NCBI GenBank assembly: GCA_017640665.1
Contig: JAEPQE010000002.1
Location: forward strand, 310,001 to 374,000
DNA from: Balneolaceae bacterium
GTDB lineage: Bacteria > Bacteroidota > Rhodothermia > Balneolales > Balneolaceae
DNA: 64,000 nt
Direction: 5' to 3'
Shown here: positions 1 to 64,000 of the stretch, piece after piece
How positions within the stretch are numbered: position 1 is the stretch's first letter
Layout: each line of letters starts with the position of its first letter
Translations under genes and position numbers: made by a program
Notes under the pieces: generated by a model
Database searches by the model: none
The model's input: the letters and a program-made list of their open reading frames with translations, nothing else
What the model was told of the DNA's origin: nothing

Positions 1-2541
1 TTGGATAGCACTCTTGAAGTGGGAACTCCAATTAATCAGGTTTTTGATTTAAATACTGATACCATCATCGATATTGCTATTACTCCAAACCGACCTGATG
101 CTACATGTCATCTTGGTGTAGCCCGGGATTTAGCAGCAGCTCTGAATCTGGAATTGAAGAAACCATATCAGACACTCCGGATTCAGTCGATGAACCCGAC
201 TGAGTCATCTCCTCCGGCAGAGGGGGCTATTAGTTCCCCTTCAGGCGTGAAGGGGTGGCAGCGCAAAGGCGCTGACGGGGTAGTCGCTAAAATAGATGAC
301 AAGCCCATTTACAAAAATTATGTGAAAAACCTTCCTTACAACTCTGATCTAAAAGAAAGAGCACGAGATCTAAGAAAAGCTGGGAATCTTCCTGAAGTAC
401 TGTTCTGGAATGAAGTAAAATCGAAGAAATTCCATGGAATAGACTTCGACAGGCAAAGAGTAATTGGCAATTACATTGTTGATTTCTATGTGAAATCTCT
501 AGGGATGGTAATTGAAATAGACGGTTCAAGTCACGATGATAAACAAGAATATGATGCTGAGCGTCAAGCTTATCTGGAAGAGTTGGGTTTGGTTGTACAC
601 CGAATAACTACAGAAGATGTAAAAAACAATTTGTCTGATGCTCTTAAGTGGCTTGAAGCGAGAATCGTGGAAGAGTATGGGACACCCCTGAATCCAATGC
701 TAGACGCATCGGATTCATCCCCTCTGAAAGAGGGGAACTATTCAGAGGTTAATACTGATGATATCATTATTGAAATACAAAACCCCGAAAAATGCCATCG
801 GTATGTAGGCAAAATGATCAGGAATGTGGAGATCAAAGAATCTCCTGATTGGCTTAAAAACCGATTATTAGCATTAGGTATGCGTCCGGTAAATAACGTT
901 GTAGATGTTACTAATTATGTGATGCATGAACTGGGTCAGCCCCTGCATGCCTTCGATTATGATGAAATCAAAGGAAAGAAAATCATTGTAAAGGATTTCG
1001 AAAAAGAAATTGAGTTTGAGACTCTGGATCATGTTAAAAGAAAATGTGCACCAGGTACGCTCTTTATTTGTGATGGAAGCGGACCAACCGCAATTGCCGG
1101 TGTGATGGGCGGACTTCACTCTGAAGTAAGTGACTCCACAACAAATATTCTACTCGAAAGTGCTTATTTCGATCCGGGAACAATCCGGAAAACCGCCAAA
1201 GCACAAACTTTACAAACCGATGCCTCTTATCGTTTTGAAAGAGGGATTGATCCTAATATACAAGCTATTGCAGCAGAACGGGCAGCTGCTTTAATTGCAG
1301 AAGTTTCTGGTGGCAAACTTTCTGATGAGATCATTGATGTTCATCCTGTAAAGACAGAACCTATTGAGCTAACACTTACAAAGGCGTATCTAAACAGACT
1401 TTTAGGTACCGATCTCTCCATTAATGAAGTCCTAGCTATTTTGGATGGTCTGGAGTTTGAAGTGCTTTCATCAGACGAAGAAAAAGCTACCTTTAAAATT
1501 CCAACTTTCCGACCGGATTTAACCCGCGAAGTTGATTTGATTGAAGAAGTAGGTCGTTTGTACGATTACAACAAAATTGAAGCACCGAATCACGGTATCT
1601 TTGTTTCCACAGAAAAATTCTCGGACTGGGAAATTCTTATTTCAAAGATAAAAAAAGCATCTGTTGAGCTTGGGTTCAGAGAAATCTACTCTAATTCGTT
1701 AATATCAGAAAAAGAAGCAGGGCAATTTGGTTCTCTTGATGATATGATTGGTACACTCAATCCACTCACAAAGGACATGACCACCCTTCGCCCCTCCCTT
1801 CTTCACGGGTTTTTGAAGGCCTCGGCTTATAATTTCAATCGTCAGGCTTCAGGAGTTCGGTTCTTCGAAATAGGTAATGTGTTTAATCAAAGTGATGATT
1901 TCACTTATCATGATGGCATTAAAGAGCAAACCCATGTTCTCTTTGGGCTATCTGGATTAAAGTCAACCGAGCACTGGACTACCAAGCCGGTATCATATTC
2001 TGCTTTTGATCTTAAATCGTTGCTTAATGGTTTTTTTACAAAACTAGGATTGCTTGAGGGCATCTCTGCAACAATTGATCAGGATACTCTCACGTATTCG
2101 CATAGCAATATGAAGCTTGGTACTTTGATGCCTGTTTCAAAAAAGCTGATGAAAGCTTACGATTTAGAAGCAGGCACCTTTGTTGCAGAACTCTCAGTAA
2201 ATGCCTTACAGTCAGCGCTGGAGAAGATACCAGAGAAAGAATTCCAATCCATACCCAAATTCCCTGCATTCGAATTCGATTTTGCAGTAATTGTTGAAAG
2301 CACAATCACAGCTGGCGAGTTGATGAATTCTATCAAGTCTAAGGCAGGAAAAACCTTGCAAAGCATTGAAATTTTTGATGTTTTTGAAGGTCAATCTATT
2401 GGAGAGGGAAATAAAAGTATCGCCTTCAGACTACATTTCCTTGATCCTAACAAAACCTTGAATATCAAAGAAGTAGAACCTATTATTAACCGTATTGTTA
2501 AAACGCTGGAGAAACAGTACTCCGCGAAACTCAGAGGATAA
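1..2541 (+). CDS. pheT: Phenylalanine-tRNA ligase beta subunit, 5'-partial, with an in-frame DUF559 nuclease insertion
   Basis: This is the beta subunit of the cytoplasmic alpha2-beta2 enzyme that charges tRNA-Phe. The first visible residues already lie near the TPNRPD motif, so the N-terminal tRNA-binding part lies outside the window and the first TTG is not a real start. Residues about 255-430 match the B3/4 editing region, 440-510 the B5 domain, 530-750 the catalytic-like core, and about 755-846 the FDX-ACB anticodon-binding domain. Residues about 69-248 do not belong to PheT: they form a Vsr-like DUF559 domain with linker peptides, described separately. The reading frame is unbroken through the insertion, so the hybrid is probably translated and functional. 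A zapB-like/zapA pair follows after 13 bases. Confidence 0.95.
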   Translation: MDSTLEVGTPINQVFDLNTDTIIDIAITPNRPDATCHLGVARDLAAALNLELKKPYQTLRIQSMNPTESSPPAEGAISSPSGVKGWQRKGADGVVAKIDDKPIYKNYVKNLPYNSDLKERARDLRKAGNLPEVLFWNEVKSKKFHGIDFDRQRVIGNYIVDFYVKSLGMVIEIDGSSHDDKQEYDAERQAYLEELGLVVHRITTEDVKNNLSDALKWLEARIVEEYGTPLNPMLDASDSSPLKEGNYSEVNTDDIIIEIQNPEKCHRYVGKMIRNVEIKESPDWLKNRLLALGMRPVNNVVDVTNYVMHELGQPLHAFDYDEIKGKKIIVKDFEKEIEFETLDHVKRKCAPGTLFICDGSGPTAIAGVMGGLHSEVSDSTTNILLESAYFDPGTIRKTAKAQTLQTDASYRFERGIDPNIQAIAAERAAALIAEVSGGKLSDEIIDVHPVKTEPIELTLTKAYLNRLLGTDLSINEVLAILDGLEFEVLSSDEEKATFKIPTFRPDLTREVDLIEEVGRLYDYNKIEAPNHGIFVSTEKFSDWEILISKIKKASVELGFREIYSNSLISEKEAGQFGSLDDMIGTLNPLTKDMTTLRPSLLHGFLKASAYNFNRQASGVRFFEIGNVFNQSDDFTYHDGIKEQTHVLFGLSGLKSTEHWTTKPVSYSAFDLKSLLNGFFTKLGLLEGISATIDQDTLTYSHSNMKLGTLMPVSKKLMKAYDLEAGTFVAELSVNALQSALEKIPEKEFQSIPKFPAFEFDFAVIVESTITAGELMNSIKSKAGKTLQSIEIFDVFEGQSIGEGNKSIAFRLHFLDPNKTLNIKEVEPIINRIVKTLEKQYSAKLRG
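204..735 (+). mobile_element. Hairpin-flanked DUF559 endonuclease cassette inserted in frame in pheT
   Basis: The inserted segment encodes a DUF559 (Vsr/restriction-endonuclease-fold) domain at pheT residues 110-222, with the family pattern DFDRQ, GNYIVDFY and VIEIDGSSH. It is bordered by tight hairpins. On the left these are CCCCTTCA/TGAAGGGG (236-243 with 248-255) and CAGCGC/GCGCTG (259-264 with 269-274). On the right they are GAATCC/GGATTC (690-695 with 711-716) and CCCCTCT/AGAGGGG (719-725 with 729-735). Both edges begin with TCATC followed by a CCTC-rich palindrome. Single-domain DUF559 proteins with such palindromic flanks are common in Bacteroidota. Mobility is inferred from this layout, and the exact ends are uncertain because both flanks are palindromic. 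Confidence 0.75.
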
Positions 2542-2554
2542 TAGGTGACGCTAT

Positions 2555-2809
2555 ATGAATCAGATATCTCAGCAAACTGAGCGTTTTAAAGAACTGCTTG
2601 GTGATGTATATGAGGAGGTAAATTCTTTAAAACAGGAAATCAGAGACCTGAAAAAAGAAAACACAAAACTGGTTTCTAAGATTGAAGATTTAAGGGGAAA
2701 GCAGACTGATATTTTTTCTGCTATCAGTGAGTCGGAACGCCTTGCTCTTCGTCAGCATGTCCAGGGGTTAATCACAAAAATCGATAATCATCTAAACAAT
2801 CAGGCATGA
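2555..2809 (+). CDS. Small coiled-coil protein, ZapB-like
   Basis: This 84-residue protein is almost entirely heptad-like, rich in Leu, Glu and Lys (VNSLKQEIRDLKKEN), and has no membrane segment. Its stop overlaps the zapA start by four bases (ATGA), so the two are translationally coupled. Its position before zapA and its coiled-coil character suggest a partner in division-ring assembly like ZapB. Sequence similarity alone cannot prove this, because short coiled coils look alike. An uncharacterised coiled-coil chaperone remains possible. Confidence 0.7.
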   Translation: MNQISQQTERFKELLGDVYEEVNSLKQEIRDLKKENTKLVSKIEDLRGKQTDIFSAISESERLALRQHVQGLITKIDNHLNNQA

Positions 2810-3099
2810 AATCGATTAAAGTTTCTATTCTAGGGAAGCAGTATCCTTTAAAAGTGGAAGATCATGAAGAAGAGACCATGGTCAGAATCTGCAAATATGT
2901 TGATGAGCGTTTTCAAACCTATCGAAATCAACTCGTTAAACAACCGGAATCTACGGTAATGGTATTGGCAGCTTTAAGTATTGCAGAAGAACTATTTGAG
3001 GCACGTCAAAACTCTTCTGACATGGAAAAAAATGAAGAAGTTATGATGCAACGGGTAAATGCGAGCATGGAACGTTTACTTGAAGATATGAGAGCCTGA
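2806..3099 (+). CDS. zapA: Cell division protein ZapA
   Basis: The 97 residues have the normal ZapA length and layout. An N-terminal beta-rich head (IKVSILGKQYPLKV) is followed by a YVDERF segment, an alanine-rich helix (VLAALSIAEELFEA) and a C-terminal coiled coil. ZapA binds FtsZ and cross-links protofilaments at midcell. The gene is coupled to the preceding coiled-coil gene by an ATGA overlap and lies just behind pheT, an arrangement often seen in Bacteroidota. A phosphodiesterase gene follows after 41 bases, so it may share the transcript. Confidence 0.88.
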   Translation: MKSIKVSILGKQYPLKVEDHEEETMVRICKYVDERFQTYRNQLVKQPESTVMVLAALSIAEELFEARQNSSDMEKNEEVMMQRVNASMERLLEDMRA

Positions 3100-3140
3100 T
3101 ACACACTACTCCAAATTTATAATTCATAAAGAGAAGCATT

Positions 3141-3953
3141 TTGGCTGAAACCGTCAGCATTTTATTTATCGGGGATATTGTTGGTAGTCCCGGAATTTCA
3201 ATTACGGAAACTTTCCTTCCCAGTCTCATAAAGAAGTATGAAGCTGATTTCGTGATCGCTAACGGCGAGAATTCCCATGAAGGGCACGGGATCAATGAAG
3301 CGATTATCAAAAACTTGCTTTCTCTTGGGGTGCATGTAGTTACTGGTGGTGACCATTCTTTTGACAAGTGGAAGGTATTCAATTATATGAGGGAGCATGA
3401 TCACATCCTCCGTCCTTTGAATTATCCAAGAGGAAACGCCGGGCTAGGCTTTGGGGTATATGAAATTCCCGGGACTTCGCATAAAATCGGTGTATTAAAT
3501 TTACAGGGACGAACTTTTATGAAACCCATAGATGACCCCTTCTCAGCTGCAGACTGGGCACTTTCAAAAATTAAAGAACAAACTGATATCGTGTTTGTAG
3601 ATATGCACGCTGAAGCTACTGCTGAGAAAATTTCGATGGGTTGGCATATTGATGGTCGTGCTTCGGTTTTAGTTGGAACCCATACTCACATTCCAACGGG
3701 TGATGCGCGTATATTCCCACAAGGATTGGGATATCTTACAGATGCAGGAATGACAGGCTCTTATAATTCATCGTTAGGAATGGATAAAAAAGTAGCTATA
3801 AAACGATTTGTAACCGGGGTCCATCAAAAGTATCAGCCCGCGAATGGTGATAATCATGTATGTGGTGCTTTTGCCAAAGTTGATACCAAAACCGGAAAAT
3901 GTGTTCATATTGAATCTGTTATTTACCCGGAATTTAATTCTTCAACAGAATAA
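3141..3953 (+). CDS. YmdB-family metallophosphoesterase
   Basis: The 270-residue protein matches the TIGR00282/YmdB family of metal-dependent phosphodiesterases. It starts with ILFIGDIVGSPG, has the metal-binding ANGENSHEGHGI, the GGDHSFDK loop, VDMHAEATAEK and the terminal GTHTHIPTGDARI block. In Bacillus YmdB hydrolyses 2',3'-cyclic nucleotides and influences biofilm and motility; the substrate here is inferred from family only. The start is TTG, chosen because the conserved sequence begins two residues later and no better start exists. The next gene begins one base after its stop, so the two are probably cotranscribed. Confidence 0.88.
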   Translation: MAETVSILFIGDIVGSPGISITETFLPSLIKKYEADFVIANGENSHEGHGINEAIIKNLLSLGVHVVTGGDHSFDKWKVFNYMREHDHILRPLNYPRGNAGLGFGVYEIPGTSHKIGVLNLQGRTFMKPIDDPFSAADWALSKIKEQTDIVFVDMHAEATAEKISMGWHIDGRASVLVGTHTHIPTGDARIFPQGLGYLTDAGMTGSYNSSLGMDKKVAIKRFVTGVHQKYQPANGDNHVCGAFAKVDTKTGKCVHIESVIYPEFNSSTE

Positions 3954-3954
3954 A

Positions 3955-4647
3955 ATGGCCGATAATGAATTTGTTTTAAAAGGGGAAGGAATTAATAAGA
4001 GCTATAAAAGCGAGCAAGGTGAAGCCCGACTGGAGGTTCTTAAAAACGTATCCCTTGAAATAAAGAAAGGAAGTATCACAGCTATTGTAGGCTCGAGCGG
4101 TAGTGGAAAAAGTACACTTCTTCATATTCTTGGAGGATTAGATAAACCAGATAGTGGTGCAGTTTATTGGGGAGATCAACTTATTTCTTCTATGAATTCA
4201 GACCAGCTTGCTGATTTCAGAAATGAGAATATTGGCTTTGTATTTCAATTCCATCATCTTCTACCCGAATTTACGGCCTTAGAAAATGTGAGTATGCCCG
4301 CTTTAATTAGTGGGATGTCCATTGAAGATTCCTCTAAGCGAGCTTTACAGCTTCTCGAGCGGTTTGGCGTGGCCGATCGAAGGAACCACCGCCCCACCCA
4401 GCTTTCCGGTGGAGAACAACAACGGGTTTCTATGGCCAGGGCGTTAATGAACAAACCGTCTATTATACTCGCCGATGAACCTACCGGTAATCTCGATGAT
4501 TCTAACACATCCACTATTCTTGATATGCTATTTGAACTGCGAAAACAAGATGATGTTACGGTATTGCTCATCACACACGAAAAAGCAATTGCTCAACGCT
4601 CTGACATCGTCCTCGAAATAAAAAACGGTGAATTGAGTTCACTTTAA
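3955..4647 (+). CDS. lolD: ABC transporter ATP-binding protein, LolD/MacB type
   Basis: This 230-residue ATPase carries Walker [10 protein letters not shown], the Q-loop [10 protein letters not shown], the signature LSGGEQQR, Walker [12 protein letters not shown] and the switch histidine LLITHEK. The [14 protein letters not shown] stretch is typical of LolD, which powers release of lipoproteins from the inner membrane toward the outer membrane. No LolC/E permease is present nearby, so assignment to lipoprotein export rests on sequence type. The ATG at 3955 is preferred over an upstream in-frame start that would lie inside the previous gene, because conserved sequence starts here. Confidence 0.85.
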
Positions 4648-4649
4648 GT

Positions 4650-4680
4650 TTTACTATAAGATAAAACAGCCGTATTTTTG
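4650..4680 (+). promoter_or_regulatory. Possible Bacteroidota-type promoter
   Basis: TATTTTTG at 4673-4680 fits the TAnnTTTG -7 element. A TTT triplet 20 bases upstream stands in for the -33 TTG. It lies 36 bases before the start codon of the TPR membrane protein. The -33 element is weak. Confidence 0.3.
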
Positions 4681-4716
4681 GAGTCTGAATTTAAATTGAT
4701 AACGTCTACCTGAATC

Positions 4717-5403
4717 ATGTCGAAACACCTTTCAAAAGAAGAACTGCAATCTGACCCGCTTATTGAAAACTATAACAAAGCGGCTAACTTTTTCAACGAG
4801 AACAGAACTACAATCATAGCAGTCCTTATTAGCGTTATCGTTGTTGTTGGGTCTTTAGTTGGATATAATTACTACTCTGCAAATCAGGAACAGGAAGCGC
4901 AGCAACTTCTCGCAATTGCGGAAGGATATTATACTGAAGGAGATTACGACAAAGCTATAAATGGTGATAGTTTTGAATTAACGTACGGGTTCCTTGCCAT
5001 AGCCAATGATTATTCTGGAACCGAAGCCGGTAACCTTGCTGTTTATTATGCTGCTGTATCAAGTTTTAAGTTAGGTAATATTGAAGAAGCACTGGATTAT
5101 CTTTCCAGATATGATGCCCCCAAAGGAATTTTAGGTGTTGGACCCGTATCATTTAATGCAAAACTTCTTCTGGCCAATGGAAGTACAGAAAAAGCTGCTG
5201 AGACTTTTATTAAAGCCGCTAATTGGGATCTTAATGATACTACCACTCCATACAACTTATACGAAGCTGCTGAAGCATATTTCAACGCTGGTAATTTCGA
5301 ACGTGCTCAGGAATTATCAGAACAAATAATAGAAGAATACCCTACAAGCTCTGAACTGGCAAACGCTCAGAAACTTCAGGGACGTATTGCAGTAGCCAGC
5401 TAA
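4717..5403 (+). CDS. Membrane-anchored TPR protein, YfgM-like
   Basis: The 228-residue protein has a short cytoplasmic N-terminus, one membrane helix at about residues 33-52 (TTIIAVLISVIVVVGSLVGY), then a helical periplasmic part with TPR-like repeats (LAVYYAAVSSFKLGNIEEAL, LYEAAEAYFNAGNFERAQEL). This is the layout of YfgM, which associates with the SecYEG translocon and periplasmic chaperones. A translocon role is inferred from layout only. A strong terminator directly follows the stop, so the transcript ends here. Confidence 0.75.
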   Translation: MSKHLSKEELQSDPLIENYNKAANFFNENRTTIIAVLISVIVVVGSLVGYNYYSANQEQEAQQLLAIAEGYYTEGDYDKAINGDSFELTYGFLAIANDYSGTEAGNLAVYYAAVSSFKLGNIEEALDYLSRYDAPKGILGVGPVSFNAKLLLANGSTEKAAETFIKAANWDLNDTTTPYNLYEAAEAYFNAGNFERAQELSEQIIEEYPTSSELANAQKLQGRIAVAS

Positions 5404-5412
5404 TCTCTTTTT

Positions 5413-5440
5413 CAAGGCTCCAATTTGGAGCCTTTTTTAT
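5413..5440 (+). terminator. Rho-independent terminator
   Basis: AAGGCTCC (5414-5421) pairs perfectly with GGAGCCTT (5427-5434) around a five-base loop and runs into TTTTTT. It ends the transcript of the preceding TPR gene. Confidence 0.9.
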
Positions 5441-5470
5441 TGAATACGGTGATCTTATTGAATATTATCT

Positions 5471-6352
5471 ATGCAATCACTTCTTCATAGATATACTCTT
5501 ATGTTTTTAAATGGAAAAGCTTCCTCCCTGATTGTCTTATGCATCTTTGCCATCATTTTTTTTGATGCATTCCAGCAAAAATTCTATATCGATGCATTTA
5601 ATCTTTATCCTCCCAATACAATTACTTTCCTGGATATTCTTGGAACCCATCTAACAAGATGGTTAATATGGAGCATATTAAGTATTTCTTACGTTGCTTA
5701 TGCATGGAAGAAGTTTACTGAGAACGACTATTCTACAGGCGTTAAGTCATGGGGTAAGATCGCTGCTTTAGTTTTCGGAGCCAACTTCGTTTCCCTGATT
5801 CTGATTTGTTTAGCTAATATTTTTCAGAACGGATCTGAATTAAGTATGTCTTCATTCATTGAGCTGTTCATATTTATGTTTTATCAAAAAGGGCTCGGTT
5901 TTGCTTTCACCTCCTGTCTGCTTGTACTACTCATTTATAACCGGGCAAATAGTTTAGTGATTGATGCTCAGTGGGTCGAAATCAAGAATCTGAAAAAACA
6001 ACCCGCGGCTACTACAGATGAAGATAAACCAACGTTAAACATCAAAATCGGGAATAAACTAAAAGTAATACCAATTAGCGATGTCCACTGGTTTGAAGCA
6101 GATGATTATTGTGTAAAAGTGCATACGTCAGAAAAATCATACACCATGAGGAAGAGCCTCAAATCTCTTCAAAAAGAACTCGCTACACTAAACTTTGTAC
6201 GAATACATCGCAGCGCCTTGCTTAACCTCGATTATCTGGATCACATAGATTTTCATTCTTATACAGTGAAGCTTCAAAATACCTTGGAGATACCCATATC
6301 AAAATCAGGTGCTTCCCTTCTTAAAGAAATCCTGCAGACAAAATCAGTATAG
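5471..6352 (+). CDS. Membrane-bound LytTR-family transcriptional regulator
   Basis: The 293-residue protein has about four hydrophobic helices in its first 160 residues (for example SLIVLCIFAIIFFDAF and FTSCLLVLLIYNRA). A C-terminal LytTR DNA-binding domain follows (about 190-290), recognisable by VHWFEADDYCVKVHT, FVRIHRSALLNL and the final PISKSG. Membrane LytTR proteins without a receiver domain are common in Bacteroidota and are thought to sense an envelope signal directly. No histidine kinase lies next to it. The following secreted-protein gene, 84 bases downstream, could be a target. Confidence 0.88.
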   Translation: MQSLLHRYTLMFLNGKASSLIVLCIFAIIFFDAFQQKFYIDAFNLYPPNTITFLDILGTHLTRWLIWSILSISYVAYAWKKFTENDYSTGVKSWGKIAALVFGANFVSLILICLANIFQNGSELSMSSFIELFIFMFYQKGLGFAFTSCLLVLLIYNRANSLVIDAQWVEIKNLKKQPAATTDEDKPTLNIKIGNKLKVIPISDVHWFEADDYCVKVHTSEKSYTMRKSLKSLQKELATLNFVRIHRSALLNLDYLDHIDFHSYTVKLQNTLEIPISKSGASLLKEILQTKSV

Positions 6353-6436
6353 TTTACTGCATTACCCGTTCTATTAACTGCATTCATCAAACTCAGTACT
6401 GTTTAATTGCTTTTATTGGATTCAAAAAAAATTCCA

Positions 6437-7009
6437 ATGAAAATATTTATACTTTTTTTTGCCGTTGCGTGGTCATCTACTTCTCTGAAAGCGCAATATG
6501 AGTATGAACCTTCTGAAGCTTATCCCTTCGGAAGGATTCATCCTCATGCTCCTCAACAACTGGCCGATTATGAGCCATTAATCGGAGAATCCATCTGTAC
6601 TTCGGTAAGCCGGGCGCCAGACCAAACATGGAATCCTGAGGTTAATATGATATGGAGATTTAAATATATCATGAATGGAATGGCAGTTCAAGATCAGACT
6701 CTTAAAGAAGATGGAGCTCATTCCGGGAGTATTCGTCAATTTAATGCAGACAGTTCCTCATGGTACGTACATTATTACTCAACGGGCGGTGCTCCGCCAG
6801 CACTACCTTCCTGGGGAGGTGGAAAGAACGATGATGGAGATATTATTCTGTATCGTGAGCAAAAAGCTCCCAACGGTCTTGATGGATATTATAAAATCAC
6901 CTTCTTTGATATTAGCAATGAAGGTTTTGAATGGCTGGGAGAGTGGACAGATACCAGCGAGTCTTTTAGTTTCCCGACATGGAAAATTTCTTGTACAAAA
7001 ATTGAATAA
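6437..7009 (+). CDS. Secreted protein, DUF1579-like
   Basis: The ATG at 6437 gives 190 residues beginning with a clean signal peptide (MKIFILFFAVAWSSTSLKAQ); an upstream TTG would add ten residues before it and is less likely. The mature part is rich in Trp and Tyr, with FKYIMNGMAVQDQ, STGGAPPALPSWGGG and a final EGFEWLGEWTDTSES. This resembles DUF1579/lipocalin-like small beta-barrel proteins. No catalytic motif is visible and the function is unknown. It follows the LytTR regulator in the same direction. Confidence 0.65.
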   Translation: MKIFILFFAVAWSSTSLKAQYEYEPSEAYPFGRIHPHAPQQLADYEPLIGESICTSVSRAPDQTWNPEVNMIWRFKYIMNGMAVQDQTLKEDGAHSGSIRQFNADSSSWYVHYYSTGGAPPALPSWGGGKNDDGDIILYREQKAPNGLDGYYKITFFDISNEGFEWLGEWTDTSESFSFPTWKISCTKIE

Positions 7010-7017
7010 TAGGTTAA

Positions 7018-7113
7018 ATGCATATAGGAGCCATCATAGCAATAATTTGTGGTGCTTTAGCAGCAATTTCCACAGCCGTTTATTTTCTTTTGAAGCAATC
7101 CGAAATTGAATAA
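7018..7113 (+). CDS. Possible 31-residue single-pass membrane protein
   Basis: An ATG eight bases after the preceding stop opens a 31-codon frame. Its product is one hydrophobic helix (GAIIAIICGALAAISTAVYF) followed by a short charged tail, KQSEIE. It fills the gap between two genes in the same direction. The strong membrane-helix pattern and start position support it. Its small size and lack of a recognisable family keep it tentative. Confidence 0.4.
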   Translation: MHIGAIIAIICGALAAISTAVYFLLKQSEIE

Positions 7114-7127
7114 TCAATGTTAGTTAA

Positions 7128-7463
7128 ATGACGTCGGCACAAAAGGCATATATTGAACTTTATAGATCTATTATTGACCATGTTGAAGGAATAGAGCTAA
7201 AAGGCAAAACTATGCCTTACACCTCTGTAAATGGACGCATGTTTTCACAGTTAAATAAAGATGGAGAAATCGGAATTCGTCTTTCTGAAGTAGAGATGCA
7301 AAAATTCTTTTCAAAATTTCCGGATTCAAAACCGTTCAAATCCTATGGTGCTACACTGAAAGGCTATGTCTTAATTCCTGAGGAAATGCTGGCAGATCCG
7401 GCTTTAATTGGTGAATATCTGGCCATGAGTTATCAACATGTTTTAACCCTGGAGCCTAAGTGA
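7128..7463 (+). CDS. Small conserved protein, TfoX-N/YjbR-like
   Basis: This 111-residue soluble protein has the feel of the TfoX N-terminal/YjbR fold: MPYTSVNGRMFSQL, GEIGIRLSEVEMQKFF, and GYVLIPEEMLADPALIGEYL near the end. Proteins of this group are small and mostly uncharacterised. Its TGA is directly abutted by the TAA of the convergent glycosyltransferase gene, leaving no room for a terminator between them. Confidence 0.6.
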   Translation: MTSAQKAYIELYRSIIDHVEGIELKGKTMPYTSVNGRMFSQLNKDGEIGIRLSEVEMQKFFSKFPDSKPFKSYGATLKGYVLIPEEMLADPALIGEYLAMSYQHVLTLEPK

Positions 7464-8693
7464 TTACTTATTCTTAGCTTCAATCCACTTGGCCATATAC
7501 TTTGTACTCGCATTTGTATGATGCATAAGCATTGCACCGATAAAGTTCTTTCTTCGATGTCTCTTTAACTGATCTTTAACCTCTAGAATCCTCAGAACAA
7601 GCCCCTCCTTTATTTCCTTCCTTGAAAACCTCTGATTTATAATCTGAACACACTTCTTTTGTGCTCTTCCCCAATCTGGTTTTTCACTGTATAGCCTCAC
7701 CGCTGCTTTAGCGAATTCTTCAGGAGTATCTTCAATCATCCCTGGCCATGAGAAGTCTCCATGCATCCCTTCCGCACCTACCGATGTAGTAACAGATGGA
7801 GTACCACATTGCATCGCATCGATTAATTTCCCCTTTAAACCTGCTCCAAACCGAAGCGGCGCCAGACAAACTCTGGTTTCACTCATAACTTGAGAAACTT
7901 CGTTCGCCCTTCCCTTCACCAAAAATCCTTCTTCAGGATTGTTTAATTGAATTACTTTTTGTGAAGCGTAAGCGCCATAGACATATAATTCAGCATTTGG
8001 AAGTTTACTTTTTATCATAGACCAAATCGAGTTCTTCAGATATAGAACAGCATCCCAGTTTGGTTCGTGCAAAAAATTCCCGATAGAAATGAAACCCTCA
8101 CGTTCCTCAAAGCCCGTCCAGGAAGAGTCGTACGCTTTTGGGAGTATAAATGGGACATAGTGAATAAGGTTTTCCTGTACACCAAAAACATCCCTCAATA
8201 GGTTCATCTCAAACTCTGAAATGATCAGTGAAAGATCGCAACGATAAATGCTTGCTATTTCTCTTTTGGCATAATCTGAGTATAAATCCTCTTCAGTAAA
8301 AGCTCTTCCCTCCTTTAATGCCTGATGCCGTCCATTCCTGAGTGAGTGCAAATCTTGTGTATCTAATATTCGTAGCGCATCAGGACAGTATTCTGAAACT
8401 CTCCAACCAAACTGTTCTTCTGTCATAAACCGGTCAAAAAAAACTATATCGGGGCTTAATCCACTTATAAACTCATCGAAGGAAGAATCATTAATGAAAA
8501 TGTGTTCCGTTCTGATTCCCATGGATTCCAGATCTTCAGCAAATTCACTTTCTCCGGCAGCTGTGGCAAAAGTTATCTCCCAATCCTGAAACTGAAAGAG
8601 TTCAATTAATTGCATTATTCTTGAACCGGCGGCTGAAGAGGTAGGTTCCGGCCATACTTTCCCTATAATGAGGATATTTGATTGTCCAGGCAT
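7464..8693 (-). CDS. Glycosyltransferase, GT4-like
   Basis: The 409-residue protein has the two-lobed GT-B layout. The N-terminal lobe begins NILIIGKVWPEPTSSAAGSR. The C-terminal lobe carries FISIGNFLHEPNWDAV, VCLAPLRFGAGLKGKLIDAM and GTPSVTTSVGAEGM, the usual nucleotide-sugar binding region. It would transfer a sugar to an unknown acceptor, probably for surface polysaccharide. No other polysaccharide genes lie nearby, so the pathway cannot be named. The ATG at 8693 lies directly before the conserved first strand. Confidence 0.82.
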   Translation of the reverse strand: MPGQSNILIIGKVWPEPTSSAAGSRIMQLIELFQFQDWEITFATAAGESEFAEDLESMGIRTEHIFINDSSFDEFISGLSPDIVFFDRFMTEEQFGWRVSEYCPDALRILDTQDLHSLRNGRHQALKEGRAFTEEDLYSDYAKREIASIYRCDLSLIISEFEMNLLRDVFGVQENLIHYVPFILPKAYDSSWTGFEEREGFISIGNFLHEPNWDAVLYLKNSIWSMIKSKLPNAELYVYGAYASQKVIQLNNPEEGFLVKGRANEVSQVMSETRVCLAPLRFGAGLKGKLIDAMQCGTPSVTTSVGAEGMHGDFSWPGMIEDTPEEFAKAAVRLYSEKPDWGRAQKKCVQIINQRFSRKEIKEGLVLRILEVKDQLKRHRRKNFIGAMLMHHTNASTKYMAKWIEAKNK

Positions 8694-8767
8694 TTGGGAT
8701 TATACGAAATGAAACTGTATGAATCCTTTTTGTTAATTACTTGGCTTGCTTCAAAAGCACCATCAAA

Positions 8768-9739
8768 TTAATTATTCTGATACACCCTGATAATATCCGA
8801 ATAACTCATATCATCAAGTAAATCCCGTTGATTCAGTTCCCGAAGAAATTCTTCTGTAACTCCGTTAGCGTACAAACCAATAATGCCCGAGTAGGAAACC
8901 TCGTCCAGATAATCAACTTGCTCAAGCGTTTGTATATAATCTATAGTTACACCATTCGCATAAAGACCTATAATCCCCGAGTACGAGACTTCATCCAGAT
9001 AGTCCAGTCTGTCTAACCCGATCAGGTAGTCTTCGGTTACTCCGTTAGCATATAAGCCTATAATACCCGAATAATTCACCTCATCTAAATAATCTAACTG
9101 TTCCAGTGTTTCCAGATAGTCGATGGTTACTCCATTCGCATACAAACCTATGATACCGGAATAGCTTGTTCCATCCAGATAATCTAAATCATGAAGTGTT
9201 TGCAGGTATTCTTCGCTCACTCCATTTGCCCAAAGACCAATAATTCCTGAGTAGTTCAGACTTCCAAGATAGTTCAGTTCTTCCAGTTTCTCCATATAGC
9301 TAACCGGAACCCTATTATTAAACATAGCTTGAATTTGCGATTCAGAAGGTGTTTCTCTGAAATCCACAGCTCGTACAGCACTTATATAATCCAGATAAGA
9401 ACTGGAAAAACCTGAGGTACCGCTTCCCTGAGATTGAACCACCGCAACATTATCATCATTATCAAACCATCCTCCAATCCCTTGAGCAGTCTGGCTAATC
9501 GCATTCATGGGATTCCAATCGAAATACCAAAGAAAAATAATCGCAAGTACGGCGGCAATTACTACCCGATCTCTTTTCCTGGTACTTTTCTTTTTAACCC
9601 GATAGGTTACTCCGGGTCCTAAATCTTCCTCATCTTCTATGGAATTCTCATGGATATAATCATCCAGATCAAAATCAGGATCGTTGTCATTCAGGTCGTT
9701 GGGAATGCCTTTTTTGTAGCGGTCTTTTCGTGAACTCAT
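8768..9739 (-). CDS. Single-pass membrane protein with 30-residue GIIGLYANGV repeats
   Basis: The 323-residue protein has a charged, Asp-rich cytoplasmic N-terminus and one membrane helix at about residues 59-74 (VVIAAVLAIIFLWYF). A Ser/Gly-rich linker leads to a C-terminal array of 30-residue repeats built on YSGIIGLYANGVT-x2-Y-(LI)-x2-L-x2-LDYLDE. Five units are close copies and the outer ones are degenerate. The motif GV-T-x2-Y-x2-L resembles the tail repeats found behind some M56/BlaR1-type peptidases, but no peptidase domain is present. The array probably binds another protein in the periplasm; this is inference. Confidence 0.7.
   Translation of the reverse strand: MSSRKDRYKKGIPNDLNDNDPDFDLDDYIHENSIEDEEDLGPGVTYRVKKKSTRKRDRVVIAAVLAIIFLWYFDWNPMNAISQTAQGIGGWFDNDDNVAVVQSQGSGTSGFSSSYLDYISAVRAVDFRETPSESQIQAMFNNRVPVSYMEKLEELNYLGSLNYSGIIGLWANGVSEEYLQTLHDLDYLDGTSYSGIIGLYANGVTIDYLETLEQLDYLDEVNYSGIIGLYANGVTEDYLIGLDRLDYLDEVSYSGIIGLYANGVTIDYIQTLEQVDYLDEVSYSGIIGLYANGVTEEFLRELNQRDLLDDMSYSDIIRVYQNN
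8790..9305 (-). repeat. Tandem 90-base coding repeats
   Basis: The GGTATAATCGG-like block recurs with exact 90-base spacing at 8881, 8971, 9061, 9151 and 9241 (plus-strand anchors). Each unit encodes one 30-residue repeat. Copies differ mainly at silent sites and at two or three surface positions, which indicates selection on the protein repeat. Confidence 0.9.
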
Positions 9740-9827
9740 ATTGCCCTGCGATTATTTAAACTCGATAACTACACGAATGAGCTGGTTTTTGGTTTCAAAA
9801 CAGAGCTACAGTATACTGATAACAGAT

Positions 9828-10688
9828 TCAAATCACCCTCCTCTTTTTTCTGAATTTCATAGGTGTGGTATCATATTTTTTCTTAAACGCACTATTAAAG
9901 TATGAAGAATTATGAAAGCCGCTTTCAAAGCCAATCATCGAAATCTGAAGATCTGAATTCTGCAATAATTGCGCCGCTCTTCCCAGACGAAGCTCAAGAA
10001 TATATTCTGAAAAACTCTTAAGTGTTCTGCTTTTAAAATAATGGCTAAATGCTGAAGGCGATATATGTACATGATCAGAGACTTCCTTAATCATCAATTT
10101 CCTTGTATAATTTTCCTGTATAAATTGAAGTGCTTTTGTTAGTCTGATTTCTTCGTTTTTGAACTCTTTATGACTATACCCTTCTGTACAAAGTTTTTCA
10201 GTATTTGCTGACTCTCCGAATAAGTGCAAAAGCCTTAGGAGTCTCATATAATTTGAAAGATTATTCTCTTCTTTTAGCTCATTAACAATCTCCCACGCTT
10301 CTTCTAAACCTTTTTTATTTAGCTTTAATCCGAATTTCGAATTCTTTAACCCATCAAAGATTTTAGTTAAGTGAGGTGCAGAAGCCTGTTGAATAGTAAA
10401 GAGTTCTTCCAAAAAGTGTATCACAATCACTTTATGACTCCCTTTAGGTTTGATCCCATAGTCTTGCCAGCAATGAGGCAATCCCGGCGAGATTAGCACT
10501 ATATCTTTTTCAGAAAAACGCTCGGTACTATCTCCAACCATTCGGGTTCCTTCTATTCCTTCAGTAATGGTTAACTCAAAGGCTTCTTTATGAGCATGAA
10601 ATGGATAGCTTAAATCTACCTGGTTAAAAACCCGGATAAGAAAAGGACAGGATTGGGATAAGCCAACATGTTCCTGGAAAATTTTCAT
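9828..10688 (-). CDS. AraC-family transcriptional regulator
   Basis: The 286-residue protein has an N-terminal cupin-like sensor (FHAHKEAFELTITEG, DIVLISPGLPHCW). The C-terminal double helix-turn-helix domain covers about residues 185-280 (MIKEVSDHVHISPSAFSHYFK, ISMIGFESGFHNSSYFNSAFKKKY, TPMKFRKK). It is divergent from the PhyH dioxygenase gene with 139 bases between them, so it probably senses a small molecule and controls that gene. The ligand cannot be read from the sequence. Confidence 0.88.
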   Translation of the reverse strand: MKIFQEHVGLSQSCPFLIRVFNQVDLSYPFHAHKEAFELTITEGIEGTRMVGDSTERFSEKDIVLISPGLPHCWQDYGIKPKGSHKVIVIHFLEELFTIQQASAPHLTKIFDGLKNSKFGLKLNKKGLEEAWEIVNELKEENNLSNYMRLLRLLHLFGESANTEKLCTEGYSHKEFKNEEIRLTKALQFIQENYTRKLMIKEVSDHVHISPSAFSHYFKSRTLKSFSEYILELRLGRAAQLLQNSDLQISMIGFESGFHNSSYFNSAFKKKYDTTPMKFRKKRRVI

Positions 10689-10827
10689 TGATTATACGTT
10701 TTGAAGAAATTTTTGAAATAAAACAATGCATGAATTTCATTAAAACATAAAATATCAATTTCTCAGTGATATTTATCTACGTAATATTTCCAGATGTTTG
10801 AATAAGTAATGAACATCAATAGAGCAA

Positions 10828-11592
10828 ATGACAACTTCAGACCTACATATATTTACAGAATCAGAGATTAAATCGTATAAAGAAAATGGGTATCTCCTTC
10901 CTGTTAAAAATCTATTATCTGATGATAAACAAACGCTGTTAACTGAACTATTTGAAGAACATCTGGCGAATAGAGGTGGAAAAAAGTCAGATGAGCTTGA
11001 CACTCCTCATTTCAGTGATCAGAGGTTACTTGATATTCTGCTAGCCCCTGAAGTTCTGGATGCAGTTGAAGATATCATCGGACCAAATATCGGGTTATTC
11101 AGCAGCCATTTTATTTCCAAAGAACCTGGAAAAGGTCGAAGAACTCCCTGGCACGAAGACAGTGCCTACTGGGAAGGTAAGTTTGATGAGCTCGATAAGA
11201 TTGTAACTATTTGGTTGGCAATAGATAACTCAACCAAAGAAAATGGTTGTATGGGCGTAGTTCCAGGTACACATAACAATGGATTTTCAGAATACGAAGG
11301 GGTTCAAGACAAAGAGAACAGCACATTCACAACCGAGATTAAAAAAGGCACTTTTGACTTAGATGATGTTGTTTGGTTTGAGCTTAAGAAAGGACAGTAC
11401 TCTATGCATGATGCCAGAATCATACATGGAGCGAATGCAAATACCTCCTCAACACGCAGGTGCGGATACACAATGAGATACTTCTCGTTAGATATGAAAT
11501 TCAATCAGGAATCTGCTCCGAATCACAAGCTGTACCATGCACGAGGAGAAAACGTTGCAAGCAATCCTCTTGTTTATTACAAAGGTGCTTAA
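10828..11592 (+). CDS. Phytanoyl-CoA dioxygenase (PhyH) family protein
   Basis: The 254-residue protein is an Fe(II)/2-oxoglutarate oxygenase. The iron ligands are visible as HEDSAYW (His and Asp) and RIIHGANAN (distal His), and a downstream Arg in the STRRCGYTMRYF segment would hold the co-substrate. The NGCMGVVPGTHNNG motif is typical of bacterial PhyH proteins. The substrate is unknown; an osmolyte or small acid is as likely as a lipid. The divergent AraC regulator points to induction by a substrate. Confidence 0.88.
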   Translation: MTTSDLHIFTESEIKSYKENGYLLPVKNLLSDDKQTLLTELFEEHLANRGGKKSDELDTPHFSDQRLLDILLAPEVLDAVEDIIGPNIGLFSSHFISKEPGKGRRTPWHEDSAYWEGKFDELDKIVTIWLAIDNSTKENGCMGVVPGTHNNGFSEYEGVQDKENSTFTTEIKKGTFDLDDVVWFELKKGQYSMHDARIIHGANANTSSTRRCGYTMRYFSLDMKFNQESAPNHKLYHARGENVASNPLVYYKGA

Positions 11593-11678
11593 TAGTACAA
11601 ATTCTTGCTTTCATTCCTTCGATATTCCATATCGGTTTCATATAGTTAATAAAAATCTTCAAACTGAAGTTGAAACAG

Positions 11679-12806
11679 TTAAAACCTATTCAATCTCAAA
11701 AAGTCGATAGGCAATTCAGTTTTTCCTTGCAAAGCAAGATCAGCCAGGATTTCCCCTACGACTGGAACAAACTTAAACCCGTGACCGCTGAACCCAGCTG
11801 CCAGCACTACTCTCGAGTTTGTATCAGGCAAGAAATCGATTATGAAATGTTCATCCGGGGAATAGGTGTACAAACAGGCGGTTACTTCCACAATGTCTCC
11901 ACCGATTTCCGGTAGGTATTTTTTCAGAAACGAACGAAGTTTCTCTTTCTCCTTTTCGGGATTAAGCTTGTTCAGGTCTTTTGGATGGATAAATTCCCCG
12001 GGGGCATGATGCGCGATCTTAAGTAAACCATTACCGCCCTGTTCGGCACTCAAAATCGGGAAGCCATAAAAAATACCCGGATATTCCGGTTCGGCTACTA
12101 CCCAGCAAGGAAAACGCTCCGGTGCAAACTGATCTGGATGTTCCGGTTTGATCCAGAAAATAAGCTGGCGGGTCACTGTTAGCTGATTTGAAAATCCGTG
12201 AATAAGCTGATTGGTATAAGCTCCTGCTGTCAGAATTAGTTTTTCAGTATGATACTCCATCTTATCGGTATGCACCTCCACGTAGTTGTCTTTGAGCCTC
12301 CAGCCCATCACCGTCTCTCTTGTTTGTACCTCAGCGCCCAACTTCTCCGCCTGTCCGATAAAGCTTCTGATCGTCTCCTCCGCTACCGCAAACCCCGCTT
12401 CCGGCTCTATTAATGCTTGAAAATGAGAAGGGATTTCAAACATTTTTAATTGTTCATTTATCATTCGAGCTAACCGGATATTAAATGTATTGGCAGAAAA
12501 TTCCACCCCTTCCATCACCTTATGTCCCGGCTCCCCGAAATACACCAGTCCATTTTTATGAAACAACTGTTTTCCCGTTTCTCTCTGAATGGAATCCCAG
12601 CCTTTATAGGCCTCCTCAAGCAACGGAACATAATCCGGGTGCTCGAAATAGGCTTTGCGAACAATTCGGGTCTGCCCCGAATGCGAACCCTTCGTATGAC
12701 CAATCCCGAACTGCTCCAGTCCCAATGCCTTTATTCCCCTCTTTGCAAGTTGATACAAAGCCGAAGAACCCATAGAGCCGAGACCTATAATGATGGTGTT
12801 GTACAT
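11679..12806 (-). CDS. Sarcosine oxidase-like FAD-dependent oxidoreductase
   Basis: The 375-residue protein matches monomeric sarcosine oxidase/N-methyltryptophan oxidase. The FAD-binding motif is GLGSMGSSALYQLAKRG near the N-terminus, followed by HTKGSHSGQTRIVRKAYFEHP. VTACLYTYSPDEHFIID contains the Cys used for covalent flavin attachment in the family, and GFSGHGFKFVPVVGE follows. It would oxidise an N-methyl or secondary amine and release formaldehyde or a similar product; the substrate is uncertain. TACTTTTG at 12845-12838 may be its -7 promoter element. It converges on the PhyH gene. Confidence 0.85.
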   Translation of the reverse strand: MYNTIIIGLGSMGSSALYQLAKRGIKALGLEQFGIGHTKGSHSGQTRIVRKAYFEHPDYVPLLEEAYKGWDSIQRETGKQLFHKNGLVYFGEPGHKVMEGVEFSANTFNIRLARMINEQLKMFEIPSHFQALIEPEAGFAVAEETIRSFIGQAEKLGAEVQTRETVMGWRLKDNYVEVHTDKMEYHTEKLILTAGAYTNQLIHGFSNQLTVTRQLIFWIKPEHPDQFAPERFPCWVVAEPEYPGIFYGFPILSAEQGGNGLLKIAHHAPGEFIHPKDLNKLNPEKEKEKLRSFLKKYLPEIGGDIVEVTACLYTYSPDEHFIIDFLPDTNSRVVLAAGFSGHGFKFVPVVGEILADLALQGKTELPIDFLRLNRF

Positions 12807-12876
12807 AAAGATTTTTTTGTAAAAATAGCAAAAGGAACAAAAGTACGTTTGCTTTCTCTATACTAATGCCTTTATT

Positions 12877-12909
12877 CATTATATCCTTTTAATTTCAAAG
12901 GATATAATG
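12877..12909. terminator. Perfect 13-bp hairpin
   Basis: CATTATATCCTTT (12877-12889) and its exact complement (12897-12909) surround a seven-base loop. There is no clear U-run on either side, so this may be an operator or an mRNA structure rather than a terminator. It lies between the start of the flavoenzyme gene and the putative cassette. Confidence 0.5.
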
Positions 12910-12935
12910 AGTAGAACTTAAACTTGAAAAAGGGA

Positions 12936-12958
12936 TAAAATGAACTCAGTTCATTTTA
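12936..12958. promoter_or_regulatory. 23-base palindrome, possible operator
   Basis: TAAAATGAACT (12936-12946) is followed by a single central C and its exact complement (12948-12958). A near-perfect dyad of this size, 32 bases before a start codon, fits a dimeric repressor site. No regulator can be named. Confidence 0.4.
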
Positions 12959-12966
12959 CTCTGTTG

Positions 12967-13501
12967 TTGTACGTCATGCGAAAACGAAAATGAATAGAAT
13001 ATTAATCACTCTCGGACTTTTAGTAATACCTGTAATTGGGTTTTGCGACACTTTGAACTATTGGCATGTTTACTACAATGATTCTGTAATAGCCAAATTC
13101 AACTCTGATTCCCAAGATTTGAAAATTGAAATAGACCGATCCAAAATAAAAGAAGATGATACTTTGACCGTCAGACATGGGGACGATACGCCTTGCATTA
13201 ATTGCAAATTCGTCTTGTTTGTAAGAGACGAGAAAAAACGAAAATTGAGAATTACGGAGACAAATGAATTTTGGGGCAAACTTTCATTTGGACTAAAAGA
13301 CTTAATTGAATTTGGAGATAAAAATGAGAGTAAACGATATGACTTTTATTATTGGGAACAAGATGATGATGGTGGAAAAACCCCAATGAAATTGATCCTT
13401 CAAGTGATATTTGAAGAAATAAAATAAAAAGCACAAACGCACAACAATGGCTAAATGCATGGCCAACCAACCTAACCGTGCACGACATTTTAGCCCAAAC
13501 G
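12967..13501 (+). mobile_element. Putative integron-like single-gene cassette
   Basis: A core-like GTTGTAC at 12966 and a second core-like GTTGAAG at 13501 bound 535 bases. They hold one small plus-strand gene with a 23-base leader, and directly behind its stop an attC-like imperfect palindrome. Each core matches six of seven positions of GTTRRRY. No integrase gene is in the window. The layout matches a gene cassette, but the call rests on structure alone. Confidence 0.45.
12990..13427 (+). CDS. Small secreted hypothetical protein in the putative cassette
   Basis: The 145-residue protein has a signal peptide (MNRILITLGLLVIPVIGFC). Its mature part is charged and AT-rich in coding, with paired cysteines in DDTPCINCKFVLFVRD and a final YYWEQDDDGGKTPMKLILQV. 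I do not recognise the family. Its single-gene unit, short leader and the attC-like site just after the stop fit the typical content of integron cassettes, which mostly encode unknown proteins. Base composition looks lower in GC than the flanking fhs and flavoenzyme genes. Confidence 0.65.
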   Translation: MNRILITLGLLVIPVIGFCDTLNYWHVYYNDSVIAKFNSDSQDLKIEIDRSKIKEDDTLTVRHGDDTPCINCKFVLFVRDEKKRKLRITETNEFWGKLSFGLKDLIEFGDKNESKRYDFYYWEQDDDGGKTPMKLILQVIFEEIK

Positions 13502-13507
13502 TTGAAG
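13431..13507 (+). other. attC-like imperfect palindrome
   Basis: The left arm CAACAATGGCTAAATG (13442-13457) pairs with the right arm CATTTTAGCCCAAACGTTG (13486-13504), with extra unpaired bases on one side only. Such asymmetry is a hallmark of attC sites. Length, placement after a stop codon and the outer CAAC/GTTG pair also fit. The core boxes deviate from consensus by one base or more. Confidence 0.45.
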
Positions 13508-13879
13508 AAGAATTCTTTCCCGCACCATTTATCGCAAGCAGCCTGTGCTGAACCTGTCTGCCGACAGGCAGGCTTGATTCAGTATCCGCTTGTGCTGAAT
13601 TACAACTGATATACCAAGTACTTACTGATGTTTGGTCTATCTCCCTTTGGAGGGAGATAGAAATTCACTTGTGAATTTCAGAGGGAGGACTGTGAGAATG
13701 AAGAAAGATCGAGCTATTCCAATCCTCTCCCTGATCCAAAACAAGTTTTGACTCTGTCCCTCTCCAAAGAGGGACAGTTAATTCAAGCTTTATATTCCTG
13801 AAGTACTGGGCACTTCTTAAAAAAAAGATTTTCTTTTCTTAGTGTTTTCGCGCTTTTGTGGTAGCTATTAATCTGAGAA
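13508..13879. other. Gene-free stretch with repeat sequences
   Basis: No gene is supported here. A TGCTGAACC...GATTCAGTATC hairpin element lies at about 13546-13583, related to one at 57126. Four consecutive hairpins lie at 13637-13778 (separate entry). The rest is AT-rich and carries the downstream end of the minus-strand fhs transcript. Confidence 0.6.
13637..13778 (+). repeat. Four-hairpin palindromic repeat, copy A
   Basis: Four perfect hairpins follow each other. CTATCTCCCT pairs with AGGGAGATAG (13637-13660), AAATTCAC with GTGAATTT (13661-13678), CAAAAC with GTTTTG (13737-13750), and GTCCCTCT with AGAGGGAC (13756-13775). A 27-base block (13736-13762) is identical to 15863-15889 in copy B on the other side of fhs. 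Confidence 0.75.
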
Positions 13880-15559
13880 CTAAAACAACCCCGATATCAC
13901 CCCGTCTTCATCTACGGTCATATTAACGGCGGCCGGAACTTTAGGCAGGCCGGGCATCAGCATCATATTTCCGGAAATAATGACCAGAAACCCGGCTCCG
14001 GCGGAGAGCTGAACATCAGAAACGGTAAACGTGAATCCTTTCGGAGCCCCTCGCAGCGCTGGGTTATCAGAAATAGAAGACTGCGTTTTGGCAATACATA
14101 TGGGAAGCTCGCCATAACCAAGTTCTTTAAAGCGTTTCAGATTTTGCAGGGCTTTCTTTTCAAAATAAACCACCGCCGCGCCATATACCTTTCGGGCTAC
14201 TGCTTTGATTTTATCTTCAATCGAATCCGTTTTCTCATACATCGTTCTGGTATCGGGAGATGGATTCCGAGCTACTGCCTTTGTAACCACTTTTGCGAGA
14301 CTGGTAACCCCTTCTCCCCCTTTGGTGAAGGCATTGTGAGTAGCACAAGGCACGTCTAGCGAGATGCAATAGTTTTCTATATAAGAAAGCTCATCGGGAT
14401 GATCAGTTTCAAAACGATTAACCGCTACCACCACGGGTACATTAAATAATTTCAAGTGATTAACGTGTGCTTCGAGGTTTTTTAATCCTTCTCTGAGCGC
14501 ATCATGGTTTGGCGCTCCTCCGGAAGCGTCCTCTACCGATAAACCTCCATGATATTTCAGGGCTTTGACGGTTGTTACCAATACTACAGCCGAAGGCCAT
14601 ATTCCCGAAACAGGACTTACAATATCAAAGAACTTCTCGGCTCCCAAGTCTGCACCAAAACCTGCCTCAGTAATTACATAATCTGCTAATTTAAGACCGA
14701 TCCGGTTGGCAATAATACTGCTTGTTCCATGCGCAATATTTGCGAAAGGACCTCCGTGGATTAATGCAGGTACATGTTCCATCGTCTGCACCAGATTAGG
14801 CATAATCGCTTCGTTAAGAACAACCGCCATTGCTTCGTGCGCGCCCAGATCCCTGGCTTTTACAGCTTCTCCTTTGCGGTTATAACCAACCACAATCTGT
14901 CCGAGTCTTTCCTTCAAATCTGCTCTGGAAGATGACAAAGCTAAAATCGCCATTATTTCGGAAGCAGCAGTAATAAGAAAGCCAGACTCCCTGGGAATAC
15001 CGTTTACTCTGCCTCCTAGTCCTACCACAATCTGACGAAGAGCACGGTCGTTCATATCCATAGCACGGTTCCAAAGCGGACTGGTCACATCGATATCCAG
15101 TTCATTTCCTTTGAAAATGTGATTATCGAGCATGGCTGCCAGTAAATTGTGGGCGGTGCCAATCGCGTGAATATCTCCATTAAAATGCAGGTTGATCCGC
15201 TCCATGGGAATCACCTGGGAATACCCTCCGCCGGCTGCACCCCCTTTGATACCAAAAACAGGACCAAGAGAAGGCTCCCGAAGTGTCACAATCACTTTCT
15301 TTCCGATCTTATTCATCCCCTGACTCAATCCAATAGAAGTAAGCGTTTTTCCTTCTCCGGTTGGTGTTGGAGTAATCGCGGTTACAAGAATAAGCTTCCC
15401 GTCAGGTCTCTCTTTGAATTTATCCAGCACATTCAGCCTGATTTTCCCCGTGTATTTACCATAGAATTCAAAATTTTCTTCGTCCAACTCCAGTAGCGAC
15501 ATAAAATGGCGCATGTGTTTCATAGGCGCTTGCTGCGCCAGTTTTATGCTGTCAGTCAT
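13880..15559 (-). CDS. fhs: Formate-tetrahydrofolate ligase
   Basis: The 559-residue enzyme makes 10-formyl-tetrahydrofolate from formate, ATP and tetrahydrofolate in the cytoplasm. It shows the P-loop TPTGEGKTLTSIGLSQG, the REPSLGPVFGIKGGAAGGGYSQ block and PAVVLVTT-like core segments, and has the normal family length. A good Shine-Dalgarno GGAGG lies eight bases before the ATG, unusual in this window. With MetF and MetH encoded elsewhere in the window it feeds one-carbon units. It is bordered on both sides by copies of a hairpin repeat. Confidence 0.95.
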   Translation of the reverse strand: MTDSIKLAQQAPMKHMRHFMSLLELDEENFEFYGKYTGKIRLNVLDKFKERPDGKLILVTAITPTPTGEGKTLTSIGLSQGMNKIGKKVIVTLREPSLGPVFGIKGGAAGGGYSQVIPMERINLHFNGDIHAIGTAHNLLAAMLDNHIFKGNELDIDVTSPLWNRAMDMNDRALRQIVVGLGGRVNGIPRESGFLITAASEIMAILALSSSRADLKERLGQIVVGYNRKGEAVKARDLGAHEAMAVVLNEAIMPNLVQTMEHVPALIHGGPFANIAHGTSSIIANRIGLKLADYVITEAGFGADLGAEKFFDIVSPVSGIWPSAVVLVTTVKALKYHGGLSVEDASGGAPNHDALREGLKNLEAHVNHLKLFNVPVVVAVNRFETDHPDELSYIENYCISLDVPCATHNAFTKGGEGVTSLAKVVTKAVARNPSPDTRTMYEKTDSIEDKIKAVARKVYGAAVVYFEKKALQNLKRFKELGYGELPICIAKTQSSISDNPALRGAPKGFTFTVSDVQLSAGAGFLVIISGNMMLMPGLPKVPAAVNMTVDEDGVISGLF

Positions 15560-15914
15560 GACAATACCTCCATTAGCCTTATTATTTTTACTAAGCTAAT
15601 ATGAGGAGTGGATGTGAATTTTTGATAAAGGTGGGAATCTCGTTTAAATACCTGAAAGTCTGGAAGTTAACTTACCATTCTGAGATTGATTCGTCGATTA
15701 GTTTTCGGAGCCCGTAGGAAAAACCATATTCCTCGCAATGACGCTCTTCATTTGTGATGTAAGCCAAAACTATCTCCCTTTGGAGCCTGCCTCCCGCAGG
15801 GATGCCTTCGGCAAGAGGGAGGACGTTAAGTAAAGTTTGTGCTCCACCTTCCTCTCCCTCAGCCAAAACAAGTTTTGACTCTGTCCCTCCGCGAGGAGGC
15901 ACAGTCAACATAAA
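15560..15914. other. Gene-free stretch between fhs and icmF
   Basis: Apart from the hairpin repeat at 15770-15900 I see no gene. A minus-strand open frame at 15672-15911 is made mostly of that repeat and has no protein-like composition. The part next to fhs holds its leader and Shine-Dalgarno. Confidence 0.6.
15770..15900 (+). repeat. Palindromic repeat, copy B
   Basis: It shares with copy A the opening CTATCTCCCTTTGGAG (15770-15785), GAGGGAGGAC (15815-15824), CCTCTCCCT and a 27-base block at 15863-15889. The spacing of these blocks is nearly the same in both. The interior hairpins differ (CCTGCCTCCCGCAGG, GCCTTCGGC), so the structure is kept while the sequence has drifted. Confidence 0.75.
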
Positions 15915-18900
15915 TCACATGTTCCTACGATACTGCCCGCCGACTTCGTAAAGAGCGTGTGAAATCTGTCCCAGGCTAGCAACTTTCACTGTTTCCATGA
16001 GTTCTTCGAAAAGATTTCCGTTTTCTCTGGCAACGGTTTTTAACCGATCAATGGCTTCTTCCCTATCTGATTCATTTCGTTTCCAGAAGGCCTCCAGATT
16101 AGTGATTTGTTGCTTTTTCTCTTCTTCAGTAGATCGAATAAGCTCAATAGGTTTGTTCTCTTCTTCACTTTCTTTCCCAAAAAAAGTATTTACGCCTATA
16201 ATCGGGAGTTCGCCGGAATGTTTCTGGCTCTCGTAGTACAGGCTTTCACCCTGGATTTTCCCACGTTGGTACATGCTTTCCATAGCTCCTAAAACACCAC
16301 CCCGTTCTGTGATGCGATCGAATTCAGTCAGAATGGCTTCTTCCACTAAATCAGTGAGTTCATCCACAAAGAAAGATCCCTGATTGATATTCTCATTCTT
16401 TGCAGTTCCCAGCTCTTTATTGATGATCATTTGAATGGCTAAAGCCCGACGTACGGACTCTTCAGTTGGCGTGGTAATTGCTTCGTCATAAGCATTGGTG
16501 TGCAGAGAGTTACAATTATCATAAATGGCTAATAATGCTTGTAAAGTAGTCCGGATATCGTTGAACTGAATTTCCTGTGCATGTAACGAACGACCGCTGG
16601 TTTGAATATGATATTTCAGCTTCTGGGAGCGATCATTAGCATCATATTTATTCTTCATGGAAATTGCCCAAATCCTACGTGCAACACGGCCGATGACTGC
16701 ATATTCCGGATCTAATCCATTACTAAAAAAGAAAGAGAGATTATGTGCGAAGTCATCGATACTCAATCCTCTGGCGAGATAGTACTCCACGTAAGTAAAC
16801 CCATTTGCCAACGTAAATGCGGCCTGGGTAATCGGGTTAGCTCCTGCTTCCGCGATATGATATCCTGAAATAGATACCGAGTAATAATTACGGACTTTAT
16901 GCTGAGTGAAATACTCCTGCATGTCTCCCATCATTTTAAGCGCAAACTCTGTGGAAAAAATACAGGTATTTTGTGCCTGGTCTTCTTTGAGAATATCTGC
17001 CTGAACAGTTCCACGAGCTACAGCAAGGGCATTCGCCTTTATCTTCTGATATACTTCTGCATCTACGAGTTGATCGCCAGTGATACCAAGAAGTCCTAAT
17101 CCAAATCCATCATTTCCTTTTGGAATCTCATTAGAGTATTGAGGAACCGGTACTCCCCTTTCTTTGAAGTAAGCTTCGATTTTCTTTTGAGCCTCTTCCC
17201 ATTTTCCTTCCGCTTTTAGATAGCGCTCCACTTCCTGATCGATCACAGTATTCATGAACATAGCCAGAATCATAGGTGCAGGTCCGTTGATTGTCATAGA
17301 AACAGAAGTAGTCGGAGCAGTTAATTCAAACCCCGAGTAGAGCTTTTTCATATCATCAAGAGAGCAAATGCTTACTCCTGAGTTTCCAATTTTCCCATAA
17401 ATATCCGGTCGAAAACCCGGATCTTCACCGTATAGAGTAACCGAATCAAAAGCAGTAGAAAGTCGCGCTGCGGGTAGTCCTTCACTTACAAAATGAAATC
17501 GCTTGTTCGTACGCTCCGGGGTTCCTTCTCCAGCAAACATCCGGGTTGGATCTTCACCTTCGCGCTTAAAAGGGAATACACCTGCTGTGTAGGGGAAATA
17601 TCCGGGCAGATTTTCTTTAAGGGCAAACCGAAGTCTTTCCCCGGAATGCTTAACCTTTGGAACAGCAACTCTTGGGATCTTCAATCCACTGAGAGACTCC
17701 CTGTACAACTCGTTCTTAATTACTTTATCTCTGATTTTGATATCAAAACTTTCCCCCTGATACCGCTCTGTAAGCTCATCCCAGCCTTCCAGAATAGCCT
17801 TGGGTGTTCGATCTAATTCATCTTCCCAACGCTTTTGAAGAGGCTCAAGTGATTTTATGACCTCTCCGTTTGCATTCCCGGTATCCTTTAATTGAGCAAT
17901 TGCACCCTCGATTTCATCCCACTTAGAAGCTATTTCTACTTGTTGATCAACCCACTGGTGATAATTTCTTATGGTTTCTGAAATCTCAGACAAGTACCGA
18001 ACCCGTTTTCCGGGGATGATTGCCTGAGCCTGTATATCCTCTGATGGCTCAGAGTTTGTGTATATAGAGGTTTCCCAGCTTAAACTGTACTTGTCATTAA
18101 TCTTGTCGACGATTGCTTTAAATAAGCGATTTACGCCTTCATCATTAAATTGAGCTGCGATGGTTGGATACACAGGCATTTCTTCCGGCTTGGCGTGCCA
18201 TTGTCCAGCATTTCGCAACATTTGCTTACGAATATCCCTTAATGCATCCTGGGAGCCTTTCTTTTCAAATTTATTGAGTACCACTAAATCTGCCAGATCC
18301 AACATATTGATTTTCTCCAGCTGTGTTGATGCTCCATATTCGCTGGTCATTACATACATTGGGATGTCAGTCAAGTCCACAATCTCTGTTCCACTTTGAC
18401 CAATTCCACTTGTTTCCACAATGATCAAATCAAAACCGGCTACTTTGTATAATTCAATTACTGCTTCCAAAGCCGCACTGGTCGATCGGTTAGATGCTCG
18501 TGTAGCAAGGCTTCGCATAAACACCCGTTCTGTATCAATGCTGTTCATTCGGATGCGATCTCCAAGAAGTGCACCCCCGGTTTTTAGCCGGGATGGGTCT
18601 ACTGAAATAATTCCAATCGTCAGGTTTTCGAATTCAGTTAAAAAACGGCGAACTATTTCATCAGTAAGCGAACTTTTTCCAGCTCCTCCAGTACCCGTTA
18701 TTCCTAATAAGGGGATATCCCTTTTTGAATCAGTTGAAAGAATCTTTCCATTGCTATTCAGTAGTTTACCATTATCGAAAGACAGTAACTCGGAACGGTT
18801 GTTCTCCAAAGCACTAATCCCTTTCGCTAGTACTTTAGGCTCTCTTTGTTTAATCTTATCGGAGTCAAAATCACCTACCAACACCGGATCAAAATCACAT

Positions 18901-19379
18901 TCTTTAAGCATGAAATTAATCATGCCTTGAAGTCCCATTTTACTTCCATCTTCCACAGAAAAGATGCGAGTCACACCTGAAGCATGGAGGTCATCAATCT
19001 CATCCTGAACAATGACACCTCCCCCGCCTCCAAATACTTTAATATGATCGGCTCCATTCTCTCGTAGTAATTCGATCATGTATTTGAAATACTCTACATG
19101 GCCTCCCTGATATGAACTGATAGCAATTCCCTGCACATCTTCCTGAATAGCACAATTCACAATTTCGTGTACAGAGCGGTTATGCCCCAAATGAATTACT
19201 TCTGCACCGCTACCTTGCAAAATACGTCGCATAATATTTATGCTGGCATCATGTCCATCAAATAAACTAGCGGCGGTTACAAATCGAATTTTATGTTCTG
19301 ATGAATAGGGTTTATTAGGAGATCCGTTAGAATTCCCTTTACTCTCTGATTCAATGCTTTTCTTTGTTTTTGTTGCCAT
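15915..19379 (-). CDS. icmF: Fused isobutyryl-CoA mutase IcmF
   Basis: The 1154-residue protein joins three parts. A B12-binding domain comes first (about 30-165, with DGHDAS at 41-46 supplying the cobalt-ligand His). A MeaB-like GTPase chaperone follows (P-loop [12 protein letters not shown] at about 226-237), then the mutase barrel (from about 560 on). The catalytic part reads [14 protein letters not shown] and [10 protein letters not shown], as in IcmF rather than methylmalonyl-CoA mutase. It interconverts isobutyryl-CoA and butyryl-CoA, or related branched acyl-CoAs, with adenosylcobalamin. The built-in GTPase gates cofactor loading. Confidence 0.93.
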
Positions 19380-19410
19380 CTGCGATGTTTTCTATTCGTG
19401 GAAGCGTTTC

Positions 19411-19441
19411 CAAAGATAGGGATTTAACAAGGCTTAAAACA
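19411..19441 (-). promoter_or_regulatory. Bacteroidota-type promoter of icmF
   Basis: On the minus strand TATCTTTG (19418-19411) is a perfect TAnnTTTG -7 element, placed 32 bases before the icmF start. The -33 region about 19-20 bases upstream reads TGTTTTA, a weak match to TTTG. Confidence 0.45.
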
Positions 19442-19461
19442 GACTATTTACATCGATTAAA

Positions 19462-20373
19462 TTATTCTTTTTCAGAATGATCTGTTGGTAAGTTTTGACC
19501 AAGATTTTCTAAATCTTTCTTATATACAATAGTTCGGTAAGGAAACGGAATCTCAATTCCTTCTTTATCGAATCTTTTTTTGATGCTTTCAAGTAAGTCC
19601 GTTCCCATTACGAAAGCAGATGGAGGATCGGCTGCAGTAGCCCAGGCTCGCAGGTTAACTGAGAAATCCCCTAACGTTAAAAGCCTGACCGGAACTTTAG
19701 GATCTCCATTTGCGAGCTGATCTTCATTTCTGTTATCAATGAAATTAGGATGGGCTTCCACCTCTTCCTGCATAATTTTCCGAGCCAGATCGATATCAGA
19801 GTCATAGCTTATTCCAACATCAATCCATTTTATGATTTTATCATCTCCGTAATTTGAGTTTATCAGCACTTCATCACTGATTACAGAGTTTGGAATAATG
19901 ATGCGTTTATTTTCAAAATTACGGATTACGGTGTGTCTAAGGTTGATATCTTCCACCACTCCACTAAGGTCTGTTCTTATCTGTAATCGATCATTAATTT
20001 TATAAGGCTTAAATATTACAATAAAGATTCCACCAATGATGTTCGACAGCGCCTGCTGCGATGCAAAACCTACAGCAACAGCAAACAATCCCGCACCGGC
20101 AAGTAATGAAGTTGCAATAACACGAAGTGACGGAACCATATAAATAGCAAAACTTATCCCCGTCAGATAAATAAGAACCGAAACCCCACGTTTGAGGAAT
20201 TTGAGATTAGTAAGATCGTGTGATTCGCCTTCGCCTTGTTCGGTTTTTCGAATGGCGGAGTTAAATAAACGTGCAGTAACTGCAGCAATGATAGTAGTAG
20301 CAAGTAAAATTACCCCTATTTTGATCGGCAGATGCCAGATTTGAGGTATGTAATCTATAATTAATTCGTCCAT
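19462..20373 (-). CDS. MscS-family mechanosensitive channel
   Basis: The 303-residue protein has three membrane helices in the first 110 residues. The pore helix reads LLAGAGLFAVAVGFASQQALSNIIGG and is followed by the MscS beta domain (PYKINDRLQI, GVVEDINLRHTVIRNFENKRIIIPNS). A C-terminal alpha/beta domain ends with EIPFPYRTIVYKK. It would open under osmotic downshock in the inner membrane. The preceding lipoprotein gene ends directly where this one starts, so they are cotranscribed. Confidence 0.92.
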   Translation of the reverse strand: MDELIIDYIPQIWHLPIKIGVILLATTIIAAVTARLFNSAIRKTEQGEGESHDLTNLKFLKRGVSVLIYLTGISFAIYMVPSLRVIATSLLAGAGLFAVAVGFASQQALSNIIGGIFIVIFKPYKINDRLQIRTDLSGVVEDINLRHTVIRNFENKRIIIPNSVISDEVLINSNYGDDKIIKWIDVGISYDSDIDLARKIMQEEVEAHPNFIDNRNEDQLANGDPKVPVRLLTLGDFSVNLRAWATAADPPSAFVMGTDLLESIKKRFDKEGIEIPFPYRTIVYKKDLENLGQNLPTDHSEKE

Positions 20374-22002
20374 TTAAAACTCAATAAAGATTTCTGATGT
20401 AAAGCCACTTCGTACATTAATATTTCGTTGCAAATAATACGGCTCAGGAGCTTGAAAAGGAATAACACTTCCACTATCCCATCGATTATTTCCATTCTCA
20501 TCTTTAAAAACGATAAGTTGATAATTGATTGGAGCAAGATTTTGTAGAATGATGGAAGTAGTAAAAGAAGAATCGATTTTAAAATCAATATTTTCATTGA
20601 TTAACGAGAATGAAATAGTGCTTATAGAATCTTCACCCGTAATTGAAAGGGCTAATTCCCCCAGTTCCGGGGAGTCCCATATTTCTGGTTCCAAAAGCTG
20701 TCTTCTTTGAGTTGCCGGGTTCCATATCAAGAATTGATAATCGACCCCTTCAATCCAAGTTTCTTCCTGCGGCTCAATGAATAGAAAATTACGTTCTGTG
20801 TATATGGCTGGCCAATCACTAAAAGACACATTTCCTTCAACAACTACAATTGAATCAATAAGCATTGGATCGTTAATTGGAGCAGCATACATCACTTCAA
20901 CTCTCTGAGAAGGAAATATGCCATTCCCGGTTCTATGTTCAATAACTCGTTGCAAAGTAGTGTCTACCTGAGTGCTCCCTTCGAATGCTATTCCATCTGT
21001 AATAGATGTATTGCCAAACTCATCGGTAATGCCTTCGAGAGACAAGGAATACTTGTCATTTTCGCCTAAATCTTTTTCACTTTGAGCAAAAAGTACAAAC
21101 GGGTCTTTTTGTGAGATATAGAGTGGATATGCTTCAGAGTACGTGTTACCTAACGAATCCAATACGGTTAGTGTAGCATTATCTTGAAGCTCAATATTTT
21201 CATTAAATCGTAAACGCATTCTTTTGGAAGAGAAAAGCCCAACACCCTGTAGCTTTGGAGCCAAAGAATCCTGCTGTACGATATATAACACATCTAAGGT
21301 ATCGGAACCGGCTTTTTCTAACTCAATAATTTGCCTACTGAAGGGTTGAGCTGCCTCGCTACCTTGGTCCCAAATTTTGTTCCGATTCCGGTCATCCACG
21401 TATAAAGCCTGATAATTCCCTTCCCTCAAATAAGAAAAGTTGAATATTCCTCCTGTATCTGCCTGCGCCTGATAGATTGCTTTTTCACTCAGGTCAATGG
21501 GCGATCGATACAAAAGAACTTTAGCTCCCTCAGCCCCCTCACCCGTATCTGCAATTCTTAGCCTGCCGGTCAGCCTTCCCTGATCTATTTCGTCTCCGGT
21601 AGACACTGCAAGTGTAATTGGTGCTCCGATTTTATTTTGTTTTGTATCTGTAATATCTGCACCTAGTGTCAAAATAACTGTTGTTGAATCCGGTAAACGA
21701 TCTTGAAACTCAATGGACAACCTTTTGCGTTTCCATTTGATTTTATATTCAAGACCCAAATCAGGCTCTACGGTAATATTATTCGGTATGGAAGAACGGT
21801 TTACAAATTCAGAAAACTGAAACTCAAACTTATTTCCTTTAAAGTTTGTGGTACCCGATGCTGGTTTGGTTTCCAAAATTTCAGGGCCTGCCTGGTCGCT
21901 GGGTCCACCCGAAGGTGACGAAGGCGTTGCGCAGGACAAAAACACTAGAGCAACTACTAGCACTAAAATGTGATATAACAACGGATTTTTTTTAACGTAC
22001 AT
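20374..22002 (-). CDS. Lipoprotein with Ig-like (SbsA-type) domain
   Basis: Starting at the ATG at 22002 the protein begins with MYVKKNPLLYHILVLVVALV and a lipobox LSC, so it is lipid-anchored. An N-terminal Ig-like domain follows (PEILETKPASGTTNFKGNKF, the pattern of Big_5/SbsA domains). A carboxypeptidase-like repeat (GIFNFSYLREGNYQALYVDDRNRN) and further beta-rich sequence complete it. A longer start at 22035 is less likely: a TAnnTTTG element (TATATTTG, 22032-22025) lies inside that extension. Proteins like this are frequent in Bacteroidota and uncharacterised. It abuts mscS. Confidence 0.75.
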   Translation of the reverse strand: MYVKKNPLLYHILVLVVALVFLSCATPSSPSGGPSDQAGPEILETKPASGTTNFKGNKFEFQFSEFVNRSSIPNNITVEPDLGLEYKIKWKRKRLSIEFQDRLPDSTTVILTLGADITDTKQNKIGAPITLAVSTGDEIDQGRLTGRLRIADTGEGAEGAKVLLYRSPIDLSEKAIYQAQADTGGIFNFSYLREGNYQALYVDDRNRNKIWDQGSEAAQPFSRQIIELEKAGSDTLDVLYIVQQDSLAPKLQGVGLFSSKRMRLRFNENIELQDNATLTVLDSLGNTYSEAYPLYISQKDPFVLFAQSEKDLGENDKYSLSLEGITDEFGNTSITDGIAFEGSTQVDTTLQRVIEHRTGNGIFPSQRVEVMYAAPINDPMLIDSIVVVEGNVSFSDWPAIYTERNFLFIEPQEETWIEGVDYQFLIWNPATQRRQLLEPEIWDSPELGELALSITGEDSISTISFSLINENIDFKIDSSFTTSIILQNLAPINYQLIVFKDENGNNRWDSGSVIPFQAPEPYYLQRNINVRSGFTSEIFIEF

Positions 22003-22075
22003 TTGTTCGGGCTCAATCATCAGACAAATATACAAACGGGATTTATAACTTATAGGAGAAGCTTAGAAATTTAAA

Positions 22076-23401
22076 ATGGGATCAAGCAAAATTCATATCC
22101 ATCGCTTTATATCAAAGCTGCTCTTGTTAGGTGTTATCTTTTTATCTGTTGGATGCCATTCTTATATGCTGGATGATGCCCAGTACGAGCTTCGGGACTC
22201 CTTTACTGATGGAAATTACGAGCGATCCCAATCGCTCCTCAATAAATTTGAGGAGAAAAACCTTTACAAATCGAAAGACAAGGTTCTTTGGAACCTCGAA
22301 AATGGAATAATTTATCATTTCTCGGGTCAATACGATTCGAGTACTGCCTTTCTAAACCGTGCTGAGATTGAAATCGAAAATAACTATACCAAAAGTATAA
22401 GCCGTGGATTCGCATCTTTTTTAAGCAACGATAACAAACTCGCTTACGATGGCGAACCCTACGAAAACATCTACCTGAATGCATTTAAAGCATTAAATTT
22501 TGTTCATCAAAAAGACTGGGAAGGCGCATTGGTTGAAACCCGTAGAATGTCATTCAAAATGGAGCAACTGGATATTAAAATTAAAGGTCTTGCAGACGCT
22601 TTATCAAAAGCAGACACAACTGGTAGAGCAGAGTGGTCTTCAGGAAGGGTAAATATCCAGAACAGCGCTTTCAGTCATTATTTATCTGCAGTTTTGTATG
22701 CGAAAACAAGGAGACCTGATAATGCCCGGATTGAATTTGAGAAGCTGGGAATCGCTCTTAGGGAGCAAGCTGAGCTTGGGGATTATGAGCCTTTTGACGT
22801 TTCTAATCTTGCTCAAATCCGAGAACCTGAGTCTTACAACGTGTTGCTAACAAGCTTTACGGGACAGTCGCCCATTAAATTTCAGGAAGATATCAGGCTT
22901 TGGGACGATGATTACTATTTAAAATTTTCCTTTCCTTCTGTTGAATTATACCCCACCCAGGTTTCCGGGGTTCGCGTAAACATTAATGGAGAAGATGATA
23001 TCAACCTTCACCTGATCGAGGAAATGGACTTAGTCTCTAAAGATGTTTACAGGGCTAAGCAACCCATTATATATACAAGAGCACTGTTACGATCTCTGAT
23101 TAAAGCAGGCGGATCAAAATTCATCACAAAAGCTATAGAAGATGAAAACGAAAATCTCGGTTTGTTAGCAAGTATTGCCAGCTTCATCTTTAAGGAAGCA
23201 AGTGAGAAAGCAGATTTAAGAGGGTGGCAAACCTTGCCGGGACAAGCCTGGATGAATGTTGTAAAATTACCGCCAGGCACAAATAAGGTAACGCTCGAAT
23301 ATCTTTCAAATACAGGAAGAGTACTCTACTCTGAAGATTATGAAGTTGATATTACTGAGAATACCCAGCTGGAACTTATAGAATCGATTTATTCAAAATG
23401 A
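22076..23401 (+). CDS. COG3014-type lipoprotein
   Basis: The 441-residue protein has a signal peptide ending in the lipobox VGC at about residue 27. It continues with TPR-like helices (DSSTAFLNRAEIEIE, LNAFKALNFVHQKDWEGALVETRRM) and a C-terminal beta-rich domain with TLPGQAWMNVVKLPPGTNKVTLEY. This architecture matches the uncharacterised COG3014 family. It is followed with a four-base overlap region by an LpoB-like gene, a pairing seen in many Gram-negative bacteria. That suggests a shared role at the peptidoglycan or outer membrane. Confidence 0.78.
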   Translation: MGSSKIHIHRFISKLLLLGVIFLSVGCHSYMLDDAQYELRDSFTDGNYERSQSLLNKFEEKNLYKSKDKVLWNLENGIIYHFSGQYDSSTAFLNRAEIEIENNYTKSISRGFASFLSNDNKLAYDGEPYENIYLNAFKALNFVHQKDWEGALVETRRMSFKMEQLDIKIKGLADALSKADTTGRAEWSSGRVNIQNSAFSHYLSAVLYAKTRRPDNARIEFEKLGIALREQAELGDYEPFDVSNLAQIREPESYNVLLTSFTGQSPIKFQEDIRLWDDDYYLKFSFPSVELYPTQVSGVRVNINGEDDINLHLIEEMDLVSKDVYRAKQPIIYTRALLRSLIKAGGSKFITKAIEDENENLGLLASIASFIFKEASEKADLRGWQTLPGQAWMNVVKLPPGTNKVTLEYLSNTGRVLYSEDYEVDITENTQLELIESIYSK

Positions 23402-23433
23402 ACATTAATACTCAAAACCAACAAATCACCGCT

Positions 23434-24039
23434 ATGAAATATTCTTTTTTAAGCATCATTATGTTGGCAATGCTAATAACCGCTTGCCGACCTTCGAACG
23501 AAGTTACCCGGATCGACCCGGGCTCAACCACTGACCTTTCCGGAAGATGGAATGACACTGATGCCCGTCTCGTGGCAGAAGAAATGATCAGCGACGCTCT
23601 CACAAAGCCCTGGCTTAATCAATTCAGTAGAAACAATCAGCAACCCCCTGTTCTCATTCTGGGCAAAGTCCGAAATGAAAGTATGGAACATATCGATACC
23701 GAGGTATTTACCAAAGAAATGGAACGTGCTTTTGTGAATTCCGGATCTGTATCAATGGTAGCCAACTCTCAGGAACGTCAACAAGTGCGTGATGAACGAG
23801 CCGATCAGCAAACCAATGCTTCATACGAAACCACTAAAAAGATGGCACAGGAGCTCGGAGCCGACTTTATGATGATTGGAAATATCAATTCTATTGTAGA
23901 TGAAGCCGTAGACAACCGTACCCTGGCTGTGTTCTATACGGTAAACCTTGAACTCATAAATGTGGAAACCAACCAAAAAGTTTGGATTGGTAATAAGAAG
24001 ATTAAGAAATTAATCGAACGCAGAAACTATCGCGGTTAA
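23434..24039 (+). CDS. LpoB-like penicillin-binding-protein activator
   Basis: From the ATG at 23434 the product has a lipoprotein signal (MKYSFLSIIMLAMLITAC). The LpoB-type domain shows PPVLILGKVRNESMEHID, ELGADFMMIGNINSIVDEA and VNLELINVETNQKVWIG. LpoB in Escherichia coli reaches from the outer membrane to activate PBP1b; the partner here is unknown. An ATG at 23398 overlapping the previous stop (ATGA) would add 12 residues before the signal and may serve coupling. A terminator follows. Confidence 0.8.
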   Translation: MKYSFLSIIMLAMLITACRPSNEVTRIDPGSTTDLSGRWNDTDARLVAEEMISDALTKPWLNQFSRNNQQPPVLILGKVRNESMEHIDTEVFTKEMERAFVNSGSVSMVANSQERQQVRDERADQQTNASYETTKKMAQELGADFMMIGNINSIVDEAVDNRTLAVFYTVNLELINVETNQKVWIGNKKIKKLIERRNYRG

Positions 24040-24061
24040 TCGATTGAACTTTTTATGACTA

Positions 24062-24096
24062 AAAGGCTTTCTGATTTTCAGGAAGCCTTTTTTTAT
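24062..24096 (+). terminator. Rho-independent terminator
   Basis: AAAGGCTTTCTG (24062-24073) pairs with CAGGAAGCCTTT (24079-24090) with one bulge, and runs into seven T. It closes the COG3014-lpoB transcript. Confidence 0.88.
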
Positions 24097-24111
24097 TTTC
24101 ACTAAGATTTT

Positions 24112-25512
24112 ATGTACCCAAAATACCCAGCCATCTATACCGACTTCTATGAGCTCACCATGGCCCAGGGATATTTTCTATCCGGTAAGCATGCTCAGGA
24201 AGTTACTTTTGATTATTTCTTCAGAAAATGTCCTTTCGATGGAGGTTATGTAGTATTTGCAGGTTTGTCTGACTTTCTCAACCTGCTTAATGATTTTCGT
24301 TTCGCTGAAAAAGAAATTGCCTTTCTTAAAAAACAGGGGTTCAAAGACTCATTTTTGAACTTTCTGTCAAATTTTGAGTTCAAAGGAAGTATTTATTCAG
24401 CAAAAGAAGGAGAAATCATTTTCCCGAATGAACCTATACTCAGAGTTGAAGGAAACATTCTGGAAGCCCAAATTATAGAAACGCTTTTACTTAATATCCT
24501 AAACTATCAATCGCTGATCGCTACAAAAGCAGCAAGAATAAGGGAAGTTGCCGGTGATAAAATCGTATTGGATTTTGGATTACGAAGGGCTCAGGGATTG
24601 GGAGGTATTCACGGCAGTAAAGCTTCTATTATTGGCGGATTGAATGGAACTTCAAACGTCTATTCCGGACTTCTTTTTGGATTGGATGTAAGTGGCACAA
24701 TGGCTCATTCCTGGATTCAATCTTTTGAAAATGAATTGACCGCCTTCAGAACGTATGCAAAGTACTATCCCGATTCTACCGTATTGCTGGTTGATACTTA
24801 CGACACGCTCAAGAGCGGGCTTCCAAATGCGATTAAAGTGGCTAAGGAATTAGAAACTGATGGGCATCAACTGAAAGCGATTCGTTTAGACAGTGGTGAT
24901 TTGGCCTATTTATCAAAAAATGCTCGGAAAAAGCTTGATAAAGCTGGTCTCAAATATGTGAAAATTGCTGCTTCCAATCAGCTTGATGAATATCTGATCA
25001 AAAGCCTGAATGAGCAGAAAGCACCCATAGACCTATTTGGTGTTGGAACAAAATTGATCACAGCTTATGACAATCCTGCTTTGGATGGGGTTTATAAACT
25101 GAGTTCCGTTGCAGATAAGCCCACATTAAAGATTTCAGAGAATGTTGAAAAGATTACCCTTCCCTCATCGAAACAAGTAATCCGTTACTTAAACAATGAT
25201 GGAACTTTCTATTGTGATGGAATCTTTTTATCAGATGAGGAATCTTCTGAATCAATTCAGCACCCTCATTTCCCTTCAAAAACAACTTCCACAAAAGGTT
25301 TTGAAGCTACTGAGTTGCTACATACAGTTGTAGATAATGGTAGATTACGGATTTCACTACCTTCAGCTCAGGAAAGCGCTGCTTACGCTAAATCGCGTTT
25401 AAAAAAACTAAGCCCCGAACACCGGCGTTTTGATAATCCACATGTATACAAAGTTGGCATTAGTAAGAAACTAGGAGAGCTAAGGGATCAACTAATAAGG
25501 GAGAATAATTAA
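24112..25512 (+). CDS. pncB: Nicotinate phosphoribosyltransferase
   Basis: The 466-residue enzyme converts nicotinate and PRPP to nicotinate mononucleotide in NAD salvage. It opens with YTDFYELTMAQGYF and has DFGLRRAQGLGG, TMAHSWIQSF (containing the family histidine region), LDSGDLAYLSK and DLFGVGTKLITAYD. It starts 16 bases after the terminator of the previous unit. Its stop overlaps the pncA start by one base (TAATG), so nicotinamide deamidation and nicotinate capture are coupled. Confidence 0.94.
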   Translation: MYPKYPAIYTDFYELTMAQGYFLSGKHAQEVTFDYFFRKCPFDGGYVVFAGLSDFLNLLNDFRFAEKEIAFLKKQGFKDSFLNFLSNFEFKGSIYSAKEGEIIFPNEPILRVEGNILEAQIIETLLLNILNYQSLIATKAARIREVAGDKIVLDFGLRRAQGLGGIHGSKASIIGGLNGTSNVYSGLLFGLDVSGTMAHSWIQSFENELTAFRTYAKYYPDSTVLLVDTYDTLKSGLPNAIKVAKELETDGHQLKAIRLDSGDLAYLSKNARKKLDKAGLKYVKIAASNQLDEYLIKSLNEQKAPIDLFGVGTKLITAYDNPALDGVYKLSSVADKPTLKISENVEKITLPSSKQVIRYLNNDGTFYCDGIFLSDEESSESIQHPHFPSKTTSTKGFEATELLHTVVDNGRLRISLPSAQESAAYAKSRLKKLSPEHRRFDNPHVYKVGISKKLGELRDQLIRENN

Positions 25513-26141
25513 TGGAAGCGCTGATAATTATTGACCTGCAAAATGATTTTTGCCCGGGAGGAAAGCTTGCTGTTCCGAAAGGTGATGAAATTGTGACGAC
25601 CATAAACTCTCTCCTACCCTATTTTGACCAAGTGATTCAAACTCAAGACTGGCACCCTCAGGATCATTCTTCTTTTGCTTCTAACCAATCCGGAAAATCT
25701 GAATATGAAACTGTTTCGATGGATTATGGCGAACAGGTTTTATGGCCGGATCATTGTGTACAGGGAACTCGGGGTGCAGAATTTCACCCTGATTTAAAAA
25801 CGAATGATACCCGAATGATAGTGAGGAAAGGATTCCGGCAAGAAATCGATTCTTACTCAGTCTTTTTTGAAAATGATCACCAAACCAAAACCGGACTTGA
25901 TGGCTTCCTTTCCTCGTTTGGAATTAAAAAGCTTTTTCTTTGCGGATTAGCTACTGACTTTTGTGTAAAGTGGTCGGCCTTGGACGCCCTAAAACTAGGC
26001 TACGAAGTTTATTTGATTGATGACGCAGTTAAAGCGATAGATTTAAATGGTTCTGAAGCCGCTGCTATTAAGGAGATGAAAGATGCGGGAGTAAAATTTA
26101 TCTCATCGGACTTTGTCAAACAAGAACTAAGCGATGAGTAG
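25512..26141 (+). CDS. pncA: Nicotinamidase
   Basis: The 209-residue cysteine hydrolase turns nicotinamide into nicotinate. The triad is visible: Asp in IIDLQNDFCPGG, Lys in MIVRKGF and Cys in LCGLATDFCVKWSA. The metal-binding DWHPQDH motif is also present. It supplies substrate for the overlapping upstream pncB. The following flavoenzyme gene overlaps its end by eight bases, giving a three-gene operon. Confidence 0.94.
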   Translation: MEALIIIDLQNDFCPGGKLAVPKGDEIVTTINSLLPYFDQVIQTQDWHPQDHSSFASNQSGKSEYETVSMDYGEQVLWPDHCVQGTRGAEFHPDLKTNDTRMIVRKGFRQEIDSYSVFFENDHQTKTGLDGFLSSFGIKKLFLCGLATDFCVKWSALDALKLGYEVYLIDDAVKAIDLNGSEAAAIKEMKDAGVKFISSDFVKQELSDE

Positions 26142-27231
26142 CTACTTCGACTTTTGTATTCTGGGAGCTGGCCTGGCCGGTATTTCACTAGCGTATGAAC
26201 TTTCGAAAGAAGATGTCTCAGTTTGTCTGGTAGACCCTGCTGGTGTTGCAGCAGGAGCATCGGGAACACCTCTTGGGTTGGTTAATCCGGCTACCGGTAG
26301 ATTCGCATCTAAATCATGGGAAGCTGAACTCTGTTATGCTAAAATTCTTGCGAATCTGGAATTAATCCAAGATACCTCTCCAGTTCAATTTTATAAACAA
26401 ACCGGGGTTCTCCGCCCTGCTATGGATAAGAAAATTGCGTCCAGAATGCACGAAAATTTTCGCTTACAGGATTGGCCTGAAGGCTGGATTGAATGGAAAG
26501 ATGAATACAAATTAACATCATTTCACCCCGGAATAAATTGTGTAGATGGTGGTGTCTGGCTTCCCATCGGGTTGACCGTAGATATAACTACCTATTTAAA
26601 ATCTTTTGCCCACTATCTTTCTATGCAAAGCATTCATCAAGTGTATGACAAAAGTTATTCATTAGAAAAGAGAACCGACTTCTGGGAGCTTAAATTTACT
26701 AGTATAAACTCCATCAAGGCAAAGCATGTAGTCTTTGCAACCGGAGCATCCACTATACAATCTGAATTTTGGAGAGGGTTACCGATCCATCCTGTCAAAG
26801 GTCAATTGGCTGTTTTGGAGCCTGAATCGCCCTTAAATTTTGGACATGCTATTTCAGCACGTGGATATATCGCTTCATTACATTCAACTCAATTTGCTGT
26901 TGGTAGTACCTACGAACATTCTTTTGAAACTGAACATACTGATCAACAAGGACTAGATTATCTTCTCGACCGATTTCGAAAGGTTCTTCCTGATCTACAT
27001 GATAACTCTAAGGTCGTTCATCAGTGGGCGGGTATACGAGCTTCTACTCCAAACCGAATGCCAATTTTAGGCAAGCATCCCTCCCACCAAACTATGTCTG
27101 TTTTTGCAGGTCTAGGATCTAAGGGAACGCTTTATTCGGCTTATCTTGCTGAATGTATGAAAGATCTTTTGCTAAAAAACATAGATGTAGCAAAAGAAGT
27201 AAGTATTAATCGGCTCGATTTCATTACATAA
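26134..27231 (+). CDS. FAD-dependent amine oxidoreductase, MnmC-C/DAO type
   Basis: The 365-residue protein has the dinucleotide fold CILGAGLAGISLAYEL. The segment GTPLGLVNPATGRFASKSW resembles the oxidoreductase domain of MnmC, and HPVKGQLAVLE and WAGIRASTPNRMPILGKHP follow. In MnmC this domain demodifies cmnm5s2U in tRNA wobble uridines. Here it stands alone without the methyltransferase domain, so it may be a general glycine-oxidase-like enzyme. Overlap with pncA implies coexpression with NAD salvage, but the link is unclear. Confidence 0.75.
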   Translation: MSSYFDFCILGAGLAGISLAYELSKEDVSVCLVDPAGVAAGASGTPLGLVNPATGRFASKSWEAELCYAKILANLELIQDTSPVQFYKQTGVLRPAMDKKIASRMHENFRLQDWPEGWIEWKDEYKLTSFHPGINCVDGGVWLPIGLTVDITTYLKSFAHYLSMQSIHQVYDKSYSLEKRTDFWELKFTSINSIKAKHVVFATGASTIQSEFWRGLPIHPVKGQLAVLEPESPLNFGHAISARGYIASLHSTQFAVGSTYEHSFETEHTDQQGLDYLLDRFRKVLPDLHDNSKVVHQWAGIRASTPNRMPILGKHPSHQTMSVFAGLGSKGTLYSAYLAECMKDLLLKNIDVAKEVSINRLDFIT

Positions 27232-27260
27232 AAAAACCTCATGCAGAAACTACATGAGGC
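27231..27260 (-). terminator. Terminator of the minus-strand barrel/lipoprotein operon
   Basis: CCTCATG (27237-27243) pairs with CATGAGG (27253-27259). On the minus strand it is followed by a run of T (AAAAAA at 27231-27236). It sits between convergent operons and may also stop plus-strand transcripts, less strongly. Confidence 0.82.
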
Positions 27261-27281
27261 TTAAATACTAGTTGTTCGTAT

Positions 27282-28799
27282 CTAGAAACGGAATACCAAT
27301 CCACTCCAGGCTACGGTGGCAGAGCTTCCATTTTCAGCTGAATTTGCTACTGTAGAAGCCGCTACGGTAAATTCAAAGAATCTAAAGTCGATCCCGGCTC
27401 CAAAAGAGTAGGCCGTAGAAGAATACCCTCCTAATCTTGTTCCAACTCGTATCGGAATAAAGTTCAGGAATCTGTACTCAGCACCTAAGGTAAGTACACT
27501 ACGCTCGCTATTTGTTCCTATATCATTGAAGCCAAAGCCATAATCTAATGTAGTAGTTAATTTACCCAGAGTAAGAGCGGCTCCAAAGTTATACATACCA
27601 GGTAAACTGTATTTTTGAGCTCCTGTCGATTCAGAGGTAAATCCTCCATACACATCATTCTGAAGACTATCAGCTAAGTCTTCAAAATATTCACTTGGAG
27701 TTTTATCACCTACATCCCCATCTATGTTGGCTATACCTGCAGCGGTAACACGAGAAGGGTTTTCATCATAACTAATGCTACCCATATCGGTAATAGACAT
27801 CGCAAGTCTTAAAACTTGCTTCTTACCAAGAATTCCAAGTGCAGGAAGCGAAACATCTAACTCAGCTGTAACACCAAGATCGAGCCCAAAACCCGAACCC
27901 AAAGTTCCGGCATCAGATCCATCATAGTCCAAAAAGTCATCCAGTTTGGCATCAGGATCTAATTCCCGGGCGGCGGCATAATCTGATAATTGTGCGGACA
28001 GATCTCCGTATGTGAACAGAGAATACTCGAAATCATGAGATATCCCACCCTCACTTGAACCTGATACAGGATTAACCGTTAAAGTAGAAGTAAAATCAAG
28101 TTCCGTAGATTGAACTCCTACAAGGTATTTAGGGGCGGCTCCTGCGTAGAGTTTTATTCCATTTATAAAAGGAATTTTTTCTATCAAACCTGTTAACGGT
28201 AATGGTATTTCCATCGCGTATCCTACAGAAAAAGCTGCATAAGATAGTGTTCTGGAATTAAAATTCACCGGAACTCCGGAACCACCAAATTGATCAGAGT
28301 CAAAGCCATAAAAAGCAAGCTCCATCAGGCCTTTATTCACGGTTATGTCTTGAGTAGTGCGTACTCTGGTTGCAAAACTAAACGCCATATTTTTACCACG
28401 ATTAGAAAAACCAAGTGGTACCACTGAAAAAGTAGCAGCAAGATCACGTGTGTTATTTTGATCGGCTCCGAACCAATCGTTTAACATGTCAACTCGGGTT
28501 TGTCCTTCAATGGTTAATCCCTGTGTTAGATAACGGTCGTACACATCCAGATTAAGTAATGTCCCTCCTGCTCTAAACCCAATGCCACCAATTAACCCAA
28601 TACTGCGTTTCGGTTTTCTACCGGTGTTATCAATCATCAGGTTTGCGGGGTTAAGGAAATTTGCATGATATCCATCAACAAATGCTGTTCCTCCTCCACC
28701 CATACCAAGCGTGGCTGAACTATAGTGCCTGCTTTGAGCTACCAGTGAAGCAGCCGAAAGTGTAAAACAAATCGTAAAAATGAGTCTTAAATTTTTCAT
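27282..28799 (-). CDS. Outer-membrane beta-barrel protein (DUF5723-like)
   Basis: The 505-residue protein has a signal peptide (MKNLRLIFTICFTLSAASLVAQ). A FadL/PorV-like opening follows (SATLGMGGGGTAFVDGYHANFLNPANL), then alternating beta strands and a C-terminal aromatic residue, VFRF, as in outer-membrane barrels. It resembles the DUF5723 family common in Bacteroidota. It lies 13 bases behind a large lipoprotein gene in the same operon, suggesting a surface complex. Substrate or function is not visible. Confidence 0.78.
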   Translation of the reverse strand: MKNLRLIFTICFTLSAASLVAQSRHYSSATLGMGGGGTAFVDGYHANFLNPANLMIDNTGRKPKRSIGLIGGIGFRAGGTLLNLDVYDRYLTQGLTIEGQTRVDMLNDWFGADQNNTRDLAATFSVVPLGFSNRGKNMAFSFATRVRTTQDITVNKGLMELAFYGFDSDQFGGSGVPVNFNSRTLSYAAFSVGYAMEIPLPLTGLIEKIPFINGIKLYAGAAPKYLVGVQSTELDFTSTLTVNPVSGSSEGGISHDFEYSLFTYGDLSAQLSDYAAARELDPDAKLDDFLDYDGSDAGTLGSGFGLDLGVTAELDVSLPALGILGKKQVLRLAMSITDMGSISYDENPSRVTAAGIANIDGDVGDKTPSEYFEDLADSLQNDVYGGFTSESTGAQKYSLPGMYNFGAALTLGKLTTTLDYGFGFNDIGTNSERSVLTLGAEYRFLNFIPIRVGTRLGGYSSTAYSFGAGIDFRFFEFTVAASTVANSAENGSSATVAWSGLVFRF

Positions 28800-28812
28800 T
28801 ATTCTGCTTCCT

Positions 28813-31128
28813 TTAGTTTACTGTATTTTGAATGCTGATTTTCGCGCTTACACTCAATTTTATAGAGTCAGTAGCTTTGAACTTAACCTCTTCATTTTGA
28901 GAGGTTCTAAGATTAGATTCAATAATTATTGAAGCCGTTCGATAAAGTTCGCTTAGTTGCCCATCAGTCAGAGCAATCTGAATACTGCCAGATGAAGGAG
29001 TCTCTGCAAATCGTGTTATTTCATTAACAATAGCTCCTGTAAGATCATATTGACCTCCTGTTGGAGCGTCTTGAGGCAGAGTTGTAACAACTGCACCGTT
29101 TTCATCCAGAAATGTAAGGCTTAAACTAAAGCCTAATGGCAACCCATTTTCATAGCTTAGTACAAGTAACCCTTCACTGAAATTTGCTTCATCTTCAGGA
29201 GTTGGTAGATCCTGAAGATCGGTCGTTTCAGTAGTATCTGTAAATATCGTTTCTTCTGTAGTTCTGAATGCCAGAGGAAGATCGATACTAAAAGCCGGAT
29301 CGAAATCAAGCGGAGTTGAAATCGTTGCTTCGGTACCGTCTTCATTTACAACAGCCTTACCAATGAATCTTATTTCACTCGGCAAGTTGTTCAAAAACTC
29401 ATTCACTGTAGAATTCGTAGAATCGAATACCAGCGAAAACATTTGGAGACCTGAATTACTGGTTTCCAGTTCAAACTTAATTAGGGAATCGGCAGGTATT
29501 TGTGCTCCATTTACATTTAGACCTCCAATAGGATCACCTGGAAGTACTTCAGCATTTCCGCCTTCTTTTCCACTTAAATAAACTTCTTCACCATCTCCGT
29601 TTACACCCAGAAAAGCACCGTATATGGTAGTTGGCACCCCAATGTTTGATTCATAATTAATACTTAAAGAAGCCTGAGTAAATTCCAGCCCGCTAATCTG
29701 CGAGGATAAATCTTCCAAACCATCGATCTCAATTATTTCTGCTTCTGTTTCATTAAATAAGTCAAGAACGTCGGTTCCGTTAGAAGGGTCATCATCACCT
29801 AGAATCACATTCTGCGCAACAATCTCTCCAAAAGCTTCCGCAATCCTCAGGTTCTCGATAGAAACAGAAGAGCTTATTTCATCATTTTCATTGATAACCC
29901 TCGTTTGATCCCCGGGAGCTGCATCTTGTGTGTTTTCGGTTACGGCATATATATTGTACTCAATTTCATTGTTAAGCGCATACAGCCTAAATCCTGCAAG
30001 ATCTCTTTCTTTTGCAGGTGAAGTAGAGCTCCTTAAAATCTGATCGAATCCAGGGATATATCGAATTCTTAAAGAATCTCCAGGTAAAAAATTCGGTCCT
30101 CTTCTGATATTAGGGAATGAAATGATAAGAGAGTCAATCGTAAGGTCAAGTCCATTTACAATAGGGTCGATATTTATGATGCCAGACTCTAGTTCTACAT
30201 AGTGTGAAGGATCAGAGAATACAAACTCTGTTGCATCAAAAGAGGTAGTATTGCTGGTTGAGAAATCTTGCCCTTCAAGAGCAGCCGTTACCTGAGAGGC
30301 AATCAGATTATTTCCTTCTGCTGATACCACTACCAACGAAACGGGAGACCTTTGGAATTCCTGATAGTCTGGACTAGCCGGATTAACTGAAGAAGTCCAT
30401 GCGATCGATACCCTTACCTGAGGGTTGGCAAGTTGATCTCCATTGCTAAATGGTAGGCTTACTGTAGCCTGATTATCATCAGCTAACGCTCCTGTTCCAT
30501 CATTTACTAAATCAATTTCATCTCCGCCTACATTTGGGTCAGGATCTGAAATAAGAGTAATGGATATATTATCAAGGTTGTAACCCAAATTGTTCTCAAG
30601 CACAATATCGAGAGAACCACTCTTGAAAGTGGCACTTTCGAAGAAGTCTGTATCTAAATCTATAGTCACACTTGGGGATATAACTTGTGGAGGCACCGGA
30701 TCTCCAGCAGATACAGTACCTGCTCCAATTCCTGTCAGGGCTTCAAAGTTTGCTTCACCAAGATTTCCTTCGCTAGATGAAAAACTCCCTAGTTCTAGTT
30801 CTCCTACTTGTGAGTTGAAACTTGTTTCGTCAGTACTAATCTCCGGAATTGCATCGTTCAAATCCCCGAAATCAAAATCTTCTTCCTTTGATATACTAAT
30901 AAGACTATTAGTAGGATCTAAGGTGAAAAGTGAATCGAATTCACTTTTTGTGGTATCAATCAGTACTTCTACTGATCCACCCCCGCCCAGAAACTGAAAC
31001 TCTTTGTTGATCAGTATGGGTGCTTCCAATGTATGTGAAGTTGTAAAATCTGGTTTTTTAGGAACTTCACATCCTGTAATCAGGACGAGAGCCAAACCCC
31101 AGATTGTTAACAGCTTAAAATTACGCAT
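28813..31128 (-). CDS. Large surface lipoprotein of unknown function
   Basis: The 771-residue protein has a lipoprotein signal ending in LITGC and is very acidic and beta-rich (many Asp, Ser, Thr, Asn). The lipobox is followed by EVPKKPD rather than a clear surface-export acidic stretch. No enzyme motif is visible. Segments such as SIAWTSSVNPASPDYQEF suggest repeated Ig-like modules. It precedes an outer-membrane barrel gene by 13 bases, so the pair may work together at the cell surface. I do not recognise the family. Confidence 0.72.
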   Translation of the reverse strand: MRNFKLLTIWGLALVLITGCEVPKKPDFTTSHTLEAPILINKEFQFLGGGGSVEVLIDTTKSEFDSLFTLDPTNSLISISKEEDFDFGDLNDAIPEISTDETSFNSQVGELELGSFSSSEGNLGEANFEALTGIGAGTVSAGDPVPPQVISPSVTIDLDTDFFESATFKSGSLDIVLENNLGYNLDNISITLISDPDPNVGGDEIDLVNDGTGALADDNQATVSLPFSNGDQLANPQVRVSIAWTSSVNPASPDYQEFQRSPVSLVVVSAEGNNLIASQVTAALEGQDFSTSNTTSFDATEFVFSDPSHYVELESGIINIDPIVNGLDLTIDSLIISFPNIRRGPNFLPGDSLRIRYIPGFDQILRSSTSPAKERDLAGFRLYALNNEIEYNIYAVTENTQDAAPGDQTRVINENDEISSSVSIENLRIAEAFGEIVAQNVILGDDDPSNGTDVLDLFNETEAEIIEIDGLEDLSSQISGLEFTQASLSINYESNIGVPTTIYGAFLGVNGDGEEVYLSGKEGGNAEVLPGDPIGGLNVNGAQIPADSLIKFELETSNSGLQMFSLVFDSTNSTVNEFLNNLPSEIRFIGKAVVNEDGTEATISTPLDFDPAFSIDLPLAFRTTEETIFTDTTETTDLQDLPTPEDEANFSEGLLVLSYENGLPLGFSLSLTFLDENGAVVTTLPQDAPTGGQYDLTGAIVNEITRFAETPSSGSIQIALTDGQLSELYRTASIIIESNLRTSQNEEVKFKATDSIKLSVSAKISIQNTVN

Positions 31129-31352
31129 CTGTTATAAATTTGAGTTTATAGGTTAAAAATCGGCATTCAGTTATATGTTGCATGAAAACCTAAGAAAGGA
31201 AGGCCTGAAACAAAATTAAATTGCAGTAATAGTTGTACCACGAAAAAAAAACTAAGCCATCTTGATTTATTGATCGCTTAAATTATCAAATAAAACTTAA
31301 AGTCAGTAATTTTTTTGCATTAAGTTTTAGATAGGAAGAAAAGAAAAAAGAG

Positions 31353-31440
31353 CGGAGAGGGAGGGATTCGAACCCTCGGTACCCTTGTGAGGCACACACG
31401 CTTTCCAGGCGAGCCCGTTCGACCGCTCCGGCACCTCTCC
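31353..31440 (-). tRNA. tRNA-Ser(GGA)
   Basis: The 88-base minus-strand sequence folds as a class II tRNA. The acceptor GGAGAGG pairs with CCTCTCC, the long variable arm is present, the T-loop reads GGTTCGAATCC and the discriminator is G. The anticodon loop CTGGAAA gives GGA, reading UCC/UCU. The anticodon stem CTCGC/GCGTG has one U-U mismatch (28-42). CCA is not encoded. Confidence 0.95.
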
Positions 31441-31460
31441 GTTGAAATTCAATAAGGCGG

Positions 31461-31491
31461 CAAAGATAGAACTATTCCTATCTCTTAGCAA
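31461..31491 (-). promoter_or_regulatory. Promoter of tRNA-Ser
   Basis: On the minus strand TTG (31491-31489), 20 bases, then TATCTTTG (31468-31461) match the Bacteroidota -33/-7 consensus TTG-N20-TAnnTTTG exactly. It ends 20 bases before the tRNA. This is the best promoter in the window. Confidence 0.75.
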
Positions 31492-31494
31492 AGT

Positions 31495-32178
31495 TTAAAA
31501 CCCAAAAGTGAATACATCTTGTGTGTAGGCTCCAACATTTCCCCCTTCGTCTGTTGCAGGCCGGAACCTCCATTGATAAGCAGCCTCTAATGTGGCCTCC
31601 AAAAGCCCATATCCGATATCACTTACAATTTTATAGTCTTCTCCATTTTTTTCATAAAGTCGGATTTCTGCAATATATGCTTCCTTTACAGTCCCATCTG
31701 AAAACACAGTGAAATTTACAGCCACTATAGCTTTGATATCAGCTCGTTTGGCTTCGTCAGGAATAACAGGTTCCACAATTTTTACTACTCTTGGAGGACG
31801 ATCCGGATTACCGGAAATTCGTTCTTCGTTCCCTCTCTGCCCGGTTGTAATCGATTCGCTTAAAGGATCGGTATTTAATAAGTCGTCCATTTCTGGAAAT
31901 TCAAGGATTTCCTCTTCAATAATATTATCATTTGGAACCGGGATAGGAACCTGGGGTTTGGGAGGCGATGCCGGGGCATTTGCTTGCCTTGTAATGATCA
32001 TCTCTTCTACAATAATTGCTTCTTCTTCGAATCTGTCGAATACTGGCCGCTCATATTCTATTTCTGGCCAGAATTTAAATACAGAAATAAGAATCAGCTG
32101 AGCTACAATAATAGATGCCATAATCCTGTGATAATAGTGAGGCGATGAGAGTATGGTATCTAGTATATTTTTTCTCAA
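31495..32178 (-). CDS. Energy transducer TonB family protein
   Basis: The 227-residue protein has an N-terminal membrane helix (HRIMASIIVAQLILISVFKF). A proline-rich periplasmic spacer (NAPASPPKPQVPIPVPND) and a C-terminal TonB domain follow (VEPVIPDEAKRADIKAIVAV, LEAAYQWRFRPAT). TonB couples the proton gradient through ExbBD to outer-membrane receptors. No exbB/exbD is adjacent. Its ATG overlaps the stop of the upstream acyltransferase gene by four bases. Confidence 0.88.
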   Translation of the reverse strand: MRKNILDTILSSPHYYHRIMASIIVAQLILISVFKFWPEIEYERPVFDRFEEEAIIVEEMIITRQANAPASPPKPQVPIPVPNDNIIEEEILEFPEMDDLLNTDPLSESITTGQRGNEERISGNPDRPPRVVKIVEPVIPDEAKRADIKAIVAVNFTVFSDGTVKEAYIAEIRLYEKNGEDYKIVSDIGYGLLEATLEAAYQWRFRPATDEGGNVGAYTQDVFTFGF

Positions 32179-32903
32179 GAATTTCTAAGTCGCTGTTGCT
32201 CTTCAATAATCTTATCTCTTGCATACGTTTTCAAATCACTCATATTGTCAAACAGAGAAACGTCTATAGGATCTAATACAGATATTTTCAAATTCCCTAT
32301 TGGAGAAAGCAGTTTTGATCCGGATTTTAAAATGCGAAAAGGACCATCAACCACAACAGGTTGTAAGTTGAATCCATGTTCCATAGCCAATAAAAAGGCA
32401 CCATTTTTGAACGATTGAATTTTACCATCCAATGAGCGAGTGCCTTCCGGGAAAATCATTACGGGTACTAAGTCCTTTAATGGCTGAACCAAGTTAGACA
32501 ACTTCTTTAAGGCTGATTTACTGGATCGGTTAATGGTTAACTGCCCGGTTAACTTAACCATCCACCCCATTACAGGGATATAAGTCATACTATGCTTAAC
32601 AACCCATTTCATTCTCCATGGTAACTCATAGAGCAGTGGTATGTCAATAAAACTTTCATGATTCGCAATAAAGATAGTCGGTTTAGACCGATCGTATTTC
32701 TCATATCCGGTCACATCAATCTTCCACCCCGGGCTTAAACGGACCATTAAACCTGCCATTATTCCCAATACTTTATTAGGAATTCGACGGTATTTATCAA
32801 ATGGGAATGTGAACAGAAAAACTAAAGCTATAAGTACAAAAAAGACTAAAAATAACACGACGTAGCATGTCCAGATATAAATACTAAATAAAATTTTACT
32901 CAT
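32175..32903 (-). CDS. plsC: 1-acyl-sn-glycerol-3-phosphate acyltransferase
   Basis: The 242-residue protein has the acyltransferase motifs NHESFID (HX4D catalytic pair) and FPEGTRSLDG, with a long N-terminal hydrophobic region (VVLFLVFFVLIALVFLFTF). It would add the second acyl chain to lysophosphatidic acid at the inner membrane. It overlaps murQ upstream and tonB downstream by four bases each, so the accC-murQ-plsC-tonB run is one operon. Confidence 0.9.
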   Translation of the reverse strand: MSKILFSIYIWTCYVVLFLVFFVLIALVFLFTFPFDKYRRIPNKVLGIMAGLMVRLSPGWKIDVTGYEKYDRSKPTIFIANHESFIDIPLLYELPWRMKWVVKHSMTYIPVMGWMVKLTGQLTINRSSKSALKKLSNLVQPLKDLVPVMIFPEGTRSLDGKIQSFKNGAFLLAMEHGFNLQPVVVDGPFRILKSGSKLLSPIGNLKISVLDPIDVSLFDNMSDLKTYARDKIIEEQQRLRNS

Positions 32904-33829
32904 TTCTCTGCTTGCTGAAGGGCCTTTCTGATAAATCCTTTGTTCTCTTTTAGTAATTGGGATGCTTCTTCTTTAGATACACTTAGCAATGACATAACCA
33001 AGGCTGTTTTTACGTGACCGTTTGATTCTGAAAGTAGTTTTTCAGAATGATCATAAGAAACATCTCCAAAACTCATGATTATCCGTTTAGCACGTTCTTC
33101 CAGTTTTTTGTTGGATAGTTTCAAATCTACCATCACGTTTTCAAGAACCTTTCCTTGCCTTATGAAAGCCCCTGTTGTAATCATGTTTAAAACCATTTTT
33201 TGAGCGGTTCCACTTTTTAACCGTGTGCTTCCCATGATTACTTCAGGCCCAACCGGTACGTCAATTACAACATCCGCTGTAATTGATAGTTGAGCTTCAG
33301 GTACTGTTGTAATAAATATTGTTTTTATTCCTAATTCCTGTGCTTTTTTTAAAGCGCCCAGCACATAAGGGGTTCTTCCACTTGCAGCCAACCCACATAC
33401 AACATCAATGCTTGAAGCTTTTACCTGGATTAAATCATTAGCTCCAATTTGCTCTGAATCTTCGGCCCCTTCCTGTGCGACAAACATTGCTTCTTTACCT
33501 CCGGCAATGAACCCTTGAACTTGCTCCGGTTCAGTTCCAAAAGTTGGAGGGCATTCTGCAGCATCTAAAACACCCAGTCTGCCACTGGTTCCCGCTCCAA
33601 AGTAGAGAAGCCTCCCTCCCAACGCTATACGTTCACTAACCAGCTCAATGGCTTCGGAAATCTCATTTAGTTTTGCCTGTACCCGAAGAGCTACTTTTTG
33701 ATCTTCCTGATTCATCAAGGTAGCGATTTCTAACGGGTCTGAAAGATCAATTTCGCTCGATAAAGGATTTCTTTGCTCGGTATCCAGCTTATTTAGTGCT
33801 TCGAAAAGCTCTTTCTTTTGTGATGCCAT
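32900..33829 (-). CDS. murQ: N-acetylmuramic acid 6-phosphate etherase
   Basis: The enzyme cleaves the lactyl ether of MurNAc-6-phosphate to GlcNAc-6-phosphate during cell-wall recycling. Visible are the SIS domain with LLYFGAGTSGRLGVLDAAECPPTFG, AQEGAEDSEQIGANDL, CGLAASGRTPYVLGAL and GSTRLKSGTAQKMVLN. The ATG at 33829 (MASQKK) gives the usual length of about 309 residues. A start farther upstream would lie inside accC. It begins one base after the accC stop. Confidence 0.93.
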   Translation of the reverse strand: MASQKKELFEALNKLDTEQRNPLSSEIDLSDPLEIATLMNQEDQKVALRVQAKLNEISEAIELVSERIALGGRLLYFGAGTSGRLGVLDAAECPPTFGTEPEQVQGFIAGGKEAMFVAQEGAEDSEQIGANDLIQVKASSIDVVCGLAASGRTPYVLGALKKAQELGIKTIFITTVPEAQLSITADVVIDVPVGPEVIMGSTRLKSGTAQKMVLNMITTGAFIRQGKVLENVMVDLKLSNKKLEERAKRIIMSFGDVSYDHSEKLLSESNGHVKTALVMSLLSVSKEEASQLLKENKGFIRKALQQAEK

Positions 33830-33830
33830 A

Positions 33831-35315
33831 TTAGCGCCGGTTACTCCACCACGCTGATTCCTGCATTTCGGCAGCTTCAATAGCTTGATAATCAGCCTGT
33901 TCGTTCTCTTTCAACAAAGCAGCAGTTAATGCAATAATTTCATCAGGAGCCCCTTGCTTCAACTTTTTTGTATCGAAATGATCCTTTACAAAGTGGGTAT
34001 CGTATTTCCCTGTAATAAAAGCATCATGCGTAAGTGTATATTCACAAAATGGGATGGTAGTTTTACAACCTGCGATTTCATATTCCTGTAGGGCCCTCAG
34101 CATCTTTTTCCTGGAATCCTCCCGATCATAACCGTAAACTGTCAATTTGGATATCATCGGATCGTAATTGATAGTAACCTCCTGACCTTCTTCAACCCCT
34201 GCGTCTACACGTACACCTGTTCCCGATGGAATACGATGTTTTTTCAAAAAACCGGTACTGGGTAGAAAATTATTTTCTGGATCTTCAGCATAAATCCTGC
34301 ACTCAATCGAATGCCCTGTTTTGGTGATGTCTTCTTGCTTAAAAGGAAGCTCTTTGCCCTCAGCCACAGCAATCTGTGCTGCAACTAGGTCTAACCCTGA
34401 AATCATTTCTGTTACAGGATGCTCAACCTGAAGACGGGTATTCATCTCCAGAAAGTAAAAATTCATGTGTTTATCAACCAAAAACTCGATAGTACCTGCA
34501 CCCACGTAATCACAGGATTTTGCGGCTTTTATTGCAGCCTTAGCCATTTCAGCACGAAGCTCATCCGTAAGTAAAGTACTTGGTGCTTCTTCAATTACTT
34601 TTTGATGTCGCCGTTGGATTGAGCATTCGCGGTCAAATACATGTACCACATTTCCATGGGTATCCGCCATGATTTGAAACTCAATATGCCGGGGTTCTTC
34701 CAAATATTTCTCGATATAAACTCTGTCATCTCCAAAGGCATTTTTTGCTTCAGATTTAGCGGCCTTAATACTCGAATCAAACTCAGATTCTTCATATACA
34801 ATCCGCATCCCTTTTCCTCCTCCTCCTGCAGATGCTTTTATCAGAATTGGAAAACCTACATCTTTGGCTACTTCTCTTGCTTCTTCAATACTTTCTAACG
34901 TGCTTTTTAGGCCTGGGGGAGTGGGTATTCCAAATTCAGTAACTAATTCTCTTGCAGAGGTTTTATCACCCATCAGGCGTATAGCTTTTGGTTCCGGGCC
35001 AATAAATATAATCCCCTCTTCTTTGCAACGCTCAGCAAATTCCGCATTTTCACTTAAGAACCCGTATCCAGGATGCACTGCATCTGCGCCTGTCTCCTTA
35101 GCAGCGTTTATGATTTTATCCATTACGAGATAACTCTCTGAGGAAGCTGCTTCACCAATAAATACAGATTCGTCGGCAAGTTGAACATGAGGTGCGAATT
35201 CATCAGGTCTGGAATAAACTGCGACACTTTTTATATTGAGTTCTCTGCAGGTATGTATTACCCGAACAGCAATCTCTCCCCTGTTAGCGATGAGGATTTT
35301 TTTAATTTGAGCCAT
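33831..35315 (-). CDS. accC: Biotin carboxylase (acetyl- or acyl-CoA carboxylase subunit)
   Basis: The 494-residue ATP-grasp enzyme carboxylates biotin on a carrier protein. It shows IANRGEIAVRVI at the start, KASAGGGGKGMRIV for ATP, HVFDRECSIQRRHQKVIEEAPS, and the catalytic EMNTRLQVEHPVTE. A C-terminal tail of about 50 residues beyond the core (QGAPDEIIALTAALLKENEQ) is more like the acyl-CoA/pyruvate carboxylase relatives than Escherichia coli AccC. No biotin carrier or carboxyltransferase gene is adjacent, so acetyl- versus propionyl-CoA cannot be settled. Confidence 0.9.
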   Translation of the reverse strand: MAQIKKILIANRGEIAVRVIHTCRELNIKSVAVYSRPDEFAPHVQLADESVFIGEAASSESYLVMDKIINAAKETGADAVHPGYGFLSENAEFAERCKEEGIIFIGPEPKAIRLMGDKTSARELVTEFGIPTPPGLKSTLESIEEAREVAKDVGFPILIKASAGGGGKGMRIVYEESEFDSSIKAAKSEAKNAFGDDRVYIEKYLEEPRHIEFQIMADTHGNVVHVFDRECSIQRRHQKVIEEAPSTLLTDELRAEMAKAAIKAAKSCDYVGAGTIEFLVDKHMNFYFLEMNTRLQVEHPVTEMISGLDLVAAQIAVAEGKELPFKQEDITKTGHSIECRIYAEDPENNFLPSTGFLKKHRIPSGTGVRVDAGVEEGQEVTINYDPMISKLTVYGYDREDSRKKMLRALQEYEIAGCKTTIPFCEYTLTHDAFITGKYDTHFVKDHFDTKKLKQGAPDEIIALTAALLKENEQADYQAIEAAEMQESAWWSNRR

Positions 35316-35371
35316 ATTGATCCTTTTCTCTAAAAGTAAAAATTAATGGCTTCTTTCTCTACCGGTTAATT

Positions 35372-36346
35372 CTAACTGGCTGTTCTCATTTTTACAAAAA
35401 TCCGGGGGAGAATTGTAAATTTTTCAAACCTGTTTAAGTATGCTCTTTCGCTAAATACATCGTACTCATTCGCTTCAATTTTATCGAGAATACGGCTGTA
35501 GTTGTAGTGAGCTAGATACACAGGTAGCCGACTATCTTTAGTAAGCATGGCAATACCCTGATCTGCTTTTTCATAATATTTTCGGGCTCTCCTAACCTGA
35601 AATTTCATAAGGTGTGTAAAATTCTCAGTAATTTCGCCATTGAATAAATCTTTTTCTGAAACTCCGAACTTTAAAAGCTCATCAGCAGGAAGGTAAATTC
35701 TATTCCGTCCGATATCTTCTCCAACATCTCTTAGAATATTTGTAAGCTGCATTGCTATTCCAAGGTCTATAGCGTACTCGAGCGCTGCTTCATCCTCGTA
35801 CCCAAACACCCGACTAGTCATCAAACCAACTACCGAAGCTACCCGGTAAGAATAGTTATATAGTTCCTGAAAGTTATTATATCGATTCTTTTCGAGGTCA
35901 GACCGGACTCCATCGATCAATAGAAAAGGAAGATCAATGGGTATATGGTATCTTTTGAGCGTATCTCCAAAAGCCGCAAGAATTGGATCTCCAGATCTTT
36001 GCCCGTTATATATAGCTATAAGATTTTCTTTAAATTCATTCAGCCTAAGATCAATCTCGTTGATATCAATAGATTGGTTTTCTGTGAGATCTTCGTACTC
36101 ATCAACCAGGTTATCCAGGTATCTGCACAATCCATAGATTGCAAAAATACTTCGTTGCTTTTCATTGGGAAGAAATCGTGTGGCCATATAAAAAGTCTTC
36201 GCATAATAACGAGTGATAGCACGGCAATGAGAATATGCAGGTCTCAAATCCGTATCGTTAATCTCTTCAATTACCGATCTGTGAAATGATGTTCTTTCGT
36301 AGATTGGCCGAAGCATTGAATATGGTATGCGAAGTAAAGCAGACAT
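35372..36346 (-). CDS. crtB: Phytoene/squalene synthase family protein
   Basis: The 324-residue protein condenses two prenyl diphosphates. The Asp-rich motifs are DNLVDEYED and NILRDVGEDIGRNRIYLP, and the entry segment is CRAITRYYAKTFYMATRFLP. The pattern is typical of phytoene synthase in Bacteroidota carotenoid pathways. The partner desaturase crtI is not in the window, so a squalene-type role is not excluded. It stands alone, 57 bases upstream of the accC start. Confidence 0.85.
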   Translation of the reverse strand: MSALLRIPYSMLRPIYERTSFHRSVIEEINDTDLRPAYSHCRAITRYYAKTFYMATRFLPNEKQRSIFAIYGLCRYLDNLVDEYEDLTENQSIDINEIDLRLNEFKENLIAIYNGQRSGDPILAAFGDTLKRYHIPIDLPFLLIDGVRSDLEKNRYNNFQELYNYSYRVASVVGLMTSRVFGYEDEAALEYAIDLGIAMQLTNILRDVGEDIGRNRIYLPADELLKFGVSEKDLFNGEITENFTHLMKFQVRRARKYYEKADQGIAMLTKDSRLPVYLAHYNYSRILDKIEANEYDVFSERAYLNRFEKFTILPRIFVKMRTAS

Positions 36347-36521
36347 GCATTCATAATGCGAATTAGCCTGCCAAAAGTTCCTAGGTTAAGTAATAAATAA
36401 TTTTTTCAAAGCGATAACATCTTCTTTATAAGTTGATTATACTCCATGGACTAAATTCATTAGCTCAAATACAGTTATATCCACGATTTTTTAATAAAAT
36501 CAAGCATTCTATCTATGTTCT

Positions 36522-37532
36522 ATGAATAAAAAAGTAACTATTTATGAAGTAGCCAAAAACGCAGGCGTGGCAATTTCAACGGTTTCGAGAGTATTAAATG
36601 ATTCTCCTAACGTTTCTGAGGAGACCAAAACAAAGGTTCAAAAGGCCATTGATGATCTGAACTTCAGACCTCAGGTGAGCGCCCGAAAACTAGCAAGCAA
36701 AGAACCTCAATTACTAGCCGTTGCTGTTCCATCTTTTACAACTCCTTTCTTTAATGAAGTGTTGAAAGGAGTAAAAGATGAAATCAAAAAAATGGATCTG
36801 GATATCATCTTATATAACACAGGCTCTAAAGACCCGGAGGAAGCCGTTATTGGATTTTTTGATCGAGGAACGGCTGATGCATTAATCCTTATCTCAATTG
36901 ATGTAAGTGAAACTATCCATAAGCATCTGCAATCTACTCAGGTACCTGTTGTTCTCGTTAACGCTTCACACACGTCCTATAATTATTTTATGGTGAATGA
37001 TTACAAAGGGGGTTATATGGCGGCTGAACATCTGGTCAAAAAAGGGTTTCAAAGCATTGGAATGATTACGACTCCCGTTAAAACCCGAGCCTCTGATGAA
37101 AGAGAACGTGGGTTTAAGGACGGACTCAGAAATTTCAAAATGAAAATCGACAAAGATCTCTTTATTGCCGGGGATACAACCAAACATGCCGGATTTACTG
37201 AAGAGACTGGATTTGAGGCCATTTATAAGTTTGATAAGATGGGGAAATATCCTGACGCTGTTTTTTGTGCAAACGATACTCAGGCTTTGGGAGCGTTACA
37301 CGCCCTTGCCAAGTTAGGACTAAAAGTTCCGGATGACATCGCGATTATGGGCTATGACAATATCAAATTAACCAAGTATATGGATCTAACTACCATCGAT
37401 CAGCAGATGCATACTATTGGAACTCAGGCAACTGCAAGACTTGCTGCGATCATCAAAAATCCGGATGAAAAATTGTTTCAAACTTCAATTAACCCAATTC
37501 TTGTAGAACGAGGATCAACTGATAAGGTCTGA
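36522..37532 (+). CDS. LacI-family transcriptional regulator
   Basis: The 336-residue repressor has the N-terminal helix-turn-helix and hinge (TIYEVAKNAGVAISTVSRVL, KLASKEP). A periplasmic-binding-protein-like sensor domain follows, with VFCANDTQALGALHALAKLG, DDIAIMGYDN and a C-terminal PILVERGST. Most relatives bind sugars or purines. It ends five bases before purC, so it could act as a PurR-like regulator; this is inference from position only. Confidence 0.9.
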   Translation: MNKKVTIYEVAKNAGVAISTVSRVLNDSPNVSEETKTKVQKAIDDLNFRPQVSARKLASKEPQLLAVAVPSFTTPFFNEVLKGVKDEIKKMDLDIILYNTGSKDPEEAVIGFFDRGTADALILISIDVSETIHKHLQSTQVPVVLVNASHTSYNYFMVNDYKGGYMAAEHLVKKGFQSIGMITTPVKTRASDERERGFKDGLRNFKMKIDKDLFIAGDTTKHAGFTEETGFEAIYKFDKMGKYPDAVFCANDTQALGALHALAKLGLKVPDDIAIMGYDNIKLTKYMDLTTIDQQMHTIGTQATARLAAIIKNPDEKLFQTSINPILVERGSTDKV

Positions 37533-37537
37533 CCACC

Positions 37538-38494
37538 GTGAGTAATATATTTAATAAACAGGAAGCGCTTGACCATTGTATTACCGAAACAAGCGTTCCT
37601 GGCTTATCGAGATACAAAGGTAAAGTTCGTGAAGTGTATGAATTAAATTCCGGAAGACTGGGGATTGTTGTTACCGACCGCATTTCGGCTTTTGATTACA
37701 TTATGCGACAGGCTATTCCATTTAAAGGGCAAATCCTGAATCAACTGGCTGCATTCTCTTTTGAAAAAGTGAAGGATATTGTTCCCACGCATATTATCGA
37801 TGTACCTCATCCGAATGTTACCATTGCAAAAAAATGCGACCCGGTTCCAATTGAAGTTGTGATTCGGGGCTATCTTACAGGTCACGCATGGCGAACATAT
37901 AAATCGGGGCTTAGAACTTTATGTGGAGTTCAACTTCCTGACGGGATGGTGGAACACCAAAGGTTCCCCAACCCAATTCTTACTCCTGCAACCAAAGCTA
38001 CTGAAGGTCATGATGAGGATATTGCGGAGGTGGATATTTTGAAACGAGGGATTGTTAATGAAAAACTCTGGAACCAGATCAGAGATGTTGCCTTCAAATT
38101 ATTTGAACGTGGAACTGAAATAGCCGCAGAACAAGGATTGATTCTCGTTGATACCAAGTATGAATTTGGGTTATTTAAGGGAGAGTTAACATTAATTGAT
38201 GAAGTCCACACTACCGATTCCTCCCGCTACTTCTATTTGGATGGGTACGAAGAGCGCCAGGCAAATGCAGAGCCTCAGAAACAATTATCGAAAGAATTCC
38301 TCAGAGAATGGCTGATAAGCCAGAACTTCCAGGGATTAGAGGGCCAAACTCTTCCGGATTTACCCGACGAATTTCGCTTGAAGGTTTTTGAACGATACTC
38401 GGAGTTGTATGAGATGTTGACAGGGTCTGGGTTTGAACCCGTTTTAGAAAGAGATTTTAACTCAACTCTTATCAGGCTCCTTTCTGAAAACTGA
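37538..38494 (+). CDS. purC: SAICAR synthase (phosphoribosylaminoimidazole-succinocarboxamide synthase)
   Basis: The 318-residue enzyme joins CAIR and aspartate in purine synthesis. Recognisable segments are YKGKVREVYEL, TDRISAFDYIM, GQILNQLAAFSF, EVVIRGYLTGHAWRTY and LVDTKYEFGLFKGELTLIDEVHTTDSSRY. Its length is that of the longer, eukaryote-like class common in Bacteroidota. The start is GTG at 37538, next to the LacI stop, and conserved sequence starts about 15 residues in. Confidence 0.93.
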   Translation: MSNIFNKQEALDHCITETSVPGLSRYKGKVREVYELNSGRLGIVVTDRISAFDYIMRQAIPFKGQILNQLAAFSFEKVKDIVPTHIIDVPHPNVTIAKKCDPVPIEVVIRGYLTGHAWRTYKSGLRTLCGVQLPDGMVEHQRFPNPILTPATKATEGHDEDIAEVDILKRGIVNEKLWNQIRDVAFKLFERGTEIAAEQGLILVDTKYEFGLFKGELTLIDEVHTTDSSRYFYLDGYEERQANAEPQKQLSKEFLREWLISQNFQGLEGQTLPDLPDEFRLKVFERYSELYEMLTGSGFEPVLERDFNSTLIRLLSEN

Positions 38495-38563
38495 TCTCTA
38501 TTTCAATCTTTGAAATTCCGTCTCTTTTCCTCACTTTCTTCTAGCTAAAAATTAAAGGATGTG

Positions 38564-39871
38564 ATGAATCAAAAGAAATCGAATAAAACTAACCGAAAAG
38601 AATTCCTGAAAAAAACCGCACTTGGACTGGCATCAATTTCTATTGTGCCAAGATTTGTGTTAGGAGGAAAAGGTTATACAGCCCCAAGCGATAAAATTAC
38701 TATCGGATTTATTGGAAATGGAAAGCAGGGAACCATTCTTGCCAATCCTTTTATTGGGTTGAATGATACTCAGATCATTGCCTGTTCCGACGTTGATTCC
38801 GTGAAACAAACTAAGTTTATGGAATGGGCTAACAGGAAATATGCGGAAGCTTCCAATCACTCTACTTATTACGGATGCCGTGCTTATGCTGATTATGAAG
38901 ACATTCTGGAGCGAGATGACATTGATGCGGTGATTGTCTGTACACCCGATCACTGGCATGCGATTCCTGTAATCAAAGCTTTGAATGCAGGAAAGGATGT
39001 GTATTGTGAGAAGCCCCTTTCGCTCACTGTAGAAGAAGGCCGGGCAATGGTGAATGCTGCAAAAAGAAATAATCGTGTTACTCAAACCGGAAGCATGCAA
39101 CGTTCGTGGGGTAATTTCAGAAAAGCTTGTGAATTGGTTAGAAATGGATATTTGGGTGAGATCACCGAAATAAAAGTAAATGTGGGTGGACCTCCGGTAT
39201 CCTACGATTTACCAAGACAACCACTCCGGGCAAGCCTGGACTGGAACCGATGGATTGGACCATCATACTTTGTAGAATACAATGAGACACTCGCTCCTCC
39301 CTATCCATGGGATAATTACCCGATGTGGCGTAGTTATAAAGAATTTGGCGGAGGTGGTGTGACAGATTGGGGCGCTCACATGTTTGATATCATTCAATGG
39401 GCACTTGGAATGGATAATTCTGGTCCGGTCGAATTCATCCCTCCTACTCAAAAAGGAGCACAACGTGGACTGGTTTTTAAATACGAAAATGGAATTACCG
39501 TAATCCATGAAGATTTTGGTCGTGGAAATGCGGTTCGGTTTATCGGAACAGATGGAAGCCTGGATATTAGCCGTGGATTCTTTGAACCTTCGGACATGAG
39601 TTTGGTAGAACATGACTTAAGCGGCAGCGAAACCAAGCTTTACCGTAGCGACAATCATTACAAAGACTGGATTGATGCTATAAAATCCAGAGGGAGTACG
39701 GTCTCCGATTTTGAAGTGGGGCACCGTACAGCTTCAGTATGTAATATAGCTAATATTGCCTACGACATTCGTCGACCCTTAACATGGAATCCTGAAACCG
39801 AGCGATTTGTGAATGATCAATATGCTAATTCAATGTTGAGCAGAGAGTATAGAGATGGATATTCTCTATAG
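38564..39871 (+). CDS. Secreted Gfo/Idh/MocA-family oxidoreductase
   Basis: The protein of about 435 residues begins with a Tat-like signal (NRKEFLKKTALGLASIS). The NAD(P)-binding fold follows (ITIGFIGNGKQGTI), with VCTPDHWHAIPVI and the family EKPLSLT motif, then a C-terminal domain with GGGGVTDWGAHMFDIIQWAL. Such exported oxidoreductases with a cofactor folded in the cytoplasm are frequent in Bacteroidota and act on unknown sugars or inositols. ATG at 38564 is preferred over GTG at 38561. Confidence 0.88.
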   Translation: MNQKKSNKTNRKEFLKKTALGLASISIVPRFVLGGKGYTAPSDKITIGFIGNGKQGTILANPFIGLNDTQIIACSDVDSVKQTKFMEWANRKYAEASNHSTYYGCRAYADYEDILERDDIDAVIVCTPDHWHAIPVIKALNAGKDVYCEKPLSLTVEEGRAMVNAAKRNNRVTQTGSMQRSWGNFRKACELVRNGYLGEITEIKVNVGGPPVSYDLPRQPLRASLDWNRWIGPSYFVEYNETLAPPYPWDNYPMWRSYKEFGGGGVTDWGAHMFDIIQWALGMDNSGPVEFIPPTQKGAQRGLVFKYENGITVIHEDFGRGNAVRFIGTDGSLDISRGFFEPSDMSLVEHDLSGSETKLYRSDNHYKDWIDAIKSRGSTVSDFEVGHRTASVCNIANIAYDIRRPLTWNPETERFVNDQYANSMLSREYRDGYSL

Positions 39872-40090
39872 CCAAATATTTTGCGATTCATCTTATTCTG
39901 TTGTTATAAGCAAGTCTAAAAGCATGTACTGAATCAAACGGAATAATTCCCTATTCCAACTTTCTTTTAACTGAATACAGCGACTTTCAGTTATCCTAGG
40001 AATAAATTTTCGAATATTTTATTTAGTTAGGAATCCTTACTATATTCATGCCGGCAATAATGCCAAACCATAATTTTAAACATTAAGAAA

Positions 40091-40324
40091 ATGTCAAAAT
40101 CAATTTTTTATCACGCAGGATGTCCAGTATGCGTCAGCGCAGAACACGACATTATCAATCTTTTAGGCAAAGACAAAGTAGAAGTAGTTCACTTCGGTAG
40201 TGACAAATCTCGTATCGCTGAAGCTGAAAAGGCAGGAGTAAAATCTGTTCCAGCTTTGTTAACGCCAAAGGGGAATGTATTGCACATCAACTTTGGCGCT
40301 TCTATGGCTGACGTAAAAGGCTAA
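40091..40324 (+). CDS. Small thioredoxin-fold protein with CPVC motif
   Basis: The 77-residue protein has the redox motif AGCPVCVSAEHDI after the first strand. A thioredoxin-like half fold with KSVPALLTPKGNVLHIN follows, where the cis-Pro is visible in VPAL. It should act as a glutaredoxin-like thiol switch or disulphide carrier in the cytoplasm. A strong terminator lies just behind it, so it is a separate transcript from the following operon but fits the same redox theme. Confidence 0.82.
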   Translation: MSKSIFYHAGCPVCVSAEHDIINLLGKDKVEVVHFGSDKSRIAEAEKAGVKSVPALLTPKGNVLHINFGASMADVKG

Positions 40325-40331
40325 GAAGTCC

Positions 40332-40372
40332 GCCCTATAAGGTTAGGATTCCTATCTTTATAGGGCTATTTT
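40332..40372 (+). terminator. Rho-independent terminator
   Basis: GCCCTATAA (40332-40340) pairs exactly with TTATAGGGC (40358-40366), with a nested AGG/CCT pair inside the loop, and runs into TATTTTT. It ends the CPVC-protein transcript. Confidence 0.85.
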
Positions 40373-40392
40373 TCACTCAAAAAGAAACAAAA

Positions 40393-40656
40393 ATGAAAGT
40401 AGCGGTGTGGGACACCTATGTAACAAAAAAGGACGGCAATGTGATGCACTTTGACATTATCGTACCGGAAGAAATGAAAGACACTACTGTAATTTACAGT
40501 TATGGTAGAGATTATCTAAAAACCAAAGGACAAGACAGACAACCTTTAACATCAAATGAATGTAGGTTTTGCCATATTGAAACTGTTAGTCCTCATTGGG
40601 AAGCTGAAATCAAACAAAAAGGATATTTTATTATTGAAATGGAAAATTGCCAATGA
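40393..40656 (+). CDS. DUF2024 family protein
   Basis: The 87-residue protein matches DUF2024: it opens MKVAVWDTYVTKKDGNVMHF and has LTSNECRFCHIETVSPHWE and a GYFIIEME ending. The CxxC-like CRFCHIE and nearby His suggest a metal site, but the family has no known function. Its TGA overlaps the ATG of the truncated haemoglobin gene (ATGA). This makes a coupled set with that gene and the MarR gene. Confidence 0.82.
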   Translation: MKVAVWDTYVTKKDGNVMHFDIIVPEEMKDTTVIYSYGRDYLKTKGQDRQPLTSNECRFCHIETVSPHWEAEIKQKGYFIIEMENCQ

Positions 40657-41027
40657 AGTCAGACATCACAAAACGAAAGGATATAGAGTTATTGGTAAAT
40701 ACCTTCTATCAAAAAGTAAGAAGCAATTCTACATTAGGCTATATTTTTCAGGATGTGGCCAAAATAAATTGGGATAATCATCTTCCGAGAATGTATTCCT
40801 TTTGGGCAAGTATCTTATTGGGTGAACACAGTTTTTCGGGCAATCCAATGCAAAAACACATAGCGTTGAGCAAACTAACCGAAATGAAAGAGAAGGAATT
40901 TTCGGAATGGCTTCTCCTGTTCACGGAAACTGTAGATGAGCTTTTTAAAGGGGAAAAAGCCAACGAAGCAAAGCAAAGAGCTGGAAATATTGCCCGATTA
41001 ATGTTTCACAAGATTCAAACCGTATGA
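40653..41027 (+). CDS. Group III truncated haemoglobin
   Basis: Starting at 40653 the product is a short globin of about 124 residues. Visible are LLVNTFYQKVRSNSTLGYIFQ, WDNHLPRMYSFWASILLG and GNPMQKHIALSKL, whose His is the likely proximal haem ligand. Group III truncated globins bind O2 or NO and usually protect against nitrosative or oxidative stress. It is coupled to DUF2024 upstream and to a MarR gene downstream by four-base overlaps. Confidence 0.88.
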   Translation: MKSDITKRKDIELLVNTFYQKVRSNSTLGYIFQDVAKINWDNHLPRMYSFWASILLGEHSFSGNPMQKHIALSKLTEMKEKEFSEWLLLFTETVDELFKGEKANEAKQRAGNIARLMFHKIQTV

Positions 41028-41629
41028 AGCATTCATCTTTTAACCTTAATGAACAAAATTTAAAAACTGAAAGCCGAATTGTGGTGGCTTTGGAGCGAAT
41101 TTCAGAAGCGTTCAGAGTGTTACTCTGGAATGAAAGTAAAGAAAACTCATTAAGTCCAATTCAAATCCAAATCTTAATTTTCATTCACTTCCATTCGTTG
41201 GAAAAATGCAAAGTGGGATATTTGGCAGATGAGTTCAATATGACAAAAGCCACAATTAGTGATAGCATAAGGGTTTTGCTTGCCAAAGAATTAGTTACAA
41301 AAAAAACCGACCCTATTGACACAAGAAGCTTTTCTCTTTTACTTACTGATAAAGGGAAAAAAATAGCAAAAAAAGCATCCTTTTTTGCTTCTTCAATCGA
41401 ACAACCCATTGAAAAACTGACCGAAGAACAAAAAACGATAATGCTTAACGGTCTGTTGAAATTGATTTATGACTTAAACAAATCAGGTATCATCACCATT
41501 CAGAGAATGTGTTTTACTTGCTCATTTTACAATGCCGAGAACGGAATACATTATTGCGATTTACTGAAAACAAAGCTTGCCGAATCTGAAATCCGAGTGG
41601 ATTGCCCTGAATACGAAATGATTACTTGA
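41024..41629 (+). CDS. MarR-family regulator with C-terminal four-cysteine tail
   Basis: The 201-residue protein has a winged-helix domain (VGYLADEFNMTKATISDSIRVLLAKELV, DTRSFSLLLTDKGKKIA) of the MarR type. It has an extra tail of about 40 residues holding MCFTCSFY, HYCDLL and VDCPEYE. The C-x2-C...C...C spacing suggests a metal or iron-sulphur site, so it may sense NO, O2 or redox state and control the globin operon it belongs to. That is inference. The DNA is AT-rich compared with neighbours. Confidence 0.82.
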   Translation: MKHSSFNLNEQNLKTESRIVVALERISEAFRVLLWNESKENSLSPIQIQILIFIHFHSLEKCKVGYLADEFNMTKATISDSIRVLLAKELVTKKTDPIDTRSFSLLLTDKGKKIAKKASFFASSIEQPIEKLTEEQKTIMLNGLLKLIYDLNKSGIITIQRMCFTCSFYNAENGIHYCDLLKTKLAESEIRVDCPEYEMIT

Positions 41630-41792
41630 AATAAAGGCCAGCTTACAATTTTGGCTATGCGTAGTGCAGGCGAAAATGTTGATATAAAAGTAATTACATT
41701 AAAAAGCTTTACAGTAAACAGATAGTGAAGCGCCTTGAAATCCCTCATTACGCTTAGCCGAGACCGTGGAGAAGAATAAACTTCTTCCAATA

Positions 41793-42749
41793 CTAAAAAA
41801 CCTCTTTAGCCACTTCGTATACTGATAGCGATTTCCCCATTGAGTAATAGTGTAGTGTTGGCACTCCGAATTCGATTAATTCTTTGGATTGCTGAATCGC
41901 CCATTCAATTCCGATCTGCCGGGCTGCGTTGTTATCTTTACATTGCTCAAGCTCTACCGAAAGTGCTTCAGGGATATCAATATGAAACAGGTCGGGTAAT
42001 AAAGTGAGTTGCCGTTTAGTAGTAACAGGTTTTATACCGGGAACGATTGGCACTTCAATTCCCAAATCCCTGCAACTCTTCACAAAGTCGAAGTATTTTT
42101 GGTTATCGAAGAACATCTGAGTTACGATGTAATCAGCTCCCCCCTCCACTTTTTGTTTAAGATATCTTAAATCGGTTTCCATGTTCGGAGCAGTGGTATG
42201 TTTTTCCGGATAACCCGCTACTCCAATGCAAAACTCTGAAGATGCTGCATTTTCAATTTCATCGTCCAGAAATATCCCGTTATTCAAATCTACGACCTGG
42301 CCCAATAGCTCCGAAGCATATCTGTGTCCATCTGGTTCGGGAACAAACTCACGATCCGGTTTCCGTACATCTCCCTGAAGAACCAGTACGTTATCAATAC
42401 CAAGGAAATTCAAATCGATTAATGCATTCTCGGTTTCTTCTTTGCTGAATCCCCCACAAATGATATGAGGTATAGCATCCACTTTATAATGATTCTGAAT
42501 GGCTGCACACATCCCTACTGTTCCAGGGCGTTTTCTAACTGATTTCCGCTCTAAAAGTCCATCTGTTCTTTTTTTGTACACATACTCCTCCCGATGATAG
42601 GTTACATCTATGAACGGAGGATTAAACTCCATCAAAGGATCAATGTGATCGAAGAGCGTTCGTATATTCTGACCTTTGAGCGGTGGCAACACCTCGAATG
42701 TAAATAGTGTCTCGCCTTCTGCCTGATTAAAATAGTCTGTTACTTTCAT
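41793..42749 (-). CDS. metF: Methylenetetrahydrofolate reductase
   Basis: The 318-residue flavoenzyme reduces methylene-THF to methyl-THF, the methyl donor for MetH. Seen are FTFEVLPPLKG near the start, FIDVTYHREEYVY, NVLVLQGDVRKPD, GADYIVTQMFFDNQKYFDF and a GIEWAIQQSKELIEFG ending. It lies 56 bases downstream of the second metH gene on the same strand and probably shares the SAM-riboswitch transcript. Confidence 0.93.
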   Translation of the reverse strand: MKVTDYFNQAEGETLFTFEVLPPLKGQNIRTLFDHIDPLMEFNPPFIDVTYHREEYVYKKRTDGLLERKSVRKRPGTVGMCAAIQNHYKVDAIPHIICGGFSKEETENALIDLNFLGIDNVLVLQGDVRKPDREFVPEPDGHRYASELLGQVVDLNNGIFLDDEIENAASSEFCIGVAGYPEKHTTAPNMETDLRYLKQKVEGGADYIVTQMFFDNQKYFDFVKSCRDLGIEVPIVPGIKPVTTKRQLTLLPDLFHIDIPEALSVELEQCKDNNAARQIGIEWAIQQSKELIEFGVPTLHYYSMGKSLSVYEVAKEVF

Positions 42750-42805
42750 TCTTAATTCGTTAATCGAATACCGTTATCGTTAATGATACTTTTAGTCTAT
42801 TGTCA

Positions 42806-45499
42806 TTAATCATTAGTTCTGTACCCCAAATTAGGGGCTAGCCATTTTTCAATTTCTTTTACTGATTTCCCTTTTCGCTCTGCATAATCAATTATCTGAT
42901 CTTTAGAGATTTTACCAACTCCGAAATACCTTGATTGTGGATGAGAGAAATAAAATCCGCTAACTGAGCTTGCCGGATACATGGCAAAAGATTCTGTAAG
43001 GGAAATCCCGGTATTTTTCTCTACATCCATTACATCCCATAAAATCTGTTTTTCGGTATGATCGGGACAAGCAGGGTACCCAGGAGCAGGACGAATACCT
43101 TGATATTCTTCCGTGATTAGTTCTTCGTTATTTAAGCTCTCTTGTTGTGCATAACCCCAGAATTCCGTTCTGATTTTATAATGCATCCATTCGGCATGAG
43201 CTTCTGCAAGTCGATCGGCCAAAGCCTTCACTAAAATCGAGTTATAGTCATCTTTTGCTGTTTCATATTTATCGATCAATTTTTCAATTCCTATACCTGA
43301 AGTGACAGCGAACATCCCAATGTAATCTTCTTTCCCGGTATCCCAGGGAGCTATATAATCTGCTAATGATGAATTGGGCTGGCCTGTTCGCTTCTCTCCC
43401 TGCTGACGAAGGAAATGGAATTTAGCTTTTTGATGCGTTCTGTCTTCATCCCCAAAAACGACTACGTCTTCTCCAAAAGAATTTGCAGGATAGAATCCAA
43501 TAACAGATTTGGCCCGAAGAAATTTACCTTCTATTATTTCGTCGAGCATTCTTTGGGCATCTCCGAAAAGTTCTGTCGCCTGTTCTCCTACGGTTTCATC
43601 ATCCAGTATTGCAGGGTATTTACCGGTTAGCATCCAGGTTCTAAAGAAAGGAGACCAATCAATAAAATTTCTTAGTTCTGACAGGTCTACATCCTCAAAA
43701 ACTTTTGTCCCGGTAAACTTAGGTTTATAGCATTCACTCTTCTTCCAATCTATCTCAGTCCTGTTCTTTTGAGCTTGCTCGAAAGACAGTAATTTTTTGG
43801 AGGCCGTTCGCCGTTCATGCTCCTCCCTCATTTTCGAATATTCGGTTTTTATTGAGGAAGCAACACGGGCACTGTTTACTTCATTCAGTAAATCGCTGCA
43901 CACCGTAACTGAGCGAGAAGCATCCAGTACATGAATAACGGGCGATTCATAATTCGGATCAATCTTTACTGCTGTATGAATACGCGAAGTAGTAGCTCCC
44001 CCAATCAAAAGCGGCGTTTTCATATCCCGTTTCTGCATTTCCTTTGCTACACCAACCATCTCGTCAAGCGAGGGAGTAATTAATCCACTCAAACCAATGA
44101 TATCTGCCTTTTCTTTCTCAGCTTCTTCCAAAATTTTCTCGGTTGGAACCATCACTCCCAAATCAACGATATCGAAATTATTGCAAGCCAGAACTACTCC
44201 AACAATATTCTTTCCAATGTCATGCACATCCCCTTTTACAGTTGCCAGCAACACCTTTGCACGTTGACTCGTGTCCTTATTTTTCTTTTTCTCTTCTTCC
44301 AAAAACGGGGTCAGATAAGCCACTGCTTGTTTCATTACCCGGGCACTTTTAACTACCTGAGGCAGAAACATCTTACCAGATCCGAAAAGATCACCAACTA
44401 CGTTCATCCCGTCCATGAGAGGACCTTCTATCACTTCCAGAGGACTTCCAATTTTCAGCCGTGCTTCCTCGGTGTCTTCTTCGATAAAGTCTGTGATTCC
44501 TTTGATTAAAGCGTGGCTCAATCTTTTCTCAACCGATTCTGAGCGCCATTCTTCAGTTTCTTTCTCTTTGACAGCCCCCGTTCCTTTGTACTTCTCAGCT
44601 ATCTCAAGCAACCGCTCAGTTGCATCATCCCTTCGATCCAGAAGTACGTCTTCAACTCGTTCCAGAAGTTCTTTGGGGATTTCATCATACACCTCAAGTT
44701 GAGTTGGGTTAACAATCCCCATATCCATCCCATGCTGAATGGCATGATACAGGAATGCTGAATGCATCGCTTCTCTAACCGGATTATTTCCCCGAAATGA
44801 AAATGATACGTTACTGACTCCCCCGATAATATGTGCACCAGGTAGGTTCCCCCGAATCCATTTTGTGGCCAGAAAGAAATCGAGTGCATTTCGCCGATGC
44901 TCTTCCATCCCGGTAGCAACCGGAAAGATATTTGGGTCTAGAATGATGTCGGAGGAGTTGAAGCCCACCCGTTCTGAAAGAAGTTTATAAGACCTTCCAC
45001 AGATTTCTTTTCTGCGTTCCAGATTATCGGCCTGACCGTCTTCATCAAAAGCCATAGCTATTACAGCTGCACCAAACCTTTTAATGATTTTTGCTCTGTG
45101 GAGGAATTCTTCTTCTCCATCTTTTAAACTGATGGAATTAACCACCCCTTTTCCCTGAATGCATTTCAATCCAGCCAGAATCACTTCCCATTTAGAGGAA
45201 TCAATCATAATTGGGATGCGGGCAATCTCAGGTTCGGAAGCAATCAAATTCAGAAAAGTAGTCATCTCACTGGCGCTGTCGAGCATCCCTTCATCCATGT
45301 TGACGTCAAGAATCTGAGCACCTCCCCTAACCTGATCTAAAGCCACTTCTAGAGCCGTGGTATAATCCTGAGCCTTAATGAGATTTAGAAATCGTTTAGA
45401 ACCTGTCACATTAGTTCGTTCCCCAACATTTATGAAGTTTGAATCAGGGGTAACGATTAACGGTTCCAGTCCGCTTAATTTAAGTGGATTTGGTTTCAT
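42806..45499 (-). CDS. metH: Methionine synthase, folate/B12/activation part (split MetH)
   Basis: The 897-residue protein carries the last three modules of cobalamin-dependent methionine synthase. These are a pterin-binding barrel (about 1-300: [24 protein letters not shown]), the B12 module (about 330-560 with [13 protein letters not shown], His being the cobalt ligand) and the SAM-dependent reactivation domain (about 570-897 with [15 protein letters not shown]). The homocysteine-binding module is missing and is supplied by the gene just upstream. The two frames share TGATG, so they are translationally coupled. Confidence 0.95.
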
Positions 45500-46503
45500 C
45501 AGGCTGCAGCCTCATCCATTAATGTTCGAGGTGAATACCCGGCAGCAAGTTCAGCCATTTTTTTAATATGATTGGGAGTAGTACCACAACAACCGCCCAA
45601 TATGTTTACCAACTTATCATCTAAAAATGAACGTACCTGATCTGCCATTTCTATTGGTCCCTGATCGTATTCACCAAACTCGTTCGGGAGCCCGGCATTT
45701 GGATACGCGCTTATGAAATAAGGGGAATATTTAGAAAGCGTTTTGAGATATGGCTTCAGCTGTTCTGCACCTAATGCACAATTCAATCCAATACTTAATA
45801 ATGGGGCATGCGAAAGTGAAATCAGGAATGCTTCTACAGTTTGCCCAGATAATGTTCTCCCACTTGCATCGGTTATAGTACCGGAAATCATAATTGGGAG
45901 TTCTTTTCCGGTTTCTTCATATAACTCCAATACTCCAAAAATAGCAGCTTTAGCATTCAGTGTATCAAATACAGTTTCGATGAGTAACAGGTCGGCTCCA
46001 CCATCCATTAACCCTTTAGCTTGTAGCTTATAAGCAGATGCAAGTCCATCAAAAGAAACAGCACGATATTCCGGTCGCGACACATCAGGAGACATAGATG
46101 CTGTTTTGTTAGTTGGTCCCATTGCACCAGCAACGAATCTGGGTTTATCAGGGTTTTCATTGGAGAATGCGACACAGGCTTCTTTTGCTAAACGAGCAGA
46201 TTCGAAATTAATATCATAGACCGCCTCTTCCAGTTCATAATCAGCCTGAGCGATCGTGGTGCCGCTAAAGGTATTTGTCTCAACAATATCTGCACCAGCT
46301 TCAAGATACTTTTCATGAATTTCTTTAATGATTTGGGGCTGGGTTACTGAAAGCAGGTCATTGTTCCCTTTTAAGTCTGTGTTTGAGTTCTTGAAACGCT
46401 CTCCCCGAAAATCTTCTTCCGTTAGTTCATAACGCTGGATCATTGTACCCATCGCACCATCAAGCACTAATATTCGTTCCTGTAAGTGTTTTTTGATATC
46501 CAC
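45499..46503 (-). CDS. metH: Homocysteine-binding module of split methionine synthase
   Basis: This 334-residue protein is the zinc-dependent homocysteine S-methyltransferase barrel: [15 protein letters not shown] at the start, [30 protein letters not shown], and [17 protein letters not shown] providing the zinc cysteines. It activates homocysteine for methylation by the B12 protein encoded next. The start is GTG at 46503, just behind the SAM riboswitch. Its TGA overlaps the next ATG by one base. The clean overlap makes a real gene split more likely than a frameshift. Confidence 0.93.
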
Positions 46504-46553
46504 TCTGTTCTGTAAATGATTGGCTTATTAACAAAGAGTGACGGAAAAGCTCA

Positions 46554-46663
46554 CTTATTTTTCCCGGCACATCACCGAGTGGGATTTGGCACCTTTCTCC
46601 TCCTTTTGGTGGATCGGTTGCCAAGACTTCATCGGGCCCATTCCCTCAGTCTTTCTTAATAAG
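46554..46663 (-). ncRNA. SAM-I (S-box) riboswitch
   Basis: The minus-strand leader shows the S-box core in order: the P1 strand CTTATTAAG, GAGGGAATGGGCCCGATGAA, GGCAACC, AAGGTGCCAAATCCC, then the closing AAATAAG. It binds S-adenosylmethionine and should lower metH/metF expression when SAM is plentiful. Downstream, TTAATAAGC (46530-46522) is fully complementary to the 5' P1 strand and could form the competing structure. Confidence 0.93.
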
Positions 46664-46679
46664 CATTAAAATAATTAAT

Positions 46680-46710
46680 CTAAGATAGTACTAATCTTTT
46701 TCTGTATCAA
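46680..46710 (-). promoter_or_regulatory. Promoter of the metH-metF operon
   Basis: On the minus strand TTG (46710-46708), a 20-base spacer and TATCTTAG (46687-46680) match the Bacteroidota promoter with one deviation in the -7 element. Transcription would start about ten bases before the riboswitch, as expected. Confidence 0.55.
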
Positions 46711-46776
46711 AGAGTCTTTAATATTGTCTTTTAATATATTTAACTATCATCTAACTACTTATTTTTTAATTCTTAT

Positions 46777-48315
46777 ATGAAACGATATTATTTGGGATTA
46801 GTCCTTTTTTCCATTTCTCCGTTAATTATTTTTGCTCAAACAAAAGACGATATAAAAGAAACAGTAGGCGTACTTTGCGACTGTGTAAACGATTATACTG
46901 ATACTTCAAATCCTGATTCGTTATCGTTTGATGAGGATAAAATGGAAGAGTGTTTTAAGGAAAAAACCGGTATTGACTCTCTTGAATTTGCCTCAATGTA
47001 TTATGATTCAACCCTTACTGAAGAAGAAAACAATGAATACTTCGAAAAAGAATTAATGCCCGTTTTTGTTAATGAGGTTGTAGTTCAGTGCCCAAATCTT
47101 ATTCAACTTATGATTCAAGCTGCTTCAGAGGAAGAAAATGAGAATTTTAACTCCGCCAAAAGCTACTATTCGGAAGGAGTTGCACAAATGGAGAATCAAA
47201 ACTATAAAAAAGCACTGGAATCCTTTAATGAAGCTCTCGCACTTGTTGATGATAAAGATGCTTATAATCAAAGAGGATTAGCAAAAACATATCTTGGTGA
47301 TTACTATTCTGCAATAAATGATTTCAATATTGCAATAGAAATGGATACTACTTTTAGTAATGCTTTTCAAAACCTGGGGTTTGTTAAAATGAATATTGGA
47401 GACTTTAGAAGCGCGATCCCTGATTTTGAAAAAGCTATTGAATTGGATTCTGCAAATTTTACTGCCTACAACAATCTTGGCTTATCCTATACCTATCTTA
47501 ATGAGTTTGACGAAGCCAGTGAATATCTTCAAGAATCATTGCGTATTAACCCAAATTACCTTACTGCACAAAAAAACCTAGGGTATAACTACATACAAAA
47601 CGGAGAGTTTGAGAAATCAGTCGTGGAATACAAAAAAGCATTGGAAATCGATTCTTTAGACTTCATCTCTAACTACAATCTGGCTTTCGCCTATGAAAAT
47701 ATGGAGATATTTGATCAGGCCGTTAATTTTTATACTGATGCTTTTGAAATTGACAGTAGCAAAGCTGAAGTACTAAACCGAAGGGGTATAAATTATAATA
47801 ACATGGAAGATTATAATTCAGCTCTTAGTGATTTCAAAAAAGCTACAGTGATTGATAGTACTAATACTGATTATATCTCCAATGTAGGGTTAATGTATCA
47901 GTACCTTGAACAATATGAATTAGCAAAGTTTTATTTTGATAAAGCTGTTTCTAAAAGTCCGGAAGATCTAAACCTTTATTATCGAAGAGCAATTTCGGAA
48001 TATGAAGCTGGAAACTTTAAGTCTGCTCTTTCAGATTTCTCTTTTGTTTTAAATGAAGAAAAGACAAATGCAGAGGTTTTCGATTACAGAGGACGCACGA
48101 AATATGCACTGGAAGACTTCGAAGGAGCTATAGATGACTTTACTTCCTCTTTGCAATTATACCCAAATGATGCCCAGATTTTAAAAGAAAGAGGTGAAGC
48201 CTACCTCAAAATAAATGAATCAGGAAAAGCGTGTACAGATTTTAAACTCGTTCAGGAACTTGATCCCGAAACCGATAACATCATAGAACTTATCTCCGCA
48301 AATTGTGCTGAGTAA
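46777..48315 (+). CDS. Secreted TPR-repeat protein
   Basis: The 512-residue protein has a signal peptide (MKRYYLGLVLFSISPLIIFAQ) and a small Cys-containing N-terminal domain (GVLCDCVNDYTD, KMEECFKEK). About ten TPR units follow from residue 125 on (YKKALESFNEALALVDDKDA, FRSAIPDFEKAIELDSANFT). It probably scaffolds periplasmic or surface proteins. It is divergent from metH and convergent, with 12 bases between, with the TPR histidine kinase, which also has periplasmic repeats. Confidence 0.82.
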   Translation: MKRYYLGLVLFSISPLIIFAQTKDDIKETVGVLCDCVNDYTDTSNPDSLSFDEDKMEECFKEKTGIDSLEFASMYYDSTLTEEENNEYFEKELMPVFVNEVVVQCPNLIQLMIQAASEEENENFNSAKSYYSEGVAQMENQNYKKALESFNEALALVDDKDAYNQRGLAKTYLGDYYSAINDFNIAIEMDTTFSNAFQNLGFVKMNIGDFRSAIPDFEKAIELDSANFTAYNNLGLSYTYLNEFDEASEYLQESLRINPNYLTAQKNLGYNYIQNGEFEKSVVEYKKALEIDSLDFISNYNLAFAYENMEIFDQAVNFYTDAFEIDSSKAEVLNRRGINYNNMEDYNSALSDFKKATVIDSTNTDYISNVGLMYQYLEQYELAKFYFDKAVSKSPEDLNLYYRRAISEYEAGNFKSALSDFSFVLNEEKTNAEVFDYRGRTKYALEDFEGAIDDFTSSLQLYPNDAQILKERGEAYLKINESGKACTDFKLVQELDPETDNIIELISANCAE

Positions 48316-48327
48316 TCTACCTGAGTC

Positions 48328-50682
48328 TCAATTCCTATTCGAGTACTTGAGTATAGTATCGTGAAGCAAAGAAGGGTCAAAGGGTTTGGGGACAATTTCA
48401 TTAACGCCTGCCTCGTATGCCTGCTCATGTTCTTCGAAAATATTTGAAGCTGTAAGCGCAACAATTGGTATTTCTTTTATAGCCTTTTTTTCCATTGACC
48501 TTATTATTTGAGTTGCCTGATAACCATCCATAATTGGCATATGTAAATCCATCAGGATCAAATCAAATCTATTCTGTTTAACTGCATCAATGGCATACTC
48601 ACCATTCACGCAGATTTCCAAATTTATATCCCATTTCTTAAGAAATTGGCGGATCACTTGAATATTTACGGGATTATCTTCAACAAGTAATACTCTAATG
48701 CCCTTTAAACTTTCAAGAGCATTTAAATCTTTACGTTTTTCGTTTAGCATTTGGGAAGCTTTTGCTTTCGGAAATGAAATAGAAAATGAAAATGAAGTTC
48801 CCTTGCCAATTGTACTTACAACCTTTAACTCCCCCCCATAGAGTTCTACCAATTTTTTTGTAATTGCAAGACCAAGACCTGATCCTCCATATTTACGATG
48901 TGTTTCTTTACTTGCCTGAATAAAACTCTCAAAAATAACTTCTCTTTTACTCTCTTCAATTCCAATTCCAGTATCTGATACTCTGAAATTAAGAACAGCC
49001 TCTTGTTCTGTCTGGTCAATTAAAGAAACATCAACTGTAACAGAACCCTCGTCAGTAAACTTAAGCGCATTAGAAATCAAATTGTTTAAAATCTGAGTAA
49101 GGCGGGTTGGATCACCTTTTAAAAACTCGGGGATTTTCTCATCCGGATTCACTGTTAAATGAATTCCCTTTTCAATCGCCTGATGATAAAAAGACTGATA
49201 AACGCTTGAAAATAAAAAGAGTGGTCTGAAACCAATAGACTCCAGTTCAATCTTTCCAGATCCCGCTTTATTATAATCCAAAACGTCATTTACTATCCTT
49301 AATAAACTATTCGAAGAAAATTTTAACGTTTCGAGGTATTCTTTTTGATCGTCTCTAGGACTTTCACTAAGTAACAAATTCGTCATTCCAACAACCGCGT
49401 TCATTGGGGTTCGTATTTCATGACTCATTACGGATAAAAACTGCTCCTTAAGTTCAGCAGCTTTTTCAATTTCCTTATTTTTTTGGACTAATAATTCATT
49501 GGTTTTTTTTCTAAGTCTGTTACTCCTAAATAATATAAATACAATTACAAAAAGCAGAACCGTTATGATAATAAGCAGGTTTCTTGTTTTAGATTGTTGA
49601 GCGATTTGATTTTCCTGATTATTCGATCTCTCGCTAAGTAAAGCAATCTCCTGAGTTTGTTTTTCAGATTCATACTTCGTTTGTAGCTCGGCAAGCTGTC
49701 TGTTTGTTTCAATGGATGAAAGACTGTCTTTTAAATCTGACTGAAGCTGAAAGTAATAAAGCGATTCTTCAAAATTTCCGATCTCAGAATAAGTAGTTGC
49801 CAAATCTTTATATGCTTTCTCCAAGCCAGGAAGGTCATTTACCACTTTAAAATAGCCCACTGCTTCTTTATAGTTACTTATGGCGATCTGAGGCTGATTC
49901 ACCAGAAGAAATAAAGAAGCAATATTTAAGTAGCTTATACCAATACCAGGAGTATTACCTAATTCCTTTTCAATTTCGAGAGATTGGCTATGGTAGTTTA
50001 TCGCAGTCCTTATATCTCCCTGAAGTTTGTAAACCTCACCCAAATTATTATAAACAGCAGCCAGACCTTCTTTAAAGTCAAGCCGTAGCATTAATCCGAG
50101 AGCTTCCTCAAAGTATTCTTTCGAAGTATCTGTTTGTTCTTTTTGCTGATAAATCTCTCCGATATTATTCAGGCTTCGGGAAATACCCAGAGAGTCTCCA
50201 AGCTTACGTTTTGAATTCAATGATGCACTATGGAATTCTAATGAACGATCAAAGTCCCCTAAGTTCTTATAAAGTACTCCCAGATTATTCTGGATTCGTG
50301 CTATTCCAGATAAATCACCTATCTCTTCCCTAACCCTCAAAACTTCTAAAAAATGTTCCAGAGCTTTTGGAGAATCACCTTGAACGCTCGCGATAATTCC
50401 CATTTGGTTTAATATCTCAGCCTCTCTCGTTTTGAAATCAGAGATGCGGGCGATAATAAGTGCAGAATCTGCAATAATTTTAGCTCGGTCAGGTTCCGAA
50501 AATCGATACTTTCGTATTTTACCTATTAGAGCATCTACTCTTGATGTGTCTGGTTCAGATTGAACTTGAATTAGATAAGAACTAAGTAAATCTAATGGAT
50601 CTTCCGAGGTAAATGAAACTGCCGAAAAACTCTCTACCCATAGAAGACTGATAAGCGTGATAATGCTTAACATAATCTTCAT
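48328..50682 (-). CDS. Hybrid sensor histidine kinase with TPR sensor and receiver domain
   Basis: The 784-residue protein has a signal segment, then a periplasmic row of TPR units (about 60-340), and one membrane helix (NLLIIITVLLFVIVFILF, about 370). The HisKA domain has the phospho-acceptor H in MSHEIRTPMNAVVGM. The ATPase part contains SGLGLAITKKLVELYGG and a C-terminal receiver follows (VLLVEDNPVNIQVI, LILMDLHMPIMDGYQ, KPFD). It lacks an output DNA-binding domain, so a phosphotransfer partner elsewhere is expected. The signal is unknown; the TPRs suggest a protein or peptide ligand. Confidence 0.92.
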   Translation of the reverse strand: MKIMLSIITLISLLWVESFSAVSFTSEDPLDLLSSYLIQVQSEPDTSRVDALIGKIRKYRFSEPDRAKIIADSALIIARISDFKTREAEILNQMGIIASVQGDSPKALEHFLEVLRVREEIGDLSGIARIQNNLGVLYKNLGDFDRSLEFHSASLNSKRKLGDSLGISRSLNNIGEIYQQKEQTDTSKEYFEEALGLMLRLDFKEGLAAVYNNLGEVYKLQGDIRTAINYHSQSLEIEKELGNTPGIGISYLNIASLFLLVNQPQIAISNYKEAVGYFKVVNDLPGLEKAYKDLATTYSEIGNFEESLYYFQLQSDLKDSLSSIETNRQLAELQTKYESEKQTQEIALLSERSNNQENQIAQQSKTRNLLIIITVLLFVIVFILFRSNRLRKKTNELLVQKNKEIEKAAELKEQFLSVMSHEIRTPMNAVVGMTNLLLSESPRDDQKEYLETLKFSSNSLLRIVNDVLDYNKAGSGKIELESIGFRPLFLFSSVYQSFYHQAIEKGIHLTVNPDEKIPEFLKGDPTRLTQILNNLISNALKFTDEGSVTVDVSLIDQTEQEAVLNFRVSDTGIGIEESKREVIFESFIQASKETHRKYGGSGLGLAITKKLVELYGGELKVVSTIGKGTSFSFSISFPKAKASQMLNEKRKDLNALESLKGIRVLLVEDNPVNIQVIRQFLKKWDINLEICVNGEYAIDAVKQNRFDLILMDLHMPIMDGYQATQIIRSMEKKAIKEIPIVALTASNIFEEHEQAYEAGVNEIVPKPFDPSLLHDTILKYSNRN

Positions 50683-50814
50683 TTTTTAAATATTTATAAA
50701 CCAACGATATCTGTATAGATTACATGAGTGTTATTTATATAAAATGTTACTAAAAAGATTGGGGTTATAGCTTTTAACAATCCGCTATTGTTTATAACAC
50801 ATTATAGCTTGTGA

Positions 50815-52488
50815 TCATATTTCAGTAACAATCCCAATATGTACTTTACCATTCCCCAGACTTTCCTCCGGTGATATCGCATAAGCAAATTTCAACCTTC
50901 CGATTCTGGTTTTATAACTGATTCCAAATCCAGTTGAATACAGAAAATCAGAGGTTCTGAATGTTTTATCAGGTTCTGTTAGCAGTTTGGGTCGGTGATA
51001 CCCTCCTGCAGATATAAATGTAAATAGATAGGAAAAACGATCAACCAGAAAGCGATATTCGATATCACCCCAAAAGAGCCTTGAAGCTCTGAATTGTTCC
51101 TCAGAATATCCGCGGAAAGAATTAGCTCCTCCAAAAAAGATCAAGTCGTTTTCTGTTGCGCGGGCTGTATTCAGTAAAAAAGCTTCTGTAGAGAATGCTA
51201 ATACACTTTTTGACGAAAGCGGAATAAAATAAGATGCTTGTGATTCAATGAAGCGTTGTGAGAATGATTTTAAAGAATCGATTTCCACACTTTTGTCGGC
51301 GATCCCAAATTGAATATTTAAGCTCACACCTTGAGTTGGTACATCTGCATTGTTAAGGGTTGAATAGCGAAAACCTAATTTTCCATATTGCTTTTTTCCA
51401 TCGGGTTCTAAAACTACTGGAGCCGAATTCGATGAAGTAGATGAGACTCTGCCCAGCTCTCCGGTTAATCGTAATCCCGGAGAAATGCGGTAATATCCAT
51501 TCAACCTTAGGTTACGTGTTTGGTATGTTGTATCATTTTGATAGAGATTGAAATTAAAACCCAAACCTACAGGAATTGAACCGAACCAATCCTGCGATAC
51601 CCCAATATTCAGTCTCGTTGTCTCAGGTCTCAGACGCTGATATTCTAAATCGATTCCATTCCCCTGATTTAATACATTCCACAGAGAAAGTTCGAAGTCT
51701 CCTACAATCTGACCATCTCCATTTTGATCGGGTACATAGCCTAGAAGACCATCAAATTGATTTAGCACACGCTCCTGAACGGCAATTACAATCACCGCTT
51801 TCTCTTCTTCAAGGAATACTTCAGGGAAAGAAATCTCTTCAAAGAGTTCACTCTGCTCCAGATTCACATAAAGCTGTTCTAACACGTTTTGATTAATCAA
51901 AACCGAATCTCTAAACCCCGAAATCTTACGCAGGTAATCAGAGTTATTGAGGGAAGCTCCTGGAAATAGAATATCTGAGGTCAGCCATCTTTTCCCTTTG
52001 TTTACATCAAGAGAAACCGAAACTTTGCAATTATCTAAATTTGGCTGAATAGACTGGATTTCAATTTTTGAAAAAAGATAACCTTCTTGCTCTAACCCGG
52101 TTAATAACTCATCAATATAATCCTCTAAAAACTGATCCGTGTAAAATCGCTCTTCAATTTCTGAACCGGGTGCCAGCTGCTCTTCGTTAGATATGATTTT
52201 ACTCAAAACAAAGCGGCATCCTTTTTCTATGCGGTAGTGTTTTGATGCAACCTTAGTTATAAAAGGATTGAAGTACCCGCTAGACGAATAAAAGGTTGCA
52301 AGAATAGAAAGTGTATCTGCATCCTCTTCAGCTAATGATAAAGCTATCAGGCTCGGAATATCAATCTCAATACCATCATTTTCAATGATTGTAAATTCCT
52401 GAGCTGCAATAGGTAAAGATATCAATATAATAACTATAATTATACTGAAAACAGCTTTAGTTTTTTTGTTTACAGAGGCTCGAGTCAT
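50815..52488 (-). CDS. Omp85-family outer-membrane protein (BamA/TamA-like)
   Basis: From ATG 52488 the product has a signal peptide (AVFSIIIVIILISLPIAAQ), one or more POTRA-like units (LLTGLEQEGYLFSKIEIQSI, NVLEQLYVNLEQSELFEEI) and a 16-strand-type barrel. The barrel has the characteristic FFGGANSFRGYSEEQFRA loop and an EYRFLVDRFSYLF strand. It is shorter than BamA, with fewer POTRA domains, so a TamA-like or accessory assembly/secretion role is more likely. It stands alone on the minus strand. Confidence 0.82.
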   Translation of the reverse strand: MTRASVNKKTKAVFSIIIVIILISLPIAAQEFTIIENDGIEIDIPSLIALSLAEEDADTLSILATFYSSSGYFNPFITKVASKHYRIEKGCRFVLSKIISNEEQLAPGSEIEERFYTDQFLEDYIDELLTGLEQEGYLFSKIEIQSIQPNLDNCKVSVSLDVNKGKRWLTSDILFPGASLNNSDYLRKISGFRDSVLINQNVLEQLYVNLEQSELFEEISFPEVFLEEEKAVIVIAVQERVLNQFDGLLGYVPDQNGDGQIVGDFELSLWNVLNQGNGIDLEYQRLRPETTRLNIGVSQDWFGSIPVGLGFNFNLYQNDTTYQTRNLRLNGYYRISPGLRLTGELGRVSSTSSNSAPVVLEPDGKKQYGKLGFRYSTLNNADVPTQGVSLNIQFGIADKSVEIDSLKSFSQRFIESQASYFIPLSSKSVLAFSTEAFLLNTARATENDLIFFGGANSFRGYSEEQFRASRLFWGDIEYRFLVDRFSYLFTFISAGGYHRPKLLTEPDKTFRTSDFLYSTGFGISYKTRIGRLKFAYAISPEESLGNGKVHIGIVTEI

Positions 52489-52573
52489 CTTCCTATAATA
52501 AACAAAGCATTCATTTTTATTGATCAATAAACTGAATAAATTTGGACTTTATTTTCGCTCCCAATCAACCTGA

Positions 52574-53980
52574 ATGAGAAACACCTACAAAGAACTTATT
52601 GAGCAAACTTATTATTTCCCTCAAAACGGATTTGAACTCCATAAAGGATATCTATCCTTTAACGGAGTGGATTTAAAATCGCTTATCAATAAATATGGAA
52701 CTCCTTTTAGACTTACTTATCTGCCAAAAATCAGGGAACAGATACAAGAAGCCCGGTCATATTTTACCAATGCAATCAAGGAGTTTAATTATAAAGGGAA
52801 GTACGAATTTTGCTATTGCACCAAATGCTGTCACTTTAGTCACGTAATCAGAACAGCGCTAAAAGAAGATGTTTCCCTGGAAACCTCTTCTTCTTTTGAT
52901 ATTGATTTGATTGACCGCTTACATGAAAATGGGCGCATCGATAAAGATAAAATTTTGGTGCACAATGGATATAAAACAGATAATTACATTCAAAAAATCG
53001 GCAAACTTCTTAAAACCGGTTTCAGGAACTCCATCACTATACTAGACAACCCCAAAGAACTGGAAAAACTGGAAGCCTTGGATGTAGGCGAACCAATTAA
53101 AATTGGGCTCAGAATCTCGATTGAAGAAGATCCGGGTGCGGCCTACTATACTTCTAGGTTGGGGATTAATAAGCGGGAAATCCTGGAATTGGTTAAGAAA
53201 AGAGTTGTGGATAATCCAAAGTTTGACCTGGTCATGGTTCACTTTTTTGTGGATTCGGGCATCAACGATACACTTTACTATTGGGGAGAGTTTCAGAAGG
53301 CACTTTCACTCTACACTCAAATCAAAAAGCTGGTTCCATCTCTGAATGCTCTCAATATTGGAGGAGGATTTCCGATCCAGAACACGCTTAGTTTTAATTA
53401 TGATTATCAGTATATAGTCAATGAAATCGTACGAAATGTAAAGGAAACCTGTAATGACTCAGGCATTGAAGAACCTGATTTATATACTGAGTTTGGTAAG
53501 TTTACGGTTGGAGAAAGCGGCGCTGTTATTTTTGAAGTGCTCGAACAAAAGCAGCAAAACGATACAGAATTATGGTATATCATCAATAACAGCCTGATGA
53601 ATACTATTCCTGATGCATGGTCGATTAACGAGAAGTTTATCCTTCTGCCACTCAACAAGTGGGAAAATGGATATAAAAGAGTCAATATTGGAGGTATCAG
53701 TTGCGATCATTCAGATTATTACAACTCCGAACAGTTAAACCAACAAATTTTACTGCCCGGGTATTCAGATTCCGGTGAAGAACCGCTGTATATTGGTTTC
53801 TTCCATACCGGTGCTTATCAAGATGCTATAAGTGGGTATGGAGGAATCAAACACTGCCTCATCCCCTCTCCTAAACAAGTTGTGGTAGATTTAGATGACG
53901 AAGGTAACCTGATTGACCATGTATACCGTGAAGAACAAAACGTAGAAAATATGCTAACTATATTAGGATATAATGACTAA
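52574..53980 (+). CDS. speA: Arginine decarboxylase-like PLP enzyme (fold III)
   Basis: The 468-residue protein has the alanine-racemase-type fold III barrel with the PLP lysine in YCTKCCHFSHVI. GLRISIEEDPGAAYYTSRLG, LNIGGGFP and a C-terminal HTGAYQDAISGYGG also match the family. The second-subunit active-site Cys block is visible as ISCDHSDYY. It is shorter than the classic biosynthetic SpeA but matches the Bacteroidota form. It would make agmatine from arginine. It overlaps by eight bases the deoxyhypusine-synthase-like gene, so both serve polyamine synthesis. Confidence 0.8.
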   Translation: MRNTYKELIEQTYYFPQNGFELHKGYLSFNGVDLKSLINKYGTPFRLTYLPKIREQIQEARSYFTNAIKEFNYKGKYEFCYCTKCCHFSHVIRTALKEDVSLETSSSFDIDLIDRLHENGRIDKDKILVHNGYKTDNYIQKIGKLLKTGFRNSITILDNPKELEKLEALDVGEPIKIGLRISIEEDPGAAYYTSRLGINKREILELVKKRVVDNPKFDLVMVHFFVDSGINDTLYYWGEFQKALSLYTQIKKLVPSLNALNIGGGFPIQNTLSFNYDYQYIVNEIVRNVKETCNDSGIEEPDLYTEFGKFTVGESGAVIFEVLEQKQQNDTELWYIINNSLMNTIPDAWSINEKFILLPLNKWENGYKRVNIGGISCDHSDYYNSEQLNQQILLPGYSDSGEEPLYIGFFHTGAYQDAISGYGGIKHCLIPSPKQVVVDLDDEGNLIDHVYREEQNVENMLTILGYND

Positions 53981-54944
53981 TAAAGGACCAGTTTCAAACT
54001 TTATCCTACACCATTATCGCCATTTTAATGCAGCTTCATTAGTTGATGCAGCAAAGGCTTACGAAGATCAGTTAAATTCTGAAGCAAAGATGATGGTTAC
54101 ACTGGCGGGTGCAATGAGTACCGCAGAATTAGGAATTTCTTTAGCTGAAATGATCCGCCAGGATAAAGTACATATCATCACCTGTACAGGAGCAAATCTG
54201 GAGGAAGATGTATTCAATTTAGTTGCTCACAATCACTATAAGCGTATTCCAAATTACCGTGATTTGAGCCCGGAAGACGAGCAAGAACTGTTAGACGGTC
54301 ACTTCAATCGGGTTACGGACACCTGCATCCCTGAAGAAGAAGCTATGAGAGCTATTGAAGAGCATTTAGTTAAACGCTGGGTGGATGCTTCAGAAACCGA
54401 TAATCGGTTCTTCCCTCATGAGTATTTCTATGATATCCTCCTCTCTGGCGACCTGAAAGAAAACTATCAGATTGATCCTAAAGATTCCTGGTTATTAGCC
54501 GCAGCTGAGAAAAACATTCCTATTATTGTACCAGGCTGGGAAGATTCTACATGCGGAAACTTCTTCGCTTCTCACTGTATTGAAGGCCGAACAAAGCCAA
54601 GTGCGATGAAATCTGGTATTGAATACATGATGTATCTTGCAGATTGGTATCAGAAGAATTCAGAAAATGGAATTGGGTTCTTTCAGATTGGAGGCGGAAT
54701 TGCCGGAGATTTTCCGATCTGCGTAGTTCCCATGCTGGATCAGGATTTAGGAGTTGAAGCACCTTTATGGAGCTACTTCTGTCAGATTAGTGATTCTACA
54801 ACCAGCTACGGCTCGTACTCAGGTGCTGTACCGAATGAAAAAATTACCTGGGGAAAACTTGGAATAGACACTCCAAAATTCATTATAGAATCAGACGCCA
54901 CTATTGTTGCTCCGCTTATTTTTGCGTACCTATTAGGGTGGTAA
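53973..54944 (+). CDS. Deoxyhypusine synthase-like protein
   Basis: The 323-residue protein has the NAD-binding deoxyhypusine-synthase fold: MVTLAGAMSTAELGISLAEM, IITCTGANLEEDVFNL, IPIIVPGWEDST, GIGFFQIGGGI, and the ITWGKLGID segment with the lysine that carries the aminobutyl group. Bacteria have no eIF5A to modify. Related bacterial enzymes move an aminobutyl group between polyamines, for example making homospermidine. Coupling to an arginine decarboxylase gene supports a polyamine role. The exact product is open. Confidence 0.82.
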   Translation: MTNKGPVSNFILHHYRHFNAASLVDAAKAYEDQLNSEAKMMVTLAGAMSTAELGISLAEMIRQDKVHIITCTGANLEEDVFNLVAHNHYKRIPNYRDLSPEDEQELLDGHFNRVTDTCIPEEEAMRAIEEHLVKRWVDASETDNRFFPHEYFYDILLSGDLKENYQIDPKDSWLLAAAEKNIPIIVPGWEDSTCGNFFASHCIEGRTKPSAMKSGIEYMMYLADWYQKNSENGIGFFQIGGGIAGDFPICVVPMLDQDLGVEAPLWSYFCQISDSTTSYGSYSGAVPNEKITWGKLGIDTPKFIIESDATIVAPLIFAYLLGW

Positions 54945-54997
54945 GTTTTCAATGATCTGTTGTTCAATTGACCAGAAATTTAATTATAAAAAGAATA

Positions 54998-55086
54998 GTC
55001 ACCCTGAGGATACCTCCGAAGGATCTAAGTGAATATCCAGCAAGGTTCTTCGCTTTCTCTCAGAATGACTTTAGAAGAATATCTAA
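54998..55086 (+). repeat. Dispersed TCACCCTGAG/CTCAGAATGAC repeat
   Basis: Paired ends TCACCCTGAGGA and CTCTCAGAATGA lie around GGATCTAAGTGA and TTCTTCGCT, the look of a short inverted dispersed repeat common in many genomes. ATCTAAGTGA occurs twice (55023 and 55081), and the second copy contains the GTG start of the next gene. Confidence 0.55.
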
Positions 55087-57069
55087 GTGATCAAAACCAA
55101 ACAAAAGCTCCAGAAAACCAAAGCACTTGAAATCTACAAAGCGCTTCTTCTACCCCGAAGAATTGAAGAACGAATGCTCAAACTACTTCGCCAGAATAAA
55201 ATCAGTAAATGGTTTTCTGGGATAGGGCAAGAGGCTGTAGGCGTGGGAGTTACGCTATCCAGTAAAAAAGAAGATTACATACTTCCAATGCATCGCAACC
55301 TGGGAGTTTTTACAACTCGTGAAGTTCCTTTCTATCCCTTGTTCTGTCAGCTCTTTGGGAAAGCAGATGGATTCAGCAAAGGTCGTGAACGCTCTTTCCA
55401 TTTCGGAATTATGGAGCACCGGATTGTAGGAATGATATCCCATCTTGCAGCTATGATGCCTGTTGCAGACGGACTTGCCCTTGCCAAGAAATTAAAGAAT
55501 GAAGATGCCGTCGCTTTCTCTTTTTGCGGGGATGGAGCCACCAGTGAAGGGGACTTCCATGAAGCATTAAATCTTGCTGCTGTCTGGAAGCTCCCTGTGG
55601 TTTTTATTATCGAGAATAACGGATATGGACTTTCCACACCCACTGCGGAACAATATGCCTGTGAACGACTGGTAGACCGGGCTAAAGGCTATGGAATCCA
55701 TGGAATGCATATTGATGGCAATAATATACTTGAAGTGATGAATGCAGTAACTGAAGCACGGAAACTGGCTTTAAAAGGAGAACCTGTTTTGATAGAAGCT
55801 CAGACGTTCCGCATGCGTGGACATGAGGAAGCCTCCGGAACTGCTTATGTACCCGATGATATGTTCACTGACTGGGCTAAGAAAGATCCGATTCTCCGGT
55901 TTGAGCAGTATATGGAATCACACCATATGCATACACAAGAAGATTTTGAAGCCATCCGTAAAGAGGTGGATGCCTCCTTCAAAAAAGACCTGGATAAAGC
56001 CCTGAAAGCCCCTGAGCCTGTTTTTGATAAAGAAACCGAGCTTGGCGCAGTTCTTTCGCAGGAAGTTCCTGAAATCAATGCCTCCAGTAATGGATCCAGT
56101 TCAGAAAAACGTTTTGTAGATGTCATTCAATCTTCGTTGAAGCAGGCATTTGAAGAAGATGACTCCTTCATGATCATGGGTCAGGATGTGGCCGAGTATG
56201 GCGGTGTATTTAAAATCACCGAAGGATTTCTGGAGCAATTCGGGAAAGACCGAATCCGAAATACTCCTATCATTGAATCCGGGGTGCTTGGTGCTGCTGT
56301 TGGATTAGCCCTGGAAGGATTTAAACCTGTAGTTGAAATGCAGTTCTCTGACTTTGTGAGCTGTGGGATGAATCAGATTATTCAGAACATCGCAAAATCA
56401 CATTATCGCTGGTCTCCCCCACTTAATATTACCATTCGAATGCCTCATGGTGGTGGTGTTGGCGCTGGCCCGTTTCACTCACAATCTCCAGAGGGCTGGT
56501 TTATGCCCCATGCAGGATTAAAGATTGTGGTTCCCGGAACCGTAGAAGATGCCCAGAATCTATTGTATAGTTCACTCTACGACCCCAATCCTGTGCTTTT
56601 CTTTGAGCATAAGAAGCTTTACCGAAGCCAGAGAGCCACTACACCAGATAATGCGAACTACGAGCCACTTGGTACCGCTAAAGTCCAGAGAGAAGGAATT
56701 GATGCCACAATTATCACCTACGGAATGGGTGTTCAGTGGGCATTAGAAGCTTCCGAAAAATTTGCGGAGAAGGACATTTCCATAGAAGTGCTGGATTTAC
56801 GCTGCCTCGCTCCCCTCGATTATGATGCCATTAAAGCTACCGTTCAGAAAACAAGCCGTGTGCTACTTCTTCAGGAACCTTCTATGATCATGGGACCAAT
56901 GAGTGAAGTCAGCGCTTATATTAACGAATATTGTTTCGAACACCTTGATGCTCCCGTTCTTCGCTGCGCCCCCCTCGATATGCCGATCCCTTTTAATAAG
57001 GGATTGGAGGATGGATATTTGAACCTTGAACAATTGAACATCCAACTGGAGAAGTTGTTGGGGTATTAA
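55087..57069 (+). CDS. 2-oxoacid dehydrogenase E1, fused alpha and beta subunits
   Basis: The 660-residue thiamine-diphosphate enzyme joins both E1 subunits. The alpha half (1-330) has the ThDP motif FCGDGATSEGDFHEALNLAA...IENNGYGLS. The beta half (from about 343) has KRFVDVIQSSLKQAF, IMGQDVAEYGGVFKIT and QFSDFVSCGMNQI. It decarboxylates a branched-chain or similar ketoacid and hands the acyl group to an E2 encoded elsewhere. The start is GTG, sitting at the edge of a dispersed repeat. Fused forms are typical of Bacteroidota. Confidence 0.92.
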   Translation: MIKTKQKLQKTKALEIYKALLLPRRIEERMLKLLRQNKISKWFSGIGQEAVGVGVTLSSKKEDYILPMHRNLGVFTTREVPFYPLFCQLFGKADGFSKGRERSFHFGIMEHRIVGMISHLAAMMPVADGLALAKKLKNEDAVAFSFCGDGATSEGDFHEALNLAAVWKLPVVFIIENNGYGLSTPTAEQYACERLVDRAKGYGIHGMHIDGNNILEVMNAVTEARKLALKGEPVLIEAQTFRMRGHEEASGTAYVPDDMFTDWAKKDPILRFEQYMESHHMHTQEDFEAIRKEVDASFKKDLDKALKAPEPVFDKETELGAVLSQEVPEINASSNGSSSEKRFVDVIQSSLKQAFEEDDSFMIMGQDVAEYGGVFKITEGFLEQFGKDRIRNTPIIESGVLGAAVGLALEGFKPVVEMQFSDFVSCGMNQIIQNIAKSHYRWSPPLNITIRMPHGGGVGAGPFHSQSPEGWFMPHAGLKIVVPGTVEDAQNLLYSSLYDPNPVLFFEHKKLYRSQRATTPDNANYEPLGTAKVQREGIDATIITYGMGVQWALEASEKFAEKDISIEVLDLRCLAPLDYDAIKATVQKTSRVLLLQEPSMIMGPMSEVSAYINEYCFEHLDAPVLRCAPLDMPIPFNKGLEDGYLNLEQLNIQLEKLLGY

Positions 57070-57120
57070 GTAGTTGATTTTTCCATAGACTGAGGTCCAC
57101 GCTTCTACTTAACTAAGAAA

Positions 57121-57165
57121 TTGTCATGCTGAACTCGATTCAGTATCAAGCCCGGAATGACAACT
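57121..57165 (+). repeat. Dispersed TGTCATGCTGAAC repeat
   Basis: TTGTCATGCTGAAC and GGAATGACAA form outer complementary ends, with CTGAA/TTCAG (57128-57142) inside. A related TGCTGAACC...GATTCAGTATC occurs near 13546-13583. The sequence is a short structured element between genes. Confidence 0.55.
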
Positions 57166-57264
57166 TAATGGATCTGGGCTGTTTCAAGCTTCTCTTCATC
57201 AAAACTACATAATTGGCTAATACCTTGTCCTAAAATGCGTTAAAGAACAATAGAGGTATATATA

Positions 57265-59064
57265 ATGAATGAACTTTCACGCCCCCACTCTTTCCATATC
57301 CCGGTAATGGGCACAGGGTACACCATCGACACTCCTATACGAGTGGCTCATTACGGCATTTCTTCTGTCATTTCAATTATTGATCATCGGCTTACCGAAC
57401 AAATGCGTAAGTATTATAGTAAGCTGTATAATTTTGAATATGAACTTATAAAGGAACCTGAACCAGACAGCCGGGCAAGACGCATTACTGCTTATCTGAA
57501 CCTTGTTCAACGTATAGTACTGTTAAAATTTGATCAGCTAAAAGCTTCTGCATTCGAAGAGGGTTCAGAAATCACTAAATATTTTGAAATGCTGAGTGAT
57601 ACCTCTCCCTTTAAACGAAAATATAAGGAGATGCTACATCTTAATTCGGAGGAAAAGGTAACAGCTCAGGAGCATCTCAGGTCATTAATTCGCCCCGGTT
57701 CCATCGATGTAAATATCATGACCAAGATAGACGGTGCCAATCAAAGAGATGAAGAAGCTGAATCTTCAGAGTTTAATGACGCTCATGCCGCATTACGCGG
57801 ATATGCTGAAAGCAATCTCTCATCCTCCGTAGTTTTTTCAGCTGGTCTAAACCCTCGCCTATATAGCTATATTTCGAATTTTGGTGACTTCTACCCTAAT
57901 TCGTCTGGGTTGATCAAGAAAAAAGTGATTCTTAAAGTAAGTGATTACAGATCATCGCTTATACAAGGAAAATTTCTAGCAAAAAAAGGAATCTGGGTAT
58001 CGGAGTTCAGAATTGAGTCTGGCTTAAACTGTGGCGGACATGCTTTTGCTACCGATGGTTACTTAATGGGCCCCATCTTAAGAGAATTCAACGAAAACCG
58101 AACACAGCTTAAAGAGACTCTTTTTAAATTATATTCTGATGCTTTAGAGAATCAGGGAAAATCAACCATCGAATCTGCCCCAGAAATTGCGGTTACTGTT
58201 CAAGGTGGAGTTGGGACTAGTGATGAGCACAGATTCTTGTTAGAACATGAACATGCCGATTCTATTGGATGGGGCTCCCCTTTCCTTCTGGTTCCTGAAG
58301 CTGTTTCCATTGATGCGGAATCCCTGAATCTGCTAGCTAAAACAGGAGAAAAGGATTACTACCTCAGTAATGCTTCCCCATTGGGGGTTCGTTTTAATAC
58401 CGTAAAGGGAAACTCTGCTGATATAGAAAAACTTCGTCGGATCGGCGAGGGCAAGCCCGGAGCACCATGCATAAAAAAGCATTTGGCTTTTAATACTGAG
58501 TTTGGTGAAGAACCTATTTGTACTGCTTCATCAAAATTTCAGAAAAAAAAGATAGACGAGCTTTTTACAATGAATTTGAATGAAACTGAATTCAAAAAAA
58601 GCTTTAGTAAAATTATTGAAAAAACATGCCTCTGTGTTGGGTTGGGTAACGGAAGTTTAATTGAGAAGGGAGAGTCTCTTGCAAAAGGAACTCAGGGAGT
58701 AGCTATCTGCCCTGGGCCTAACACCGCTTACTTCTCTAGTATTGTTTCTTTAAAAGATATGGTTGATCATATTTATGGTCGTATTAATATCATCTCTTTC
58801 AAAGACAGACCCAATATGTTTATCAAGGAATTGCAGCTCTATGTGAGCTATGTCAAAGAAAAAATTGAAGAAAACTATACAGAACAATCGGAGAAGCAAG
58901 CTAAGTATATAGATCGGTTTCTATCTAACCTTTCGGGTGGAATAGCTTATTATGAGCAGCTTTTTATGGAGTTGAAGAACCAGATTGGAGACGCCAGCAA
59001 TAAAGCTCTGAGCGAACTTAATCTTCTCAAAAAGGAACTAAATCAACTTTCAATGGATAATTAA
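57265..59064 (+). CDS. Unrecognised 599-residue conserved protein, FMN/TIM-barrel-like
   Basis: I cannot name this family, though it looks conserved. It opens with IPVMGTGYTIDTPIRVAHYG and SVISIIDHRL. The middle has SGLNCGGHAFATDG (about 251-264), then VTVQGGVGTSDEHRFLLEHE (about 312-331) and DSIGWGSPFLLVPEAV. Together these resemble the phosphate-binding end of flavin TIM barrels such as glutamate-synthase or nitronate-monooxygenase relatives. Later come GEGKPGAPCIKKHLAF and CLCVGLGNGSL. Several conserved-looking Cys and Gly motifs suggest an enzyme. The C-terminus is a long coiled region. It stands alone. Confidence 0.7.
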   Translation: MNELSRPHSFHIPVMGTGYTIDTPIRVAHYGISSVISIIDHRLTEQMRKYYSKLYNFEYELIKEPEPDSRARRITAYLNLVQRIVLLKFDQLKASAFEEGSEITKYFEMLSDTSPFKRKYKEMLHLNSEEKVTAQEHLRSLIRPGSIDVNIMTKIDGANQRDEEAESSEFNDAHAALRGYAESNLSSSVVFSAGLNPRLYSYISNFGDFYPNSSGLIKKKVILKVSDYRSSLIQGKFLAKKGIWVSEFRIESGLNCGGHAFATDGYLMGPILREFNENRTQLKETLFKLYSDALENQGKSTIESAPEIAVTVQGGVGTSDEHRFLLEHEHADSIGWGSPFLLVPEAVSIDAESLNLLAKTGEKDYYLSNASPLGVRFNTVKGNSADIEKLRRIGEGKPGAPCIKKHLAFNTEFGEEPICTASSKFQKKKIDELFTMNLNETEFKKSFSKIIEKTCLCVGLGNGSLIEKGESLAKGTQGVAICPGPNTAYFSSIVSLKDMVDHIYGRINIISFKDRPNMFIKELQLYVSYVKEKIEENYTEQSEKQAKYIDRFLSNLSGGIAYYEQLFMELKNQIGDASNKALSELNLLKKELNQLSMDN

Positions 59065-59149
59065 CAGGGCTATTTAGGTTTATTCTAGCTTCAGATTACT
59101 AAACATTTATTTTCAAACAGAACTTCTGGTTTTCCACGTTTTTCCTCGA

Positions 59150-59239
59150 CACGTAGCTCTGCTGCGTGATGTACGGCAGGAAGCTCTGCTTCCATTGAGG
59201 TAGAGCCTCAGACAGGCATTCCGAACAAGACGTTCGGAA
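59150..59239 (+). repeat. Four-hairpin repeat, copy 1
   Basis: Four hairpins in a row: CACGTAGC/GCTGCGTG (59150-59168), GGAAGC/GCTTCC (59179-59193), TGAGGT/GCCTCA (59196-59210) and TTCCGAAC/GTTCGGAA (59219-59239). Copy 2 lies at 61538 in the same orientation and keeps each stem while changing bases. The family resembles REP-type elements. Confidence 0.8.
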
Positions 59240-59465
59240 CGATTTTTAAAAAGCTATCAAAATGGGTAAATCATATCTCGCGCATGCTTCCACTTGTGCT
59301 TTCTTCTTGGTCCAAGCGAATGCTTGAACCAGCAGAGAACCAATTCACTTGAAGGCAAGAATATTAATCCGTTACTTCAACAAACAAACGAAATTCAACT
59401 CCGGATTTTACACGTACGTTAACCAAAGGACATTTTCATAGATAAAGAAATGGCAGATTAAGAAA
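59240..59465. other. Gene-free leader between repeat and permease
   Basis: No gene is visible. A ten-pair hairpin with one mismatch (TGGTCCAAGC with GCTTGAACCA, 59308-59331) is the only structured element. The final part is the leader of the permease gene. Confidence 0.5.
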
Positions 59466-61496
59466 ATGGCAGAACAATCGGGTTTCAAACGAAATATTGG
59501 GCTATTCATGGCAGTGATGATAGGCATCGGTGCTATGATGGGACCTGGTATTTTTGCACTGCCCAGTATTGTCGCTGAATCTGCCGGTCCGTTGGGGATT
59601 ATAGCATATCTGGCAATGGGATTACTTACCCTCTTTACAGCCTTGAGCTACAGCGAGCTTGGTGCTGCTCTCCCGATTGCCGGAGGTGGATATTCCTTTA
59701 CCAGTCGTACCTTGCCCCGCCCTGTTGCTTTCTTAACCGGTTGGTTTTTCTGGATTGGTAATACCCTGGCTTGTTCGCTATATGTGGTGATTTTCGCTTT
59801 CACTATTAAGAACTATTTCTTTCCCGAAATAAGCGTTTTAGTCATTGTTCTGATTACTACACTCTTCTTTACTCTTACAAATTTAAGAGGTCAGGCCGAA
59901 GCTCTTTTTGTTATCACCATCATGAATATTATCGAACTAGTGGTACTAATTGGAGTGGGAATACTGGGCGCTTTTTATGTTGAACCTGCTAATCTCGACC
60001 CAATTGCACCCTTAGGTTGGGGGCCACTAATCCCAACAATGGGACTCATTTATATCTCCTATGTTGGCTTTGATCTTATCACCGTTGCCGCAGAAGAAAT
60101 TGTTGAACCCGCCAAAAATATACCCCGCGCAATTCTTATCACTTTGGGTGTAGGTATTGTTATTTATGTACTCTTGTTGTGGGTGATGATGGGAGTTGTT
60201 AACTATACTGAGCTGGCTAAAACCAGTACTCCATTCATTTATATTGCTGATTTATTATTTGGACAATGGGGACGATGGGCAGGCATTATTGCTACGATCA
60301 TGGCCAGTTTATCCGCTTTTAGTGTAACTCTTGGTGCCAGCTCCCGTGTACTCTTCGCTTTGGGCCGTGATGGTCATTTCCCCGAGACCTTTGCACGTCT
60401 TCATAAAAAATTCAAAACTCCGCATATCGCACTATTCATGTGTGCTGCACTGGTTGCTATTCTGGGTGCATCGGGGGTGGTTCGTGTGTTGGCTTCTGCA
60501 AGTAGTTTTGGATATTTAATTGCCATCGGTATTGTAAACTACACGGTAATTGCTCTTCACAGACATATGCCTAACCTCAGACGACCCTATAAGATCATCT
60601 TTTACCCGTTCATCCCTGTATTGGGTATCGTTTCCTGTTGGTTCTTCGTACCCATGCTCGATCCGGAGAGTTTAGTTTTAGGAATTGGACTCACTCTGGT
60701 TGGAGGGGTATTATATATTCTGCAGCCAAGTAATCGCAAGGTTTTTGAACGTGTACCGGAGTATTTAAAACAGATAAAAATTAAAATTCAAACTTACTGG
60801 AGGCCACGTATGAACGTATTAATTATTGGAGGCGGCAATTTAGGAGGAAATATTGCAGATCGTCTTATGAAACAAGATGAATTCCGCATGGTTTTTCGGT
60901 CCTCGGAATACCAGATCACCTTTATAGAAAAGGATAAAGAACAAAGTGAGCGACTTGGCAAACGATATAATGTTCCTGTATTTAATGGTGATGGTACCAA
61001 ACAGGAATTACTGGAACAGGTAGAACCTAAAAAAATGGATGTAGCTATCGCAGCCACGAATGATGATGAACGTAATTCGATCATGGCACTCCAAGCCAAA
61101 CGGTTGGGTATTAAACGGGTTATCGCTATAGCACGTGATCCATCTTATATCTCCTTGCTGGAAGATAATGGTATTGTCTGCATCAGCGCTCCCCGTGCAA
61201 CAGCATCAATGGTTGAAAATTACCTTGACCGGCCAGGTGTAGCGGATCTCTTTGAAATTGAAAACGGAGTAGCAAGTCTGATAGATATGAAAGTCCCGGC
61301 TAAAGCAAAGGTAGTTGGGCAAGCAATTGAGGATATTAATATACCTAAGGAGTGTGTGGTAGCAGCACTAATTCGTGATAAAAAATTCGTTGTACCCAGA
61401 GGTAAAACAGATATCCAGGCAAATGATAATGTGGTTTTTGTTGGTACTAATGAGGCAATTCAGGAAGTGAATGAAATATTCACTGAAATTCAGTAA
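59466..61496 (+). CDS. APC-family amino acid permease fused to RCK (TrkA) domains
   Basis: The first 430 residues form an APC-type permease with about twelve helices and the usual start GIGAMMGPGIFALPSI, ELGAALPIAGGGYSF and EEIVEPAKNIPRAI. Residues about 449-575 form an RCK_N/TrkA_N nucleotide-binding domain (VLIIGGGNLGGNIADRL, FNGDGTKQELLEQ, AIAATNDDERNSIMA), and about 595-676 an RCK_C domain. Such fusions suggest that transport is gated by NAD(H), ATP or a dinucleotide. The substrate is unknown. An internal GGAGG six bases before ATG 60810 could allow separate synthesis of the RCK part. Confidence 0.9.
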   Translation: MAEQSGFKRNIGLFMAVMIGIGAMMGPGIFALPSIVAESAGPLGIIAYLAMGLLTLFTALSYSELGAALPIAGGGYSFTSRTLPRPVAFLTGWFFWIGNTLACSLYVVIFAFTIKNYFFPEISVLVIVLITTLFFTLTNLRGQAEALFVITIMNIIELVVLIGVGILGAFYVEPANLDPIAPLGWGPLIPTMGLIYISYVGFDLITVAAEEIVEPAKNIPRAILITLGVGIVIYVLLLWVMMGVVNYTELAKTSTPFIYIADLLFGQWGRWAGIIATIMASLSAFSVTLGASSRVLFALGRDGHFPETFARLHKKFKTPHIALFMCAALVAILGASGVVRVLASASSFGYLIAIGIVNYTVIALHRHMPNLRRPYKIIFYPFIPVLGIVSCWFFVPMLDPESLVLGIGLTLVGGVLYILQPSNRKVFERVPEYLKQIKIKIQTYWRPRMNVLIIGGGNLGGNIADRLMKQDEFRMVFRSSEYQITFIEKDKEQSERLGKRYNVPVFNGDGTKQELLEQVEPKKMDVAIAATNDDERNSIMALQAKRLGIKRVIAIARDPSYISLLEDNGIVCISAPRATASMVENYLDRPGVADLFEIENGVASLIDMKVPAKAKVVGQAIEDINIPKECVVAALIRDKKFVVPRGKTDIQANDNVVFVGTNEAIQEVNEIFTEIQ

Positions 61497-61537
61497 TAAT
61501 GCTCTTGTTATTGAAGCCCGACTTCTTTTTTTATCGT

Positions 61538-61626
61538 CACGTAGTTCTGCTGTGTGATGTCGGCAGGGAGTTCTGCTTCCACTGGGGCAGAGTCTCAGAC
61601 AGGCATTCCGAAGCTGAGCTTCGGAA
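61538..61626 (+). repeat. Four-hairpin repeat, copy 2
   Basis: It parallels copy 1: CACGTAG/CTGTGTG (61538-61556), GGGAG/CTTCC (61566-61580), TGGGGC/GTCTCA (61583-61597) and TTCCGAAGC/GCTTCGGAA (61606-61626). Base changes against copy 1 fall in stems and mostly keep pairing, including a C-G to G-C swap in the last stem. Confidence 0.8.
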
Positions 61627-61652
61627 CGAGCCTTAAAAGCAATCTAGGGAAA

Positions 61653-64000
61653 CTACTCCCCCAAATACACTTCTCCTTCCAGAATCCATTCGGGTTCGCC
61701 CACTCCTTTCAGGTAGTAATCGAAGTATTCTTTCATACGGATAGCGTAGTCCAGTTTATTTGGGAATTTTTGAAGATGGTGAGGTTCATCAAAATACTGA
61801 AGGAATACAACATCTTTGTCATATCTGCGCATGGCTAGGTACAACTCTATACTTTGATACCAGGGAACTGCTCCATCGGCATCTCCGTGTTGGATCATCA
61901 TTGGAGTTGTGATTTTATCCGCAAAGAATACCGGAGAGTTCTCGATATACTTCTCGGGAGCTTCAATGAGGCTTGCTCCTATTCTACTTTGAGTTTGTTC
62001 ATACTGGAACTGTCTGGACATTCCTGATGCCCAACGAATTCCACTATAGGCACTCGTCATATTTCCAACCGGAGCGCCCGCTACCGCTGCATCAAAAATA
62101 TCTGTCTGGGTTAGAATAAAGGCGGTTTGATAGCCACTCCAGGAATGCCCGTGTAATCCCAGTTTGTCTTCGTCAGCTATACCCATCTCAATCAATTTTT
62201 GAATTCCGGGAACTAAACTTTTGGTGGCCGCGAATCCCGGCCGACCGATTTCAAAACGGATATCCGGAAGAAACACCACGTAGTCATCGCTCACATACTG
62301 AGCAAATACCGGTCGGTGATTGGTTCTGGGCTCATTGAAATCATACAAGCGATTGGAATAGAACCGATAATAGTAGGTCATGATCGGATAGCGTTTATTC
62401 GGATCATAATTATCCGGTTTGATCACCACGCCTTGAATATATGTTCCATCCAGGCTTAGCCAGTCCACTAATTCTGCCTTTCCCCAATTCCACTTCTCAT
62501 GTAAATCCATGTGCAGTTCAGAAATCTGATCGGTCGAATTGAATTTCCAGTTATTTGCCACCCATAAGTTCGGAAACTCATCATAAGCTTCTCTCTTATA
62601 CAGAATCTGATCTGAATCGTCTGCTTTTGCTACAAAAGTAAATTTCTTGTCCTCCTCTAGCAATCGTTGAACTCCTGATCTTCCAACTCTGGCTGAATAG
62701 AACCCAAAATTCTTCTTCAAATCATGATAAGAGGTAAGCAGGAGTTCTTCATTTCTGCCAAAATTATTATCATCGCCCAGGTTTTCAATCCTGAAAATTC
62801 GCTTAGCTTCTCGCCCCTCTCCTCCTGTAATCTTTATTGCATCACCCCTTTCCAAAGAAATTTGCCAGATATCGTACTTATCGTTTATGAGTACAGATTT
62901 ACCTCCTTCAACCCAGCCTTCCAATCCATATCCCGGAGCCTGAGATGGATAATCGTGATCTTCATTAGAGAACGGTACCTCAAGGTTAGAAGTAAGGTTC
63001 TTGGTTGTTCCTGATTCTACATCATAATGGTGCCAGTTTTTATCATGATAATAGACCACTGATTTACTATCCGGTGAAATTCGGGCAGGACCGTTTGACG
63101 TTCTTTCGGCAACCTTAACCCGGCTTCCTGTTTCTAAATCCACAACATACCAATCCCGGAATCCACCTTCATAAGCAACAGCTCGTAAATATGGAACGTC
63201 CGTATTTCCCATCACTCTATCTTTGTTATGGGTTATTTGAATGAATGGCATTTCTTTGTCTGCAAGACGCACCCAACGCTTTTTATCCAGATGATATACT
63301 GCGGTATAGACTCTGTTTTTTCTGTTATTAAAAGTGACTTTCTCTCGGGTTTTGATTCTGGGGTCGTCTCCATGCCATAGGTCCATTCCCCGATCCGCTA
63401 CTATACTTTCTACATCGTAGATATCAATTTCTTCATCATCATTTTTCGGCTTGTTGTCCAGATCAACCATATCCTGAGCCATAAAACCAAAGAATAATCG
63501 ATCGCCATCATGGGTAAAGGTCAGTTCATTATTGGATCTAAGCGCCCAATCTTCGTTGGCATCATTGGGTTTTACTAGGGTTTCAAGGTTCCCATTCCTT
63601 GCTGTCCAGAGAAGTAGTGATGCATCGCTTTCTTTATAAGAAGTATCAAAATTTGCTTTAGTGAAGGCTATTCTTGGTCTTTTGGAATCCCATGTTAAAT
63701 TAGAATAGTATCCATTTTCTGAAGAACTAATGGTCCCTTTTTCGAGATTCTCCAACTCATACACATAAAGTCCATTTCCTGAACCTGATGTGTCCACTAC
63801 CGAATAGGAAAAGTAATTTGAAAGGCTGTCAAAACCCATTTCAGATATAAAATCCAGACTGGTACTTTCGTTATTGTCTAAATCCCAAAGAGTAACTTCA
63901 GTACCCAGTTTCTTATTCTTATGCTTCAACTCTTCAATTGCTTTGCTTTGATAGTTCTTTATTGCAAGCCACCTCCCGTCATTCGAAAGCTGATAACCAG
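61653..64000 (-). CDS. S9-family prolyl oligopeptidase, 5'-partial
   Basis: The frame stays open to the window edge (residues before the apparent TTG at 63929 read on smoothly), so the start is outside. An N-terminal beta-propeller part (WDSKRPRIAFTKANF, ARISPDSKSVVYYHDK) is followed by an alpha/beta hydrolase domain. The catalytic Ser is in GLHGHSWSGYQTAF, the Asp in IQHGDADGAVPW and the His in FDEPHHLQKF. It would cut short peptides; relatives in Bacteroidota are usually exported. A signal peptide cannot be seen because the N-terminus is missing. Confidence 0.9.
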   Translation of the reverse strand, partial: GYQLSNDGRWLAIKNYQSKAIEELKHKNKKLGTEVTLWDLDNNESTSLDFISEMGFDSLSNYFSYSVVDTSGSGNGLYVYELENLEKGTISSSENGYYSNLTWDSKRPRIAFTKANFDTSYKESDASLLLWTARNGNLETLVKPNDANEDWALRSNNELTFTHDGDRLFFGFMAQDMVDLDNKPKNDDEEIDIYDVESIVADRGMDLWHGDDPRIKTREKVTFNNRKNRVYTAVYHLDKKRWVRLADKEMPFIQITHNKDRVMGNTDVPYLRAVAYEGGFRDWYVVDLETGSRVKVAERTSNGPARISPDSKSVVYYHDKNWHHYDVESGTTKNLTSNLEVPFSNEDHDYPSQAPGYGLEGWVEGGKSVLINDKYDIWQISLERGDAIKITGGEGREAKRIFRIENLGDDNNFGRNEELLLTSYHDLKKNFGFYSARVGRSGVQRLLEEDKKFTFVAKADDSDQILYKREAYDEFPNLWVANNWKFNSTDQISELHMDLHEKWNWGKAELVDWLSLDGTYIQGVVIKPDNYDPNKRYPIMTYYYRFYSNRLYDFNEPRTNHRPVFAQYVSDDYVVFLPDIRFEIGRPGFAATKSLVPGIQKLIEMGIADEDKLGLHGHSWSGYQTAFILTQTDIFDAAVAGAPVGNMTSAYSGIRWASGMSRQFQYEQTQSRIGASLIEAPEKYIENSPVFFADKITTPMMIQHGDADGAVPWYQSIELYLAMRRYDKDVVFLQYFDEPHHLQKFPNKLDYAIRMKEYFDYYLKGVGEPEWILEGEVYLGE

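Follow-up and report, generated by a model that had tools for sequence, protein, structure and literature searches.

The stretch of DNA analysed here (the window, 64 kb in all, to which all coordinates refer unless a contig or locus is named) comes from a Balneolaceae genome of 3.8 Mb in 9 contigs and carries a 535 bp unit that is an integron cassette (12967..13501, + strand). The unit lies between the genes for a FAD-dependent oxidoreductase (DAO; 11679..12806, −) and a formate-tetrahydrofolate ligase (13880..15559, −), both of which are outside it and the second of which was not found in the two other genomes of the genus. It begins within a core site, GTTGTAC (12966-12972), from which a 23-nt leader runs to an ATG at 12990 in the window sequence, and its only gene (12990..13427, +) encodes a protein of 145 amino acids with a signal-peptide-like N-terminus. 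The second core site, GTTGAAG, belongs to an attC site at the end of the unit, such that the criteria for an integron cassette are fulfilled, i.e. G^TT core sites bounding a mobile unit, one gene and a terminal attC. The original prediction had placed both core sites, the leader, the small gene and the hairpin correctly, and the AT-rich composition that it suspected is borne out by an ORF GC content of 32.6% compared to 40.0% for the window, which falls in the lowest 2% of 438-nt stretches. None of the libraries scanned places the protein in a family at its curated cut-offs, and structure searching yielded neither a convincing fold match nor a function; its single-sequence AlphaFold model is mostly beta (pLDDT 74).

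Following the attC, the array ends in a second cassette, a truncated geneless mini-cassette of which only the start is present (13501..13515, +; GTTGAAGAAGAATTC). All 15 of its 15 bases are identical to the start of a geneless cassette at L127:5849, and similar truncated copies occur in L116 and L124. A proposal that GTTGAAGAAGAATTC is sequence shared with the relative G002 was dropped, as in that genome it lies inside a gene downstream of G002's own cassette. Geneless mini-cassettes, each a short hairpin with a GTTG start and a CAAC end followed by an apparent attC, recur in several arrays (L127:5849, −; L132:6211, +; L119:5393, −; L112:3002, +; L124:5735, −). The window also has three matches to the whalefall-1 RNA (13637-13690, +; 13722-13777, −; 15849-15904, −), two of them on opposite strands directly past the end of the array, and a SAM riboswitch (46552-46665, −).

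The attC site (13439..13507, +) consists of R'' GCACAAC (13439-13445), L'' GGCTAAA (13449-13455), L' TTTAGCC (13489-13495) and R' GTTGAAG (13501-13507). The hairpin pairs CAAC with GTTG, GGCTAAA (13449) with TTTAGCC (13489) and TGCATGG (13456) with CCGTGCA (13476), and has a one-sided bulge of 6 nt. Its folding energy is unremarkable (z −1.6, with 13 of 200 shuffles equally good), and a Python attC scorer, poorly tuned and used at a threshold of 30, did not list the site and preferred a pairing within the upstream attI. A strict regular-expression harvest of attC sites gave 13 sites. A covariance model (R1) was built from eight aligned attC sites of relatives with the window site left out; both sides change in 6 of its 11 stem pairs, and 87% of cells pair compared to 72% in shuffles. 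With filters off, R1 finds the window attC at 36.5 bits (E 1.8e-6), the runner-up in the 64 kb reaching 11.2 bits, and it returns four matches over the whole genome. The palindrome with one-sided bulges that had been read as an attC design thus has that design, and the covariance search proposed as its check is significant.

Further support comes from the rule that R'' is complementary to the start of its own cassette, as expected if the junction was closed in a circular form. The window R'', ACGCACAAC, differs at one position in nine from the ACGTACAAC expected from the cassette's own start, which meets the criterion. An exact 9-nt complement between R'' and own cassette start was found in 14 of 33 attI loci, whereas 2000 permutations gave 1.4 on average and never more than 6. 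The form of this test was fixed only after the complementarity comparison had been made, its loci were partly selected for the presence of attI, several of them have no clear first attC, and the first 150 bases, within which geneless mini-cassettes fall, were excluded. In the large array of G011, where 12 attC positions were chosen from covariance and regular-expression matches and not by this rule, 10 of the 12 cassettes follow it exactly at 9 of 9 bases.

A search of a plasmid collection with the cassette protein found one close relative (82% protein identity), in Persicobacter sp. JZB09, a member of another class (Cytophagia), where the homologous unit lies on a plasmid (CP012852.1). At the DNA level the two copies are alike from the core at 12964 to the left arm of attC at about 13493, with 85% nucleotide identity over 530 bp, and their flanks are dissimilar. 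The dN/dS between them is 0.20, and by this comparison the gene has been under purifying selection. The 394 genomes of the phylum yielded only one further relative of the protein, which is distant (34%). Near the homologous cassette, the Persicobacter plasmid (L185) carries two closely similar units (19055-19951 and 23105-24001), each with a 298-aa tyrosine recombinase and a 388-aa ORF. The significance of the window attC rests on the R1 match, this homologous cassette and the start/R'' complementarity, and not on folding energy.

Upstream of the first core lies an attI-type site (about 12871..12966, +), with one inverted repeat at 12873-12892/12894-12913 and a second formed by TAAAATGAAC (12936-12945) and GTTCATTTTA (12949-12958), which ends in TCTGTTG with the crossover G at 12966. 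Related elements were found in 14 Balneolaceae genomes, beside different genes and cassettes, and the window element aligns with the attI of intact integrons of a second type (type-2, below). As far as a conserved element that is also present in integrase-linked attI can establish it, without recombination data, the attI criterion of a complete integron is met at the window. The criterion of an integrase adjoining the attI is not met, nor is that of a CALIN (at least two attC without an integrase), as there is only one attC. On the opposite strand, nine bases at the edge of the attI (12871..12879, −; ATGAATAAA, encoding MNK) have the position and sequence of the integrase start in relatives and are probably the relic of a lost integrase start, although they are weak evidence alone. 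Beyond them no integrase sequence is recognisable at the site, a tblastn search for remnants giving only chance-level matches (E 0.44), and no intact integrase was found elsewhere in the genome with TIGR02249 or with the 280-aa protein at E 1e-60. Since no intact copy was found, the window site is a relic.

Five further relic sites are present in the same genome, at C2:215.8 kb, C3:181.8 kb, C2:637 kb, C3:about 280 kb and C3:498 kb. The last of these retains an in-frame piece of the integrase, 77 aa long and made up of residues 1-57 plus 260-280. Several attC-like sites can be read there, of which one is a clear match to the covariance model, and its cassette genes encode a TIR protein and an alpha/beta hydrolase. 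In G042, two shorter integrase remnants (62 and 35 aa) are found. At one orthologous attI, C2:215.8 kb of the present genome (G000) and C1:2104 kb of G002, flanks that are 75% and 79% identical enclose differing cassettes, which shows an exchange of cassettes at this site. At the window locus itself, G002 has the neighbouring genes and lacks the attI/cassette site, with neither element beside its DAO orthologue. The original prediction had named a comparison with relatives as a check, and would have been refuted by an insignificant attC score and by relatives sharing the gene and flanks with no cassette boundary; neither is the case. Its lone cassette without a recognisable integrase also stands, and what it lacked was the setting, namely a proper attI of about 100 bp belonging to a second type of integron, together with the five other relic sites, one of which holds an integrase remnant.

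In relatives, this kind of attI is directly abutted by an intact tyrosine recombinase of about 280 aa, whose gene is divergent from attI with the cassette array next to it, as the location criterion for IntI requires; G063 has a window-type attI and the intact gene at one place. The best match of this type-2 recombinase is XerA (5HXY; 141 bits), slightly above IntI4. It scores 218.6 bits against NF040815 (cut-off 220) and 205 bits against TIGR02249, below the cut-off of 265. Its alignment to IntI4 (2A3V) falls into two blocks with a visible gap where the I2 region is omitted, whereas the ordinary IntI of Balneolaceae aligns with IntI4 end to end, and the criterion of an I2 (additional-domain) insertion is thus not met. 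The loop of the window attC, ACCAACCTAACCG, recurs in one attC of the type-2 array of G011. Type-2 examples outside Balneolaceae are found in G185 and G283. No convincing attC or junction match was seen at the loci of more distantly related recombinases (L167-L170, L174, L175), so the association is not valid for the whole protein family. Matches to defence models (AriAB-like ATPase, TIR, AbiZ-like) occur among the genes of type-2 arrays in L172, L124 and L180.

Taken together, these observations make it very probable that the window feature is a gene cassette inserted at the attI of a type-2 integron that later lost its integrase. An integron integrase would have inserted the single cassette by attI x attC recombination, crossing over between G12966 and T12967. 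The platform would be a second type of integron, present in Balneolaceae and other Bacteroidota, and its recombinase an XerA/IntI-like protein of about 280 aa without I2, encoded divergently right beside attI; subsequent loss of its gene, of which the start-codon region may remain, would have left the cassette stranded. The cassette boundaries, the attC, the attI family, the linkage to an integrase in relatives, the integrase remnants and the cassette exchange at one orthologous attI are established from sequence comparison. It is from linkage, and from genomes in which no IntI was detected, that the insertion is attributed to the I2-less recombinase, catalysis itself remaining an inference, as do the use of a folded single-stranded attC and the present static state of the window site. 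A weak point is that the integrase link at the window rests on relatives, with only nine bases of a possible start remaining.

Considering the alternatives, an ordinary I2-bearing IntI may have inserted the cassette in trans, with the I2-less recombinase a bystander, which we consider unlikely. The intI search proposed in the original prediction found none in the genus. Many members of the family do carry ordinary IntI (above the cut-off in 50 of 92 Balneolaceae genomes), which also accompanies window-type sites in G018, G039 and G014, and this gives the reading some footing. However, the attI that accompanies ordinary IntI differs in sequence, R1 has no match in 100 kb of ordinary IntI arrays, ordinary IntI was not found in G011, in spite of its large array, or in G042, both of which have type-2 integrons, and where relic sites keep integrase remnants, these belong to the I2-less type. 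Another recombinase, which these genomes have since lost or which the assemblies do not include, could still have acted instead. Another alternative is off-target capture, in which the cassette entered a degenerate site in the genome (attG) and no real attI was involved. It has a precedent in the literature, where attG is listed as an additional substrate for integron integrases, but its criterion, a degenerate core with no attI, is not fulfilled: a conserved two-palindrome sequence of about 100 bp precedes the core at many places and corresponds to the attI next to intact recombinase genes, and with the integrase remnants also against it we regard this reading as very improbable. The idea of an ordinary chromosomal gene with a terminator-like hairpin, for which the unexceptional hairpin energy and the shortness of GTTG-type cores could be cited, is refuted by the covariance match (the next best being 11 bits), the cassette-length homologue in another class and the junction test taken together, with the G002 locus without the gene also against it, and is scarcely tenable.

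The preferred reading, a stranded cassette of a type-2 integron, has likenesses among known systems. Like sedentary chromosomal integrons, CALINs and single attC sites (PMC9024848), the system has attI, attC cassettes, a G^TT crossover and, at the window, no integrase; the differences are that the attI has been kept, that the platform integrase of relatives lacks I2 and that the attC model built here finds no match in the family's IntI arrays. In Treponema phagedenis intI has been lost while attC and cassettes remain (PMC3607928), to which the present genome, with six such sites, adds a surviving attI and in some cases pieces of the integrase. The type-2 recombinase resembles IntI (IntI4 2A3V; TIGR02249) in being aligned with it and divergent from attI and a cassette array, and differs in its length, missing insertion and sub-threshold score. 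Its closest solved relative is XerA, from which, as from NF040815, it differs in being linked to attI and arrays. The cassette is a further example of an already known kind of unit, and the platform looks like a new form of integron, although a prior description could have been missed in a search of open-licence literature. Consistent with the view in the original prediction that integrons are little described in this lineage, the work presenting IntegronFinder 2.0 reported one complete integron in Bacteroidetes (PMC9024848).

I2 has been held to be necessary for cassette capture, to be found in no other protein and to mark the key step in integrase evolution (PMC7790495), and its deletion abolishes IntI1 activity (Messier and Roy 2001, cited in PMC7790495). 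In a subgroup of integron-like tyrosine recombinases the insertion is not fully conserved, and it is called essential for integron function (PMC8138268); the insertion-free members described here, in contrast, adjoin cassette arrays. No recombination assay of an I2-less recombinase on attC was found in the open-licence literature searched. We think it fairly likely that Bacteroidota carry working integrons with a short XerA-like integrase that never had, or has lost, I2, and that capture is possible without it; loss and original absence cannot be told apart because the deep nodes of the FastTree recombinase tree, which is indicative only, are weakly supported. Because the recombinase falls below the TIGR02249 cut-off, we infer that tools relying on IntI profiles may score type-2 loci as CALIN. 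With cassette arrays occurring naturally next to I2-less recombinases, the claim that I2 is necessary would become directly testable, and the window illustrates integron decay, in which attI and cassette outlast the integrase and the cassette gene shows purifying selection.
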